From the NCBI RefSeq assembly GCF_003977755.1, contig NZ_RQWN01000009.1, forward strand, positions 1 to 46,512: a DNA stretch of 46,512 nt, given 5' to 3'. Shown here piece by piece: positions 1-46,512 of this stretch (the stretch's first letter is position 1; each line of letters begins with the position of its first letter). The notes below the pieces were generated by a model. It ran no database searches and was not told the origin of the DNA. It was given only the letters and a program-made list of their open reading frames with translations. This DNA is from Haloterrigena salifodinae (GTDB taxonomy: Archaea > Halobacteriota > Halobacteria > Halobacteriales > Natrialbaceae). A program made the position numbers and the translations under genes.

Positions 1-627
1 GTGAATCTCAACGAGGATCCGATGCCGCTGGCCGAACAGGCCGGCGTGATGAAAGACCGCCTCGAGGCGCTGCCCCTCGGGGAGTACGAACACGCCACCC
101 GCATTGTCTCGGAAGTCGAGTGCAACTGGAAGGTGTTCGCGAGCAACTACTCGGAGTGTGACCACTGCCAGGCTAACCACCAGGACTGGATCAAGGGCAT
201 CTCGCTCAACGATTCCGAACTCGAGGTCAACGATTACCACTGGGTGCTCCACTACACGCACGCCCAGGACGTCGAGGACGAGATGCGGATCCACGACGAG
301 CACGAGGCCCAGTTCCACTACTTCTGGCCGAACTTCACGGTCAATATGTACGGCACCGCCGACGGCTACGGCACCTACATCATCGACCCGATCGACACCG
401 ACCGCTTCCAGCTCATCGCGGACTACTACTTCCGCGATAGCGAACTCTCCGAGGAAGAGCGCGAGTTCGTCCGGACGAGCCGCCAGCTCCAGGAAGAAGA
501 CTTTGAGCTGGTCGAACGCCAGTGGGAAGGCCTCAGAACGGGCGCGCTCGCTCAGGCCCAGCTGGGCCCCAACGAACACACTGTCCACCGCTTCCACCAG
601 CTCGCCCAGGAAGCCTACGACTCGTGA
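1..627 (+). CDS. Rieske oxygenase alpha subunit (GbcA-type), 3' part, copy 1
   Basis: The C-terminal 208 residues of an aromatic-ring-hydroxylating-oxygenase alpha subunit; the gene runs off the left edge, so the first GTG is internal. Family role: with a reductase partner, GbcA-type enzymes demethylate glycine betaine to dimethylglycine plus formaldehyde. The mononuclear iron motif is visible as ECDHCQANH (H-x4-H, about residues 55-60 of the visible part), with the third-ligand aspartate in EEDFELVERQ near the end. The fragment is about 96% identical by eye to the paralogue at 10689-11699, but many differences are synonymous, so the duplication is not recent. Whether this copy keeps its Rieske domain cannot be seen. 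A small gene follows 61 bases downstream on the same strand. The substrate is inferred from the choline/betaine genes around it. Confidence 0.93.
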   Translation: MNLNEDPMPLAEQAGVMKDRLEALPLGEYEHATRIVSEVECNWKVFASNYSECDHCQANHQDWIKGISLNDSELEVNDYHWVLHYTHAQDVEDEMRIHDEHEAQFHYFWPNFTVNMYGTADGYGTYIIDPIDTDRFQLIADYYFRDSELSEEEREFVRTSRQLQEEDFELVERQWEGLRTGALAQAQLGPNEHTVHRFHQLAQEAYDS

Positions 628-688
628 TCGCACCGTTCACCGACCAGCACTCGCCAGCACCCGAAACGGAATCCGAAATTCGATACCT

Positions 689-1048
689 ATGAGCACGCAA
701 GATCAGGCATCGTACGTCGCGTCCTGTCCGGAGTGCGACGTCGATCTACGAACCGAGACGCCGAACGAGATCGTCGAGTTCTACCGCCGTCACTATCGCG
801 TGACGGGCCACGACGTAGAGTTCGAACGCGCACAGTTGGATTTAGACGAGGACGTCACGAGCGACGATCTCAAGGACGTCGTCTGGCAGCTCCAAGAGCA
901 CTACGAGAACGGCGTCCCGATCGGCGTCGTCGCGGCGGCGATGTCCGACCGCGGACTATCGATCGGCGAGACGATCGACGAGATCCATGAAGTACGGATG
1001 ACCGGCGGCCTGTACGAACCACAGGACGATCATCTAGGCGCGTTCTGA
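689..1048 (+). CDS. Small protein with MCM-like C-terminal winged helix
   Basis: A 119-residue protein. The N-terminus has a CPEC pair (residues 12-15) and scattered histidines (RRHYRVTGH), perhaps half of a metal site. The C-terminal half (about residues 55-119) resembles the winged-helix tail of haloarchaeal MCM helicase: helix, G-x-P-I turn, helix, then GGLYEPQDDHL, close to the GEVYEP-x-x-DHL ending of MCM. No AAA+ domain is present, so this is a free-standing DNA- or protein-binding module. The ATG at 689 is the first in the frame after the upstream oxygenase stop; earlier in-frame extension runs over the oxygenase gene in another frame and is a shadow. It may be cotranscribed with copy 1 of the oxygenase. 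Function unknown. Confidence 0.75.
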   Translation: MSTQDQASYVASCPECDVDLRTETPNEIVEFYRRHYRVTGHDVEFERAQLDLDEDVTSDDLKDVVWQLQEHYENGVPIGVVAAAMSDRGLSIGETIDEIHEVRMTGGLYEPQDDHLGAF

Positions 1049-1141
1049 CCGACCGTTTTCGTTCGTCCCCCGGCTCACTGACTCGCGTTCGATTCGAAAC
1101 GCCGGACGGCTCCCGCTCACCGCCGTCGCTCGTCGCAACGG

Positions 1142-1939
1142 TCACTCCTCGCGATCGGTCGCGTCCGTCTTGGGCCACTTCTCGTCAGGATCGATCGGTT
1201 CCACCGCGCGAACGAGTTCGTCTTCGGTGTAGTCGCGGTCCTCGAGTCGCATGCTCCGGATCCGCCACTGGCGGCTCAGTTCCGGTTCGCCCTCGGGCCC
1301 GACTCGCCCGCCGTGGGTTCTGAAGAACGCTCCGCCGCGACCGAGCCGCTTCCCCTCGTAGGTGTGTTGGTCGAAGACGGCGTCGTACGTCCCGCCGGGC
1401 TCGAGTTCGTCGACTGGATGGTCGTAGCGGGGCTCGCGGCCCTCCTCGCATGCGGCAGCGCGTTCGTCGGAGAGTTCGCCGAAGTAATCGTCGGCGTGTG
1501 CGGCCTCGCGAGACGACGGTGCTCGAGCGGCCGCCAGGGCCGCGTGGACCGCACAGAGCCGCCCGCGCCAGGACTCTTCCGACCAGCGTTCGCGGGCCAG
1601 TTCCTCGTAGCGGGCCACCGTGAGCGCGACCTCGTGTCCGGCGCGCAGGTCCTCGACGACGTAGAGGTTAATTCGGTCCCAGAAGTTCCAGGCGTAGCCC
1701 GAACGGACCAGTTCCCACGCGGCCCACGCCGCGACCTCCTCGTCGGATCGCCGAACCGCCTTCTGGAGAAGGCTCGAGACGACGTACCGATTCGCCCCGG
1801 ACTTGGTCGCGTTTTCACCGAGTTCGTCGCCGAAGTCGTCGCGCTCGGGTCCGGAGTCGGAATCGTCGTCGGTCGCGTCCGTCTCGTCGGTCCGGAGCTC
1901 GCCTTCGGTGCCGAACGTGGCCTGTTTCCTGTCGTCCAT
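1142..1939 (-). CDS. Hypothetical protein resembling the MgsA/RarA C-terminal domain
   Basis: A 265-residue acidic soluble protein. Residues 1-45 are an Asp/Glu-rich low-complexity tail. From about residue 50 the pattern RYVVSSLLQKAVRRSDEE, a tryptophan-rich helix (AAWAAWELVRSGYAWNFWD), then INLYVVEDL and an Ala-rich helix resembles the helical C-terminal domain of MgsA/RarA clamp-loader-like ATPases, which carries the same S-x-L-x-K-x-x-R-x-SD signature. The ATPase part is absent. The C-terminal third (DELEPGGTYDAVFDQHTYEGKRLGRG onward in pieces) is not recognised. It is convergent with the small gene at 689-1048. The start is the first ATG of the frame. The domain assignment is by resemblance only. 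Confidence 0.7.
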   Translation of the reverse strand: MDDRKQATFGTEGELRTDETDATDDDSDSGPERDDFGDELGENATKSGANRYVVSSLLQKAVRRSDEEVAAWAAWELVRSGYAWNFWDRINLYVVEDLRAGHEVALTVARYEELARERWSEESWRGRLCAVHAALAAARAPSSREAAHADDYFGELSDERAAACEEGREPRYDHPVDELEPGGTYDAVFDQHTYEGKRLGRGGAFFRTHGGRVGPEGEPELSRQWRIRSMRLEDRDYTEDELVRAVEPIDPDEKWPKTDATDREE

Positions 1940-2033
1940 ACTCGATTCTCGCTCCCGTCAACGGAAATAGCTGACTGCTCCGATCAACGGGCGGGCGAAT
2001 CACGCCGACTGACCGTACTCGAGATCGGGATCG

Positions 2034-2117
2034 TCACTCCGCTCCGAGGGACGGGTGGTACCCACACTGCTCGCAGAGCCGTTCAACTCGAACTCCCGGA
2101 AACCAGTCGCGGTTCGG
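2034..2117 (-). pseudogene. Remnant of a small zinc-ribbon protein
   Basis: Read on the minus strand this stretch ends in ERLCEQCGYHPSLGAE followed by TGA. It matches the end of the intact 33-residue zinc-ribbon gene at 10228-10329 (CDHCGNVPSLGAD then TGA). The upstream CxxC half is missing and an in-frame TAG lies just before, with no start codon between, so the gene is broken. Confidence 0.45.
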
Positions 2118-2177
2118 CTACGCGACGTGTCTGTCGGTGCGCTAACGGTAATGGTGGTTCGTGAGACTGTCCACTGT

Positions 2178-2645
2178 ATGGGACGTCCGATACTGCTCGC
2201 GTTAGTAACGATGATCGCGTGGGGCCTGTAGGCGGTCTTCGCCAGGCTCGCAACGGACTCCATCCTTCCGGAGACGGCGATGGGGATCTCCTACGCGGTG
2301 GGGACGCTCGTCGTCGTTACCTATATCGTTGTCACGCGGACGATCCCGACGGCCGTGGTCTACGACGGCTTGTTCTACGCCACGCTCGCCGGTGTCGCGT
2401 CGGCGGCCGGTAGAATTGCCCTGTACGCGGCGCTCGCGAGGGGTGACGCCGCGATCGTCACGACCATCAGCGCCCTCTATTTCATCGTCGCGGTGGTTAT
2501 CGCGGTCGTCTTTCTGGAAGAACCCTTGCAGATGACTGATACTGCGGGAATCCTCCTAGCCGGTATCGCTATCGCGTTGATCGCGAACCGATCGAACTCG
2601 CGGACGAGTCGAGCGGATCGCGTTCGCTCGCGAAACACATCGTGA
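2178..2645 (+). pseudogene. EamA/DMT-type permease, interrupted by an amber stop
   Basis: The frame begins MGRPILLALVTMIAWGL, hits TAG at 2229-2231, and continues AVFARLATDSILPE through a single EamA domain to TGA at 2643. The intact paralogue at 12401-12826 reads TSWGIW at the same place, so the stop most simply replaces a Trp codon (TGG to TAG). The remaining 137 codons stay open and keep the hydrophobic helices and the family ending ALYFIVAVVIAVVFLEEP. A late in-frame ATG (2280) would give a protein lacking the first helix. Single-domain permeases of about 140 residues are common in archaea; their substrates are not known from sequence. Confidence 0.72.
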
Positions 2646-2744
2646 TCGGTTCGTTACTGCTCGAGTTCGCGCACGCCGCCAAGCAGTCACCGGTCTCCGG
2701 TCGCAGTCTCGATGACGCCTCGCTTTCCCCTTCGAACCGACGCG

Positions 2745-4346
2745 CTAGTCATCGTCGTCCTGCCCCTGTGGGTGGGAGGAATCGGTGTTCGCAGACGTGA
2801 TCAACGTGTCCTCGTTTGCTAGCGTGGACTCTCCCTGATAGTATTCGCGAGCGGTAACGTAACTTGCATAGACGATCGCCAGGAGGAAGAGCGTGAACGG
2901 GAGCGCGAGCACCGGGGGAAACGCTTGCATCGCGTCGAACACCGGAAGTTCGAGCGTCATCACGCCGAGGAAGGAGAGCAGGACTCCCCACCACGCCCGG
3001 TTTCGAGCGTTCGGCTCCTCCGTGCCAAGCGTTATCGAGGAGAGGATGTACACGGCCGAGTCCAAGGACGTCACGACGTACCCGGCGATCACCAATATGA
3101 GCAACACTCCCAGCAGGGGTGCGAACGGCGTGAGAGTGACCGCAGTCGCGATCGAGGCGGGGATACCGCCGCTGGCAAACGCGTCACTGACCGGCCCGAC
3201 GTATCCCGGTGCGAGCACCCAGCCGCCGACGATGGAGTGCTGTATCCAGAGCAACACGCCAGGAATAACGACCAGGCAGACGAACGTCTCGCGGATGGTT
3301 CGGCCCTTCGACACGCGGGCGACGAAACTGCCGACGAACAGACCCCATGCGGCCCACCACGCCCACCAGAAACTCGTCCATTGTTGGGGCCAATTGCCCG
3401 CAGCCGTCGGAGCGGAGTACAGCGAGAGGCGGAACATGTTATTCAGCCAGACGCCGCCGGCGTCGAGTCCGAGGTTGATCGTAAAGAGCGTCGGTCCGAC
3501 CGTGAGGAGCAGCGCGAATGTGACCAACATGAGGACGACGGTGATCCGAGCGGCGTTGCGAATCCCGCTTCGCAGCCCCAACCAGACGTCCCCGAGGAAG
3601 ACCAGTCCGAGAACGCCGAACAGCCCGTACGTGAACAGCGTCGGGGGAACGCCGAACACCGTATCCAGCAGGGCGGAGAACACCTGCGCGGAGAATCCGA
3701 TAGCCGCCGCGACGCCGCCGATGATGGCGATCAGCGCCGCCAAGTCGACGGTCCAGTAGAGGAGCTTGTACCGATCGTCGTCAAGGAACACCTTTAGCAT
3801 CGAACTGAACTTGTACGAATCCGTACCGCGCGTGTAGATGATCAGTCCGAACGCCAACGCGAACGGCGGATACCACATGGCGAGTCCCGGGAAGACCTCG
3901 TGGATGAACATAAACGCGAGCGCGAGCGATTCGATTGAGGCCCCCGTGACCGGAAGCGGCTCCGGAGGCGGACTGTTCACGATGGAGATGGGTTCGCCGA
4001 CCCCCCAAATGATGATCGAGCCGCTGTACCCGACCGTGAACACCATGGCGAGCCACGAGAACAGATCGAACTCTGGCTCGGCGTCCTGTCCGCCGATCCG
4101 AATGTGACCGTATCGCGAGAAGACCATGTACGTCGAGAAGACGAGCAATACCATCCCGAGTAACATGAACCACCAACCGAAGTAGGTCAACACCCATCCG
4201 AAGGCCTCGTTGAACGTATCGTTGAGGACCTGTGGACTCCGGATACCGATCGCTGCTAACGCCAGCAACGCCCCTCCCGTGATGAAGAACAGGAGTTTCT
4301 CATCGGCGTCTGCGCTTTCCAGGCCGAATATGTGCCAGAAGTTCAT
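2745..4346 (-). CDS. BCCT-family transporter (choline/betaine type)
   Basis: A 533-residue membrane protein with about twelve hydrophobic segments. It has the family core: a Trp-rich helix FWWAWWAAWGLFVGSFVARVSKGRTIRE (given here in outline, about residues 328-355) followed by the helix with PGVLLW. Family members take up choline, glycine betaine or carnitine with Na+ or H+, or by exchange. The C-terminal tail is acidic and short (ending GQDDDD), without the long BetP sensory tail. Its start ATG overlaps the stop of the small gene 4343-4567 in an ATGA, so the two are translationally coupled. It lies downstream of the ALDH and Fe-ADH genes on the same strand, which suggests choline as the cargo; this is inference from context. 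Confidence 0.93.
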   Translation of the reverse strand: MNFWHIFGLESADADEKLLFFITGGALLALAAIGIRSPQVLNDTFNEAFGWVLTYFGWWFMLLGMVLLVFSTYMVFSRYGHIRIGGQDAEPEFDLFSWLAMVFTVGYSGSIIIWGVGEPISIVNSPPPEPLPVTGASIESLALAFMFIHEVFPGLAMWYPPFALAFGLIIYTRGTDSYKFSSMLKVFLDDDRYKLLYWTVDLAALIAIIGGVAAAIGFSAQVFSALLDTVFGVPPTLFTYGLFGVLGLVFLGDVWLGLRSGIRNAARITVVLMLVTFALLLTVGPTLFTINLGLDAGGVWLNNMFRLSLYSAPTAAGNWPQQWTSFWWAWWAAWGLFVGSFVARVSKGRTIRETFVCLVVIPGVLLWIQHSIVGGWVLAPGYVGPVSDAFASGGIPASIATAVTLTPFAPLLGVLLILVIAGYVVTSLDSAVYILSSITLGTEEPNARNRAWWGVLLSFLGVMTLELPVFDAMQAFPPVLALPFTLFLLAIVYASYVTAREYYQGESTLANEDTLITSANTDSSHPQGQDDDD

Positions 4347-4567
4347 TGTTTTTCGATGATGAAACTACACGTCTCCGTAATCGATCCCCAGTCCGATGCG
4401 TGACTCATGTTATGTATTACCAGTGCATCTGCTATCCCAACGGAACGGTACTTATACCTTTCGGACATATCGACGATTCGGTCGAAAAACTCGGACGGTA
4501 CATCGAAACGAGAACCGTCGTCGCACACGATTTCGGCGCGAACGACGGAGAATTCGGTCCCGTACAC
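4343..4567 (-). CDS. Small hypothetical protein coupled to the BCCT gene
   Basis: A 74-residue soluble protein (starts MYGTEFSVVRAEIVCDDG, ends FIIEKQ). No motif was recognised, but the composition is haloarchaeal: acidic, with alternating beta-type segments. The stop TGA overlaps the ATG of the BCCT gene by four bases, which supports a real cotranslated gene. It lies between the ALDH gene (ends 4703) and the transporter. It has a single Cys near residue 15. Possible roles such as transporter accessory protein are speculation. Confidence 0.6.
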   Translation of the reverse strand: MYGTEFSVVRAEIVCDDGSRFDVPSEFFDRIVDMSERYKYRSVGIADALVIHNMSHASDWGSITETCSFIIEKQ

Positions 4568-4702
4568 TATCTCTCGTATTCGGGATCGCTTGAGTGCGTC
4601 TCCGTTACCTTCGGTCAGCGGTAACGGAGGCGGTCGTCCCGACTACGTCGCGATACCACTATCTCGTCAGTCGTGACGATTCCACCTCTCCGAATCCTCC
4701 CG

Positions 4703-6223
4703 TCAGAGTTCCGGCTCATCGAGATTGACGTAGACCGATTTCGTCTGCTGGTAGTGGTCGAGCACCTCCGTGCCCAGGTCTTTTCCGATACCCGACTCCT
4801 TGAAGCCGCCATACGGAGCCTGCGGCAGGATCGGACCGTACTCGTTGACGTACACGAGCCCCGCTTCGATGTCCGCCGCCGCGTTGTGGACGACGGACGT
4901 CCGCTCGGTCGCGATGCCCGCTGCAAGTCCGAACTCGGTGTCGTTCGCGAGTTCGATCGCCTCGTCGTAGCTCGAGAACGTGTTGATCGTCTGTACGGGC
5001 CCGAAGATTTCCTCCCGAGCGATGCGCATATCGTTCTCCACGTCGTCGAACACCGTCGGTTCGACGAACCAGCCGTTCCGGAGGTCGGAATCGTCTGGCG
5101 GTCCGCCACCCGTGAGCAGGGTGGCGCCTTCGTTCTCGCCGACGTCGATGTATTCTGTGACCGTCTCGTACTGGGACTCGGTAGTGAGCGGCCCCATCGT
5201 CGTCTCTTCGTCGAGCGGATCGCCGAGCGTGTAGGATTCGGCTTTCTCGACGAACCGGTCGACGAACTCCTCGTGGACGCTCTCGTGAACGATCGCTCGA
5301 GAGAACGCGTCGCAGATCTCTCCCGTGCTGTAAAAGATACCGTCAGCGACGGCGGAAACCGCCTTTTCCAGGTCGGCGTCGGGAAACACGATAAACGGCG
5401 ACTTCCCGCCGAGTTCTAACGTAACCGGGGCGACGTTTTCGGCGGCCGCCTGCATCACTCGCTGTCCAACGCCGACGCTGCCAGTGAACGAGATTTTGCG
5501 GACCTGATCGTGTTCTGTCAGTGCGCCGCCGACCTCCGATCCGGTCCCGGTGACGACGTTAAGCACGCCGTCCGGGAAGATACCCTCGGACAGTTCGGCG
5601 ATGCGGATCGTCGTCAGCGGGGCCTCAGCCGACGGCTTCAGCACGGTCGCGTTCCCCGTCCCAAGCGCGGGCCCGAGCTTCCACGCGGCCGCCCAGATCG
5701 GGAAGTTCCACGGCGTGATCTGTCCGACCACGCCGTAGGGCTCTTTTCGCGTGTAGAGGTGCAGATCCTCGGACGTCGACACCTGTCTCCCGTCCTGACT
5801 CTGGCCCCGGCAGATCGACGCGTAGTATTCTAAGGTTCCAATCGCCCCTTCGACCTCCCCTCGAGCCTGCGACATCGGCTTCCCGGTGTCTATGCACTCC
5901 AGGAACGCCAGTTCGTCGACGTGATCGCGGAGTACGTTGATCCAGTCGAGCATGAGTCGAGATCGTTCGGCAGGGGTCGTCTCCGACCACTCCTCGTCGA
6001 ACGCGCTCCACGCGGCGTCGACTGCCGTATCGACCTCCGCCGAGCCGCAGCGCGGAATCGCGGTGATTGGTTCACCGACGACGGGGTCGACGGTCTCGAC
6101 GACCTCGTCCGTCTCGTATCGAGACCCGTCTAGCCACGAGTCGAACGTGCTGATATTCTCGACTCGTTCTCTCGCTTCCACGTGATTCTCCCGTAACTGG
6201 CCGCTAACAGTCTCTGATGCCAT
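4703..6223 (-). CDS. NAD(P)-dependent aldehyde dehydrogenase (betaine-aldehyde type)
   Basis: A 506-residue ALDH-superfamily enzyme of full length. Visible landmarks: cofactor-binding PWNFP (171-175) and KPSAEAP (197-203), FTGSVGVG (247-254), general-base Glu270 in LELGGKSP, catalytic Cys304 in STGEICDAFSR, and EEIFGP. The residues after the catalytic Cys (DAFSR) differ slightly from the usual x-A-x-S/T-R pattern. The likely reaction is betaine aldehyde to glycine betaine, inferred from the type III alcohol dehydrogenase upstream and the BCCT carrier downstream, the same trio as the Bacillus gbsAB system. It has its own TATA box about 30-40 bases before the ATG. Other aldehyde substrates cannot be excluded. 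Confidence 0.93.
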   Translation of the reverse strand: MASETVSGQLRENHVEARERVENISTFDSWLDGSRYETDEVVETVDPVVGEPITAIPRCGSAEVDTAVDAAWSAFDEEWSETTPAERSRLMLDWINVLRDHVDELAFLECIDTGKPMSQARGEVEGAIGTLEYYASICRGQSQDGRQVSTSEDLHLYTRKEPYGVVGQITPWNFPIWAAAWKLGPALGTGNATVLKPSAEAPLTTIRIAELSEGIFPDGVLNVVTGTGSEVGGALTEHDQVRKISFTGSVGVGQRVMQAAAENVAPVTLELGGKSPFIVFPDADLEKAVSAVADGIFYSTGEICDAFSRAIVHESVHEEFVDRFVEKAESYTLGDPLDEETTMGPLTTESQYETVTEYIDVGENEGATLLTGGGPPDDSDLRNGWFVEPTVFDDVENDMRIAREEIFGPVQTINTFSSYDEAIELANDTEFGLAAGIATERTSVVHNAAADIEAGLVYVNEYGPILPQAPYGGFKESGIGKDLGTEVLDHYQQTKSVYVNLDEPEL

Positions 6224-6251
6224 TTACAGGAAGTGGTTTGTTACCATCCTT

Positions 6252-6262
6252 CATATATTTTA
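6252..6262 (-). promoter_or_regulatory. TATA box for the ALDH-small ORF-BCCT unit; sparse gap 6224-6614
   Basis: On the minus strand TAAAATATATGA lies 29-39 bases before the ALDH ATG at 6223, which predicts a leader of only about ten bases. The rest of the 391-base gap between the two dehydrogenase genes holds no convincing gene. Confidence 0.55.
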
Positions 6263-6614
6263 GCATAGACCCGTCGATGCTAGAGCTTCGAGTTCGAAAA
6301 TCGGTGCCGCGAACGAAACTTCCTGCTACACTGTTCCCGATGATCGATGAGACTACCGATGACTGACGTCCGCGACGGAGGGGTGAGGCCGACGCGGTCG
6401 CGTCCGTTCGGAACTGCCCGTCTCTTCCGTCGAAACTAACACACTACCGGTCGGCTGTCGCTCTTTCGAGTCTCCGGCTCCGAACGTTCACCGTCCGCTA
6501 GAAGGCGACGGAAACGGAATCTCTCCGACGGTATCGGAACGGATGTGCTCGGTCGAGTCGATGGGTGACCGGGGTCAACTCCCTCGATTGGCTGCGTTTC
6601 GCGATCGGCGACGA

Positions 6615-7814
6615 TCAGTACGCGTCCCGAGCGACTTCCAAGAGGTCGTCGGCGTCCGCGTCTCGGGGGTTGTCGTGAATCTCGATCGTGTCTAACGACT
6701 TCTCCGCGATCGCGGGGAGATCGTCCTCCGCGACGCCGAGTTCGCGGAGACTCGAGGGGAGGTCGACCCTGTCGATGAGTTCCTCCACGGCGTCCACCGC
6801 TTCCCTCGCGGCCTCCTCGTCGGATAACCCGGACACGTCCACGCCCATCGTTTCCGCGACTTCGGCGTATCGACCGGGAACGGCTTCGATGTTGTATCGC
6901 ATCACGGCGGGCGTGTACGCGGCGATGGCCTCGCCGTGTGGGATTTCGGGATACATTCCGCCGGTCGTTTCGGCCAGGGAGTGGATCGCTCCGAATCCGG
7001 CGAAGTTCTCGCAGATCCCCGCCACGTGAGAGCCGAACATCATCTGTTCGCGCGCCTCCATCTCGCCGTCCTCGTAGGCGGCGGGGAGGTGCTCCGAGAC
7101 GAGTCCCATCACGTGTTTGGTCAGCGGTTCGACGAGGGGCGGACGGGCGGACGACACGTGATTCTCGAGCGCGTGGGAGAAGGCGTCGAAGCCGGTCGCG
7201 GCGGTCTGTCTCGGCGGTAGCGTCTCTGTCAGGGCGGGATCGACCAGCGAAATTTCGGCGCCCAGGTACGGTCCGCCCGGGTACAGCGGCGATTGGCCGA
7301 GGGCCATCTTGAACTCGCGTTCTTCGTCGGTGATAACGGCCCAGTAATCGACCTCGCTGCCGGTTCCGGCGGTTGTCGGTACCGTCACCAGCGGAAGGGG
7401 GTGATTCTCGATCGGTTCCTCCATCACCTCCTCGGCCGACGTCACTTCGTAATCGGCGATCTCTCCCGGGTTGGTCGCCATCAGCGACGCTCCCTTTCCG
7501 ACGTCGATCGAACTTCCGCCGCCGACGGAGACGATGAAGTCACATCCCTCTTGCTCCAGCATCTCGGTCGCTTCGTCGACCATTCCGGCCGTCGGGTTGG
7601 GCTCGACGCCGTCGTAGGTAGCGTACTCAATGCCTTCGGCAGTGAGCGACGTTCGGATCCCGTCGACTAGGCCAGCGTCGAGGATCCCCTGATCCGTGAC
7701 GATCAGCGCCTTCTCCCAGCCCTGCGAATCGACGATCGATCCGATGTTCTCGCTGGATCCGTTCCCGAATTCGACCCAGATCGGAAAGGTGAGCGTGTAG
7801 TCGCCGAGGCTCAT
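6615..7814 (-). CDS. Type III iron-dependent alcohol dehydrogenase (choline dehydrogenase candidate, GbsB-like)
   Basis: A 399-residue enzyme of the Fe-ADH family. The nucleotide-binding motif GGGSSIDVGK is at 98-107, and PTTAGTGSE at 146-154. The four metal ligands are in place: Asp210 and His214 (TGFDAFSHALE), His278 (AIHSLAE) and His293 (IPHGEA). Family members oxidise primary alcohols with NAD; the Bacillus GbsB branch oxidises choline to betaine aldehyde. An IclR regulator upstream, with an ALDH and a BCCT carrier downstream on the same strand, supports choline as the substrate; this is inference. The ATG follows GC-rich sequence with no better start upstream. The promoter is 127 bases upstream, giving an unusually long leader for this genome. 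Confidence 0.92.
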   Translation of the reverse strand: MSLGDYTLTFPIWVEFGNGSSENIGSIVDSQGWEKALIVTDQGILDAGLVDGIRTSLTAEGIEYATYDGVEPNPTAGMVDEATEMLEQEGCDFIVSVGGGSSIDVGKGASLMATNPGEIADYEVTSAEEVMEEPIENHPLPLVTVPTTAGTGSEVDYWAVITDEEREFKMALGQSPLYPGGPYLGAEISLVDPALTETLPPRQTAATGFDAFSHALENHVSSARPPLVEPLTKHVMGLVSEHLPAAYEDGEMEAREQMMFGSHVAGICENFAGFGAIHSLAETTGGMYPEIPHGEAIAAYTPAVMRYNIEAVPGRYAEVAETMGVDVSGLSDEEAAREAVDAVEELIDRVDLPSSLRELGVAEDDLPAIAEKSLDTIEIHDNPRDADADDLLEVARDAY

Positions 7815-7940
7815 CGGCGCTCACCCTCGCGTTTCGCGTCGAGAATGCCGGGTGATTCCGTAGCCGTACTATCTATGGACGTCTCTCGGCCCGCATGAGT
7901 GTCTTTCTCTCGCATTCCAACCGAGGATTCCATATTCCAG

Positions 7941-7950
7941 TATATAAATC
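7941..7950 (-). promoter_or_regulatory. TATA box for the Fe-ADH gene; otherwise sparse gap 7815-8283
   Basis: GATTTATATA on the minus strand is the best TATA element in the 469-base gap between the IclR gene and the Fe-ADH gene. Initiation about 25 bases downstream would leave a leader of roughly 100 bases. No gene-like frame with convincing composition was seen in the rest of the gap. Confidence 0.5.
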
Positions 7951-8283
7951 TTAGTGTTAGGTCACACCGCCGCGGTTTCGCGAACGACGTGTCTGCGTCC
8001 GTGTGACCGGCTGGGCCCCGATCGCGGCGGATCGGTCCGCCGTCCGCACTATTCGGTCCCCTGCTCGCTTGGGGAGGAACTCTCGGCTCCGACCTTCTCG
8101 TTAGCCACCCAAACAATTGATATCTGGTAACTGAACAGTGACCGTTCTGATGCGTTTCGAATGTGGAAACGGACCTCGAGTATCGTCGATCATCGACTTC
8201 GCGAGCCGATCGTCTCGGGAGAGGTGTTGCGTTCGATCCGTCGGAGAACGCCGGCGCCTTTCCGATGCGCCACGTTCGGTCCG

Positions 8284-9087
8284 CTACGGACCGTCACTAC
8301 GGTCGTTCGCCAACCGTCGTTCGAACGATTCGACGGTCCGCTCGAGCACCGAAACGATATTCTGCTCGATCACCTCATCGGTAATGCGATAGCTCGGTCC
8401 CGAGACGCTCATGGCACCGATGGGAGGACTGTCCGGTCGATCAACCGCCATCCCGACGCCGCGCAATCCGTCGGTAAATTCCTCGTCGTCGATCGCGTAT
8501 CCCCGATCGTCGACACGCTCGAGTTCCTCGAAGAAGGCCTGTCGATCGGTGATCGTGTTATCCGTGTTCGCCGGTAGTCCCCACCGGTCGAGGATTGCTT
8601 CGGTACGTTCCCGGGGCAATTCGGCGAGAATCGCTTTCCCGGATGCGGTAGCGTGCATGTGGTAATATGTCCCCATTCGAGCACGGTAGCGGTTCGAATC
8701 GCTCTCGTCCGGGTATTTCACCCATTTGTGGTACGATTCCGAGATCGTGACGACGCAACCGTGGTCCTCGATCACGAAATCGACCTCTTCGTCGGTCGCG
8801 TCCGTCAGCTCTCTTACGGCGTCGTCCGCGAACTGGTAACCTACCTTTCGACTCCGAGCATGTTCGCCGAGGTCGAGGAATTTCGGACCGATGTGGTATT
8901 CGTCGCCCTCTTTTACCAAATAGCCGCATTCGTACAGGGTGATCACGTGCTTGTATACCGTACTTTTGGCGAGCGATAGATCTTCGGCGAGCTGGGAGAG
9001 GTTCGCGCCGCCGCGTTCCCGTATTCGGTCGATCAGCGCCAGCGAGCGAGCGGGCGTTTTCAATGTCGGATTCTTCGGTTGGCCCAT
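8284..9087 (-). CDS. IclR-family transcriptional regulator
   Basis: A 267-residue regulator. The N-terminal winged helix-turn-helix covers about residues 10-70 (LIDRIRERGGANLSQLAED, LAKSTVYKHV, then wing GDEYHIGPKFLDLGE). The C-terminal effector-binding IclR domain has YHMHATASGKAILAELP, the SGKA motif of the family, and GLRGVGMAVD. Two adjacent ATGs lie at 9090 and 9087; a TATA-like CTTAATTGG about 25-35 bases upstream (9112-9122) fits a leaderless transcript starting there, so the longer frame from 9117 is rejected. The gene lies directly upstream of the choline-oxidation block on the same strand and is the obvious candidate regulator of it. Confidence 0.92.
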   Translation of the reverse strand: MGQPKNPTLKTPARSLALIDRIRERGGANLSQLAEDLSLAKSTVYKHVITLYECGYLVKEGDEYHIGPKFLDLGEHARSRKVGYQFADDAVRELTDATDEEVDFVIEDHGCVVTISESYHKWVKYPDESDSNRYRARMGTYYHMHATASGKAILAELPRERTEAILDRWGLPANTDNTITDRQAFFEELERVDDRGYAIDDEEFTDGLRGVGMAVDRPDSPPIGAMSVSGPSYRITDEVIEQNIVSVLERTVESFERRLANDRSDGP

Positions 9088-10227
9088 CATATGTGATGTC
9101 AATCCATGCCATTCCAATTAAGCATTTCGCACATCGAAACACTAGTTCGAATTTCGCTTCTCAGAACAACCATCGGCGGATCTGGGACTGTCATCTCCCC
9201 ATTTCGCCGATCCACAATCTGTAGGGGGTTATACCATTTGTCTATTCGAAACCGTCCGCCGTTCGTTCGCAGTTGGCGAGATGACGTCACGATCGCCCGA
9301 AAGCACCCTGATAACGCCACGTATGGGATGACTCTCGGTCCCGAGACTTGCTCGCCACTCACAGCGTTGAGTCGAGCGTCGAGGAGCGGGCGAACGGTCG
9401 GCAGACGACACTGCACTCTTCTCCCGGGTTCCGTTTTGGATCCGTTACCCGGCCTCCTATTCGGTTGTCTCTCCCGTTCGACTACGGTACGTCGGCTCAC
9501 TTCGCCAAGTCCATTACACTCGTACTGATGTAATCACCTGCGTTTACGCCCGCCGTCTCAATGTCGAGACCGATTATACACGGTCCGACCGAAACCCGAT
9601 CGGTAGCTCGACGTTCGAACGATTCGCCTGTTCTCATCGGTCGGCAGACCTGCTCTCTCTCATCGGTGCGGTGGGCTATTATCTTCCGCTGACTCCCGGC
9701 ATCGCCTACTGAGCTGCAGCGGCCGAAAGAAGTCTCCGAGGTCATAGTAGCCTGCTAGTCGCGGCGACTTGTGACACTGAAACTGCGACCCCACCGTCCG
9801 CTTTTACGCATTCGAAAAGTACGGGTGATACTACGTCTTTCACTCGCGATCGTACGCATCCGGCAGCAGTTCTATTTCCGCCTCTTTCACACTGAAGTCG
9901 TAGTTCCGTTCGAAAACGTAGTCCAGAGAGATCGTGCCCCATCCACGAAAGGTACTATTTCTAAGGTTTTGTGTTTCACGATTTCGTTTCGCGAGACTCT
10001 CGCGTAAATACGGCGGTACCGATCGGATACGACGGTAGCCAGGCGATTCTCTTCATCCCTCATTCCGGGCGGACTGAAAGGCGATAGTATCAGTGACTGT
10101 CACTTGTCGCCACCTCATCTCTTCCGGCGTGATTCGGACTTCCATCAGGAATCGGTTGCTAATTACGCATCCACACGCAGTGGTGGCTGTTTTCCGAAAA
10201 ACAGCTACGGTCACCGCGAGCCGATCG
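9088..10227. other. Long stretch without a convincing gene
   Basis: About 1.1 kb with only short, poorly composed frames on both strands. It holds the IclR promoter at its left end and one gene-like tail at 9840-9947 (listed separately). The base composition is less GC-rich than neighbouring genes. With the gene remnants on either side it looks like decayed sequence. Confidence 0.5.
9840..9947 (-). pseudogene. Possible 3' remnant of an unrecognised gene
   Basis: The minus-strand frame reads SLDYVFERNYDFSVKEAEIE then LLPDAYDRE and TGA (9840-9842). The composition is typical haloarchaeal coding sequence, but the frame has no start codon and degenerates upstream to a TGA about 70 codons earlier. 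No family was recognised. Confidence 0.3.
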
Positions 10228-10329
10228 TCAATCCGCTCCGAGGGACGGCACGTTCCCGCAGTGATCGCACATCGGCGTGGATCGTTCGTACGGTTCGACC
10301 ATCGTCTGTTCGCAGTTCGGACATGGCAT
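10228..10329 (-). CDS. 33-residue zinc-ribbon microprotein
   Basis: The frame encodes MPCPNCEQTMVEPYERSTP, then MCDHCGNVPSLGAD. It has two CxxC pairs (residues 3-6 and 22-25) spaced like a minimal zinc ribbon. The ATG is at 10327-10329 and the stop at 10228-10230. Haloarchaea carry many such short zinc-finger proteins; their partners are mostly unknown. A broken relative lies at 2034-2117, and the shared ending argues that this is a true gene family. It is divergent from the oxygenase paralogue at 10689, with 359 bases between that hold only promoter elements. Confidence 0.6.
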   Translation of the reverse strand: MPCPNCEQTMVEPYERSTPMCDHCGNVPSLGAD

Positions 10330-10596
10330 CTCACGTCTTGTGCCAACGTAGCATATGACATTCTTGGAGTGCTAAATGACGGGCCGTTATACCAGATTGT
10401 GGACATCTTCAAAGGCGGAAACGGGTCGATCAGTTCTGCTGATCTTCTGCTCGGTTCCGCCGACGCGGAACCGATTCAGTGTACTGATGATTCGGCCCCT
10501 ATCATGTTCGACTTCTCGTTGTCGGGTATCGCAGCGCTTCAAGCGCGTAAAGTGGCGAGTCGCTGGCTCGAGACAGTCGAATCGATGTCGCAGCAT

Positions 10597-10655
10597 GATC
10601 CGATATCCGGATCTGGAAACCGGACATATAATGGGATTCTATATAACTGGTTAAC
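10597..10655 (+). promoter_or_regulatory. Promoter region of the Rieske-less oxygenase gene
   Basis: It contains, in order, a 17-base inverted repeat GATCCG-ATATC-CGGATC (10597-10613), a TATA element TCTATATAA (10638-10646) and the sequence ACTGGTTAAC (10646-10655). The last ends 34 bases before the ATG and is matched by ACTGGTCAAC at exactly the same distance before the third oxygenase paralogue (46069-46078). Placed just after the TATA box, it could be an operator; this is inference. Confidence 0.5.
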
Positions 10656-10688
10656 GCTTTTTCGTAATGCCCTCAATTGTGCTACTGT

Positions 10689-11699
10689 ATGACGCAATGG
10701 AACCAAAGCCAGACCGAGGCAGTAAGCGCAGACATCACGGAGAAGACGAACGCGCTGCCGGCCCGGTACTTCACCGATGACGACGTCTTCGAGATGGAGA
10801 AAGAGAAAGTGTTCGGCCAGTACTGGGTGTACGCCGGCCACGCCAATAGCATCAGTGATCCCGGCCAGTACTTCACGCGAACCATCGGCGGGCGTGATCT
10901 AATCGTCGCTCGAGACGACGACGGTGACGTCCGCGCCGTGGAGAACTTCTCCGCTCGCGACGGTAACGCGCTTCTCGAGGACGCGCCGATGACCGATCCC
11001 GGGCGTGTCGATCCGGACGAGCTCGCTGATGCGGAGTCGGTGCACGCCGACAGCATCGGTCCGCTGCTGTTCGTCAACCTGCGCGAGGATCCGATGCCGC
11101 TGGCCGAGCAGGCCGGCGTGATGAAGGATCGTCTCGAGGCGTTGCCCCTTGAGGAGTACGAACTCGCCACCCGGATCAGTTCGGAGGTCGAGTGCAACTG
11201 GAAGGTGTTCGCGAGCAACTACTCGGAGTGCGACCACTGCCAGGCTAACCACCAGGACTGGATCAAGGGCATCTCGCTCAACGACTCCGAACTCGAGGTC
11301 AACGACTACCACTGGGTACTCCACTACACGCACGCTCAGGACGTCGACGATGAGATGCGGATCCACGACGAGCACGAAGCCCAGTTTCACTACTTCTGGC
11401 CGAACTTCACGGTCAATATGTACGGCACTGCCGACGGCTACGGCACCTACATCATCGACCCGATCGATACCGATCGCTTCAGGCTGATCGCGGACTACTA
11501 CTTCCGCGACAGCGAACTCTCCGACGAAGAGCGCGAGTTCGTTCGCACGAGCCGCCAGCTCCAGGAAGAGGACTTCGAACTGGTCGAACGCCAGTGGAAG
11601 GGACTTAGAACGGGCGCGCTCGCTCAGGCCCAACTCGGCCCCAACGAACACACCGTCCACCGCTTCCACCAGCTCGCCCAGGAGGCCTATAACTCATAA
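10689..11699 (+). CDS. Rieske-less paralogue of a GbcA-type oxygenase alpha subunit, copy 2
   Basis: A 336-residue protein, shorter than the usual 370-430. Residues 1-80 align almost identically with the third copy (MTQW start, ALPARYFTDDDVFEMEKEK). Where copy 3 has the Rieske motif C88-x-H90, this protein has S88 and R90 (NFSARDG). The segment with the second pair, C112-x2-H115 in copy 3, is absent: the chain jumps from PMTDPGR to VDPDELADAESV. All four [2Fe-2S] ligands are therefore gone. The catalytic domain is intact: His183 and His188 in ECDHCQANH, Asp295 in EEDFELVERQ, and about 96% identity to copy 1. No frameshift or stop is present. The ATG at 10689 matches the start of copy 3; the upstream TTG/Cys codons are not used. 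It may be inactive, regulatory, or part of a mixed trimer. Confidence 0.9.
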   Translation: MTQWNQSQTEAVSADITEKTNALPARYFTDDDVFEMEKEKVFGQYWVYAGHANSISDPGQYFTRTIGGRDLIVARDDDGDVRAVENFSARDGNALLEDAPMTDPGRVDPDELADAESVHADSIGPLLFVNLREDPMPLAEQAGVMKDRLEALPLEEYELATRISSEVECNWKVFASNYSECDHCQANHQDWIKGISLNDSELEVNDYHWVLHYTHAQDVDDEMRIHDEHEAQFHYFWPNFTVNMYGTADGYGTYIIDPIDTDRFRLIADYYFRDSELSDEEREFVRTSRQLQEEDFELVERQWKGLRTGALAQAQLGPNEHTVHRFHQLAQEAYNS

Positions 11700-11742
11700 C
11701 TGATCTAAAACGTAAGCGCAGACTCATCCGATCAAGTATGTA

Positions 11743-11759
11743 GTTCCGTTTTTCGGAAC
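11743..11759 (+). terminator. Possible transcription terminator hairpin
   Basis: A perfect six-base inverted repeat GTTCCG-TTTTT-CGGAAC lies 43 bases after the stop of the oxygenase gene, with the T run in the loop. Archaeal termination usually needs T-rich sequence rather than a stem, so the role is tentative. Confidence 0.35.
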
Positions 11760-11936
11760 ACCGAGATTCGTTATCTGGAATTGCTGCGACGACACTCTCC
11801 GATCTGGAGTCGTGTTTCGTACCTCCTCTGCGCCGATTGGCTGCGTCTTGATAAAGTGTAACTCTCCGCCGACGAGTTGCGTCTCACGCTTTACGAGCAT
11901 CGTGGTGTTTACGAAAGTGTGTGGTGAGATCCCCCT

Positions 11937-12350
11937 ATGATTACCGACTCGATGAGCAATCTAGCGGACGGGACTCTGGACGGTGTCGTCACCGACGTGT
12001 AAAAACGAGACAAGGACTCATCCACACCCTCGCGACCGAGCCTGACTTCGAAGCGGGAGATGCTGTCACGGGTCGCATTGACGAAGAGTTCCGGACCTAC
12101 TGCACGCGAGCGCATACGGCGAGTCATTCGGTGTACGGCGTGGAACGAAATCTGTTTGAGGACCCTGGGTACAGCGGGTTTGATATCGGATCGGAGAAAG
12201 TTCGCCTGGGCTTCGAAACTGACCGCGACCCCGGCGATGGAAACGCTATCACGCTCGAGAAATGGGAAACGAAGTCGGAAACGCTCAGGACATCACATGG
12301 GAAGGGCCTTTAGACGCGGAACAACCGCAGCAGCGAGTATTTAAACACCA
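11937..12350 (+). pseudogene. alaX: 5' part of a broken alaX (alanyl-tRNA editing) gene
   Basis: It translates in pieces to the N-terminal half of the intact AlaX at 27077-28288. ADGTLDGVVTDV ends at a TAA (12000-12002). After a frame change, GLIHTLATEPDFEAGD, DEEFRTYCTRAHTASHSVYG and GFDIGSEKVRLGFETDRDP follow. A second frame change leads to EMGNEVGNAQDITWEG. The HxxxH zinc motif (RAHTASH) is still there, but at least one stop and two frameshifts disable the gene. The matching C-terminus lies beyond the EamA gene at 12870-12935. Confidence 0.8.
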
Positions 12351-12400
12351 GTCATAATGAACATGGCTTTTCTCTAAATAGAGTCACGAAGCACTCACTA

Positions 12401-12826
12401 ATGGGATTTATAGGAATGGATTCGGGAATTTTGTTCGGCTTAATTACAATGACGTCGTGGGGGATTTGGATAATCTTAGGCAACGGTGCATCAGAGTCCA
12501 TCGATCCGAGGACTGCCGCCGCGATTACGTATCTCGTAGCGGGTCTTCTCGCACTTGGGTCGATCGTCGTTTCAGATGCCTCGATCGCCGTTACTGCGAG
12601 AGGAGGGTTGCTTGCTGGCGCGGCTGGATTGTTCGCTGGAATCGGCCTCATTTCGATGTATATCGGATTCTCCCAAGCGTCAACGACACTGGTCTCTACT
12701 CTCGGTGCCATGTACTTCGTCGTCGCGGCTGTCCTCGGTATCGTCGTTCTCGGAGACGAGGTTACGATAACGAGATTTGCTGGAATCGCGTTCGCATGTC
12801 TCAGTATCGTCTTAATCACTCGATAG
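12401..12826 (+). CDS. EamA/DMT-type small permease
   Basis: A 141-residue membrane protein with about five hydrophobic helices and a single EamA domain (SWGIWIILGNGAS at the front, FVVAAVLGIVVLGDEVT near the end). Single-domain members probably act as dimers; the substrate is unknown. A TATA element AGTATTTAAAC lies at 12336-12346, leaving a leader of about 30 bases. The frame is intact, in contrast to the relative at 2178-2645. It sits between the two pieces of a broken alaX gene and so appears to have been inserted into, or left within, that wreck. An alternative ATG is at 12416. Confidence 0.82.
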   Translation: MGFIGMDSGILFGLITMTSWGIWIILGNGASESIDPRTAAAITYLVAGLLALGSIVVSDASIAVTARGGLLAGAAGLFAGIGLISMYIGFSQASTTLVSTLGAMYFVVAAVLGIVVLGDEVTITRFAGIAFACLSIVLITR

Positions 12827-12869
12827 AGTGGATTGATTCGATGGTCGCGCGTGAGTCAGTACGACCGGT

Positions 12870-12935
12870 ACGCAGGGCGGCGGATTGCACGAGGAACCGG
12901 CGACCGTCGTCGAGTACCTGCAGAAGCAGGCGTAA
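12870..12935 (+). pseudogene. alaX: 3' tail of the broken alaX gene
   Basis: The frame TQGGGLHEEPATVVEYLQKQA then TAA (outline of a 21-residue stretch) matches the end of the intact AlaX, AQGGGLEDDPAAVVDYLRTEA. The whole centre of the gene, including the CGGTH motif and the DHHA1 body, is missing between this and the 5' piece. The following 265 bases up to the GTPase gene hold nothing recognised. Confidence 0.65.
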
Positions 12936-13212
12936 TTGCTCAGAGGCGACGAGAGCGTGAATTCTCCCCCCGTATTGAGCTAGACGAAACGGCATGTTTT
13001 CCCGTTCTTTTCAACAAATCAAATATATTATCTGTTGTGGGCGGTGCGAACTAAGTCTATAGCGCACGTGTCCCCGTTCCGACTCGATGCCAGCCGCGAA
13101 CACAGAACTGCGATAACGGTCCCTGTATCGCCGCTATTGGAGCGGATGACGAACTATCACTCTCGGCGGTGACGGGAGATTCATTACACGTCGACACGAG
13201 ATGCCATACGGA

Positions 13213-14331
13213 ATGGTCACGTCTTCATCGGAGATTCCGATCACCGTTATCAGTGGACCGCTGGGTGCGGGTAAAACGACGCTGGTCAACCGACTGCTGA
13301 ACAACCCCGGCGAGAGGCGAATCGCCGTCATCGTCAACGACATGGGCGAGGTCAACGTCGACGCGGAGTTGATCGCTGACGAGACGGAAGAAGGTGTCGT
13401 CGACCTCTCGAACGGGTGTATCTGCTGTCGGCTCCAGGACGACCTCGTCGCTCAAGCGACGCGGTTGGCTGAGGAGCGTTCGTTCGACTACCTCGTCGTC
13501 GAGGCGTCGGGAATCAGCGAACCGGTTCCCATCGCTCGTGCGCTCACGGAGGGGACAAACGAAGACAGCCTTCCGGACCGGTTCCGCCTCGATACGACAG
13601 TTTCGGTCGTCGACGCTTACGGGTTCTGGAAAGCGTTCGATTCCGAAGAATCCCTCCCGGATGCTGCCCCGGACCCGGAGCGCCCGCTAACCGAGGTGTT
13701 AGTAGACCAGATCGAGTTCTGCGACGTGTTGCTGCTGAACAAATGCGATATGGTTCCCGATGATGCGCGGGAGTCTATCGAGACTGCCATCCGTAAACTC
13801 CAGCCGCGTGCGACGCTTCATCGAACGACGTACAGCGATGTCGACCCGAGTGCCGTTCTTAATACTGGATCGTTCGACTTCGAAGCGGCACGGCGGCAAC
13901 AAGGCTGGAAGCGAGCGCTGTCCGGAGAAGCAGCAAACGAGCATCCGGGTCACGACCACGGTGACGATGCCGTTTCGGCGGCTGAGGCACACGGCGTCGA
14001 GTCGTTCGTCTATCGGCGAGAGCGTCCCTTCCATCCCGAGCGGTTCGACGCGTGGCTCGACGACTGGGACGGCAAGATTATCCGCGCGAAAGGGTTCGCG
14101 TGGGTCGCGAGTCGCCCGGAGACGGTTCTCGGGGTGAGTCAGGCCGGTCCGTCCGTCCAGGCTGGCCCGATCGGCGAGTGGGGAGACGACGACCCGGCGA
14201 CACGGTTAGTGTTCATCGGTAGCGACCTCGACGAAGCGGCCGTGACCGACGAACTCGACGACTGTCTAGCTGCGTCCGACGAACAGACCGAAGCGTACGC
14301 TACCGATCCCTTCCCCCGCGGATCTGCTTGA
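13213..14331 (+). CDS. CobW/ZNG1-type GTPase (metallochaperone family)
   Basis: A 372-residue G3E-family GTPase. It shows Walker A GPLGAGKT (15-22), the metal-binding CICC motif (69-72) that defines the COG0523 family, ASGISEP as switch region, and the NKCD base-recognition motif. A histidine-rich loop EHPGHDHGDD links to the C-terminal CobW_C domain (FHPERFDAWLDDWDG). Relatives hand zinc or cobalt to target enzymes; the target here is unknown. A Zn-dependent alcohol dehydrogenase gene lies convergently downstream. Two in-frame ATGs exist (13201 and 13213); the second is chosen because the extra MPYG has no family counterpart. Confidence 0.9.
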   Translation: MVTSSSEIPITVISGPLGAGKTTLVNRLLNNPGERRIAVIVNDMGEVNVDAELIADETEEGVVDLSNGCICCRLQDDLVAQATRLAEERSFDYLVVEASGISEPVPIARALTEGTNEDSLPDRFRLDTTVSVVDAYGFWKAFDSEESLPDAAPDPERPLTEVLVDQIEFCDVLLLNKCDMVPDDARESIETAIRKLQPRATLHRTTYSDVDPSAVLNTGSFDFEAARRQQGWKRALSGEAANEHPGHDHGDDAVSAAEAHGVESFVYRRERPFHPERFDAWLDDWDGKIIRAKGFAWVASRPETVLGVSQAGPSVQAGPIGEWGDDDPATRLVFIGSDLDEAAVTDELDDCLAASDEQTEAYATDPFPRGSA

Positions 14332-14568
14332 TCTCCGCTGGGTCTGATCTCTTCGCTGGTCGTTCCAGCGCCCGCAGACTCCCCGCAGCCGACGGTGATC
14401 GATCACCGGTGCTGCCCGGTTCGCATCGTACTCAGGTACTCGTCGCGTCTCGTACTCGGTCCCTCGCGTCCGGCCGTCTAGGGACGAAGAATCCTGTGCG
14501 GGTAGCGTATACCAGAACGTAGAGCGACGTAGTCACGCCAAAAACGGAGGCGTCTGATCGCGCGAGGG

Positions 14569-15732
14569 TTACGGTTCCAGCAGGACCTTCGTGACGCCTT
14601 CCTCACGGTTGTCGAATTTCTCGTACATCTCCGGTGCGTCCTCTAGGCCGACGCGGTGGGAGACGACCCAGCTGGGATCGGCGCGCCCTTCGATGATCAT
14701 GTCGCGGAGTTCGCGGTTGTACTCCTTGACGTTGCACTGGCCGGTACCGAGCGCCTGCCCCTTCTCGAAGAGGAGGCCAAAGTCGATGCCGAGACGTCCC
14801 TGTGCGGCCATGTCGTCCGGTGCACCGGGGTCATCGGGGACGTACAGTCCCGGAATCCCAAGTTCACCGGTCGGGCGGACCGTCCGGATGAGATTGTTGA
14901 TGACAACAGCCGGGTTCTCGCGAGCGGGGTCGTACGCGCCGTCGCCTTCCTTATCCGGGTCGATAGCCTGGTATCCGACGGCGTCGACGCCCTTATCGAC
15001 GCCCCCGCCATGGACGTCCTTGATCTGTTCGACCGGATCTCCCTCCTCGAAGTTGATCGGCGTCGCGTCGCAGTGTTCCTCAGCTAATTCGAGGCGGCTG
15101 GGAACGCGGTCGACGACGTAAATCTCCGCGGCACCCTTGAGCTTCGCGCTGTAGGCCGCCATCAGGCCCACCGGCCCGGCACCGTAGATTGCGACGGAGT
15201 CACCGGACTGGAGGTTGGCGAGCTCCGTGCCGTGCCAGCCGGTCGGGAAGATGTCCGCGAGCAGTGCAAACGAGTCCTCGTGTTCGTCTCCGTCGGGCAG
15301 TTTGAGCGCGTTGAAGTCCGCGTACGGAATGCGGAGTTGCTCAGCCTGACCGCCCTGGTACGGCCCCATCGCGACGTACCCGTACGCGCCGCCGGCGAAT
15401 CCGGGATTGACGTTCGTACAGAAGCCCGTGTAGCCGTTCTCGCAGTTCTCACAGAAGCCACAGGCGACGTTGAACGGCGCGACGACGCGGTCGCCCACCT
15501 CGAGGGAACTCACCGCGTCGCCGACCTCGGTCACGACCCCCATGTTCTCGTGCCCGAACACGATCCCCGACTCTGCGGCCGTCCGCCCTTCGTACATGTG
15601 GAGGTCGGACCCGCAGATGCACGTCGTCGTGATGTCGATCACGACGTCGTTCGGGTGTTCGATCTGGGGTTGCTCGACTTCTTCGACCGCAACCTCGCGT
15701 TCGCCTTTGTAAACGACGGCATTCATGGACAT
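14569..15732 (-). CDS. Glutathione-independent formaldehyde dehydrogenase-type Zn alcohol dehydrogenase
   Basis: A 387-residue medium-chain dehydrogenase. Catalytic zinc residues are in CICGSDLHMYEGR and GHENMG; the structural zinc lobe is CGFCENCENGYTGFC. The Rossmann motif is GAGPVGLMAAYSAKLKGA, followed by VVDRVPSRLELAEE. The long insertion with NPGFAGGAYGYV and the DPDKEGDGAYDPARENPA segment are typical of the Pseudomonas FdhA branch, which oxidises formaldehyde with tightly bound NAD. Betaine demethylation by GbcA releases formaldehyde, so a detoxifying role fits; other alcohols are possible. The TATA element GAATATAAATATG (15767-15779) gives a leader of about ten bases. It is transcribed away from the IS and ppc remnants. 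Confidence 0.9.
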   Translation of the reverse strand: MSMNAVVYKGEREVAVEEVEQPQIEHPNDVVIDITTTCICGSDLHMYEGRTAAESGIVFGHENMGVVTEVGDAVSSLEVGDRVVAPFNVACGFCENCENGYTGFCTNVNPGFAGGAYGYVAMGPYQGGQAEQLRIPYADFNALKLPDGDEHEDSFALLADIFPTGWHGTELANLQSGDSVAIYGAGPVGLMAAYSAKLKGAAEIYVVDRVPSRLELAEEHCDATPINFEEGDPVEQIKDVHGGGVDKGVDAVGYQAIDPDKEGDGAYDPARENPAVVINNLIRTVRPTGELGIPGLYVPDDPGAPDDMAAQGRLGIDFGLLFEKGQALGTGQCNVKEYNRELRDMIIEGRADPSWVVSHRVGLEDAPEMYEKFDNREEGVTKVLLEP

Positions 15733-15767
15733 TGATCGATATCTCCACTATCATCCACGAGCGGATC

Positions 15768-15777
15768 ATATTTATAT
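15768..15777 (-). promoter_or_regulatory. TATA box for the formaldehyde dehydrogenase-type gene
   Basis: TATAAATATG on the minus strand lies 36-45 bases before the ATG at 15732 in an AT-rich patch, one of the clearest promoter elements in the window. Confidence 0.55.
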
Positions 15778-15861
15778 TCGGTGTTTATTTAGACGGTTAA
15801 AACTCAACTTGTAAAATTAACAACCTTTAGTGGCGAAGATCCGTTCTACATGTTTGCCGTT

Positions 15862-16715
15862 TCATCCGGTGTTTTTCATCCCGGCAGCGATTCCTTTGAC
15901 CGTCAACCGAAGCGTCCGCTCCTCGAGCTCCGTGCGATGGGTCTGCTCGAGGTTCTCACCGAGCCAGTCGCGGGGATGGAGTTCGTCGCGTCGGCCGATC
16001 TCGCCCAGTCGGCGCTGGTTCTTATACAATGACCAGTTGGCCGCGAGGAAACCGTTCTCCTTGTTCGAGTCCGAGTAGCCCAGCATGATCTCCTGGGTCC
16101 GGCCGCGGACCTCGAGGGCCTGACCGGAGGCTTCGTTCTCGAACAGCGTGCCCATGATCCGGCGGGCTCCCGAGAGGGCGTACTCGGTTTCCAGAAGCGG
16201 GACGATGTTGATGCCCGCGTGTTCGGGCAGCGAGACGATGCCGGCTTGATCCGCCAGAAACAGCACCTCGAGGACATGGCTCGGCTCGTCGGTCATCTAG
16301 ATGCAGTAGGTGTCGATGGCCTCGATGCCGTACTCGGTCTGCCAGTCGGCGAGGCTGTCGAAGAGTTCGAAAACGCGCGCCGAGTCCGCCGAGAGCTCGT
16401 CGGTTTCGCTCTGGTCGAGTACGGGCTCGTCCTGTAACACGGCGTCGGTCAGGAACGTGTCGCGCTCCTCCTCTGAGAGATCGTAGTGGTCGATCCCCCC
16501 GCTCTCGAGGGCCTCGGCGATGGCGTCAGTATGCTTCTGCTGATGTTCTCGCAGGTCCAGGCTGGCCAGCGAGAAGCCGAAGGTGGTGACCTGGAGCCGG
16601 ATCGGGTCGACGTGGGCCTCGACGACGTTTTCGGCCGCATTGTTACGGAGGCTTTGCGCGATGACTTCGAGGTCGTCGAGGAGTTCGTCGACGGTCAAGC
16701 GCGTCGAGCAGAAGC
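15862..16715 (-). pseudogene. ppc: Phosphoenolpyruvate carboxylase, truncated and interrupted
   Basis: Central PEP carboxylase sequence is plain: LTVDELLDDLEVIAQSL, then IDTYCI, TAG (16297-16299), then MTDEPSHVLEVLFLADQAG. The stop replaces the Ser of the family motif YCISMT (TCG to TAG). The frame resumes through GRTQEIMLGYSDSNKENGF and ANWSLYKNQRRLGEI, then jumps directly to TVKGIAAGMKNTG, the extreme C-terminus of the family. The segment with the GRGGSxxRGGGP loop is therefore deleted, and the N-terminal third is missing as well. The gene is dead by three independent lesions. Confidence 0.88.
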
Positions 16716-17121
16716 TGCTCCTCGAGTCACGGAGAACAGAGTGACTTCGATGGACGGAACGTGCCTCGAGACCGTCGGCGGATCGGACGAGGTTCGATGC
16801 AAGCGCTAACCGAGCGATCGGGCGTCGGCCCTACTCGAGGGCGTCGTCCGGTTCGCCGGACGTCGGTCTCGGACAGTGACCGCGATCGGTCGTTTTCTTC
16901 CGGTTCGAATCGATTGTCCCTTTCATGTCGACATTTGGAGGAGTCAAACGAATGGGGTTCGATACGTAGCGGTGACTCGTTGGAGTCGATACGGAAGACC
17001 GATCGAATCGGTCGGCTTTGACCGCAGGCGAACGTGACCGGACAAAATACGATAATCCGACAGTTCGTCGTCCCCGTCCCCAAACCGCCTTCATCGTCGC
17101 GACCTAATTTCCGATGACGGT
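16716..17121. other. Gap with no recognised gene
   Basis: About 400 bases between the ppc remnant and the small gene at 17122. Short frames exist on both strands, but their Arg/Ser-rich composition marks them as non-coding shadows. Confidence 0.4.
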
Positions 17122-17430
17122 TCACAGAGGCTGGGCCATCGCGTCCAGTTGCTCGACGAAATCGTCGATGACTCCGCTCGTGGCCGCGGTCTCGTTTTCG
17201 GTATCGCTGTTATTGTGAACTGGGGGCTCGTAGACGGTGATCTCCGCACGCTCGAGGGCGGTTAGATCACCCTTGTGGCACTCGAGGTTGAGAATCGCGC
17301 CGGCAAAGATAACGATCACCCGATGGTCGTGGACGTCGAGGAACTGGATTTCGAGTCGGTCTAAGACTGCGGTGACGTCGATCGCCGTCGGGAACGCACA
17401 TTGCTGCGAGACGTCGGCAGCCTTACTCAT
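17122..17430 (-). CDS. Hypothetical 102-residue protein
   Basis: A short soluble protein (starts MSKAADVSQQCAFPTAIDVT, ends EQLDAMAQPL). The middle is beta-rich (VLDRLEIQFLDVHDHRVIVI, then FAGAILNLECHKGDLTALER), followed by an acidic loop and a C-terminal helix. No family was recognised. The strongest support is a TATA element GATATAATAG at 17451-17460, placed 21-30 bases before the ATG, exactly right for a leaderless transcript. It stands alone between the dead ppc and the IS remnant. Confidence 0.6.
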   Translation of the reverse strand: MSKAADVSQQCAFPTAIDVTAVLDRLEIQFLDVHDHRVIVIFAGAILNLECHKGDLTALERAEITVYEPPVHNNSDTENETAATSGVIDDFVEQLDAMAQPL

Positions 17431-17450
17431 TACGATCTACGTCGAGATGC

Positions 17451-17459
17451 GATATAATA
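17451..17459 (-). promoter_or_regulatory. TATA box for a leaderless transcript of the 102-residue protein
   Basis: TATTATATC on the minus strand is centred about 25 bases upstream of the ATG at 17430, so transcription should begin at or next to the start codon. Confidence 0.5.
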
Positions 17460-17642
17460 GTTCTTCGGGCACCGTCTGGTGAAGCGCTTCTGGCACGGAG
17501 CAGTGGCTTACCGCCTGTTACGAGACTACAGGAGAGAACAGAAATAATCACTGTTCGGGAGTGTCTGCTGAGTCGGTCGACTTTCGCCGCTGATGGAACA
17601 GAACCTCGTTATGTCTCGATGGTATGTTCACAGCGGCACTCT

Positions 17643-18190
17643 CTAGTTTAGCACCTCCGCTGGCGTTTGTCCACTGAGTGATTGGTGTGGTCGTTGTGTA
17701 TTGTAATTGTGTCCGAACTGTTCAAGACACCCTGACGCTCGTCCGACTGCCTACCCACGAGTTCTGGAAGCGGTCAGCCCAAATTTCGAGGGGATGAAAC
17801 CACTTCCCGATCAGACATCTCACGACGTAGTCAAGCTGACCGCTTAGTCCTAATCGAGAGAGGACAGCAAGATATCTGTAGTCATCGACGAGAAACACCG
17901 TGTCGTCGAGATCGTGATTCTCGGTCAGTTGATGCAGGAACGCAACGGCTGGACCGGTGCCTCGCCGTCCGAATACTGCGGCAGCGAGACTGAGTTGTGA
18001 GTCTCTGTCTATTGCAGCGTAGGACCAAGGCCAGTCGCCGTTAATCTTGGCAGCGGTTCATCAATAGCGACCTGTGACGGCACACCCGTCGGCGGATCTG
18101 GGTGTTGACAGCTAGCTGCTGTACTCTGGTCCAGATTGCTTGACGAGAATGTTCAACGCCGATCAAGCGGAGCGTCGACGAGTTCGATAG
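17643..18190 (-). mobile_element. Decayed insertion-sequence transposase (IS6-like DDE)
   Basis: The minus strand translates in at least three frames to a DDE transposase: RLIGVEHSRQAIW, then DPPTGVPSQVAIDE, then (shifted) AAKINGDWPWSYAAIDRD, LAAAVFGRRGTGPAVAFLHQ, DTVFLVDDYRYLAVLSRLG, KWFHPLEIWADRFQNSWVG, and finally the TPAEVLN ending at TAG (17643-17645). The order ID, VD, then a KWF-helix matches IS6-type elements of haloarchaea. The region expected to carry the catalytic Glu reads RCLIGKWF, with the acid lost. Terminal repeats were not identified. The element is inactive. Confidence 0.75.
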
Positions 18191-18265
18191 AAGGTGTTCG
18201 AGGTCGCGCTCGCGAGGACTTCGCGAATGGCGTTCGAGACTGCGAGAAACCTGTCGGTCGTTTCG

Positions 18266-20209
18266 TCAGTCGTCGGACAGAATCGCTGCTCCGCTTCCGC
18301 CGTCGCTGATACCGGTACCGGGACCGATCTCGATTTCGAGGTCGTCGAGTTTCTCGTCGGGGACGACGCCGTCAACCCAGCCGCGGTGGTCGTAGTACTC
18401 GTCTTTCATCTCCTCGAGTTCGCAGTACTCGCCCTCCGAAGCGCCCTGACCCGGCGTCTCGCCTTCTTCGAGGAACACCTCGGGCAGCGAGTCGTCGTCG
18501 CCGTCGAAGCCGACGAGGTTGTTGTAGTAGCGCTCGAGGTTATAGATTCGTTCGCCGCACTCGAGCAGGTCTTCCTCGGTGTACTCTAGCCCGGTCATCC
18601 CGTTGAACTGGGTAACGTACTCTTCGATGCCTTCGGCGAACGCGTTGAACTTGCAGATGTCGAACGAGTCGCTGATCGCGTGGAGGTCCTGGAACTGAGC
18701 GGTGAGTTCGCCTTTCCCTTCGTACTCGTAGGGATCGACCTTCTCGGGGATGCCCAGGATCTCCGCGGCGGGCGTGTAGCCCCGCAGGTGACAAGCTCCG
18801 CGGTTCGAGGTCGCGTAGCCGATCCCCATCCCCTTCATACAGCGGGGGTCGTACGCGGCGATGGACTGGCCTTTCACGTCGAGTCGGCAGTCGTGAGCGT
18901 CGATTTCGTCGGCCATCCGCGCTTGGCCTCGCGCAAGGAGGTCGGCGAGGTCGTCCTCGCGACGAGCGACCCGTTTGATCATCTCGATCATCGTCTCTGC
19001 ATCGCCCCAGTCGAGTCCGTCGTCTACGTCGTCGAGATAGCCCTTTTCGGTCGCGTCCATAGCCATCGCCATGATGTTGCCTATCTCGATGGTGTCGAGG
19101 CCCATGTCGTTACAGCGATCGATCATCACGGCGATCCTGTCTCGATCGTCGTTGGCGGAGTTCGTCCCGAGCGCCCAGGCGGACTCGTACTCGAAGGACT
19201 CCATCCGGACGTTCAGCTCTTCTCCCTTGTGCATCACGTCGACTTCGACCTCCTTCTTGCAGGCGACCGGGCAGGAGTGACAGGTGGGTTCGTCGACGAG
19301 GATATTCTCGCGGACGTTCTCGCCGCTGATACGCTCGGCGTCGAGATCCTTCGGTCGGTCCGTCTCGTGGTCGTTGTACGAGATCGCGGAGGTGTATCGG
19401 CCGTTCTTGGTCGGATGGCCATCCATCTCTTCAGTGAGGTTCATGAGGACGTTGGTCCCGTACATCGAGAGACCACCCTCGTTGGGCGCAGTGACGTCCG
19501 ACTCGGTGATCGCCTTCATCGCCTGTTGGTGTCCCTCGCGGAACGTTTCCGAATCCGCGGGCTGTGGCATCTCGGTACTCGACTTGATGACGATCGCCTT
19601 CAGCCGTTTGTTGCCCATCACGCAACCGGTACCACCGCGACCAGAGGCTCGGTCGTCTTCGTTCATGATACAGGCGTATCGGACCTCGTTCTCGCCCCCG
19701 GGACCGATCGCCATGATCGAGAGATTCTTGCCATAGGCGCCCTCGACCTCGTCCTCGATCGTTTCGCAGGTCTCGTGGACTCCTTTCCCCCAGAGGTGGG
19801 AGGCGTCTCGGAGCTCGATCGTGCCGTCTTCGATGTAGGCGTAGACGGGGTCGTCGGCCTGCCCTTCGAACAGAAGCCCGTCGAAGCCGGCCCACTTCAG
19901 GCGAGCGCCCGACCAGCCGCCGTGGTGACTGTCGGTAACGGTACCGGTCAGGGGCGACTTCGTACAGACGGCGATTCGGCCGCTCATCGTCACCTGCGTC
20001 CCCGACAGTGGGCCGTTCATGAACGCCAGTAGATTGTCGGGACCGAGCGGATCGACGTCCGGTCCCTGTTCGAAGACGTATTTCACACCGAGGCCGCGCG
20101 CTCCGATGTACTTCTTCGCGTCCTCCTCGTCGATCCCTTCGTACGCGATGTTGTCGTTTCCGAGATCGATCCGTGCAACGTGATCCTGAAAGCCGCCGAT
20201 ATCAGTCAT
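18266..20209 (-). CDS. Tungsten-dependent aldehyde ferredoxin oxidoreductase
   Basis: A 647-residue AOR-family enzyme. Family landmarks: IGARGLGVKYVFE (N-terminal, 31-46), SHHGGWSGARLKWAGFDGL, GPGGENEVRYACI, and RGGTGCVMGNKRLKAIV for pterin binding. The [4Fe-4S] ligands are CHSCPVAC (about 309-316) plus a distant Cys in DICKFNAF (about 518). These enzymes oxidise aldehydes to acids with ferredoxin as acceptor. The substrate is unknown; the aldehydes generated by choline and betaine breakdown nearby are a possibility, not shown. A HalOD1 protein gene lies 21 bases upstream on the same strand, likely in one transcript. The convergent left neighbour is IS wreckage. Confidence 0.95.
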   Translation of the reverse strand: MTDIGGFQDHVARIDLGNDNIAYEGIDEEDAKKYIGARGLGVKYVFEQGPDVDPLGPDNLLAFMNGPLSGTQVTMSGRIAVCTKSPLTGTVTDSHHGGWSGARLKWAGFDGLLFEGQADDPVYAYIEDGTIELRDASHLWGKGVHETCETIEDEVEGAYGKNLSIMAIGPGGENEVRYACIMNEDDRASGRGGTGCVMGNKRLKAIVIKSSTEMPQPADSETFREGHQQAMKAITESDVTAPNEGGLSMYGTNVLMNLTEEMDGHPTKNGRYTSAISYNDHETDRPKDLDAERISGENVRENILVDEPTCHSCPVACKKEVEVDVMHKGEELNVRMESFEYESAWALGTNSANDDRDRIAVMIDRCNDMGLDTIEIGNIMAMAMDATEKGYLDDVDDGLDWGDAETMIEMIKRVARREDDLADLLARGQARMADEIDAHDCRLDVKGQSIAAYDPRCMKGMGIGYATSNRGACHLRGYTPAAEILGIPEKVDPYEYEGKGELTAQFQDLHAISDSFDICKFNAFAEGIEEYVTQFNGMTGLEYTEEDLLECGERIYNLERYYNNLVGFDGDDDSLPEVFLEEGETPGQGASEGEYCELEEMKDEYYDHRGWVDGVVPDEKLDDLEIEIGPGTGISDGGSGAAILSDD

Positions 20210-20230
20210 TGTCGTGATATGCGAGGGGAG

Positions 20231-20521
20231 TCAGCTCTTCTTGATAAGAATCTGTCCAGTGCTCTGCACGAGAACGGTGTAGCCGTAGTAGGAGAAGGTG
20301 ATACACCCGGCCTTACCGGCGTTCCCGTCGGTGGATTCAAATGCCGAATCGATCGCCTCTGGATTAATACTGCCGCTCAGCGGCGGGAGATCCTCCGGAT
20401 GCTCGTTTTCGTACTCCGCAATCGCCTGCACGATACGATCACTCGCCCACTCCTCCCCGGACCAGTCGTGGTGTAAGTGATGCGTCGGTCGGTCGGCCGC
20501 CGAGTCTACGGCACTACTCAT
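20231..20521 (-). CDS. HalOD1-domain protein
   Basis: A 96-residue protein that is essentially one halobacterial output domain 1: RIVQAIAEYENEHPEDLPPL, then SINPEAIDSAF, then TFSYYGYTVLVQSTGQILI. HalOD1 is usually the output part of sensor proteins or a free-standing small protein; its partners are not established. It is the first gene of a probable two-gene operon with the aldehyde oxidoreductase (21-base gap). A TATA element lies 55-63 bases upstream. Confidence 0.88.
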   Translation of the reverse strand: MSSAVDSAADRPTHHLHHDWSGEEWASDRIVQAIAEYENEHPEDLPPLSGSINPEAIDSAFESTDGNAGKAGCITFSYYGYTVLVQSTGQILIKKS

Positions 20522-20574
20522 AGGTTAATGATTGACAATCACCAAAATGATCTTTAATGAGTAATATTCCTACT

Positions 20575-20584
20575 CTTTAAATAC
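20575..20584 (-). promoter_or_regulatory. TATA box of the HalOD1-AOR operon
   Basis: GGTATTTAAAG on the minus strand lies in a very AT-rich patch between the operon and the divergent sequence to its right, giving a leader of about 30 bases. Confidence 0.5.
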
Positions 20585-20665
20585 CCTCTATATGATGGAG
20601 TCCGTTCCGCCTACCGCTGTATGGTGGTGATTCGTGGGCCGCTCGAACTCTATCGAATCAGTAAT

Positions 20666-20683
20666 GTATAAGTGGAGTTATAC
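20666..20683. repeat. 18-base inverted repeat in an AT-rich intergenic island
   Basis: GTATAA-GTGGAG-TTATAC is a perfect six-base inverted repeat. Its right arm overlaps a TATA-like element about 31-39 bases before the ATG of the 29-codon frame at 20716. It could be a regulator site. Confidence 0.35.
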
Positions 20684-20715
20684 ACTCACTCGACGGTCAT
20701 TATTGGTTAGTCGGG

Positions 20716-20805
20716 ATGGCAAAACAAAACTATTATGAGTTTTATAAACATCGCAATTTGGGCATTTGGGGCTTTAAAGGGGCATATTACGCCAATCCCT
20801 ATTAG
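20716..20805 (+). CDS. Possible 29-residue aromatic microprotein
   Basis: The frame encodes MAKQNYYEFYKHRNLGIWGF then KGAYYANPY and TAG. It is rich in Tyr, Phe and Trp, basic rather than acidic, and uses AT-rich codons unlike every other gene here. In its favour, a TATA-like TTATAC sits at the right distance for a leaderless transcript. Against it, it is short, in an AT-rich non-coding island, and has no recognised relatives. Kept as a candidate only. Confidence 0.25.
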   Translation: MAKQNYYEFYKHRNLGIWGFKGAYYANPY

Positions 20806-20882
20806 AAACACTCTTTACATTTACTATAGAATATGATGTGTGGCTAAAGTTATATGACAGAGAACAAGTATTATTGGGGCCG

Positions 20883-21539
20883 TCAGTCGAGATCTTCGTC
20901 CATCAACGTCGCGGAGATCAGGTTCCGCATCCCGCGTCGAAGCCGACCGCTCATCGCGGTCGAGGAGACGCCGACTTCGTCGGCAACACCGCTGAGGGCC
21001 GTGTCTCGTGGCTCGTTGAAATATCCGCACTTGTACGCCGTTTGCAGTGCTTCGATCTGTTCGTCCGTCAGTCCGAACAAAACGTCCTCTTTGGCCCCCG
21101 TGCTCCCGTGTATCTCGATGATTTCGAACATCATCCCACACTCTTCGGCAAACTTCCAGATCGTATTGAGCGCTTCTCGGTCCGGGAGCTGTAACTGGAC
21201 AAACCATCCGCGGCGTCTGGTTTCCGTCCGTAACATGAACCCGTTCACTTCCGTGAGGATCGGACTCAGTAATATCGTTCCGTCCGGATGTTCGATATAG
21301 TAGATGAACGTGTCGTCGTTCGCATCGATGAGTTCGTAACTGTCGACGGTCGGATCAGAATCGAGGTGACGCTCCAGTTCGTCGCGGTCGTCGTACCTGA
21401 TGAGAAACGGAAAAACGTCCGAATCCGGGTCGGTGTTCGCCTGCGTTATTACTTCGATCTCGATACCATCTACACTCCGTAATGTCGGGACCAGAGCGAG
21501 TTCGTCGTGTTCGGCGTAGGCTTTTACGGTGATAGGCAT
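20883..21539 (-). CDS. Bat-type HTH transcriptional regulator
   Basis: A 218-residue protein of the haloarchaeal bat-like family. Residues 1-150 form the beta-rich sensory domain (starts MPITVKAYAEHDELALVPTL). The C-terminal HTH_10 domain is LTDEQIEALQTAYKCGYFNE, then GVADEVGVSSTAMSGRLRRG. The start is the first ATG. It lies upstream of the HalOD1-AOR operon on the same strand with a 361-base AT-rich gap between, and is a natural candidate for its control, though no binding site is known. An upstream TATA-like CTTATATGC lies about 120 bases before the ATG. Confidence 0.93.
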   Translation of the reverse strand: MPITVKAYAEHDELALVPTLRSVDGIEIEVITQANTDPDSDVFPFLIRYDDRDELERHLDSDPTVDSYELIDANDDTFIYYIEHPDGTILLSPILTEVNGFMLRTETRRRGWFVQLQLPDREALNTIWKFAEECGMMFEIIEIHGSTGAKEDVLFGLTDEQIEALQTAYKCGYFNEPRDTALSGVADEVGVSSTAMSGRLRRGMRNLISATLMDEDLD

Positions 21540-21747
21540 CTCTTCAGTAGTGGTCCGTCTTAGTTACCGAGCGGTCTCGATCGTCGGTTCGATATCGACT
21601 CGCCGATCGCGTATCGTCCGTCTGCACGGTACTCTCTCGTTGCTTCGGGCAGCATATAAGAGTATGCTCGAGTCAGTCGGATAACGGTTCGCGGCGGCGA
21701 CACAGCGGGAAGAAAATAAATGGTGTTCCACACACGCAATATATACG

Positions 21748-22377
21748 ATGGCGAACGACACCGGAGGCTGTAAGATCGATCGGGTTGCCCGAGAGCGGAA
21801 ACTCGACGACCTCGATCAGCGACTCCTCGAGCGCCGGGACGCGGGAGCCAGTCTCCGCGACCTCGAAACGTATCACAATCGGCAAGTGCTCGAAGCGGCG
21901 GTGAACGAATCGGACATGGAGACGCTGGAGGGTGAAGTCGAGAACCTCTACCGCCTGCTTACCGACGATGACGTGAGCGTCGGAACGCGAGTCGAAGCGC
22001 GGTCTCGACTCGAACGGAACGGCATCGATCCGGACGCAGTCACGGACGACTTCGTTAGTTACCAGACCGTTCGGACGCATCTCAACGACTGTCTCGACGT
22101 CGACACCGAGCGAACCACGCGAATCGATCGGACCAACGCAAAGAACGTCGTCTTCAAATTACTGTCCCGAACCGAGTCGATCACCATGCGAACGATCGAT
22201 CGACTCCGCTCGAGCGGTCTCCTAACGATCGGCGACCCGGAAGTCACGCTGAGTCTGCGCGTCGCATGTACGGAATGCGGTGAGGAGTACACGTTTGCCC
22301 GCCTCGTGGATCGGGGACGCTGTTCGTGCCGAGAGGACGGTCGAACCGCTGTTCGGGACGATGAGACCGACGCGTGA
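21748..22377 (+). CDS. rdfA: Rod-determining factor RdfA
   Basis: A 209-residue protein matching the haloarchaeal RdfA family: an N-terminal helical domain (KIDRVARERKLDDLDQRLLE, then RRDAGASLRDLETYHN), a central DDxSVGTRVEARSRLERNGID segment (in outline), and a C-terminal zinc ribbon CTECGEEYTFARLVDRGRCSC (outline; C-x2-C and C-x-C). In Haloferax, RdfA is needed for rod-shaped cells. Here, as is usual, the gene precedes an SMC-related ATPase gene on the same strand (201-base gap). A TATA-like AAAATAAATGG about 27-35 bases before the ATG fits a leaderless transcript. Confidence 0.9.
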   Translation: MANDTGGCKIDRVARERKLDDLDQRLLERRDAGASLRDLETYHNRQVLEAAVNESDMETLEGEVENLYRLLTDDDVSVGTRVEARSRLERNGIDPDAVTDDFVSYQTVRTHLNDCLDVDTERTTRIDRTNAKNVVFKLLSRTESITMRTIDRLRSSGLLTIGDPEVTLSLRVACTECGEEYTFARLVDRGRCSCREDGRTAVRDDETDA

Positions 22378-22578
22378 TCGTCGTGCGGCATCACGAGTAC
22401 GGAGCGGGTTTCGACGTCGGCGGTCGGCCGACGATAGCGGATCGTTGTACATACGGTTCTCCGCTATCGTGAACGTATTATTCGGCCAAACGATTATATA
22501 GGATACGGTCATCATCTACCGTCGCGCGGCCTAATCAACCCGCTGTGCCCTACCGATGCATCGGTCGTTCGCCCATCC

Positions 22579-24516
22579 ATGTTTGTAAACAGCCCTGAAT
22601 CGGAGTCGGAAAGCGAGTTCGAGGAATTACACATCACCGTCCAGAACGTTGGTGGAATTACCGACGGCGAACTGACGCTCTCACCTGGAGTGACGCTGCT
22701 CTCGGGGGAGAATGCATCGAACAAGTCGTCGTTCCTTCGCGGACTGGCTGCCGTACTCGGCGGACCCACGCCGCCGATAAAGAGCGACGCAGATCGCGGA
22801 CGTGTGACACTTCGAACGGACGAGAACGAGTACTTCCTGGAGTTGTCGAACGAAAACGGCGATCCGATCGTCACCGACGCGGAGCGGTTCTCCGATCGGA
22901 CTGACCTCTGTGAACTGTTCGTTGCACTTGGAGAAACGAATCCGATCAGGCAGCGACTCCTCACGGACGGGGACCTGTACGAACTCCTGATGCGGCCCGT
23001 CGATACCGCGGAAATCGAGGCCGATATCGAGCGGCTGAAAGAGCGAAAGGATCGGCTCGACGAGCGACTCGTGGAGTTAGATCGGTCCGAGGACCGACTC
23101 CCGACGCTGCGGACGCGAGCGACGACCCTGCGCGAGGACCGCGAGGAGATCGAGACGGCCCTCCGCGAGAAGCGCGAGGCGATCGACGAGCGGGACGCGG
23201 AGACCGACGGCAACGACGTCCTCGACGACCTCAAGGAGAAGCGATCGGAGCGCGAGTCCGTTCGCGATCGGATCGAAACGCAACGAGAGGCGATCCGCTC
23301 GCTGGAGGACGAGCTCGAGGCTGTCCGCGAGCAGCGCGACGAACCTGGAACGGCGGAGTCGTCGCGGGACGTCGATGCGATCGAGAGCGAAATCGAGGGC
23401 CTCCACCATCAGAAACAGCAGTTGACGAGTACGATCAACGCGTTGAGCCCGATCGTCGAGATGAACGACCAGCTGCTGGACGACGAGCGAGAGATCCCCG
23501 AGGAGATGAAATCGGACGAGATCGTCGCCGAACTCGATCCCGCGTCGCGGACGATCACCTGTTGGACGTGTGGTTCCACCGTCGAACGGGAAGAGATCGC
23601 CGAGCAAGTGCGGGTGGTCCAGGAGATCATCCGAGAAAAGCGACAGCAACGCGAAACGATCACAGAGCGGATACGATCGCTCGAGGAGGAGAAACGCCAG
23701 CTCGAACGACAGCGTGACGACCGCGAGCGACTCGCCGAGAAAGAGCGGTCGATCGAAGCCGAGATCGACCGGCGAGAAGAAACGCTGAGCGAGCTACGGG
23801 ACGAGAAAGCGGCGCTCGATGACGAGATCGAATCGCTTCAAGCGGACGCCGAAACGCTCGACGAACGGGACGACGAACTGCTCGAACTCCATGGCGAGGT
23901 GAGCGACCTCGAGTACGAACGCGGGCAGCTCGAGAACGAGTTGACCGAACTCGAACGGGAGATCGAGGAGCTCGAGGCGGAACTCGAGAACCGCGACGAT
24001 CTCGAGGCGGAGCGCGAGTCGGTCGCGACGCGGCTGCGAGAGCAGCGAGAGCAGATCGAGACGCTCGAGCGCGACCTCGTCACGACGTTCAACGAATCGA
24101 TGCAGCAGGTCCTCGACGTACTGGACTACGAGAACGTCGAGCGCGTCTGGATCGAACGGCTCGCGGGAGATGGTGACGCACCGTCGGCGACCGACTTCGA
24201 GTTGCATATCGTTCGCTCGAACGAGAGCGGCGCCGCGTACGAAGACACGGTCGACAGCCTGAGCAAGAGCGAGCGCGAGGTGATCGGGCTCGTCGTCGCC
24301 TTCGCGGGCTATCTCGTTCACGACGTCGCGAGCGAACTACCGGTGGTCGTCATCGACGCCGTCGAAATGCTCGACGCGGACCGGATCCGCGGTCTGCTGG
24401 ACTACTTCGAGGATCACACCGAGTACGTCGTCGCCGCCGTCCTTCCCGAGGAGGCGAGGGAACTCGAGGAGACGTATCCGACGATATCGACCGCTACCTT
24501 CGCTGCCCGTTCGTGA
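22579..24516 (+). CDS. Archaea-specific SMC-related ATPase with CxxC hook
   Basis: A 645-residue SMC/Rad50-like protein. The N-terminal ATPase lobe has GGITDGELTLSPGVTLLSGE and a Walker A variant GENASNKSSF (about 49-58). Long coiled coils flank a central CWTCG (Cys328 and Cys331), the position of the Rad50 zinc hook. The C-terminal lobe has a signature-like SLSKSEREVIGL and Walker B VVVIDAVEML. It is smaller than true SMC or Rad50 (about 900-1200 residues). It follows rdfA, a conserved pair in haloarchaea linked to cell shape. It ends 47 bases from the convergent folCP gene; a palindrome GTAAGCTTAC (24528-24537) lies between them. A TATA element GATTATATAGG is at 22491-22501. Confidence 0.92.
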   Translation: MFVNSPESESESEFEELHITVQNVGGITDGELTLSPGVTLLSGENASNKSSFLRGLAAVLGGPTPPIKSDADRGRVTLRTDENEYFLELSNENGDPIVTDAERFSDRTDLCELFVALGETNPIRQRLLTDGDLYELLMRPVDTAEIEADIERLKERKDRLDERLVELDRSEDRLPTLRTRATTLREDREEIETALREKREAIDERDAETDGNDVLDDLKEKRSERESVRDRIETQREAIRSLEDELEAVREQRDEPGTAESSRDVDAIESEIEGLHHQKQQLTSTINALSPIVEMNDQLLDDEREIPEEMKSDEIVAELDPASRTITCWTCGSTVEREEIAEQVRVVQEIIREKRQQRETITERIRSLEEEKRQLERQRDDRERLAEKERSIEAEIDRREETLSELRDEKAALDDEIESLQADAETLDERDDELLELHGEVSDLEYERGQLENELTELEREIEELEAELENRDDLEAERESVATRLREQREQIETLERDLVTTFNESMQQVLDVLDYENVERVWIERLAGDGDAPSATDFELHIVRSNESGAAYEDTVDSLSKSEREVIGLVVAFAGYLVHDVASELPVVVIDAVEMLDADRIRGLLDYFEDHTEYVVAAVLPEEARELEETYPTISTATFAARS

Positions 24517-24563
24517 TCGTGTTCACGTAAGCTTACTTCTGCTTCCGGCTTCAGCTGCGAGGG

Positions 24564-26987
24564 CTAGTATCGAGCGTCCGCCGTGCGGACCGTCCGAACC
24601 GCGGCGACGTTTTCGGGGACGTCGTGAACCCTGACGATGTCGGCGCCGCGTTCGGCTGCCATGGTCGTCACCGCGAGCGTTGGCGGTAATCGCTCGCCGG
24701 ACGGGCAGCCGACGCGGTCGAACATCGATTTCCGGGAGTGGCCCACCATGACCGGACACCCCAGCGCGCGCAACTCGTCGGTCCTGGCGGCCAACTCGAA
24801 GCTCTCGGCGGGGTCCTTTCCGAAGCCGAGTCCGGGGTCGACGACGATCTGATCCCGGTCGAGTCCCGCGCGTTCCGCGAGTAACACCGTCTCCGAGAGT
24901 TCGTGCAGGACGTCTTCGACGACGTCGTCGTAGGTGGCGGTTCGGTCGGGATCGACGGGCGTCTCGAGGCTGTGCATGACGACGAGCGACGCGTCGTGGT
25001 CGGCCGCGACGAAGCGCATCTCCGGATCCTCGAGTCCGGAGACGTCGTTGACGATGTCTGCGCCTGCCTCGAGGGCGGCGTCGGCGACCGCGGCTTTCCG
25101 CGTGTCGACCGAGATCGGGACGTCCAGGTCCTCGATGCGTTCGATGACCGGGACGACGCGGTCGATTTCCTCGGCGACCGAGACCGGCTCGGCGCCGGGG
25201 CGGGTGCTCTCACCGCCGATATCGACGATATCCGCGCCGGCGGCGACCATCTCTCGGGCTCGCCGGACCGCGTCCGGCACGCGGTCGTACTCTCCTCCGT
25301 CGTAGAAACTGTCTGGCGTGACGTTCAGGATGCCCATGACTGCGGGGGTTTGATCCCACGGATACCGATCGCGATCGGCTCGGTCGTCGACGCGATCGTC
25401 GATCGTTTGCCGGAGCTGGGCGGCGACGTGGGCGAGTCCGCGGTCGGCGTCGGTCAGTTCCGCAAGCAGGTCCCGGAACTGCGACGACGTCCCGGAGAGG
25501 ACCGTCGCGACGCGGCGACCGGCCGTCTCGGCGTCCGAACGGACGCACGTTCCGCCGATCGCCTCGAACGCCCGTTCGACGCGCTCGGCCTGCGGACCGC
25601 GCAGATAGGTCTTGATCGTTCGATGGACGGTCTCGTCCGCGACGGACTCGGCAGTCTCCGCGTCGACGGCCGCGCTTGTGAGGACGTTCCGCGCCTGCTC
25701 CGTCGCGGCCGTTCGCTTCGGGATCTGAAGCCGCGTCCACCGGTCGCGCGCTTCGGCGACTGCGTATAGCGAGCCGGTGACGAGGACGCAGTCGTCTTCG
25801 TCGGCCGCCGACAGCGCCCGCTCGGTCGCCTCGAGAACGGACCCGGCGCGGTCGATCGTCGCCGCCCGATCGTCGAACGCGGATGCAAGGGCGGCCGTAT
25901 CCTCGGCACGAGGCACGTCCGGTTCACAGAGGTAGAGCGCATCCGGGGACGGCAACGCCGTCGCCATGCCCCGGTGGTCTTTCTCCCGCATCGCGCCGAA
26001 GACGAGATGGAGGTCGTCGAACGAGTATCGGTCGACGAGCGAGGCGAGCGTCTCGCAGGCGCCCGGATTGTGCGCGCCGTCGAGGATCGCGAGCGGCGCC
26101 GTCGACATGACTTCGAACCGGCCTGGCCAGTAGGCGTCGCGGAGACCGCGCGCGATCGATTCCGGATCGACGCCGGCGACCTGATCGGCCAGCGTCGCCG
26201 CGACACCGGCGTTGGTCGCCTGATGGGAGCCCACGAGCGGCAGCCGCGTCTCGAGCGACCACTTCGGTCCCGCGATCGAAACCTCGCTCTCGATCGGCGA
26301 TGCCAGCCCGTGCTCGCGGGTGATCACGTCCGCATCGTCGCTTCCAACGGTAATCACGTCCGTCTCCGAACGGATCGCCTCGAGGGCCGCCTCCGACGCG
26401 CCGGTCACCAGCGGCGCATCAGCTGGCGCGACCTGCGCCTTGTCGCGGGCGATCTCCTCGATCGTGTCGCCGAGGATGTCGGTGTGTTCCAGCGAGACGC
26501 TGGTCACGGCGCTCGCGACGGGATCGACGGCGCTCGTCGCGTCGTATCGGCCGCCGATGCCGACCTCGAGGACGGCGACGTCGACGTCCTCGGCGGCGAA
26601 GTGGTGGAGCGCAAGCGCTGTGAGAACCTCGAAGTAGGTCGGCGTGTCGTCCGCCTCGCGGAGCCGTTCGATGCAGTCGTCGATTTCGGCGACGAATTCC
26701 CGGACCCGCTGTTTCGGAATTTTCCGGCCGTTGATCTGAATCCGTTCGCGCAGATCGTTTAGATCAGGCGACGTATAGAGGCCGACATCGAGTCCGGCGT
26801 CGCGAAGAATCCGTTCGAGCATGCATCCGGTGCTTCCCTTCCCGTTCGATCCGGCGATCTGGACACAGTCGAGGTCCTCGTGCGGACGATCGAGATACGT
26901 GAGCAACGCGGCGGTCGTTTCCGTTCCGAGCTTGGGTCGACGCCGCTGTAGCGACTCGAGGTAGTCGACCGACTCGTGATACTCCAT
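24564..26987 (-). CDS. folCP: Bifunctional folylpolyglutamate synthase / dihydropteroate synthase
   Basis: An 807-residue fusion. The N-terminal FolC part has the ATP loop IAGSNGKGSTGCM, DLNDLRERIQING, EVGIGGRYDATS, EHTDILG and LDGAHNPGA. A linker of about 100 residues (around 410-520) follows. The C-terminal FolP part has MGILNVTPDSF, GGESTRPGAEPVS, DIVNDVSG, VVDPGLGFGK and GHSRKSM. It joins p-aminobenzoate to the pterin and adds glutamate tails to folate. This fusion order is known in haloarchaea. The ATG at 26987 (MEYHESVDYLESLQ) is chosen because the 40 codons upstream are outside the family and overlap the divergent alaX promoter. It supplies the folate cofactor for the neighbouring one-carbon enzymes. 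Confidence 0.95.
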   Translation of the reverse strand: MEYHESVDYLESLQRRRPKLGTETTAALLTYLDRPHEDLDCVQIAGSNGKGSTGCMLERILRDAGLDVGLYTSPDLNDLRERIQINGRKIPKQRVREFVAEIDDCIERLREADDTPTYFEVLTALALHHFAAEDVDVAVLEVGIGGRYDATSAVDPVASAVTSVSLEHTDILGDTIEEIARDKAQVAPADAPLVTGASEAALEAIRSETDVITVGSDDADVITREHGLASPIESEVSIAGPKWSLETRLPLVGSHQATNAGVAATLADQVAGVDPESIARGLRDAYWPGRFEVMSTAPLAILDGAHNPGACETLASLVDRYSFDDLHLVFGAMREKDHRGMATALPSPDALYLCEPDVPRAEDTAALASAFDDRAATIDRAGSVLEATERALSAADEDDCVLVTGSLYAVAEARDRWTRLQIPKRTAATEQARNVLTSAAVDAETAESVADETVHRTIKTYLRGPQAERVERAFEAIGGTCVRSDAETAGRRVATVLSGTSSQFRDLLAELTDADRGLAHVAAQLRQTIDDRVDDRADRDRYPWDQTPAVMGILNVTPDSFYDGGEYDRVPDAVRRAREMVAAGADIVDIGGESTRPGAEPVSVAEEIDRVVPVIERIEDLDVPISVDTRKAAVADAALEAGADIVNDVSGLEDPEMRFVAADHDASLVVMHSLETPVDPDRTATYDDVVEDVLHELSETVLLAERAGLDRDQIVVDPGLGFGKDPAESFELAARTDELRALGCPVMVGHSRKSMFDRVGCPSGERLPPTLAVTTMAAERGADIVRVHDVPENVAAVRTVRTADARY

Positions 26988-27057
26988 ACCACACGTGCCA
27001 CCGGCGACTTCATTAATGTGTCGCCGCACCGGCGCCTCCGCACGGTTTATAACGATG

Positions 27058-27076
27058 TGTGCCGACAGTCGGCACA
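27058..27076 (+). promoter_or_regulatory. Perfect palindrome touching the alaX start codon
   Basis: TGTGCCGAC-A-GTCGGCACA is a nine-base perfect inverted repeat that ends directly before the ATG at 27077. A TATA element GTTTATAACG lies at 27043-27052, so transcription should start inside or at the end of the palindrome. It could be an operator for repression of alaX, or of the divergent folCP promoter 71 bases away. Confidence 0.5.
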
Positions 27077-28288
27077 ATGGCTTCCGAATCGAGAGACAAT
27101 CGCGCACCGGACGAGCCGTACGTGACGGAGTTCGAGGCGGCGGTGCGGTCCGTCGACGGGACCGACGTTCGGCTCGAGGAGACGTACTTCTACGCCGAAG
27201 GCGGCGGCCAACCGGCCGATCGCGGGACGCTGAACGGGATCGATGTCGTCGACGTGCAGATGCGCGACGGCGAGACCGTCCACACGCTGGCGACGGCGCC
27301 CGACTTCGAGACGGGCGACGACGTGTCCGGCTCGATCGACGAGGAGTTCCGGACCTACTGTATGCGAGCGCACACCGCCAGTCACGCGCTATACGGTGCC
27401 GGTCGCGAACTGTTCGACGACCACGGCTACGGCGGCTTCGACATCGACGCGGAGAAGGGCCGCATCGACTTCGAGACCAATCGCGACCCGGACGAGGTGA
27501 ACGCGCTCACCCTCCAGCGGATGGTCAACGAGGTCGTCTGGGAGTCGAGAGACGTTTCCTGGCGGGAGATGGACGCAGCGCAGGCGCGGGACCGCGACGA
27601 GATCGTCTTCAACGAAACCGGCGCGGCCGAGACGACCGATACCGTCCGCATCGTCGAGATCGACGACTGGGACATCGCCGCCTGCGGCGGGACGCACGTC
27701 GAAAACACCGTCGAGATCGGCCCCGTCAAGGTCCTCGAGGTATCGAACCCCGGATCGGGCCTCGTACGCGTCGAGTACGCGGTCGGCCCAACCGCCGTTC
27801 GCGCGCAACTCGACGAGACGCGAGCCGCGACTCGCGCCGCCCGGACGCTGGAGACGAGCGTCGAGGAACTTCCGGAGCGAGCGACCGCCGTCGTCGAAGA
27901 GAACGCGACCCTCGAGGCGGAGGTCGACACCCTGCGCGACCGCCTGCTCGAGGAACGCCTCGAGTCGTTGGGCGACGACACCGTCTCGAAGGACGGCGAG
28001 GAGTGGATCGTCGGCGAGCTCGATATCGACGGCATCGGTCCCAACGACGTGTCAGAACGCGTACGGGCGCTCGCGGGCGATATCGGTGACGTGGTCGCGC
28101 TGACCGGCGTGAACGGAAGCGCGTTCGTGGTCGTCGGCACGACCGGCGAGACGGACGCGAGCGAACTCGTCGACGACGTCACGGCGACGTTCGGCGGCGG
28201 TGGCGGCGGCGGACCGACGTTCGCACAGGGTGGCGGTCTCGAAGACGACCCGGCCGCCGTCGTCGACTACCTCCGAACGGAGGCCTGA
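27077..28288 (+). CDS. alaX: Alanyl-tRNA editing protein AlaX (large form)
   Basis: A 403-residue trans-editing protein that removes mischarged Ser or Gly from tRNA-Ala. Zinc site: His99 and His103 (RAHTASHALYG) with Cys203 and His207 (CGGTHV). The N-terminal glycine-rich loop FYAEGGGQPADRG is present. A coiled coil (about 262-300) leads to a C-terminal DHHA1 domain ending in a run of glycines and PTFAQGGG, as in the AlaX-L form and in AlaRS. The ATG at 27077 is preferred over the in-frame GTG at 27059, because a leaderless start after the TATA box fits. A broken copy lies at 11937-12935. The gene is divergent from folCP. Confidence 0.93.
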   Translation: MASESRDNRAPDEPYVTEFEAAVRSVDGTDVRLEETYFYAEGGGQPADRGTLNGIDVVDVQMRDGETVHTLATAPDFETGDDVSGSIDEEFRTYCMRAHTASHALYGAGRELFDDHGYGGFDIDAEKGRIDFETNRDPDEVNALTLQRMVNEVVWESRDVSWREMDAAQARDRDEIVFNETGAAETTDTVRIVEIDDWDIAACGGTHVENTVEIGPVKVLEVSNPGSGLVRVEYAVGPTAVRAQLDETRAATRAARTLETSVEELPERATAVVEENATLEAEVDTLRDRLLEERLESLGDDTVSKDGEEWIVGELDIDGIGPNDVSERVRALAGDIGDVVALTGVNGSAFVVVGTTGETDASELVDDVTATFGGGGGGGPTFAQGGGLEDDPAAVVDYLRTEA

Positions 28289-28575
28289 TCTCCTTCGGCC
28301 CCGATCGGAGCCGGTTGCTGATCGATCCGAACGCTGCTTTTCAGAGTGTCTGTTTGCTGACTGGAAGAGCGGTCGGCAAACACGACGTATTCTCCCGATA
28401 TCAGGAGAACCAAGGTTCATTAACGGTGATCGGGAAGAGGTGAGTGGATGTCACTAGCACAGTATGCGTCGTCCGCCGCGGCGACGGACCGGGTAGACCG
28501 ATCAGTACGCGCCACCGGGATCGACCGAGCGCAGTCGACGACCGCGACCGAGGACGGGTCTCGGAGGTGGGAACG

Positions 28576-29553
28576 ATGACCCGCGAGCGGACCGAGATCA
28601 CGATCGTCGGCGACGACGACTCGGAGATCATCGCCGACGTGACGTCGTTGCTGTTCGAACGCGACGTCGACATCGTCGACCTGGATCAGGCCGTACGGGA
28701 GGGAACGTTTCGGATGGGTATGCAGGTCGACGCGTCCGAGATGTCGGTCTCGCGGGACCAACTCCGCGAGGACCTCGACGCGCTCGGCGACGAGTTCGGC
28801 GTCGACGTCACGGTGCGATTCCCGTCTAACTGCGAGGACCGGTCCATCGCCGTCCTCGTCACCAAGGAGAGCCACTGCCTGGAGGCCCTGCTCGAGCGCT
28901 GGGAGAACGACGAACTCGGTGCGGACATCGGGGTCGTCATCGGAAACCACGACACGCTCCGCCCGCTCGCGGCCGAATACGACGTTCCGTTCCACGACAT
29001 CGGCGACGAGAACGGCACGCCCGACGAGGACGAACTTCTCGACCTCCTTGCGGAGTACGAGATCGACCTCATCGCGCTGGCCCGCTACATTCGGATTCTC
29101 TCGCCGGAGGTCGTCTTCCGCTACGAGGACCGCATCATCAACGTCCATCCCTCGCTGCTGCCGGCGTTCCCCGGTGCGGCCGCCTACCGGCAGGCCCTCG
29201 AGGAGGGCGTCCGGATCGCCGGCGTCACCGCCCACTACGTGACGACGGATCTCGATCAGGGGCCGATCATCACGCAACGGGCGTTCAACGTCCCCGCCGA
29301 CGCGACCGAAGCGGACCTCAAGGAGCGCGGCCAGCCGCTCGAGGCGGACGCCCTCGCGGAAGCGATCCGGTTGCACCTCGAGGACGAGATCACGACTGAG
29401 GGCGGACAGACGAGAGTCGTCGATCCGAACGCGACCGACGCTCGACTCGGTGCCGCGACGGAACTGGACCAGGCGAATCCCAGCGAGCCGGTCGACAGCC
29501 GCGAGGAACTCACCGCCGAAGGCGATGACACGACGGCCGTTGCGGACGACTGA
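28576..29553 (+). CDS. purU: Formyltetrahydrofolate deformylase
   Basis: A 325-residue protein with an N-terminal ACT domain (about 1-85, ITIVGDDDSEIIADVTSLLF) and a formyltransferase-fold domain. Catalytic residues are visible in VIGNHD (Asn/His), NVHPSLLPAFPG (His) and DLDQGPIITQ (Asp). It splits 10-formyl-THF to formate and THF, returning THF to the cycle. The C-terminal 45 residues are an acidic extension beyond the family. The ATG at 28576 is chosen because it begins just before the ACT domain; the 44 codons upstream are Arg-rich shadow. It probably pairs with FolD and GlyA of this window in betaine methyl-group disposal. Confidence 0.93.
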   Translation: MTRERTEITIVGDDDSEIIADVTSLLFERDVDIVDLDQAVREGTFRMGMQVDASEMSVSRDQLREDLDALGDEFGVDVTVRFPSNCEDRSIAVLVTKESHCLEALLERWENDELGADIGVVIGNHDTLRPLAAEYDVPFHDIGDENGTPDEDELLDLLAEYEIDLIALARYIRILSPEVVFRYEDRIINVHPSLLPAFPGAAAYRQALEEGVRIAGVTAHYVTTDLDQGPIITQRAFNVPADATEADLKERGQPLEADALAEAIRLHLEDEITTEGGQTRVVDPNATDARLGAATELDQANPSEPVDSREELTAEGDDTTAVADD

Positions 29554-29790
29554 TGGGTTCCGCCCCGCGATAGCGTTCTCTTCGGTTCCGTCGAACGTCC
29601 GCGAGTCACGGGACCGGTTCCGGTGTCCCCGAGACGAATCGCCATCGGATACCGTTTCGACGGTGACGGGTCTCGAGCCTCGAGCCGCGGTCGACCGGTA
29701 GATAACACTGATACCGCTGTGAAGCACGCGGGACCGATTCAACGTATACTTCGCGTATCAGTTCGTCTGAAAGCCGTCCGCGAAAGCGCG

Positions 29791-30078
29791 GTGAACTACC
29801 TGCTGAGAACGATCTGTTCGGGATCGAACCGGTACCAGACAGTGGATGGTCCGTACGTCGCGAACGCGCCCTTCGGCGGGCCGGACACGTGGTTCTTCGT
29901 GTGGATCTACCTCGTCGGCCCGATCACCGGCGCGGTGACGTACCGACGAATCGTACCGGCACCCGCGAGGACTCGACGGCCTGCAGACGAAGAGGTCCCG
30001 GCGAACGAGCCCGACGACGACCGACGTCTCGAGCGGCGATCGGCCGGACGCGTCAGTCGCGCGAGCCCGCCGCGATGA
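29791..30078 (+). pseudogene. Possible remnant of a MIP/aquaporin-type gene (3' end)
   Basis: The frame (GTG at 29791) contains ANAPFGGPDTWFFVWIYLVG and PITGAVTYRR, which resembles the last helix of MIP channels (pattern W-x-x-x-W-V-Y-W-V-G-P-x-x-G-A). It is followed by a charged tail. The upstream part of a channel, including the NPA motifs, is absent. Only one helix matches, so the assignment is weak. The rest of the 745-base gap between purU and ridA holds nothing recognised. Confidence 0.35.
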
Positions 30079-30298
30079 GTCGTCCGTCCCTGACGACGAT
30101 CGCATTCGTTCTACGAATTCGAGAGACGCGAGGTCGGAGCGCAGCGATTGAACCGTCCGCATCACCCGGACACTGTCCGGCCGCGAATACGGACGCTCGA
30201 GCGGTCGCATTTCTTGGCCTCGCCGAGCCGACCGCGATCGACGGAACGAAAAGGTGGGACAGACGGATCGATTTCGGACCGGTGCTCGCCGCGGTCGC

Positions 30299-30676
30299 CT
30301 ATTCGACGGCCGCGATCGCTTCGATCTCGATCGCCGCGCCCTTGGGGACGCGACCGACCTCGACCGCGCTCCTGGCGGGCGGCTCCTCGTCGAAGAACTC
30401 GCTGTAGACCTCGTTGAACTCCTCGAAGTCGTCGATATCGTTGAGGAAGACGGTCGTCTTGAGGACGTCGTCCATCGACAGGCCTTCCGCCTCGAGGATC
30501 GCCGCGACGTTTTCCAGACACTGCCGCGTCTGGTCGCCGACTGATTCGTCGTCTAACAGCTCGCCATCCGCCGTCAGCGGGAGCTGGCCCGCGGTGATGA
30601 GGACGTCGTCGGTTCTGGTCGCCTGACTGTACGCTCCAACGGCTGCCGGTGCGTCGTCGGTGCTAACGGTTCGCAT
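30299..30676 (-). CDS. ridA: RidA family enamine/imine deaminase
   Basis: A 125-residue YjgF/YER057c/UK114 protein with GAYSQAT (14-20), the active-site Arg102 in PPARSAVEV, and the closing Glu117-Glu119 region KGAAIEIEAIA. It hydrolyses 2-aminoacrylate and related imines made by PLP-dependent serine/threonine dehydratases. Such a dehydratase is in this window (34238-35482), which makes a functional link likely. The ATG at 30676 is chosen over the longer frame because it matches the family start and a TATA-like AATTTAAG lies 28-36 bases upstream. It is divergent from glyA. Confidence 0.94.
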   Translation of the reverse strand: MRTVSTDDAPAAVGAYSQATRTDDVLITAGQLPLTADGELLDDESVGDQTRQCLENVAAILEAEGLSMDDVLKTTVFLNDIDDFEEFNEVYSEFFDEEPPARSAVEVGRVPKGAAIEIEAIAAVE

Positions 30677-30806
30677 CACACTGGCATACCAGTTCGCGTC
30701 TCTTAAATTTCGGCTCCGTTCCACGTCCGGTTAGCGGAGTTACGTTTCGTGGTGGGGTGTGTTACACGCACGCAAGATACTCACTCGCATCCGTTCCACG
30801 TAGCGT

Positions 30807-32057
30807 ATGGCCTTCGAACAGCCACTCGACCGGATAGCGCCGAGCGTGTCCGAGTCCGTCTCGCTCGAACGCGAGCGGCAGGAATCGACCCTCGGGATGA
30901 TCGCTTCGGAGAACCACGTCTCGAAAGCCGTCCTCGAGGCGCAGGGGAGCGTGTTGACGAACAAGTACGCGGAAGGATATCCCGGTAGCCGGTACTACGG
31001 CGGGTGCCAGCACGTCGATACGGTGGAGGAACTCGCCATCGAGCACGCGAAAGCACTCTTCGAGATGGACCACGCTAACGTCCAGCCGCACAGCGGGACG
31101 CAGGCGAACATGGGCGTCTACTTCGCGGTCCTCGAGCCGGGAGACACGATCCTCTCGCTGTCGCTGTCACACGGCGGCCACCTCTCGCACGGTCACAACG
31201 TGAACTTCTCGGGTCAGCTCTACGACGTCGAGCAGTACGAGGTCGACCCCGAGACGGGGTACATCGACTACGACGAGGTCGCACGACAGGCCCGCGAGAT
31301 CGAGCCGGACATGATCGTCAGCGGCTCCTCGGCCTATCCGCGCGAGTTCGAGTACGACCGTATCGGCGAGATCGCGGACGCGGTCGACGCTTACCATCTC
31401 GCGGACATCGCCCACGTGACCGGCCTCATCGCGGCCGGCGTTCACTCGTCGCCGGCCGAGCACGCGGACTTCGTTACCGGGAGTACCCACAAGACGATTC
31501 GCGCCGGCCGCGGCGGACTCATCATGTGCGACGAGGAGCACGCCGACGACGTCGACTCCGCCGTGTTCCCCGGCGCGCAGGGCGGTCCGCTGATGCACAA
31601 CGTCGCCGGCAAGGCGGTCGGCTTCGCAGAGGCCCGGACCGACGAGTTCGAAGCGTACGCCGAACGGATCGTCGCCGGCGCGAAGCGCCTCGGCGAGGTG
31701 TTCGACGAACGGGGGCTCTCGCTGGTCAGCGGCGGGACCGACAAACACCTCCTGCTCGTCGATCTGCGCGACTCCCACCCCGATCTGACGGGGACGGAAG
31801 CCGAGGAAGCGCTGAGCGACGTCGGCATCATCGTCAACAAGAACACCGTCCCCGGCGAGACGCGGTCGCCCATGGTGACCAGCGGGATCCGCGTCGGTAC
31901 CCCCGCGCTCGCGACCCGCGGCCTCGGGGAAGCCGAGATGGAGACCGTCGCCGACCTCATCGTCGACGTGCTCGACGCGCCGGACGACGACGCGGTCGCC
32001 GATCGCGTTTCGTCGCGGGTCGACGACCTCTGCGAGGAATTCCCGATCTACGAGTGA
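30807..32057 (+). CDS. glyA: Serine hydroxymethyltransferase
   Basis: A 416-residue PLP enzyme interconverting serine and glycine with THF/5,10-methylene-THF. Landmarks: MIASENHVSKAVLEAQGS (30-47), KYAEGYPGSRYYGG, SHGGHLSHG, the Asp-x-x-His pair ADIAHVTGLIAAG, and the Schiff-base Lys229 in GSTHKTIRAGRGG. GYPGSRYYGGC and VTSGIRVGTPA are also family-typical. The length matches bacterial and haloarchaeal GlyA. It would convert the glycine and methylene-THF produced by the betaine pathway into serine. A weak TATA-like AAGATACT lies about 25-32 bases before the ATG. Confidence 0.97.
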   Translation: MAFEQPLDRIAPSVSESVSLERERQESTLGMIASENHVSKAVLEAQGSVLTNKYAEGYPGSRYYGGCQHVDTVEELAIEHAKALFEMDHANVQPHSGTQANMGVYFAVLEPGDTILSLSLSHGGHLSHGHNVNFSGQLYDVEQYEVDPETGYIDYDEVARQAREIEPDMIVSGSSAYPREFEYDRIGEIADAVDAYHLADIAHVTGLIAAGVHSSPAEHADFVTGSTHKTIRAGRGGLIMCDEEHADDVDSAVFPGAQGGPLMHNVAGKAVGFAEARTDEFEAYAERIVAGAKRLGEVFDERGLSLVSGGTDKHLLLVDLRDSHPDLTGTEAEEALSDVGIIVNKNTVPGETRSPMVTSGIRVGTPALATRGLGEAEMETVADLIVDVLDAPDDDAVADRVSSRVDDLCEEFPIYE

Positions 32058-32320
32058 GGCTCGCGATACCGGCGTAACGCCGACAACTGATTTCTACCGC
32101 CGACTGGCTGCATCGCGGGCTCGCCGTCGCTACTTCGTGTAGCCGTCCAGTCGACCCGAACGGATAGCTACCGGAACCAGAAGTGATGAAGCGAGCCGAT
32201 CGTCGACGGTACTATCGCCGCTCCCGGCCGACGGTCACCCCGCCGGACGAACGCCGAGACGGCGTCCGGCACCGGAATCGAAATCGACCGCGAGGAATCG
32301 AGCGGCCGAACAGCGGTCGG

Positions 32321-33961
32321 TCAGTCGTCGGACGGATCGGCGTCGGCAGCCTCGCGGTCGGACGTCTCGAGCTCGAGAGACGTGAGCGAGACGTTGTCCT
32401 CCTCGCGGAGGAACAGCGGCCGATGGCTGCTGAACGTGACGATCATCGCCGCGACGGCCAGTAACGCGATGATCGCGAACGGCCCGCCGGTGATGATCGC
32501 GGCCTGCTGTAGGGCGTCAACGCCGCCGGTGACCATCAGCAGCGACGCGAGCGCGCCGATGAGGAATCCCCAGATGACGCGGTTGATCGTCGAGGGATTT
32601 TCGTTCCCGCCGGTCGTGAGCATTCCCAGCGCCAGCGTCGAGGAGTCGGCCGACGTGACGAGGAACGTCGTCACGAGCACGAGGAACAGACCCGTCAACA
32701 CGCCGCCGAGTGGCAACGCCTCGAACAGCGGGTATCCGGAGCCGGCCTCACCGAGTTCGCTGATGATGGTGAGAATGTCGGCGCGACCGTTCTCCTGCAG
32801 GAAGATCGCGGTGCCGCCCATCGTGGCGAACCACGGAATCGTGATTCCCGTCGAGGCGATGACGCCCGTGACGACGACCTGTCTCACCGTCCGACCGCGC
32901 GAGATGCGCGCGATGAACAGCCCGACGAACGGCGTCCAGGAGAACCACCACGCCCAGTAGAAGACCGTCCAGCCGCCGACCCAGCCGCTGACGCCGCCGC
33001 CGACGCTCTCGGCGGCGCCGGTGTAGAAGCTCATCGTGACAAAGTCGTTGATGTACGCGCCGAGCGCCTCCGTGCCGACGGTCATGATGTACGTCGTCGG
33101 ACCGAGGACGAACGTCGCGACGGTCACCACGGCGAATAGGGCCATGTTGAAGTACGAGAGGCGGCGGATTCCCTTCTCTACGCCGAGCGCGACCGAGATC
33201 GTGAACGCGACGGTCAGTCCGGTAATCACGACGACCGTCCCGAGGTCACCGACGCTCGCACCGGTGATCCACTCGACGCCAACGAGAAACTGGCTCCCGA
33301 CCAGTCCCAGCGTCGTCGCGACACCGCCGATCGTCGCGAACACGGCGAGGATATCGATGACCTTCGCGATCGGACGGTCGAGGTTTTCAATGCCCACCCA
33401 CGGTGCGATCACCGTCGAGATGCGCAGCGGCGCGTCGTATCGGTAGGCGAAGTACGCGATCGGGAGCGCCATGATCACGTACGCGGTCCACGCGGAGAGG
33501 CCCCAGTGGAAGAACGTGTACTGGATCGCCCCAACGGCGGCCCCCGCCGATTGCGCCTCAGCGCCGATGAACGGCGAGACGGTGTCGTAGTGGAAGATTG
33601 CCTCGGCAGGGCCCCAGAACACGATCCCGGCGGCGATCCCCGCCGAGTACAGCATCGCGAAGTACGCGAGGAACGTGAACTCCGGCTCTTCGTCCTCGCC
33701 GCCGAGCTTGATGTTGCCCCACGGTCCGAATATCAGGAAGCCGGCGAACGCGACCAGGGCGAACATCGCGACCAGGTACCACCAGCCCGCGGCGGTCCAC
33801 AGGAAGTCGTTCACGCTGGTCATGTACCCCGACGTGGTCTCCGGCCAGAGGACGAACGCGATTACCGCCGCGGCGGCGATGAAGAAGCCGGCTACGAACA
33901 CCGGCGTGTCGAGTTCCTCGAGGAACCGTCCGACCGGTCCGTTTGATTCAGCTCCCGCCAT
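32321..33961 (-). CDS. BCCT-family transporter (betaine/choline type), second copy
   Basis: A 546-residue carrier with about twelve membrane segments. Core motifs: SAGIAAGIVFWGPAEAIFHY (a Gly-rich helix, about 107-126) and WTVFYWAWWFSWTPFVGLFI then ARISRGRTVRQ, closer to the BetP consensus than the other BCCT protein of the window. The C-terminus is a short acidic tail. It lies downstream of the dehydratase and dimethylglycine/sarcosine dehydrogenase genes on the same strand, which suggests glycine betaine or a methylated derivative as substrate. Its own upstream region (33962-34237) is AT-rich and holds a possible TATA, GGCTTATACC near 34135-34144, so it is probably also transcribed alone. 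Confidence 0.94.
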   Translation of the reverse strand: MAGAESNGPVGRFLEELDTPVFVAGFFIAAAAVIAFVLWPETTSGYMTSVNDFLWTAAGWWYLVAMFALVAFAGFLIFGPWGNIKLGGEDEEPEFTFLAYFAMLYSAGIAAGIVFWGPAEAIFHYDTVSPFIGAEAQSAGAAVGAIQYTFFHWGLSAWTAYVIMALPIAYFAYRYDAPLRISTVIAPWVGIENLDRPIAKVIDILAVFATIGGVATTLGLVGSQFLVGVEWITGASVGDLGTVVVITGLTVAFTISVALGVEKGIRRLSYFNMALFAVVTVATFVLGPTTYIMTVGTEALGAYINDFVTMSFYTGAAESVGGGVSGWVGGWTVFYWAWWFSWTPFVGLFIARISRGRTVRQVVVTGVIASTGITIPWFATMGGTAIFLQENGRADILTIISELGEAGSGYPLFEALPLGGVLTGLFLVLVTTFLVTSADSSTLALGMLTTGGNENPSTINRVIWGFLIGALASLLMVTGGVDALQQAAIITGGPFAIIALLAVAAMIVTFSSHRPLFLREEDNVSLTSLELETSDREAADADPSDD

Positions 33962-34237
33962 TGTAGATCACCGTTTCACCGCTGTTCGATCGCCGCGATC
34001 GGTGGCGGACGTCCGCCACTCAATCGTCTCATTCGACGGGGCGTCGCGCCCCCGCTCGGTCCATCGGGTTCTCGTACGCTCGTTCTCGCCGATCATTGTT
34101 AGTGACTACCTCTCATTGGTTCTCTTCGTTCTTCGGTATAAGCCTACCCTTCAATCTAGTATCGAACACGTTCATCAGGGAATTAACTCTCAAACCGACC
34201 GAACCCGCCCTCCTTTCCACAAAACATCATTATATTT

Positions 34238-35482
34238 TCATTTTCGGTTCACGTCCTCGACGATGTACCCTTCGGCTTCGATCGCGTCGATGATCGTCGC
34301 GGCGTGTTCGGCGCCGCTGGTCTCAATTTGAAACACCAGGTACGCCTCGCCGACGGTGAGATCCTCAACCGCGCGGTCGTGCCGGACCGTCTGGATGTTC
34401 GCTCCGTGATCGGCGATGACGCCCGAGATGTCGTCCATCTTTCCGGGCATGTCGTCGATCCGGACGCGCAGCCGCAGGATCTGTCCCCGCTCCGTGAGCG
34501 CGTGGATGAGGACGGTCTGCAGCATCGTCATGTCCAGGTTCCCGCCGCCGAGGACGGGCATGACGGTTTCACCGCTGACGTCCAACTGATCGCTCAAGAC
34601 GGCCGCGACCGACGCGGCGGCCGCGCCCTCGACGACCTGTTTCGCGCGCTCGAGCAGCAGTAGGATCGCGTTGGCGATCTCCGCGTCGGAGACGGTGACG
34701 ACCTCGTCGACGTGGTCCTCGATAAGTCGTAGCGTCAGGTCAGAGATCCCGCCGGTCGCGATCCCGTCGGCGATGGTATCGACTTCGTCGAGCGTGACCG
34801 GAATTCCCTTGTCGAGACTCTCGTGGACGGTCGCGGCTCCCTCGGCCTGAACGCCGACGACGCGCGTCTCGGGGGAGAGGTGGTCGAGCGCGGTGGCGAC
34901 ACCGCTGATGAGTCCGCCGCCCCCGATCGGGACGACGACGGTATCGACGTCGGGGCAGTCCTCGTGGATCTCGATGCCGAGCGTCCCCTGTCCGGCGACG
35001 ATGTGCGGATCGTCGTACGCGTGGACGAACTCGACGTCGTTGTCGGCGGCATAGTCCTGTGCGTACGCCATCGCCTCCTGGAAGTCCTGTCCGACCAGTT
35101 CGACCGTCGCGCCGTAGCTCCGCGTCGCGTCGATCTTCGCCTGCGGGGCGTGGGTCGGCATTACGATCGTCGAGTCCGCGCCGCACTTCGTCGCCGCGAG
35201 GGCGACGCCCTGTGCGTGGTTGCCCGCGCTCGCGGCGACGAACTCGTCGGCTCCGTCGTCGACTGCCTGTTTGATCTTGTTGTACCCGCCTCGCGTCTTG
35301 AACGAGCCGGTCCACTGGAGGTGCTCCATCTTCAGGTACACCTCCGCGTCGACCATCTTGCCGAGCGACGTGCTCCGCTCGACCGGCGTCCGCTTGACGA
35401 CCGTCTCGTCGTCGAGGCGGTCGCGCGCTCGTTCGATGTCTGCATACTGAACTAATGGTTCTCGTTCCTGAGGTTCACTCAT
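34238..35482 (-). CDS. ilvA: Threonine/serine dehydratase with ACT domain
   Basis: A 414-residue PLP enzyme. Lys62 in GSFKTRGGY is the Schiff-base lysine; SAGNHAQGVALAA and GGGGLISG bind the phosphate, and VLGGGNLD closes the fold. The C-terminal 80 residues form an ACT domain (LRVRIDDMPGKMDDISGVIA). The products are 2-oxobutyrate from threonine or pyruvate from serine, plus ammonia. It lies 39 bases downstream of the FAD-GcvT dehydrogenase gene on the same strand, so the two are likely cotranscribed. In this setting it is the natural exit from serine to pyruvate; threonine catabolism or isoleucine synthesis is the alternative. Confidence 0.93.
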   Translation of the reverse strand: MSEPQEREPLVQYADIERARDRLDDETVVKRTPVERSTSLGKMVDAEVYLKMEHLQWTGSFKTRGGYNKIKQAVDDGADEFVAASAGNHAQGVALAATKCGADSTIVMPTHAPQAKIDATRSYGATVELVGQDFQEAMAYAQDYAADNDVEFVHAYDDPHIVAGQGTLGIEIHEDCPDVDTVVVPIGGGGLISGVATALDHLSPETRVVGVQAEGAATVHESLDKGIPVTLDEVDTIADGIATGGISDLTLRLIEDHVDEVVTVSDAEIANAILLLLERAKQVVEGAAAASVAAVLSDQLDVSGETVMPVLGGGNLDMTMLQTVLIHALTERGQILRLRVRIDDMPGKMDDISGVIADHGANIQTVRHDRAVEDLTVGEAYLVFQIETSGAEHAATIIDAIEAEGYIVEDVNRK

Positions 35483-35521
35483 GATTGAATACTGTGGATG
35501 TTGGCCGGCGATCGCTACCGG

Positions 35522-38080
35522 CTATCGGATGATCTTGTCGCGACCGGGATCGAACAGGGGCTCGTCGCGGACCGTCGCGTCGTAGGTCTCCCCTTCGCAC
35601 TGGATCTGCACCGACGTCCCGGCGTCGGCGTACTCGCTGGGCAGGTACGTGTAGGCGATCGATTCGCCGACGCTGTAGCCGTAGCCGCCGGCCTGAACGT
35701 AGCCGACGGCCTCGCCGTCAGCGAGCACCGGCCGGCCGCTCAGCATCGCGTCGGTCGAATCGTCCACCGTCAGACAGGCGACCTCGGTATCGATGCCCTC
35801 TTCTTTGGCCTCGACGAGCGCCTCCTTCCCGATGAACTCGGTGTCGAGGTCGACGGCGAAGGGGAGGCCGGCGGCGAACGGATCGACGTCGGTGTCGACG
35901 TCCGTTCCCCACAGGCGGAACCCTTTCTCGAGGCGCATCGACTCGAGTGCGCCGCCGCCCATGGGCCTGACGTCGAGATCTTCACCGGCCTCCCAGAGCG
36001 TGTTCCAAAGCTTCTGGCCGTACTCGGAGGGTGCCCACAGCTCCCAGCCGAGTTCGCCGACGTACGAGACCCGCAGCGCGATCACGGGGACGTCGCCGAC
36101 GTAGAGCCGCTTGCAACTGAAGTACGGGAACTCGTCGTTAGAGACGTCGGCATCGGTGACTCGCTGGAGCAGCAATCGAGACTTCGGACCCCACAGTCCG
36201 ACGGTACACTTCGCGGATTCCTCGATCGTCACGGAGACTGTGTCGGGCGCGTGGTCCTCGATCCAGGAGCCGTGGATACCCGGCGAGTTGCCGCCGCCGG
36301 TAGTCACCATGTACTCGTCCTCGTCGAGGCGGGCGACGGTGAGGTCGGCGATGATCGTGCCGCCCTCGTTCAGCATCGTCGTGTACCGAACCTTTCCGAC
36401 GTCGATCTCCATGTCGTTGCTGCAGATCCGCTGGAGGAACTCGCCGGCGTCCTCGCCCTCGACCATGATCGAACTGAACGTCGTCATGTCGAACATGGAC
36501 ACGTTCTCGCGGGTGTGGAGGTGCTCGGCGCCCTCGATCGGGGAGCGGTTGATCCCCTGCCAGCCGTCCTGTTCGGGGATCTGCTCCTCATACTTCTCGA
36601 CGAGGTCCGCGTTGGACTCGTACCACTGTGGCGTCTCCCACCCGCCGCTTTGGTAGAACTCGGCGCCCAGTTCCTGCTGTTGCCCGTAGAACGGACTCAC
36701 GCGCAGCCCGCGGTGGTCGTCGGGCTGCCACCGCGGTTCGACGATGCTGTACACCTGCTCGTACCGTTTGCCGCCGCGGTCCGTGAAGTAGTCCTTGCTC
36801 CCGGCGTGGGGTTCGAACCGGTTGACGTGGATGCCGCTCGTGTCGACGGGTCCGGACGGGAGCCGCGGAACGCCGTTCTCCATCCACTCGGCGAGGATCT
36901 TCCCGTAGCCGCCGGAGTGGGTCCACCAGATCGCCAGCCCGGTCCAGAGGCCGTCGACCGCCGCCGTCTCGCCGAGCACCGGCATCCCGTCCGGCGTGTA
37001 GACGAAGATGCCGTTCTCTGTGACGCGGAAGTCTTTGCCCTCGGTCGCGGGCAGCAGTTCGTCGAATGCCTGCTGGGGCGACTTCTCGCGGTTCGGGTGC
37101 GTCGCCTTCGTCCAATGCTTATCGGTGAAACTGTGGACCGATGCCTGGCTGTCCTCGTCGTTTTTCCCCATCTCGTCCGGGTCGACGACTAGCGGCTCGT
37201 GGTTGTACGAGCCGAGTCCGTAGCCGTCGCCGTGCGTTCGGAAGTACAGCGAGTTGTCCTGGTCCCGACCGACCGGCCGGTCCGGCGGCTGGGCCATGAA
37301 CTCCGTGATCTGGCTATCGCCGGGGACCTCAAGGCCGGCGGTGGCGTCGCCGATCACGTCGCCGGAACCGTCGTCGTCGAGTTCCGCGAGCGGATCCGTG
37401 ACGACGTACTGGTGTTCGACGGGTGTGATCGGCAGTTCGAGGCCCGCCATTTGACCGGTCTGGTACGCCCAGTTGTTCGTCGCGAGGACGCACCGATCGC
37501 ACTCGATGCGGCCGTTGTCGGTGGCGACCGCCTGGATCTCGCCGCCGTTGGTCTCGATGTCCGTCACCTCGGTGTCGCCGAAGAACCGGGCCGACGACGT
37601 CTCGATGTACCACTGCAGCGCGTCGGTCCCGGCGACCTGCCCGTCGGTCGGCGAGTAGTAGCCGCCGAGGATCTCGTCTTCGTCGACGAGCGGAAGATGC
37701 TCCGTGACTTCCTCGGGCTCGAGGAGCTCCGGCTCCGGCAGCCCGTACGAGGTGGCCCACTCGACGCGCCGCTGGAGGAAGTCCATCCGTTCCTCGGAGC
37801 GGGCGAGTTCGATGCCGCCGACTTCGTTGTAAACGCCCGCGTCCTTCAGCAGTCGGCTCGTGTAGTGGGCCGTCTTGGTCTGGATCTTCGACGGCGACGT
37901 CTGGAACATGATTCCCGGTGCGTGCGTCGACGAACCGCCGGTTACCGGAAGCGGTCCCTGATCGACGACGACCACGTCCTCTGCGCCGAGTTCCGTCAGG
38001 TGGTAGGCGATACTACAGCCGACAGCCCCGGCGCCGATAATCACTGTCTCGGCTCTCGAAGGCAAGCTTTCGGTGCTCAT
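35522..38080 (-). CDS. Dimethylglycine/sarcosine dehydrogenase-type FAD oxidoreductase with GcvT domain
   Basis: An 852-residue two-domain enzyme. The N-terminal DAO-type FAD domain starts VIIGAGAVGCSIAYHL (13-28). GGSSTHAPG places His53 where mammalian DMGDH and SarDH attach FAD covalently. The C-terminal part (about 430-852) is a GcvT-type folate-binding domain (VALRVSYVGELGWEL-like segment near 680, GFRLWGTDVDTDVDP). It oxidatively demethylates dimethylglycine and/or sarcosine and passes the methyl carbon to THF. The ATG at 38080 is preferred: a TATA element GTATATTTAT (38111-38120) puts initiation near 38090, and the five extra codons from 38095 are not family-like. It sits between folD and the dehydratase. 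The electron acceptor gene is not in view. Confidence 0.94.
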   Translation of the reverse strand: MSTESLPSRAETVIIGAGAVGCSIAYHLTELGAEDVVVVDQGPLPVTGGSSTHAPGIMFQTSPSKIQTKTAHYTSRLLKDAGVYNEVGGIELARSEERMDFLQRRVEWATSYGLPEPELLEPEEVTEHLPLVDEDEILGGYYSPTDGQVAGTDALQWYIETSSARFFGDTEVTDIETNGGEIQAVATDNGRIECDRCVLATNNWAYQTGQMAGLELPITPVEHQYVVTDPLAELDDDGSGDVIGDATAGLEVPGDSQITEFMAQPPDRPVGRDQDNSLYFRTHGDGYGLGSYNHEPLVVDPDEMGKNDEDSQASVHSFTDKHWTKATHPNREKSPQQAFDELLPATEGKDFRVTENGIFVYTPDGMPVLGETAAVDGLWTGLAIWWTHSGGYGKILAEWMENGVPRLPSGPVDTSGIHVNRFEPHAGSKDYFTDRGGKRYEQVYSIVEPRWQPDDHRGLRVSPFYGQQQELGAEFYQSGGWETPQWYESNADLVEKYEEQIPEQDGWQGINRSPIEGAEHLHTRENVSMFDMTTFSSIMVEGEDAGEFLQRICSNDMEIDVGKVRYTTMLNEGGTIIADLTVARLDEDEYMVTTGGGNSPGIHGSWIEDHAPDTVSVTIEESAKCTVGLWGPKSRLLLQRVTDADVSNDEFPYFSCKRLYVGDVPVIALRVSYVGELGWELWAPSEYGQKLWNTLWEAGEDLDVRPMGGGALESMRLEKGFRLWGTDVDTDVDPFAAGLPFAVDLDTEFIGKEALVEAKEEGIDTEVACLTVDDSTDAMLSGRPVLADGEAVGYVQAGGYGYSVGESIAYTYLPSEYADAGTSVQIQCEGETYDATVRDEPLFDPGRDKIIR

Positions 38081-38253
38081 GTGATACCCACACATGCTAC
38101 AGTCCCTCTCATAAATATACCGCTGCTTTAAGTGAAACGGGCGATCGAGACCGCTTCACGCGGCGAGTCCCACAACAGGAAAGAAAGTTGATACGTTTTT
38201 GCAAACGCGACATCGTCATCGGCTTGACCGGGCGACCGCGTCTCCGTCGCCGG

Positions 38254-39147
38254 TCACGGGAGCGATACGTCGACGTCAGCTTGTAGACTCGCCGCCTTGA
38301 TCGTATTGTAGAGAAGCATCGTGATCGTGAGCGGCCCGACGCCGCCGGGGACTGGCGTGATCGCGTCGGCCTTCTCCTTCGCGCTCTCGAACTCGACGTC
38401 GCCGACGAGTTCGTACCCCTTCTCGGTGTCCGCATCCACGCGGTTGACGCCGACGTCAATCACGGTCGTTCCCGGCGAGAGCATCGATCCGTCGATCAGT
38501 TCCGGAACGCCGGCGGCCGCGACGACGACGTCCGCGTCTCGCGTCTTCGCCGCGAGATCGTCCGTACGCGAGTGACAGACCGTCACCGTCGCGTTCCCAG
38601 TGTCGGACTTCTGGACGAGGAGATTCGCCATCGGTTTCCCGACGATGTTCGACCGGCCGACGACGACGACGTCCGCACCCTCAGTCTCGACGCCCTCCGC
38701 CTCGAGCAGTTTCTGGATGCCGTGGGGCGTACACGGCTTGAACCGGGGCGTACCGGTGACCAATCGACCGACGTTCTCCGGGTGAAATCCGTCGACGTCC
38801 TTCTGCGGATCGATCCGCTCGAGGACGGCTTGCCGGTCGACGTGATCCGGGAGCGGTAACTGTACGAGGATACCGTGGACCGCCGGGTCGTCGTTCAATT
38901 CGTCGATCCGATCGAACAGCGCGTCGGCCGGCGCGTCCGGATCGAGTTCGTGGTGGATGCTCTCGATCCCGAGGTCGTTGCAGGCCTGTCGTTTCATCGA
39001 GACGTATGTCTCGCTCGCGCCGTCATCGCTCATCAGGACTGTCGCCAGCCCCGGCGTCGTGCCGGCGTCCGCGAGGGTCTCGAGGCACGGTTCCAGGTCT
39101 GCCGTGATACGATCCGCGATTTCGTTCCCGTCGATGATCCGTGTCAT
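38254..39147 (-). CDS. folD: Methylene-THF dehydrogenase / methenyl-THF cyclohydrolase
   Basis: A 297-residue FolD of normal length. Catalytic Lys52 lies in ETYVSMKRQA; the substrate and cofactor motifs VQLPLP, PQKDVDGFHPENVG, VVGRSNIVGKPMA and TPVPGGVGPLTITML are all present. It interconverts 5,10-methylene-, methenyl- and 10-formyl-THF using NADP. It is the first gene of a minus-strand series (folD, FAD-GcvT dehydrogenase, dehydratase, BCCT), with a promoter-bearing gap of 173 bases to the next gene. It links the methyl carbons from dimethylglycine/sarcosine to PurU and purine synthesis. Confidence 0.97.
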   Translation of the reverse strand: MTRIIDGNEIADRITADLEPCLETLADAGTTPGLATVLMSDDGASETYVSMKRQACNDLGIESIHHELDPDAPADALFDRIDELNDDPAVHGILVQLPLPDHVDRQAVLERIDPQKDVDGFHPENVGRLVTGTPRFKPCTPHGIQKLLEAEGVETEGADVVVVGRSNIVGKPMANLLVQKSDTGNATVTVCHSRTDDLAAKTRDADVVVAAAGVPELIDGSMLSPGTTVIDVGVNRVDADTEKGYELVGDVEFESAKEKADAITPVPGGVGPLTITMLLYNTIKAASLQADVDVSLP

Positions 39148-40107
39148 AGCTGATCTTGTTCCGATCGCTGCGGGCTGCGTCCGCTCGAGGAGACGTGGCG
39201 CTACGGCCGGTACCGCGTCGGATACCGGCGCCGTCGTTCGTCGAGACGGACCGCATCGACCCGCAACGATGTCGACTAAAGGGTTTCCGAGGAGGGTAAT
39301 TAATCCACGTGTCGATTGCTACTCCGCTCCGCAGTCGGGCTCGCCTCAGTAGACGTCCGTCTCCCGAATCGCACGCTGCGATCGATATCACGGTCGGATT
39401 CGGCGGGCCGGTTTATACACCCGTAGTATTTGCGGTGGAACCCTATCCGTCTCTGTGCGCTCTCTCCGAACGGCACCGAACTGTGGTGCCGAAACCGGGA
39501 CGGAAGAGTCTGCAACCGTGACCAGATACCGTCCCAACTCCCGGGCTTCGCCCCGGTCCCGGGTCCTCATCCTCAACCAGATCCCAGACACCCTCTCCAG
39601 TTTCGTGCTTCGGCCGTCGAACGACGATGGCGTCGCCTCGAGTTATAATCGATATTTCACGACGAGCGACGCCGAGCGGATCCGATCGCTATTGAGAGAC
39701 GCGACAGCGGACCATCGGAGAACCGACGGCGTGGTCCGTGGTTCGGTGGCTCCGGAGAACGGGAATCGAGACCCGCTCGGCTATGCGAGCGAGAACGAGT
39801 GAGAAGCGACAACGGAGCAGAAGAACGCGCCCCGCAGTGTGGCTCGGCGGAGTCGTCGAACGACCGCCGACGTTACGACAGCACGCGCTCGAGTTCGGAG
39901 CTCACCCGCGTACGAGAGCCGGAGCGCGGTGACCGGGACGTTCTTCGCGACCGACGCCGGTGAGCCGCGATTGGCCGAAGAAATAACAGTGATATCAGTG
40001 TGAAGAAGCAGGCGTTCGAGGCGGCGGTATCGAGGCGACACCGTCAACGGACGACCGTCTCGTCGAGAGCCGGGGATCGGCCGCGCCGTCGCGGGCGCGG
40101 GGTTCAG
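39148..40107. other. Gap with degraded sequence
   Basis: About 960 bases without an intact gene. It contains the folD upstream region and, at 39898-40020, a recognisable scrap of a GcvT-type domain. Other short frames show no family resemblance. Confidence 0.45.
39898..40020 (-). pseudogene. Fragment of a GcvT-type domain (FAD dehydrogenase relative)
   Basis: The minus strand reads RLLLHTDITVISSANRGSP then ASVAKNVPVTALRLSYAGEL. This aligns with the intact dehydrogenase at 35522-38080 (RLLLQRVTDADVSNDEF and VGDVPVIALRVSYVGELGWE). Beyond GEL the similarity is lost. It is a small relic of a second FAD-GcvT gene or of a duplication. Confidence 0.55.
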
Positions 40108-40845
40108 TCACCGGTGTTCGGGGCGGTCGAGATCCCGGTCAGCGACGGTCTTCAGCAACGCGATTAGCGCGTCGGCCGCTGCGTCGAGCAGCTCCTCGCC
40201 CAGCTCCGCGCTCGCCTCGCGCGGATCGCCGACGACGCCGTTCTCGGTGAACTCGGCCGAGTCGAACGCGAGATTGACTTTTCCCTGCCAATCTCCCCAG
40301 CGATCGCTCCCGTTCTCGGCGGCCTCCTCGAGGCGGCCCTCACGGACGGCGCCGGGATTCGCGTGCTGCATCAGCGCCGTCTCGAGCGGCCCGCCGTGGC
40401 CCATGCGAGAGCTGTGTTCGCCGACCTCGTCGAACCACGTGAACGGCACGGCGTAGGCCTCGTCGCGGCGAGTGACCTGGCCGGCGACCTCCTGGAGGGC
40501 GCTCGTATTCCCGCCATGGCCGTTGACGAGAACGATTCGATCGAACCCGTGGTGGGCGAGGCTGCCGGCGATATCGCGGACGTACGCCTTGAACGTCGAC
40601 TCCGAGGTCCAGAGGGTGCCGGTGAACTGCCGGTGTTCCTCGGCGATACCGACGGGGATCGCGGGCGCGACCGCGACCGTCCCCTCGTACCGCTCCGCGG
40701 CCGCGTCCGCGACCGTCTCGGCGTTGAGCGTGTCTGTTCCCAGCGGCGCGTGCGGGCCGTGTTGCTCCGTGCTCCCGACCGGGAGCAGCGCGAGGTCCGT
40801 TTCGACTGCGTCTATCTCCGTCCACGTCGCTCGCTCGAGATGCAT
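40108..40845 (-). CDS. Creatininase-family amidohydrolase
   Basis: A 245-residue metal-dependent hydrolase. Metal and active-site motifs: LLPVGSTEQHGPHAPLGTD (Glu, His, Asp), LVNGHGGNTSAL and GHGGPLETALM (Glu). The family covers creatininase, mycofactocin and formamidopyrimidine hydrolases, so the substrate is open. Creatinine leads via creatine to sarcosine, which would feed this window's pathway, but no creatinase gene is seen. The ATG at 40845 (MHLERATWTEID) is chosen; the 13 codons upstream are not family-like. It is divergent from the zinc enzyme at 40936 with a 90-base shared promoter region. Confidence 0.9.
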   Translation of the reverse strand: MHLERATWTEIDAVETDLALLPVGSTEQHGPHAPLGTDTLNAETVADAAAERYEGTVAVAPAIPVGIAEEHRQFTGTLWTSESTFKAYVRDIAGSLAHHGFDRIVLVNGHGGNTSALQEVAGQVTRRDEAYAVPFTWFDEVGEHSSRMGHGGPLETALMQHANPGAVREGRLEEAAENGSDRWGDWQGKVNLAFDSAEFTENGVVGDPREASAELGEELLDAAADALIALLKTVADRDLDRPEHR

Positions 40846-40935
40846 ACGGCCGATCGCTGAACGCGTAGTCGCATAAAACATCACCTCCTCGAGAGACGTG
40901 CAAACTTACAAGTTCGAACGAAGGGTTGAACGAGT

Positions 40936-41931
40936 ATGGAGCACGAGACCGTCACCCATACGACCGCCGAACGCCGTCTCGCTCGCTTGCCGTCCGGGAC
41001 GGATGTCGCGGTGACCGTCCATCGGTACGACGGCGGAGCCGGACCGACCGCCTACGTGCAGGCCGCACAGCACGGCATCGAACTCAACGGAACGGCCGCG
41101 CTGCGTCGGTTGCACCGTCACCTGCTGACCGCGGACCTCGCCGGGACGGTGATCGCCGTGCCGGTCGTCAATTCGCTCGCGTTCGATCACGGATTGTACG
41201 TCACACCGCAGGCGGTCGACGCGGTCAACTCCAACTGTAATCGCGTCTGGCCGGGCGACGACGCGGGAACCTTGCAGGAACGGATCGTCGCCCAACTGTG
41301 GGAACTGATCGAGTCGACCGACGTCGTGATCGATCTGCACACCGGGACCCCGGACATGCTCGAGCACGTCAGATTCCAGCCCGGAAACCGGAAGTCACGG
41401 ACCCTCGCGGCGACGTTCGGGGCCGACTATCTCCTGACCGACGTGCCGTCCGACAGTGAAACGGACGACAGCACGGGGGACGGCGACGACGCGGACGACG
41501 ACGAGCCGTATCAGGGCAAACTTCGAACGGCCGCCGCGCGGGCCGGAATTCCGGCGATCGTCCCGGAACTCTCGAACAGCCGTCAGATCGATCACGACGC
41601 GGCACATCGCGGGGTCCGCGGGCTCCGAAATGTCCTCGGGGAACTGGGGATGCTCCGCGAGGAACCGGCGCCGACGCCGTCGCAGACGATCCTCCGAAAC
41701 AACGGGGGACGGATCGGTACCGACGCTTCGGGGCTCTTCGAACCGAATCCGGAGGTCACCGTCGGTGATCGCGTGTCCGCGGGAACCGAACTGGGGACGG
41801 TGTACTGTCCCTCGTCGTTCGAGGAGCGCCAGCGCGTGACGACGACCGACGCCGGCGTGATCTACTCGCTCACCCGCGAGTCCGTCGTGACCGCCGGCGA
41901 GAAGGTCGCCTGTATCGCGGAGCGAGCGTGA
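40936..41931 (+). CDS. Succinylglutamate desuccinylase/aspartoacylase-family zinc enzyme
   Basis: A 331-residue M14-like carboxypeptidase-fold protein. Zinc ligands: His46 and Glu49 (QHGIELNG) and His135 (VIDLHTG). NSNCNRVWPG corresponds to the family substrate-binding N-x-N-R-x-x-PG. An Asp-rich insertion (about 178-195) is typical of salt-adapted proteins. A C-terminal beta domain (about 250-331) ends the chain. Family members cleave N-acyl amino acids; close haloarchaeal and proteobacterial relatives act on ectoine-like or other compatible-solute derivatives, but the substrate cannot be read here. It is divergent from the creatininase-family gene. Confidence 0.9.
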   Translation: MEHETVTHTTAERRLARLPSGTDVAVTVHRYDGGAGPTAYVQAAQHGIELNGTAALRRLHRHLLTADLAGTVIAVPVVNSLAFDHGLYVTPQAVDAVNSNCNRVWPGDDAGTLQERIVAQLWELIESTDVVIDLHTGTPDMLEHVRFQPGNRKSRTLAATFGADYLLTDVPSDSETDDSTGDGDDADDDEPYQGKLRTAAARAGIPAIVPELSNSRQIDHDAAHRGVRGLRNVLGELGMLREEPAPTPSQTILRNNGGRIGTDASGLFEPNPEVTVGDRVSAGTELGTVYCPSSFEERQRVTTTDAGVIYSLTRESVVTAGEKVACIAERA

Positions 41932-41951
41932 CCGGCCGTCGATGGTCCGGT

Positions 41952-42572
41952 TCAGCCGCGGGCGATCGAGGTACAGAAGTTCTCGACGATGCGTTTCCCC
42001 GACTCGGTGAGAATGCTCTCCGGGTGGAACTGGACGCCGACGTGGGGTAACTCGGCGTGGCGAACGCCCATGACGACCCCCCGATCGTCGTCGGTGTGGG
42101 CGGTCTCGATCAGTTCCGCCGGCAGGTCGTCGCGCTCGACTGCCAGCGAGTGATACCGACCGACTTCGAAGGGATTCGGCACGCCGTCGTACAGCCCCGT
42201 TCCGTCGTGGTTCACCGCAGACGTCTTTCCGTGGACGACGTCGGGCGCGCGTCCGACGGACACCCCGTGAGCGGCACAGAGGGCCTGATGCCCGAGACAG
42301 ACGCCGAACGTTGGGTACTCGGTCTCGGCGAAGATATCGACGGAGACGCCGGCCTCGGCGGGCGTCCCGGGGCCCGGGGAGACGACGATCCCGTCGGGAT
42401 CGAGGTCACGGACGCCCTCGAGGTCGATCTCGTCGTTGCGTCGGACGATCACGTCGTCGAACTCGCCGACGTCCTGTGGCGTCGCCGTGGGGCCCGCCGG
42501 AGCGATCGACTCGGTAACGTACTGAACGAGGTTGTACGCGAACGAATCGTAGTTGTCGACGACCAGAATCAT
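41952..42572 (-). CDS. pabA: Aminodeoxychorismate/anthranilate synthase, glutamine amidotransferase subunit
   Basis: A 206-residue class I amidotransferase. Nucleophile Cys92 lies in GVCLGHQ; His183 and Glu185 in QFHPES complete the triad; the oxyanion loop SPGPGTP is at 65-71. It delivers ammonia from glutamine to the chorismate-binding partner. Its ATG overlaps the stop of the partner gene by four bases, so the two are coupled. PabA (folate) and TrpG (tryptophan) cannot be told apart by sequence alone; the folate-rich setting favours PabA. Confidence 0.92.
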
Positions 42573-44086
42573 CCCGCATCACCGACCGCATCGGTCGCGG
42601 TCTCGAGGGCGAACGACGCCCGTTCGCCCAAGGCCTCGTCGACCGCCGTTACGAGCGCCCGTGCCTTATCGAGCGTCTCGTCGTACTCCTGATCGGGAAC
42701 GGAATCGTGGACGACGCCGGCACCGACGCGCAGGTGGTACTCCTCGTCGTGGTGGACCAGCGTCCGGATGACGATGTTCAGCGTCGCCCGATCGTCGAAG
42801 CCGAAGATCCCGATGCTCCCGGTGTAGGGACCGCGTCGGGTCGCCTCGAGTTCGTCGATGATCTCCATCGTCCGCGGCTTCGGCGCGCCAGTGATCGTGC
42901 CGCCCGGAAACACCGCCGCGACGGCGTCGGCGATGCTCGCGTCGTCTCGCAGGGTTCCCTCGACGAGAGAGACGAGGTGCATGACTTCCGAGTACCGGTC
43001 CACGCGGCGATAGTCCGTCACCGACACGGAACCGTACTCGCTGACCTTCCCGAGATCGTTGCGCTCTAGGTCGACGAGCATCGCGTGTTCGGCGCGTTCC
43101 TTCTCGTCGTCGCGGAGATCGGCCGCCAGTCGCTCGTCTTCGGCCGTCGTCCGCCCGCGGGGCCTGGTTCCGGCGATCGGTTCGGTGACGAGCGAGCCGT
43201 CGCGAACCTCGAGCAGCAGTTCTGGACTCGCGCTGACGAGGTCGACGCCCGGGAACTCGAGCAGTCCCGAGTAGGGAGCCGGATTCACGCGTCGGACTGC
43301 GTCGAAGACGTCGACCGGATGGGCGGCCGCCGGGGCGACGAGTCGATGGGAGACGTTCGCCTGAAACGTGTCGCCGTCGCGAACGTATCGCTTGACTCGC
43401 CGAACGCGGTCGGCGAACGCCGCCCGACCGCACTCGCTCTCGAACGCGGCCCGAGTCGCGTCGACCGGCTGACTGCGGTCCGCTTCGCTGCCGTCGATCG
43501 CCGCCTGCGCCAGGGATCGAGCCCCCGCTCGACCGGTCTCGTAGGCGTCGGCGGGATCGTCGTCGACCACGGGACAGGCGGTCACTCGTAGTTCCGTTTC
43601 GCCGTCGTCGTCGCGCGGTTCGCGCCACGCGGCGACCCGATCGAAGACGCCAAGTTGAAGCCGCGGCAACCCGCGTTCGTCGGTCGTCGTCGACGGCAAC
43701 GACTCGAGTTCTCTGGCGACGTCGTAGGAGAGCCAGCCGAACGCACCGCAGGGATACGGAACCGAGCAGTCTCCGCGTACCAACCGCTCGCGCTCGAGCA
43801 GCGCGTCGATCGTTCGGATCGTTGGACTCCCGCCGTCCCGATCGACCGCGTTCGCAGTTACTCGAACCCGTTCGACGGGATCGACACCGAAGTAGCCCCA
43901 ACCGGACTGCCCGCCGGTCGTCTCGAGGTAGAACCCGTCGGCCTCGTCGGTCCGGGCCCTGCAATAAGCGTCGAACGGATCGGCGACGGAAGCGCGTACT
44001 TCGACCGGGACGCGAGCGCCATTCGGCGCGCTCTCGGCAGTCTCTACAAACGATTCGCTGTCGGTTATAACCGTGATCGTGCTCAT
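42569..44086 (-). CDS. pabB: Chorismate-utilising synthase component I (PabB/TrpE)
   Basis: A 505-residue enzyme of the anthranilate/aminodeoxychorismate synthase family. Core motifs: [55 protein letters not shown] and [16 protein letters not shown]. Bacterial PabB often has PIKGT, whose Lys takes part in catalysis; this protein has PIAGT, the anthranilate-synthase form, so its product is uncertain. Genome context (pabA coupled downstream, FolCP and THF enzymes nearby) favours p-aminobenzoate synthesis. A TATA-like TTTTTATACC lies about 65-75 bases before the ATG. No pabC lyase gene follows. Confidence 0.9.
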
Positions 44087-44250
44087 GGGGATACCCGCTA
44101 CCGGAACCGACCGCCGTCCCGGAAGCGTTCGTATCAGGAGGGCAAGCGGAGGGTATAAAAATGTTGTGCCGCGAGTAGACAGACCACGATATAACGGGTA
44201 TCCTGGAGATCGGGGAGTATTACCGCTCTCGGATGGGTTTACCGGGGGAC

Positions 44251-44260
44251 ATATAAAGGG
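44251..44260 (+). promoter_or_regulatory. TATA box for the two-HTH regulator gene
   Basis: ATATAAAGGG is centred about 30 bases before the ATG at 44285 and defines a leaderless or nearly leaderless transcript. It also argues against the upstream in-frame start at 44261. Confidence 0.5.
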
Positions 44261-44284
44261 GTGGGCTATTCCTCATGTACCCTT

Positions 44285-45514
44285 ATGCCAAATGACCGGA
44301 TGATTATTAATATCATGGGAGTCAGTGGCTCGATTGAGAAGATCTCTCAAACGATCGAACGATACGAAGCGGCCGGGGGCGAGATCCATCGCGTCGACGC
44401 AACGGTTCGAGGGGACGGTGATGAACCGAGCATCGCGGTCGACGTCGTCGTTCCGCTGTGTTCGGCAACGGGAGTGGCGTCCAGCGAGGCCGAGGCGACA
44501 CCACGAGCGGCGACGGTCGAGGAGAACGGCGGTCTCTGCCTTGAGTTTCCGCCGTCAGTCGTGCCGGAGATCGACGAGTTCGCGCCCGCGGACGCGTCGC
44601 TCGTCACGGAGGAAGCGACGGTTACCTCGGAGGGAACCGTCGTCGTCACGTTCGCCCTCGGTCTCGAGGCGAACGCGGAGCCGAGCAGTGAAACGGTAAA
44701 CGGGAACACCGAGTCCGACGGGAGCGGAAGCGAATCGACCGACTCAATCGAGCGCGACCGCTCGGATCGCGAGACATCGGCCGATTCGCTCGAAGGGGCG
44801 GTAACGACCGGCGAGTCAAAGCCGGAATCGGCGACCGAAAGCGAGGACGAACGCGCGCTCGAGTCCCGCGATCGATCTGCCTCGGATTCGGCTCCGAACG
44901 CGGTGACGAGCGACGTCGCGATCGACGACGAGACCGAGCGTGCACTCGCGGCCGCACGGAACGAAGACCTGCCGCCGTACGACGACGTCGAGTACCTGGA
45001 GTGTCTGTACGACTCCTTCGATACGTTCACCGCGATGGCGGAGGTACTCGAGATGGACGTCGCGTCTGAGACCGTTCGGCGATATATGATCGACGCCGGC
45101 ATCCACGAGCCGACGTCCTACGAAACGACCGCGCCGGACGAGGACGACGCGACGACCGACGGCTCGGAAACGACGACCGGCCAGCAGGATTGCTCCGTCG
45201 CTGAAGAACGGGAGCCGATGACCGACGATTCGGTCGCGTCCGTCCCGGAGAAACAGCTCGTCGCCGACGGGATCGGTCTTCCCGAAGACGTCGAAATCAA
45301 CGAACTGATGGACGCGATCGAGTCATCTATGACGTTACACGACGTCACCCGGGAGCTTAGCCTCGAGCGAAGTCGGACCCGCGAACTGCTCGAGCAGCTG
45401 AACCTGCTCGATCTCGTCGTGAAACGTGTCTACGGCTCGGCCGACCCCGAGCGATCCCCCTCGCGAAACGAGATTGCCGATCGGATTCGCGAGAGCGTCA
45501 CCCACGGCCAGTAA
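44285..45514 (+). CDS. Acidic protein with two helix-turn-helix-like segments
   Basis: A 409-residue protein of unrecognised family. Residues 1-125 form a beta-rich domain (MIINIMGVSGSIEKISQTIE, then YEAAGGEIHRVDATVRG). A Ser/Asp/Glu-rich linker follows (about 130-205). A first HTH-like unit is EYLECLYDSFDTFTAMAEVL then VASETVRRYMIDAGI; a second acidic linker; then a second HTH-like unit ELMDAIESSMTLHDVTRELS then RTRELLEQLNLLDLV. This suggests a DNA-binding regulator. It lies two genes upstream of the third oxygenase gene on the same strand and could control it. The start is set by the TATA box at 44251. Confidence 0.78.
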   Translation: MPNDRMIINIMGVSGSIEKISQTIERYEAAGGEIHRVDATVRGDGDEPSIAVDVVVPLCSATGVASSEAEATPRAATVEENGGLCLEFPPSVVPEIDEFAPADASLVTEEATVTSEGTVVVTFALGLEANAEPSSETVNGNTESDGSGSESTDSIERDRSDRETSADSLEGAVTTGESKPESATESEDERALESRDRSASDSAPNAVTSDVAIDDETERALAAARNEDLPPYDDVEYLECLYDSFDTFTAMAEVLEMDVASETVRRYMIDAGIHEPTSYETTAPDEDDATTDGSETTTGQQDCSVAEEREPMTDDSVASVPEKQLVADGIGLPEDVEINELMDAIESSMTLHDVTRELSLERSRTRELLEQLNLLDLVVKRVYGSADPERSPSRNEIADRIRESVTHGQ

Positions 45515-45604
45515 CGCGAGCCACCGTGGGACGACTCCCGAAGCGCCGGCAGTGCGCACCGCCCCCTCTCCCTCTGTTCCCTCCCTCTGGCACTCGCTAC
45601 ATCC

Positions 45605-46006
45605 ATGCGTCGTCGGGACAGACTAGATGCTCGCGACCGAGATATACGACACAGGATACCGGCCGACTCGTCTCGACGGGCCGCAATCGCCATCCTCGAT
45701 CGCGGCGCGATCGGTCTCGACGACCTTACACGCGACGTCGCGACGTTCGAGGCGATCGAACCCGCGGACGACGCGATCGAATGGGTGGTACTCTCGTTCC
45801 GGCACGTCCACCTAGTGATTCTCGAGGACGCGTGTATCGTCCGCTACCTCTCCAAAACGGGACGAGTCGCGTTACTGGAAAACGAACGGAGAACCGTCTC
45901 CGAACGTTCCTCTCCGAGTCCCCTCGTTCGTAGTTCTCGCGACGACCGGCATCGGTCGTCGACGTGGTCCGACATCGCCCGGCGGGCGATCGGTCCCGGT
46001 GACTGA
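45605..46006 (+). CDS. DUF7344-like winged-helix protein
   Basis: A 133-residue protein with the haloarchaeal small winged-helix pattern: RRAAIAILDRGAIGLDDLTR (helix-turn), a segment VATFEAIEPADDAIEW, then SFRHVHLVILEDACIVRYL, the equivalent of the usual LHHVHLPKLADAGVVDY recognition helix and wing. The C-terminal 35 residues are Arg/Ser-rich and may be disordered. It lies 105 bases before the third oxygenase gene on the same strand and may regulate it. The start at 45605 is the first ATG that keeps the helix-turn intact. Confidence 0.72.
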   Translation: MRRRDRLDARDRDIRHRIPADSSRRAAIAILDRGAIGLDDLTRDVATFEAIEPADDAIEWVVLSFRHVHLVILEDACIVRYLSKTGRVALLENERRTVSERSSPSPLVRSSRDDRHRSSTWSDIARRAIGPGD

Positions 46007-46061
46007 ATCGCTCTCGAGCCGATCTCTCTCCCCAACTCGGTTGTGCACTTATATTCATGTT

Positions 46062-46078
46062 CAATATCACTGGTCAAC
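46062..46078 (+). promoter_or_regulatory. Promoter element before the third oxygenase gene
   Basis: CAATATCACTGGTCAAC matches the promoter of the Rieske-less paralogue (TATATAACTGGTTAAC). The ACTGGTYAAC core ends 34 bases before the ATG in both. The surrounding leader sequences have diverged, which makes the shared core stand out. Confidence 0.45.
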
Positions 46079-46111
46079 AGTTTTTAGGCTATATTGTGTT
46101 ATTGGTACCGT

Positions 46112-46512
46112 ATGACACAGTGGGACGATTCACAGACGAAATCGGTGAGCGAGGACATCACGGAGGAATCGAACGCGCTGCCGGCTCGCTACTTCACCGA
46201 CGATGACGTCTTCGAGATGGAGAAAGAGAAGGTGTTCGGCCAGTACTGGGTGTACGCCGGCCACGCCAACAGCATCAGCGATCCCGGCCAGTACTTCACG
46301 CGGACGATCGGCGATCGGCAACTGATCGTCGTCCGCGGTCACGACGGCGATATCAAGGCGTTCGACAACGTCTGTGCCCACCGCGGCTCGAAGATGGTCG
46401 AGGATACGCCGATGACCGACCCCGGCGATGCAAAGCGAATCAAGTGTCCGTACCACCTCTGGACGTACGACCTCGAGGGAGAACTCAAAAGCACGCCCAA
46501 GAGCTTCGACGA
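46112..46512 (+). CDS. gbcA: GbcA-type Rieske oxygenase alpha subunit, 5' part, copy 3
   Basis: The first 133 residues of a Rieske oxygenase; the gene runs off the right edge. The Rieske [2Fe-2S] motif is intact: Cys88-x-His90 (NVCAHRG) and Cys112-x2-His115 (KCPYHLW). Residues 1-80 are nearly the same as in the Rieske-less paralogue (ALPARYFTDDDVFEMEKEK, GQYWVYAGHANSISDPGQYF). The catalytic domain lies beyond the window. It is the best candidate in view for the working glycine betaine monooxygenase; the substrate is inferred from the surrounding choline, dimethylglycine and one-carbon genes. Confidence 0.93.
   Translation, partial: MTQWDDSQTKSVSEDITEESNALPARYFTDDDVFEMEKEKVFGQYWVYAGHANSISDPGQYFTRTIGDRQLIVVRGHDGDIKAFDNVCAHRGSKMVEDTPMTDPGDAKRIKCPYHLWTYDLEGELKSTPKSFD

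Follow-up and report, generated by a model that had tools for sequence, protein, structure and literature searches.

Reciprocal loss of metal-site ligands in paralogous alpha-type Rieske oxygenase subunits suggests a mixed complex in haloarchaea

Introduction

Electron transfer between the subunits of Rieske oxygenases has been inferred from structures of homo-oligomers and from mutants. A short gene of the haloarchaeon Haloterrigena salifodinae raises the question of what an alpha-type subunit can do when it has lost every ligand of the Rieske cluster but kept its mononuclear iron site. The gene lies on a complete contig of 46.5 kb (C9; 46,512 nucleotides), which is the whole stretch of DNA analyzed here and is referred to as the window. 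RefSeq labels the product as "SRPBCC family protein" and nothing more, an annotation that leaves the system hidden. The initial annotation described the gene as a GbcA paralogue and proposed that its product could work in a mixed trimer or act as a regulatory or substrate-binding subunit.

The short gene and its long paralogues

The short gene is an open frame with an ATG start that encodes 336 aa (Table 1). Its product matches the full catalytic domain PF00848 (Ring_hydroxyl_A; E 6e-20) in Pfam but only the first half of the Rieske domain PF00355 (model positions 2-42 of 88). The Rieske ligands C88, H90, C112, and H115 (numbering of the long paralogues) correspond to Ser, Arg, and two gaps, and the second cluster loop and the strands that follow it are deleted after approximately residue 105. 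Both replacements and the in-frame loss of the C112/H115 segment had been recognized in the initial annotation, as had the unbroken frame and the retention of H183, H188, and D295; comparison with the long paralogues bore out all of these readings and found E180 and the C181/C184 pair as well. E180, C181, H183, C184, and H188 align with the ECYHC..H motif of CntA and are invariant across 45 aligned short and long sequences. Judged by its sequence, the product is a Rieske oxygenase alpha subunit without cluster ligands and with an intact iron site.

The catalytic half shares 199 of 208 aa with the intact long copies from this species, which agrees with the approximately 96% given initially; nucleotide identity is 575/624 to one long copy and 571/624 to the other. 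The synonymous differences from "copy 1" of the initial annotation are also real (dN 0.024, dS 0.38). This "copy 1" and "copy 3" are only partial genes because the contig ends fall within a repeated long gene, and they represent the 3' part and the 5' part, respectively, of two different long genes. Both long genes are complete on the closed plasmid pHTS280.6 of H. salifodinae BOL5-1 (NZ_CP069192.1), where the one at the window start corresponds to long copy A (185724-186857) and the one at 46112 to long copy B (230740-231873). On this plasmid, the short gene follows long copy A at a distance of 10 kb and precedes long copy B. A base-by-base comparison of the window ends with those of contig C6 showed identity over no more than the first 92 nt, and the long gene is therefore present in two distinct copies. 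The short protein encoded by the plasmid is identical to that of the window (336/336 residues), and the 11 nucleotide differences between the two genes are all synonymous (11/11). An assembly error as the source of the short form was ruled out by this identical protein on a closed plasmid and by the presence of the form in 22 species.

Table 1. Features of the window and of the paired oxygenase genes.
Feature	Coordinates	Strand	Basis or remark
3' part (catalytic domain) of second long alpha subunit	1..627	+	cut by contig start
HVO_B0008-like protein (PF25214/PF25215), 119 aa, N-terminal CPxC	689..1048	+	
BCCT betaine/carnitine/choline transporter	2745..4346	-	Pfam
Aldehyde dehydrogenase, betaine-aldehyde-dehydrogenase-like	4703..6223	-	
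IclR-family regulator	8287..9090	-	
TATA-like box (10625-10634) and motif TATATAACTGGTTAACGCTTTTT (10640-10662), 43 nt before ATG	10625..10663	+	conserved position in other species
Short Rieske-ligand-less, iron-site-containing alpha-type subunit, 336 aa	10689..11699	+	ORF, PF00848, half PF00355, orthologues
Remaining first part of Rieske fold, residues 45-105	10821..11003	+	alignment; AF2
C88 codon (Ser) and H90 codon (Arg)	10950-10952 and 10956-10958	+	alignment
Mononuclear iron site: E180 (bridging acid), C181, H183, C184, H188	11226..11252	+	alignment
D295, third iron ligand	11571..11573	+	invariant in short and intact long proteins
CobW-type GTPase	13201..14331	+	near short gene in 9/20 loci
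Glutathione-independent formaldehyde dehydrogenase-like protein	14569..15732	-	
Promoter motif before long gene, AATATCACTGGTCAACAGTTTTT	46062..46084	+	pattern match
5' part of intact long alpha subunit; C88, H90, C112, H115 present	46112..46512	+	cut by contig end

Distribution among haloarchaea

Orthologues of the short form were identified in 22 haloarchaeal species belonging to four families when the family, the order, and named genomes were searched, such that the form occurs in 21 species besides that of the window. The 20 short proteins analyzed at full length are all exactly 336 aa with no indels; the copies of Natrinema versiforme (altered C-terminus) and Haloterrigena salina (assembly gaps) are outside this set. 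None of the four Rieske ligands remains in 20 of 21 short proteins, and the other one (G072) retains only His90 (1/4). The residue pair at C88 and H90 is S-R in 19 proteins, S-H in one, and S-N in one, and C112 and H115 are absent from all 21. All 21 with a readable frame keep the residue at the Tyr203 position of CntA, the bridging Glu, the Cys pair of the CxxC motif, and the two His and one Asp. Every short gene shares its contig with a long gene of the same subfamily, and the two are mostly 1-16 kb apart. Long genes without a short gene occur (e.g., locus L048), and no short gene without a long gene was seen among the species that carry the short form. In the sampled phylum, the short form was not seen outside Halobacteriales. 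Reciprocal loss is not a general trait across the wider family, since more distant homologues from G302, G414, G015, and Haladaptatus sp. DYSN1, at 37-41% to the short protein, retain both metal sites.

Several irregular copies were also noted. In Natrinema versiforme (L045 and L036), the short and the long genes carry the same 30-aa C-terminal tandem duplication, which could reflect either a fault in the assembly or a duplication spread by gene conversion. The draft genome of Haloterrigena salina (G025; L100 and L101) contains oxygenase copies with runs of N, duplicated edges, and frame breaks, and these were excluded as assembly damage. Orphan fragments of the catalytic domain were found at G027:C1:22969-23340 and G022:C33:143652-143819 (65-79% identical over 56-123 residues); these fragments, one of which has a stop codon, are real pseudogenes of the family, unlike the short gene.

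Reciprocal loss in Natronococcus-type genomes

Six Natronococcus-type genomes (G086, G087, G088, G090, G091, and G092) have a long partner in which the other metal site is lost, and this Rieske-only long gene sits just upstream of the short gene. The six long proteins all keep C88, H90, C112, and H115, and the surrounding residues 86-141 are almost unchanged. None of them has the E-C-x-H-C...H iron motif, and their short neighbors keep the whole iron site. The loss of C222-D-H-C225 is one exact deletion of the 4 aa CDHC in all six; H229 is missing as well, and the Asp ligand is replaced by Ala or Leu in four of the six. In a genome-wide search, the short gene encodes the only intact PF00848 domain of G086, G088, G090, G091, and G092, and G087 has one unrelated oxygenase besides it. 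Catalytic domains of other Pfam families were outside that search. G094 of the same genus cluster has an intact long gene and a short gene, which shows an earlier stage before the loss of the iron site in the long gene. This complementary pattern in six genomes is the strongest, if indirect, evidence for a mixed complex.

Selection on the short and long genes

Under a codon model, the short gene has an omega of 0.032 in the catalytic half and 0.118 in the Rieske-like half; the corresponding values for the intact long partners are 0.020 and 0.084. The Natronococcus long genes have 0.066 in the Rieske half and 0.202 in the dead catalytic half. An omega of 1 was strongly rejected for all five partitions tested, including the dead catalytic half. 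Pairwise dN/dS between the short genes of the window and G027 is about 0.06-0.07, and dN/dS between the copies, for which the initial annotation had named a value near 1 as refuting, is far below 1. NG86 gives higher pairwise estimates in every case (median 0.66 for the dead catalytic half), and this gap between the methods makes the degree of constraint on that half method-dependent. The dead catalytic domain is apparently relaxed yet still constrained, as expected if it has to fold and to pack. The short gene is under strong selection and is neither a lone oddity nor a pseudogene.

Shared promoter motif and gene conversion

The short and long genes have a common promoter architecture, in which a TATA-like box is followed by TAT-ACTGGTTAAC-TTTT 43 nt before the start codon. 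The strict pattern was found before all 23 long genes and 11 of 21 short genes, and the remaining short genes have near matches. Only two further strict matches occur in about 765,000 strand-bases of compared loci. The window contains exactly two matches, at 10646 (short gene) and 46069 (long gene).

In the tree of the N-terminal part, 20 of 21 short proteins group together, and the Rieske-only and the intact partner-type long proteins form one supported clade. The catalytic part gives a tree in which the short proteins of many species pair with the long proteins of their own genome (13 label changes) and the Natronococcus short proteins form one clade (support 100/99). For most genomes, the short and long genes are closer at synonymous sites in the catalytic part than they are in the N-terminal part. 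These patterns indicate that the catalytic halves of the two genes have been homogenized by gene conversion. The simplest history begins with an old duplication, after which one copy lost the cluster while the catalytic halves kept converting; in Natronococcus, the other copy then lost its iron site, and conversion came to an end.

Structural comparison with known oxygenases

The carnitine monooxygenase CntA is the best PDB match both by sequence and for the predicted fold. The AF2 model of the short protein has the two-domain alpha-subunit fold (Z 26.7, rmsd 2.7, and 276 aligned residues against CntA), and the model of the Rieske-only long protein also has an alpha-subunit fold (Z 24.6 against CntA). 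The mean pLDDT is 68 for the short protein and 66 for the Rieske-only long protein; in the former, it is ~82-93 over residues 41-170 and <50 at 179-195 around the iron site. In CntA, the cluster and the iron are 44 Å apart within a subunit and 12 Å apart across the interface, which is bridged by Glu205, and Glu205 mutants are inactive (PMC7948474). The roles of E205 and C206/C209 have been described (PMC7948474; PMC10952381), and the group V features of a bridging Glu and a CxxC pair by the iron (PMC7948474; PMC10952381) are met by the invariant E180, C181, and C184. The short protein resembles CntA (group V; PDB 6Y8J and 6ZGP) in the ECxHC..H motif, the bridging Glu, the Cys pair, and the Tyr at the Tyr203 position. 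However, CntA is a homotrimer with both metal sites in each subunit, whereas the short protein lacks the cluster ligands.

Two other systems are relevant. The 7-methylxanthine N7-demethylase NdmC has no Rieske cluster and uses the extra cluster of the reductase NdmD (PMC4408171); it is likewise a non-heme iron oxygenase subunit for which a partner must bring the cluster (PMC4408171). In that system, however, the cluster is on the reductase NdmD and the GST-like NdmE is needed, whereas the cluster source of the short protein would be a paralogous alpha subunit, which is itself without an iron site in Natronococcus. NdmA/NdmB (PDB 6ICK/6ICL) is an alpha3alpha'3 complex (PMC12445004) and thus also combines two different alpha-type subunits in one oxygenase, but the alpha subunits in that review have two domains with both sites, and no site is split between them (PMC12445004). 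For a Rieske-less alpha subunit with a Rieske-only paralogue, the literature gave only descriptions of the NdmC type, with most subscription journals not covered. The statement in the initial annotation that no case was known needs correction, since NdmC is a partial precedent: a Rieske-less subunit had been described there, although NdmC is organized differently and no reciprocal split was found.

Neighboring genes and possible substrate

The HVO_B0008-like gene comes after the long gene in 18 of the 20 loci that were compared, and in L111 and others it lies between the long and the short genes; its product could be a maturation or assembly factor. Other genes around the pair encode a DMG/sarcosine-dehydrogenase-like FAD/GCV_T protein, folate genes, and IclR regulators. 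The formaldehyde dehydrogenase-like protein would consume formaldehyde released by N-demethylation. This setting fits oxidative N-demethylation of betaine or a relative; the substrate is inferred from it, and there are no enzyme data for betaine demethylation. The gene cluster yielded no electron donor for the long subunit. The gene clusters contain no reductase or Rieske-reductase fusion, and unassigned Rieske proteins exist elsewhere in the genomes. In most species, the gene immediately upstream of the long gene encodes a regulator-like protein of 370-470 aa without a Pfam match (L108:3555-4682, the same place in 15 loci; about 44261-45514 in the window). On the 3' side of the short gene, 11921-12313 of the window encodes an AlaX/alanyl-tRNA-synthetase-like fragment that is complete in L107 (9394-10596) and looks like a pseudogene remnant.

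With respect to GbcA and the stachydrine demethylase Stc2 (group Vb), GbcA is the best NCBIfam model, and the BCCT transporter, the DMG/sarcosine-dehydrogenase-like protein, and the formaldehyde dehydrogenase fit betaine demethylation. However, the 670-bit cut-off of NF058607 (GbcA) was not reached (77.7 bits for the short protein and 137.7 bits for the long protein P0006). Asn at the Tyr203 position of CntA is the criterion for group Vb, GbcA/Stc2 (PMC7948474), and it is not present; the residue is Tyr178 in the short protein and Tyr219 in the long protein, which is the group Va state. The short protein further differs from GbcA/Stc2 in the missing cluster ligands. The name GbcA given in the initial annotation can thus be kept as a family-level label but is too specific, the scores being far below the cut-off and Tyr replacing the Asn of GbcA/Stc2.

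Proposed mechanism and alternative explanations

We consider it quite probable that the short protein is an iron-only alpha-prime subunit in a mixed oligomer with the long alpha subunit, whose cluster would feed the iron of the short chain; no protein data are available for this proposal. As part of a quaternary-ammonium Rieske oxygenase, the short protein would be co-expressed with the long protein and form a mixed head-to-tail oligomer. Electrons would pass from the Rieske cluster of the long subunit across the interface to Glu180 of the short subunit and on to its mononuclear iron, which would oxidize the substrate, probably by N-demethylation of betaine or a similar compound. The long subunit still has its own iron site in most species; in the Natronococcus group it has lost this site, and with each metal site on a different polypeptide neither chain would work alone. 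The 12 Å interface geometry of CntA means that an iron-only chain can be served by a cluster-bearing neighbor, and by this analogy the paired genes suggest such a service. The complex itself, its stoichiometry, and the electron path are inferred, and the membership of the two proteins in one complex rests on genetic signs only, namely their linkage, the common promoter motif, gene conversion, and the reciprocal loss of sites. In a trimer ring of Rieske-only and iron-only chains there would be one productive interface, so either the assembly is different or only one site per trimer works. The mixed oligomer suggested in the initial annotation thus gains support from the 21 other species and the low dN/dS, with the association remaining an inference.

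Pseudo-subunits are common in oligomeric enzymes, and the long protein is complete in most species and could do the chemistry alone, which leaves some room for the short protein as a subunit that regulates the long oxygenase, helps to assemble it, or binds its substrate without taking part in catalysis. We regard this as unlikely, since the short protein keeps all iron ligands, the bridging Glu, and the Cys pair in a half with an omega of 0.032, and in Natronococcus no other subunit of the pair has an iron site. The regulatory or substrate-binding option of the initial annotation is weakened accordingly: the reciprocal-loss pairs speak more for a mixed complex that is catalytic than for a subunit with a regulatory role alone. 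Marginally less likely still is an NdmC-like arrangement, in which the short protein forms its own oligomer and a separate Rieske donor, the long protein in the case of Natronococcus, supplies electrons. The precedent is that NdmC works with the extra cluster of NdmD (PMC4408171), but no reductase or Rieske-reductase fusion is present in the clusters, even in Natronococcus the long protein has a degenerate but complete catalytic domain under constraint (omega 0.20), as would be expected if it must pack in the ring, and gene conversion keeps the catalytic halves alike in other species.

The remaining two explanations have very little in their favor. In the absence of NADH and reductase, CntA can make use of hydrogen peroxide (PMC10952381), and the short protein might work without any Rieske donor by such a peroxide shunt; this is very improbable, since it leaves unexplained the constant linkage to the long gene, the shared promoter, and the selected Rieske-only long gene of Natronococcus. 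That the short gene is a pseudogene, decaying or maintained by gene conversion, can hardly be entertained. The cluster ligands are all gone and evolution is faster in the Rieske-like half than in the catalytic one, as might be expected of a pseudogene, but the length is constant over four families, the frame is unbroken except in one poorly assembled species, the iron site is invariant, an omega of 1 is rejected, and the two strains differ by 0 replacement and 11 synonymous changes. The short gene also has its own conserved promoter motif, and its specific N-terminal part is conserved even though it lies outside the converted region.

Implications

Returning to the mixed oligomer, we think it likely, with somewhat less confidence than for the oligomer as such, that the two proteins form an obligate heteromer in which reciprocal loss has divided the two metal centers between paralogous alpha subunits, with an ancient iron-only chain in many haloarchaea and a matching Rieske-only chain in the Natronococcus group. 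No such reciprocal division between paralogous alpha subunits is described in the literature available. Living species show the steps, from a long gene paired with a short gene that has lost one site to complementary losses in both. They thereby provide a clean natural series from a homo-oligomer to an obligate hetero-oligomer through complementary loss, in which gene conversion stops once the active site of one copy is lost. With the two sites seemingly on separate chains in nature, these proteins would allow a direct test of the electron path of Rieske oxygenases without engineering.

Follow-up and report, generated by a model that had tools for sequence, protein, structure and literature searches.

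An RdfA-Sph gene pair of Haloterrigena salifodinae and the absent Walker B glutamate of haloarchaeal Sph proteins

In Haloferax volcanii, deletion of rdfA or sph3 resulted in disk-shaped cells only, and deletion of ddfA in rods only (PMC10869688). In the same report, 42 of 54 RdfA-family genes from 24 genomes adjoin a gene for an SMC-like protein. All four Sph paralogues of H. volcanii were reported to matter in gene conversion, each deletion lowering survival in the assay, and opposite shape phenotypes were described for the paralogues (PMC11276520). The family of archaea-specific SMC-related proteins (ASRPs) was defined in PMC9389158, where Sph was placed among them, a zinc-hook motif was noted in the vast majority of members, and a zinc-linked dimer was inferred for the family.

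The pairing of RdfA with Sph, the zinc hook and the shape role of one paralogue are already published. In the literature consulted, we did not see a description of the loss of the Walker B glutamate or of the frequent Walker A arginine in haloarchaeal Sph, of the separate clade to which the present pair belongs, or of matching RdfA and Sph trees. Although the Walker A and B motifs are discussed in the accessible text of PMC9389158, the missing Walker B glutamate is not mentioned there.

The gene pair, its neighbours and its clade

The stretch of DNA analyzed here (the window) is one whole contig of 46,512 bases from a genome of 4.96 Mb. The first-pass annotation had named two adjoining open reading frames, one for RdfA and one for a hook-bearing SMC-like protein, and both are present. 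Together with two conserved neighbours they are located as follows.

21748..22377, plus strand: RdfA-family protein, 209 aa (Pfam PF21811, 207.1 bits); annotated as rdfA on a plasmid with an identical Sph
22579..24516, plus strand: Sph, an archaea-specific SMC-related protein (ASRP), 645 aa (NCBIfam NF045487, 585.3 bits)
20883..21539, minus strand: HTH_10 regulator, divergent, conserved neighbour in the clade (PF04967, 57.6 bits)
20231..20521, minus strand: HalOD1 output-domain protein, 96 aa, conserved neighbour in the clade (PF18545, 71.1 bits)

In profile searches, RdfA was aligned over the entire PF21811 profile (1-195 of 195; cut-off 27 bits) and Sph over the entire NF045487 profile (1-593 of 593; cut-off 300 bits). 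The window Sph is 100% identical to the protein encoded at NZ_CP069192.1 207215-209149 on plasmid pHTS280.6 of Haloterrigena salifodinae, for which the RefSeq names 'rod-determining factor RdfA' and 'archaea-specific SMC-related protein' stand side by side.

Haloarchaeal Sph sequences were mostly the best matches of searches, supplemented by hand-picked lower ones. Motif counts exclude ORFs shorter than 560 aa or scoring below 150 bits, as well as copies that agree in their C-terminal letters. RdfA, HalOD1 and HTH_10 were detected in loci with profiles built from the proteins of the window. The 90 RdfA-centred loci consisted of 30 loci with flanks of 1.5 kb each and 60 loci picked among the matches listed.

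The clade of the window, with 14 members, was monophyletic in both the RdfA tree and the Sph tree (support 0.997 and 0.973, respectively). In a tree of 121 haloarchaeal Sph and four methanogen ASRPs, the haloarchaeal sequences were monophyletic (0.993) and the clade of the window was recovered with a support of 1.0. The eight best PLSDB records for the window Sph, with at least 55% identity, were complete plasmids of 280-881 kb, PLSDB being a collection of plasmids only. Two distant members of the clade (L210 and L208) are located on contigs of 3.0 and 3.5 Mb. No relative of RdfA or Sph was found in viral contigs.

Neighbour genes were compared in 15 distinct loci with relatives of at least about 55% identity (11 loci plus four further named plasmids, the window and L085 being counted once, and L082 and L212 likewise). 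The HTH_10 gene was present in 15/15 and the HalOD1 gene in 13/15 (missing in L206 and L231), with an altered neighbour order or strand in L084, L207, L232 and L233. Beside the three clade members at 48-49% identity, neither HTH_10 nor HalOD1 was detected. A scan for bacterial-type promoters yielded no promoter.

An assignment of the window HalOD1 protein as DdfA was rejected: the gene at the DdfA position was merely the second-best match in two Haloferax-type genomes, and better HalOD1 paralogues are encoded in the window's own genome, which contains 38 HalOD1 matches. DdfA has a domain of the HalOD1 class as well. Since HalOD1 proteins are common and the DdfA-position gene is not the specific best match of the window copy, the resemblance is a parallel and no proof of the same switch. 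A general link between HalOD1 and RdfA-Sph was also rejected, being found in 2 of 60 RdfA-centred loci of 6.5-6.7 kb, both from one genus, with a clade-built profile that may miss distant HalOD1 proteins. CsmR was rejected as a relative of the HTH_10 neighbour, as it is a 13 kDa winged-helix protein.

Zinc hook and ATP site of Sph

The following motifs were located in the window Sph.

22705..22731, plus strand: Walker A GENASNKSS, residues 43-51; lysine kept, sixth-position glycine replaced by asparagine
23560..23571, plus strand: zinc-hook motif CWTC, residues 328-331
24259..24279, plus strand: LSKSERE in the ABC signature region, residues 561-567; the GG of LSGGE is missing
24343..24360, plus strand: Walker B VVVIDA, residues 589-594; Asp593 kept, Ala594 at the position expected for the catalytic glutamate

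Conservation of the CxxC, named in the first-pass annotation as the point on which its reading could be refuted, holds: in the alignment it is kept in 121/121 distinct haloarchaeal Sph, with tryptophan as second letter in 120. Residues C328, W329, C331 and G332 are four among just 21 positions conserved at 97% or more in these 121 sequences, and on both counts the hook is far from chance. Only three cysteines (111, 328 and 331) occur in the window Sph. The four aligned methanogen ASRPs carry the hooks CPFC, CILC, CPLC and CPVC; for two of the four, the presence of CxxC helped to choose the ORF. The conserved cysteine pair suggests a zinc-linked Sph dimer.

The long coiled coils of the first-pass annotation were recovered as helices 144-301 and 337-515, which flank the hook and are mostly confident in the structure model. 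This prediction drew on five sequences and gave a mean pLDDT of 63.6, with low confidence in the hook hairpin and an unreliable head. A search of Sph against solved structures gave seven matches, consisting of coiled coils and a marginal Rad50.

The Walker B aspartate of canonical ATPases of the SMC, Rad50 and ABC types is directly followed by the catalytic glutamate. This glutamate is present in none of the 119 scorable haloarchaeal Sph, which carry serine (95), alanine (14), glycine (5) or arginine (5) instead; two further sequences are gapped. The window Sph, with Ala594, thus lacks the Walker B glutamate of an active SMC-superfamily ATPase. The own-genome Rad50 is canonical throughout (GVNGSGKST, CPEC, LSGGER and LILDEP) and the own-genome SMC has DE at Walker B, which makes the change specific to Sph.

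The Walker A motif had been described as degenerate. This applies to its sixth position, where asparagine replaces glycine, but not to the lysine and serine, which are both kept in GENASNKSS. The noncanonical signature (LSKSE) and Walker B (VVVIDA) had been overlooked in the first-pass annotation. Among the 121 haloarchaeal Sph, the Walker A lysine is replaced by arginine in 96, and the signature reads LSESE, LSKSE or LSEGE, versus LSGGE, in 116. Walker B Asp593 and signature Glu565 are each kept in 119/121, which fits ATP binding without efficient hydrolysis. A glutamate three residues past the Walker B aspartate (E596) is present in 107/121 and might serve as a stand-in for the catalytic glutamate.

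These motif states mostly track clades. Arginine in Walker A is combined with serine in Walker B in 94 sequences (plus two gapped ones), and lysine with alanine in 14, which are the clade of the window; lysine is combined with glycine or arginine in 10 and with serine in one. The arginine group is not monophyletic, as the Lys/Ala clade nests inside it with a support of 0.872, deeper nodes being weak. The Walker A change therefore has no simple one-step history: the lysine in the clade of the window may be a return, or arginine may have arisen more than once.

RdfA, its linkage to Sph and relatives in methanogens

One further feature was located in RdfA.

22267..22329, plus strand: C-terminal CxxC...CxC zinc-ribbon-like cysteines C174, C177, C192 and C194

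The four cysteines are kept in 99, 99, 99 and 93 of 102 haloarchaeal RdfA, respectively, which suggests a zinc ribbon. The RdfA model had a mean pLDDT of 69.7, and none of its 64 PDB fold matches reached an E value of 0.001 or better. A search of RdfA against solved structures gave no match at E 10.

Of 145 genomes sampled from the window's order, 122 gave an RdfA match. An Sph gene was located within 700 bp of RdfA in 61 of the 90 RdfA-centred loci; no Sph was found within this distance in the other 29, three of which have one at 0.9-1.6 kb. Among 104 complete pairs, RdfA was on the same strand as Sph and upstream in 78 or downstream in 15, and on the opposite strand and upstream in 7 or downstream in 4. 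With all four arrangements represented, the pairing outlasts rearrangement. Tree distances of RdfA and Sph were correlated over the 104 pairs with a Mantel r of 0.92, a value that includes shared species history; none of 999 shuffles was as high, the best reaching 0.27. The correlation was 0.893 within the Arg/Ser group (79 pairs) and 0.943 within the clade of the window (14 pairs; best shuffle 0.795). The nearest neighbour agreed between the two trees in only 56/104 pairs.

Outside the window's order, an RdfA match was obtained in one of 66 genomes of a phylum sample, on a contig of 163,915 bases, of which 3.3 kb are identical to the Methanohalobium evestigatum plasmid NC_014254.1. On this plasmid the order is an ASRP gene, RdfA (35.7 bits, cut-off 27; named rdfA in RefSeq) and a winged-helix gene. 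The same order is found on the Methanomethylovorans hollandica plasmid NC_019972.1, where the RdfA-like gene is a 'hypothetical protein' at 26.5 bits, just below the cut-off of 27. A literature search revealed no paper joining RdfA with Methanohalobium.

Both RdfA-linked methanogen ASRPs retain the Walker A Gly-Lys and DE at Walker B, and they join all haloarchaeal Sph with a support of 0.985 in a tree rooted on two other methanogen ASRPs. The latter are not located beside RdfA and have aspartate or asparagine at the position of the glutamate. On the simplest reading of these sequences the RdfA-Sph pair would be older than the loss of the glutamate, a history that is complicated by the aspartate or asparagine in the root ASRPs. 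As these residues occur in ASRPs unlinked to RdfA, the loss may also predate the shape role or be independent of it.

Proposed mechanism and comparison with known systems

The usual view of SMC-type proteins is that of machines driven by ATP. For the window pair, we consider it moderately probable that Sph is a zinc-hooked dimer which binds ATP with little or no hydrolysis and which, as a structural clamp or tether, contributes with RdfA to the architecture of the cell or chromosome. The two genes would represent a paralogue, carried on a plasmid, of the RdfA-Sph pair of haloarchaea. The Sph chain would fold back on itself as an antiparallel coiled coil, with the ABC-type head and the CWTC hook at opposite ends, and a zinc ion shared by two hooks would join two chains into a homodimer. 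ATP binding by the heads is most likely retained, since the Walker B aspartate remains, as does much of the P-loop, and hydrolysis would be slow or absent for want of the usual catalytic glutamate. Such an Sph would be a structural clamp or tether gated by its ligand and not a motor. RdfA would be the dedicated partner of Sph and contact it, with a helical part at the N terminus and a zinc ribbon at the C terminus. The pair probably has a role related to that of its H. volcanii paralogue, in the architecture of the cell or chromosome, and the HTH_10 and HalOD1 neighbours possibly control it.

A wider reading is proposed only tentatively, and we regard it as doubtful. The whole haloarchaeal Sph family would be a hydrolysis-defective SMC branch with an invariant hook and a co-evolving RdfA, in which the ATP motor was lost on the stem after the split from the methanogen plasmid relatives that keep it. 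As a locked clamp, it would determine cell form and how chromosome copies behave, and the clade of the window would be a plasmid-carried version of four genes with its own HTH_10/HalOD1 control.

It is rather unlikely that Sph is instead an active, slow SMC/Rad50-like ATPase, with E596 or a different residue in place of the glutamate and with ATP cycling as the driving force of DNA loop formation, bridging or repair. The frequent E596, the nearly invariant Asp593 and Glu565, and the reduced survival of all four H. volcanii sph deletions in the gene-conversion assay (PMC11276520) are compatible with such an enzyme, but the canonical glutamate is missing in 119/119 sequences and the Walker A lysine is replaced in most, whereas the glutamate is present in both the Rad50 and the SMC of this genome. 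The gene-conversion phenotypes reported in PMC11276520 point to DNA and argue against a coiled-coil cytoskeletal scaffold that functions without DNA, in the manner of arcadin-4 or bacterial coiled-coil-rich proteins. Such a scaffold was proposed in PMC10869688 and agrees with a structural role suggested by the missing catalytic residue; we judge it decidedly improbable.

Plasmid maintenance or partition, in which RdfA of the window's clade would bind plasmid DNA and Sph would bridge the copies, is improbable as well. The plasmid location of the best PLSDB records and of both methanogen pairs and the constant HTH_10 neighbour (15/15 loci) are in its favour, but PLSDB is biased towards plasmids by design, two clade members lie on the megabase contigs mentioned above, and the paralogous pair is a published shape factor (PMC10869688). 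A defence system with an SMC-like sensor and an effector is extremely improbable: the PADLOC matches of Sph to LmuB were weak (best 49.9 bits) and confined to coiled-coil residues 390-526, against an ASRP score of 585 bits, no PADLOC match was obtained for RdfA, and the incomplete gene table of pHTS280.6 lists no nuclease at distances of up to 12 kb.

If a whole archaeal branch has lost the catalytic glutamate and kept its zinc hook unchanged, the way in which these proteins determine cell shape would be open to direct testing in H. volcanii. Location of RdfA next to Sph is by itself no proof of a rod-shape factor, because Sph paralogues show opposite phenotypes.

The first-pass annotation had placed the pair in a shape system and suggested zinc-linked dimers with action on DNA or at the envelope. 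Nothing in the RdfA or Sph of the window points to the envelope. The shape system stands for H. volcanii, which needs rdfA and sph3 for rods (PMC10869688), but does not carry over directly. Two Haloferax-type genomes have a syntenic Sph that belongs to another clade and shares 34-35% identity with the window Sph, which is therefore not assigned as an orthologue of Sph3. The sequence set was without H. volcanii and Sulfolobus proteins, and the position of Sph3 was taken from these two genomes of one genus and their matching gene order. One of the two (G312) has 88% DNA identity to a named H. lucentense plasmid, compared with 94% for two genus mates. As the window Sph is no Sph3 orthologue and paralogues have opposite phenotypes, a shape role of the window pair is only a guess; no phenotype of its clade was seen in the literature consulted.

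Like H. volcanii RdfA (HVO_2174), Sph3 (HVO_2175) and DdfA (HVO_2176), the window combines RdfA beside Sph with a HalOD1 protein nearby. The two Haloferax-type genomes have the order rdfA-sph-HalOD1, as published for hvo_2174-2175-2176, whereas in the window HTH_10 and HalOD1 are upstream on the opposite strand. The Haloferax-type syntenic Sph (L225, L226) share the CWTC hook with the window Sph and differ in Walker A (GRNATNRTS) and Walker B (DS). The other Sph-RdfA pair of the window's own genome (L117) is nearer to them, at 46.9% identity. Two further members of the family are located beside an annotated rdfA: Sph2 of Halobacterium salinarum (pNRC200) has 35.9% identity to the window Sph, with GRNATGRTS and DS, and Sph1 of Halobacterium sp. 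GSL-19 (pGSL19_284) has 24.2% identity, with ASNFQGKSS, DG and the hook CFVC. The ASRP family and coalescin (ClsN) share the ABC head, coiled coil and zinc hook (PMC9389158); ClsN, compared by description and not by sequence, differs in its association with the chromosome compartments of Sulfolobus (cited in PMC9389158). Rad50 resembles the window Sph in architecture and in the CxxC hook. With the Rad50_Halo profile, whose cut-off is 1000 bits, the window Sph scored 37.8 bits and is placed outside that family, and the Rad50 of its own genome differs from it by a canonical Walker A, signature and Walker B.

Folate and one-carbon genes around the four-gene stretch

Folate and one-carbon genes often surround relatives of the window's four-gene stretch (rdfA, sph and the HTH_10 and HalOD1 genes), as was observed in the window itself (24564-28288 and onward) and in the related loci L085, L230, L232 and L233. 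Plasmid pHTS280.6 and Halocatena salina carry folP and a formyltetrahydrofolate deformylase gene near the stretch, and Haloarcula and Halorientalis plasmids carry genes for dihydrofolate reductase and an aminomethyl transferase. The four-gene stretch and these genes may form a single island that moves together. In the window, the following gene lies 3' of Sph:

Window 24564-27107, minus strand: single ORF of 847 aa, counterpart on pHTS280.6 annotated folP

This counterpart, annotated as dihydropteroate synthase, has a length of 2424 bp. The ORF of the window has the appearance of what we take to be two fused folate enzymes. In the record of one member of the window's clade, the Sph coding sequence is split between two reading frames:

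L231 4807-6764: Sph, plasmid of Natrinema sp. SYSU A 869

Methanogen ASRPs with and without RdfA

On both methanogen plasmids, the ASRP and RdfA genes are followed by a winged-helix gene (HTH_45), a possible third component of this unit:

L116 7156-7641: winged-helix gene
L140 5564-6061: winged-helix gene

A second class of ASRPs, not near RdfA, was observed in two different families:

L138 2501-4417: methanogen ASRP
L139 3847-5823: methanogen ASRP

These two loci belong to the genome pair G354 and G340, in which the sole RdfA match was the plasmid one of G354. The Walker B motif of these ASRPs is DD or DN. Their neighbours comprise an AAA ATPase gene, genes without known family and a PAPS-reductase-domain gene, for which BrxP/SspD/DndC-like matches were obtained at L138 using PADLOC. 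The second-class ASRPs might be part of a DNA-modification or defence cluster.

Haloferax-type loci and published accounts

Two Haloferax-type Sph proteins have a deviant Walker A, with the alignment columns GRNEADRTP (L227) and AGDAADRTS (L228) far from the motif; the CWTC hook is still kept in both:

L227 4038-6182: Sph
L228 4091-6202: Sph

Published accounts of Sph3 disagree. In the introduction and discussion of PMC13286277 (2026), plate (disk) shape needs, or is promoted by, Sph3, whereas the primary paper (PMC10869688) reports that cells without sph3 are disks only. In two Haloferax-type genomes, a HalOD1 gene lies directly 3' of sph:

L225 7536-7901: HalOD1 gene
L226 4145-4510: HalOD1 gene

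This sph-HalOD1 order is that of the published rdfA-sph3-ddfA cluster.
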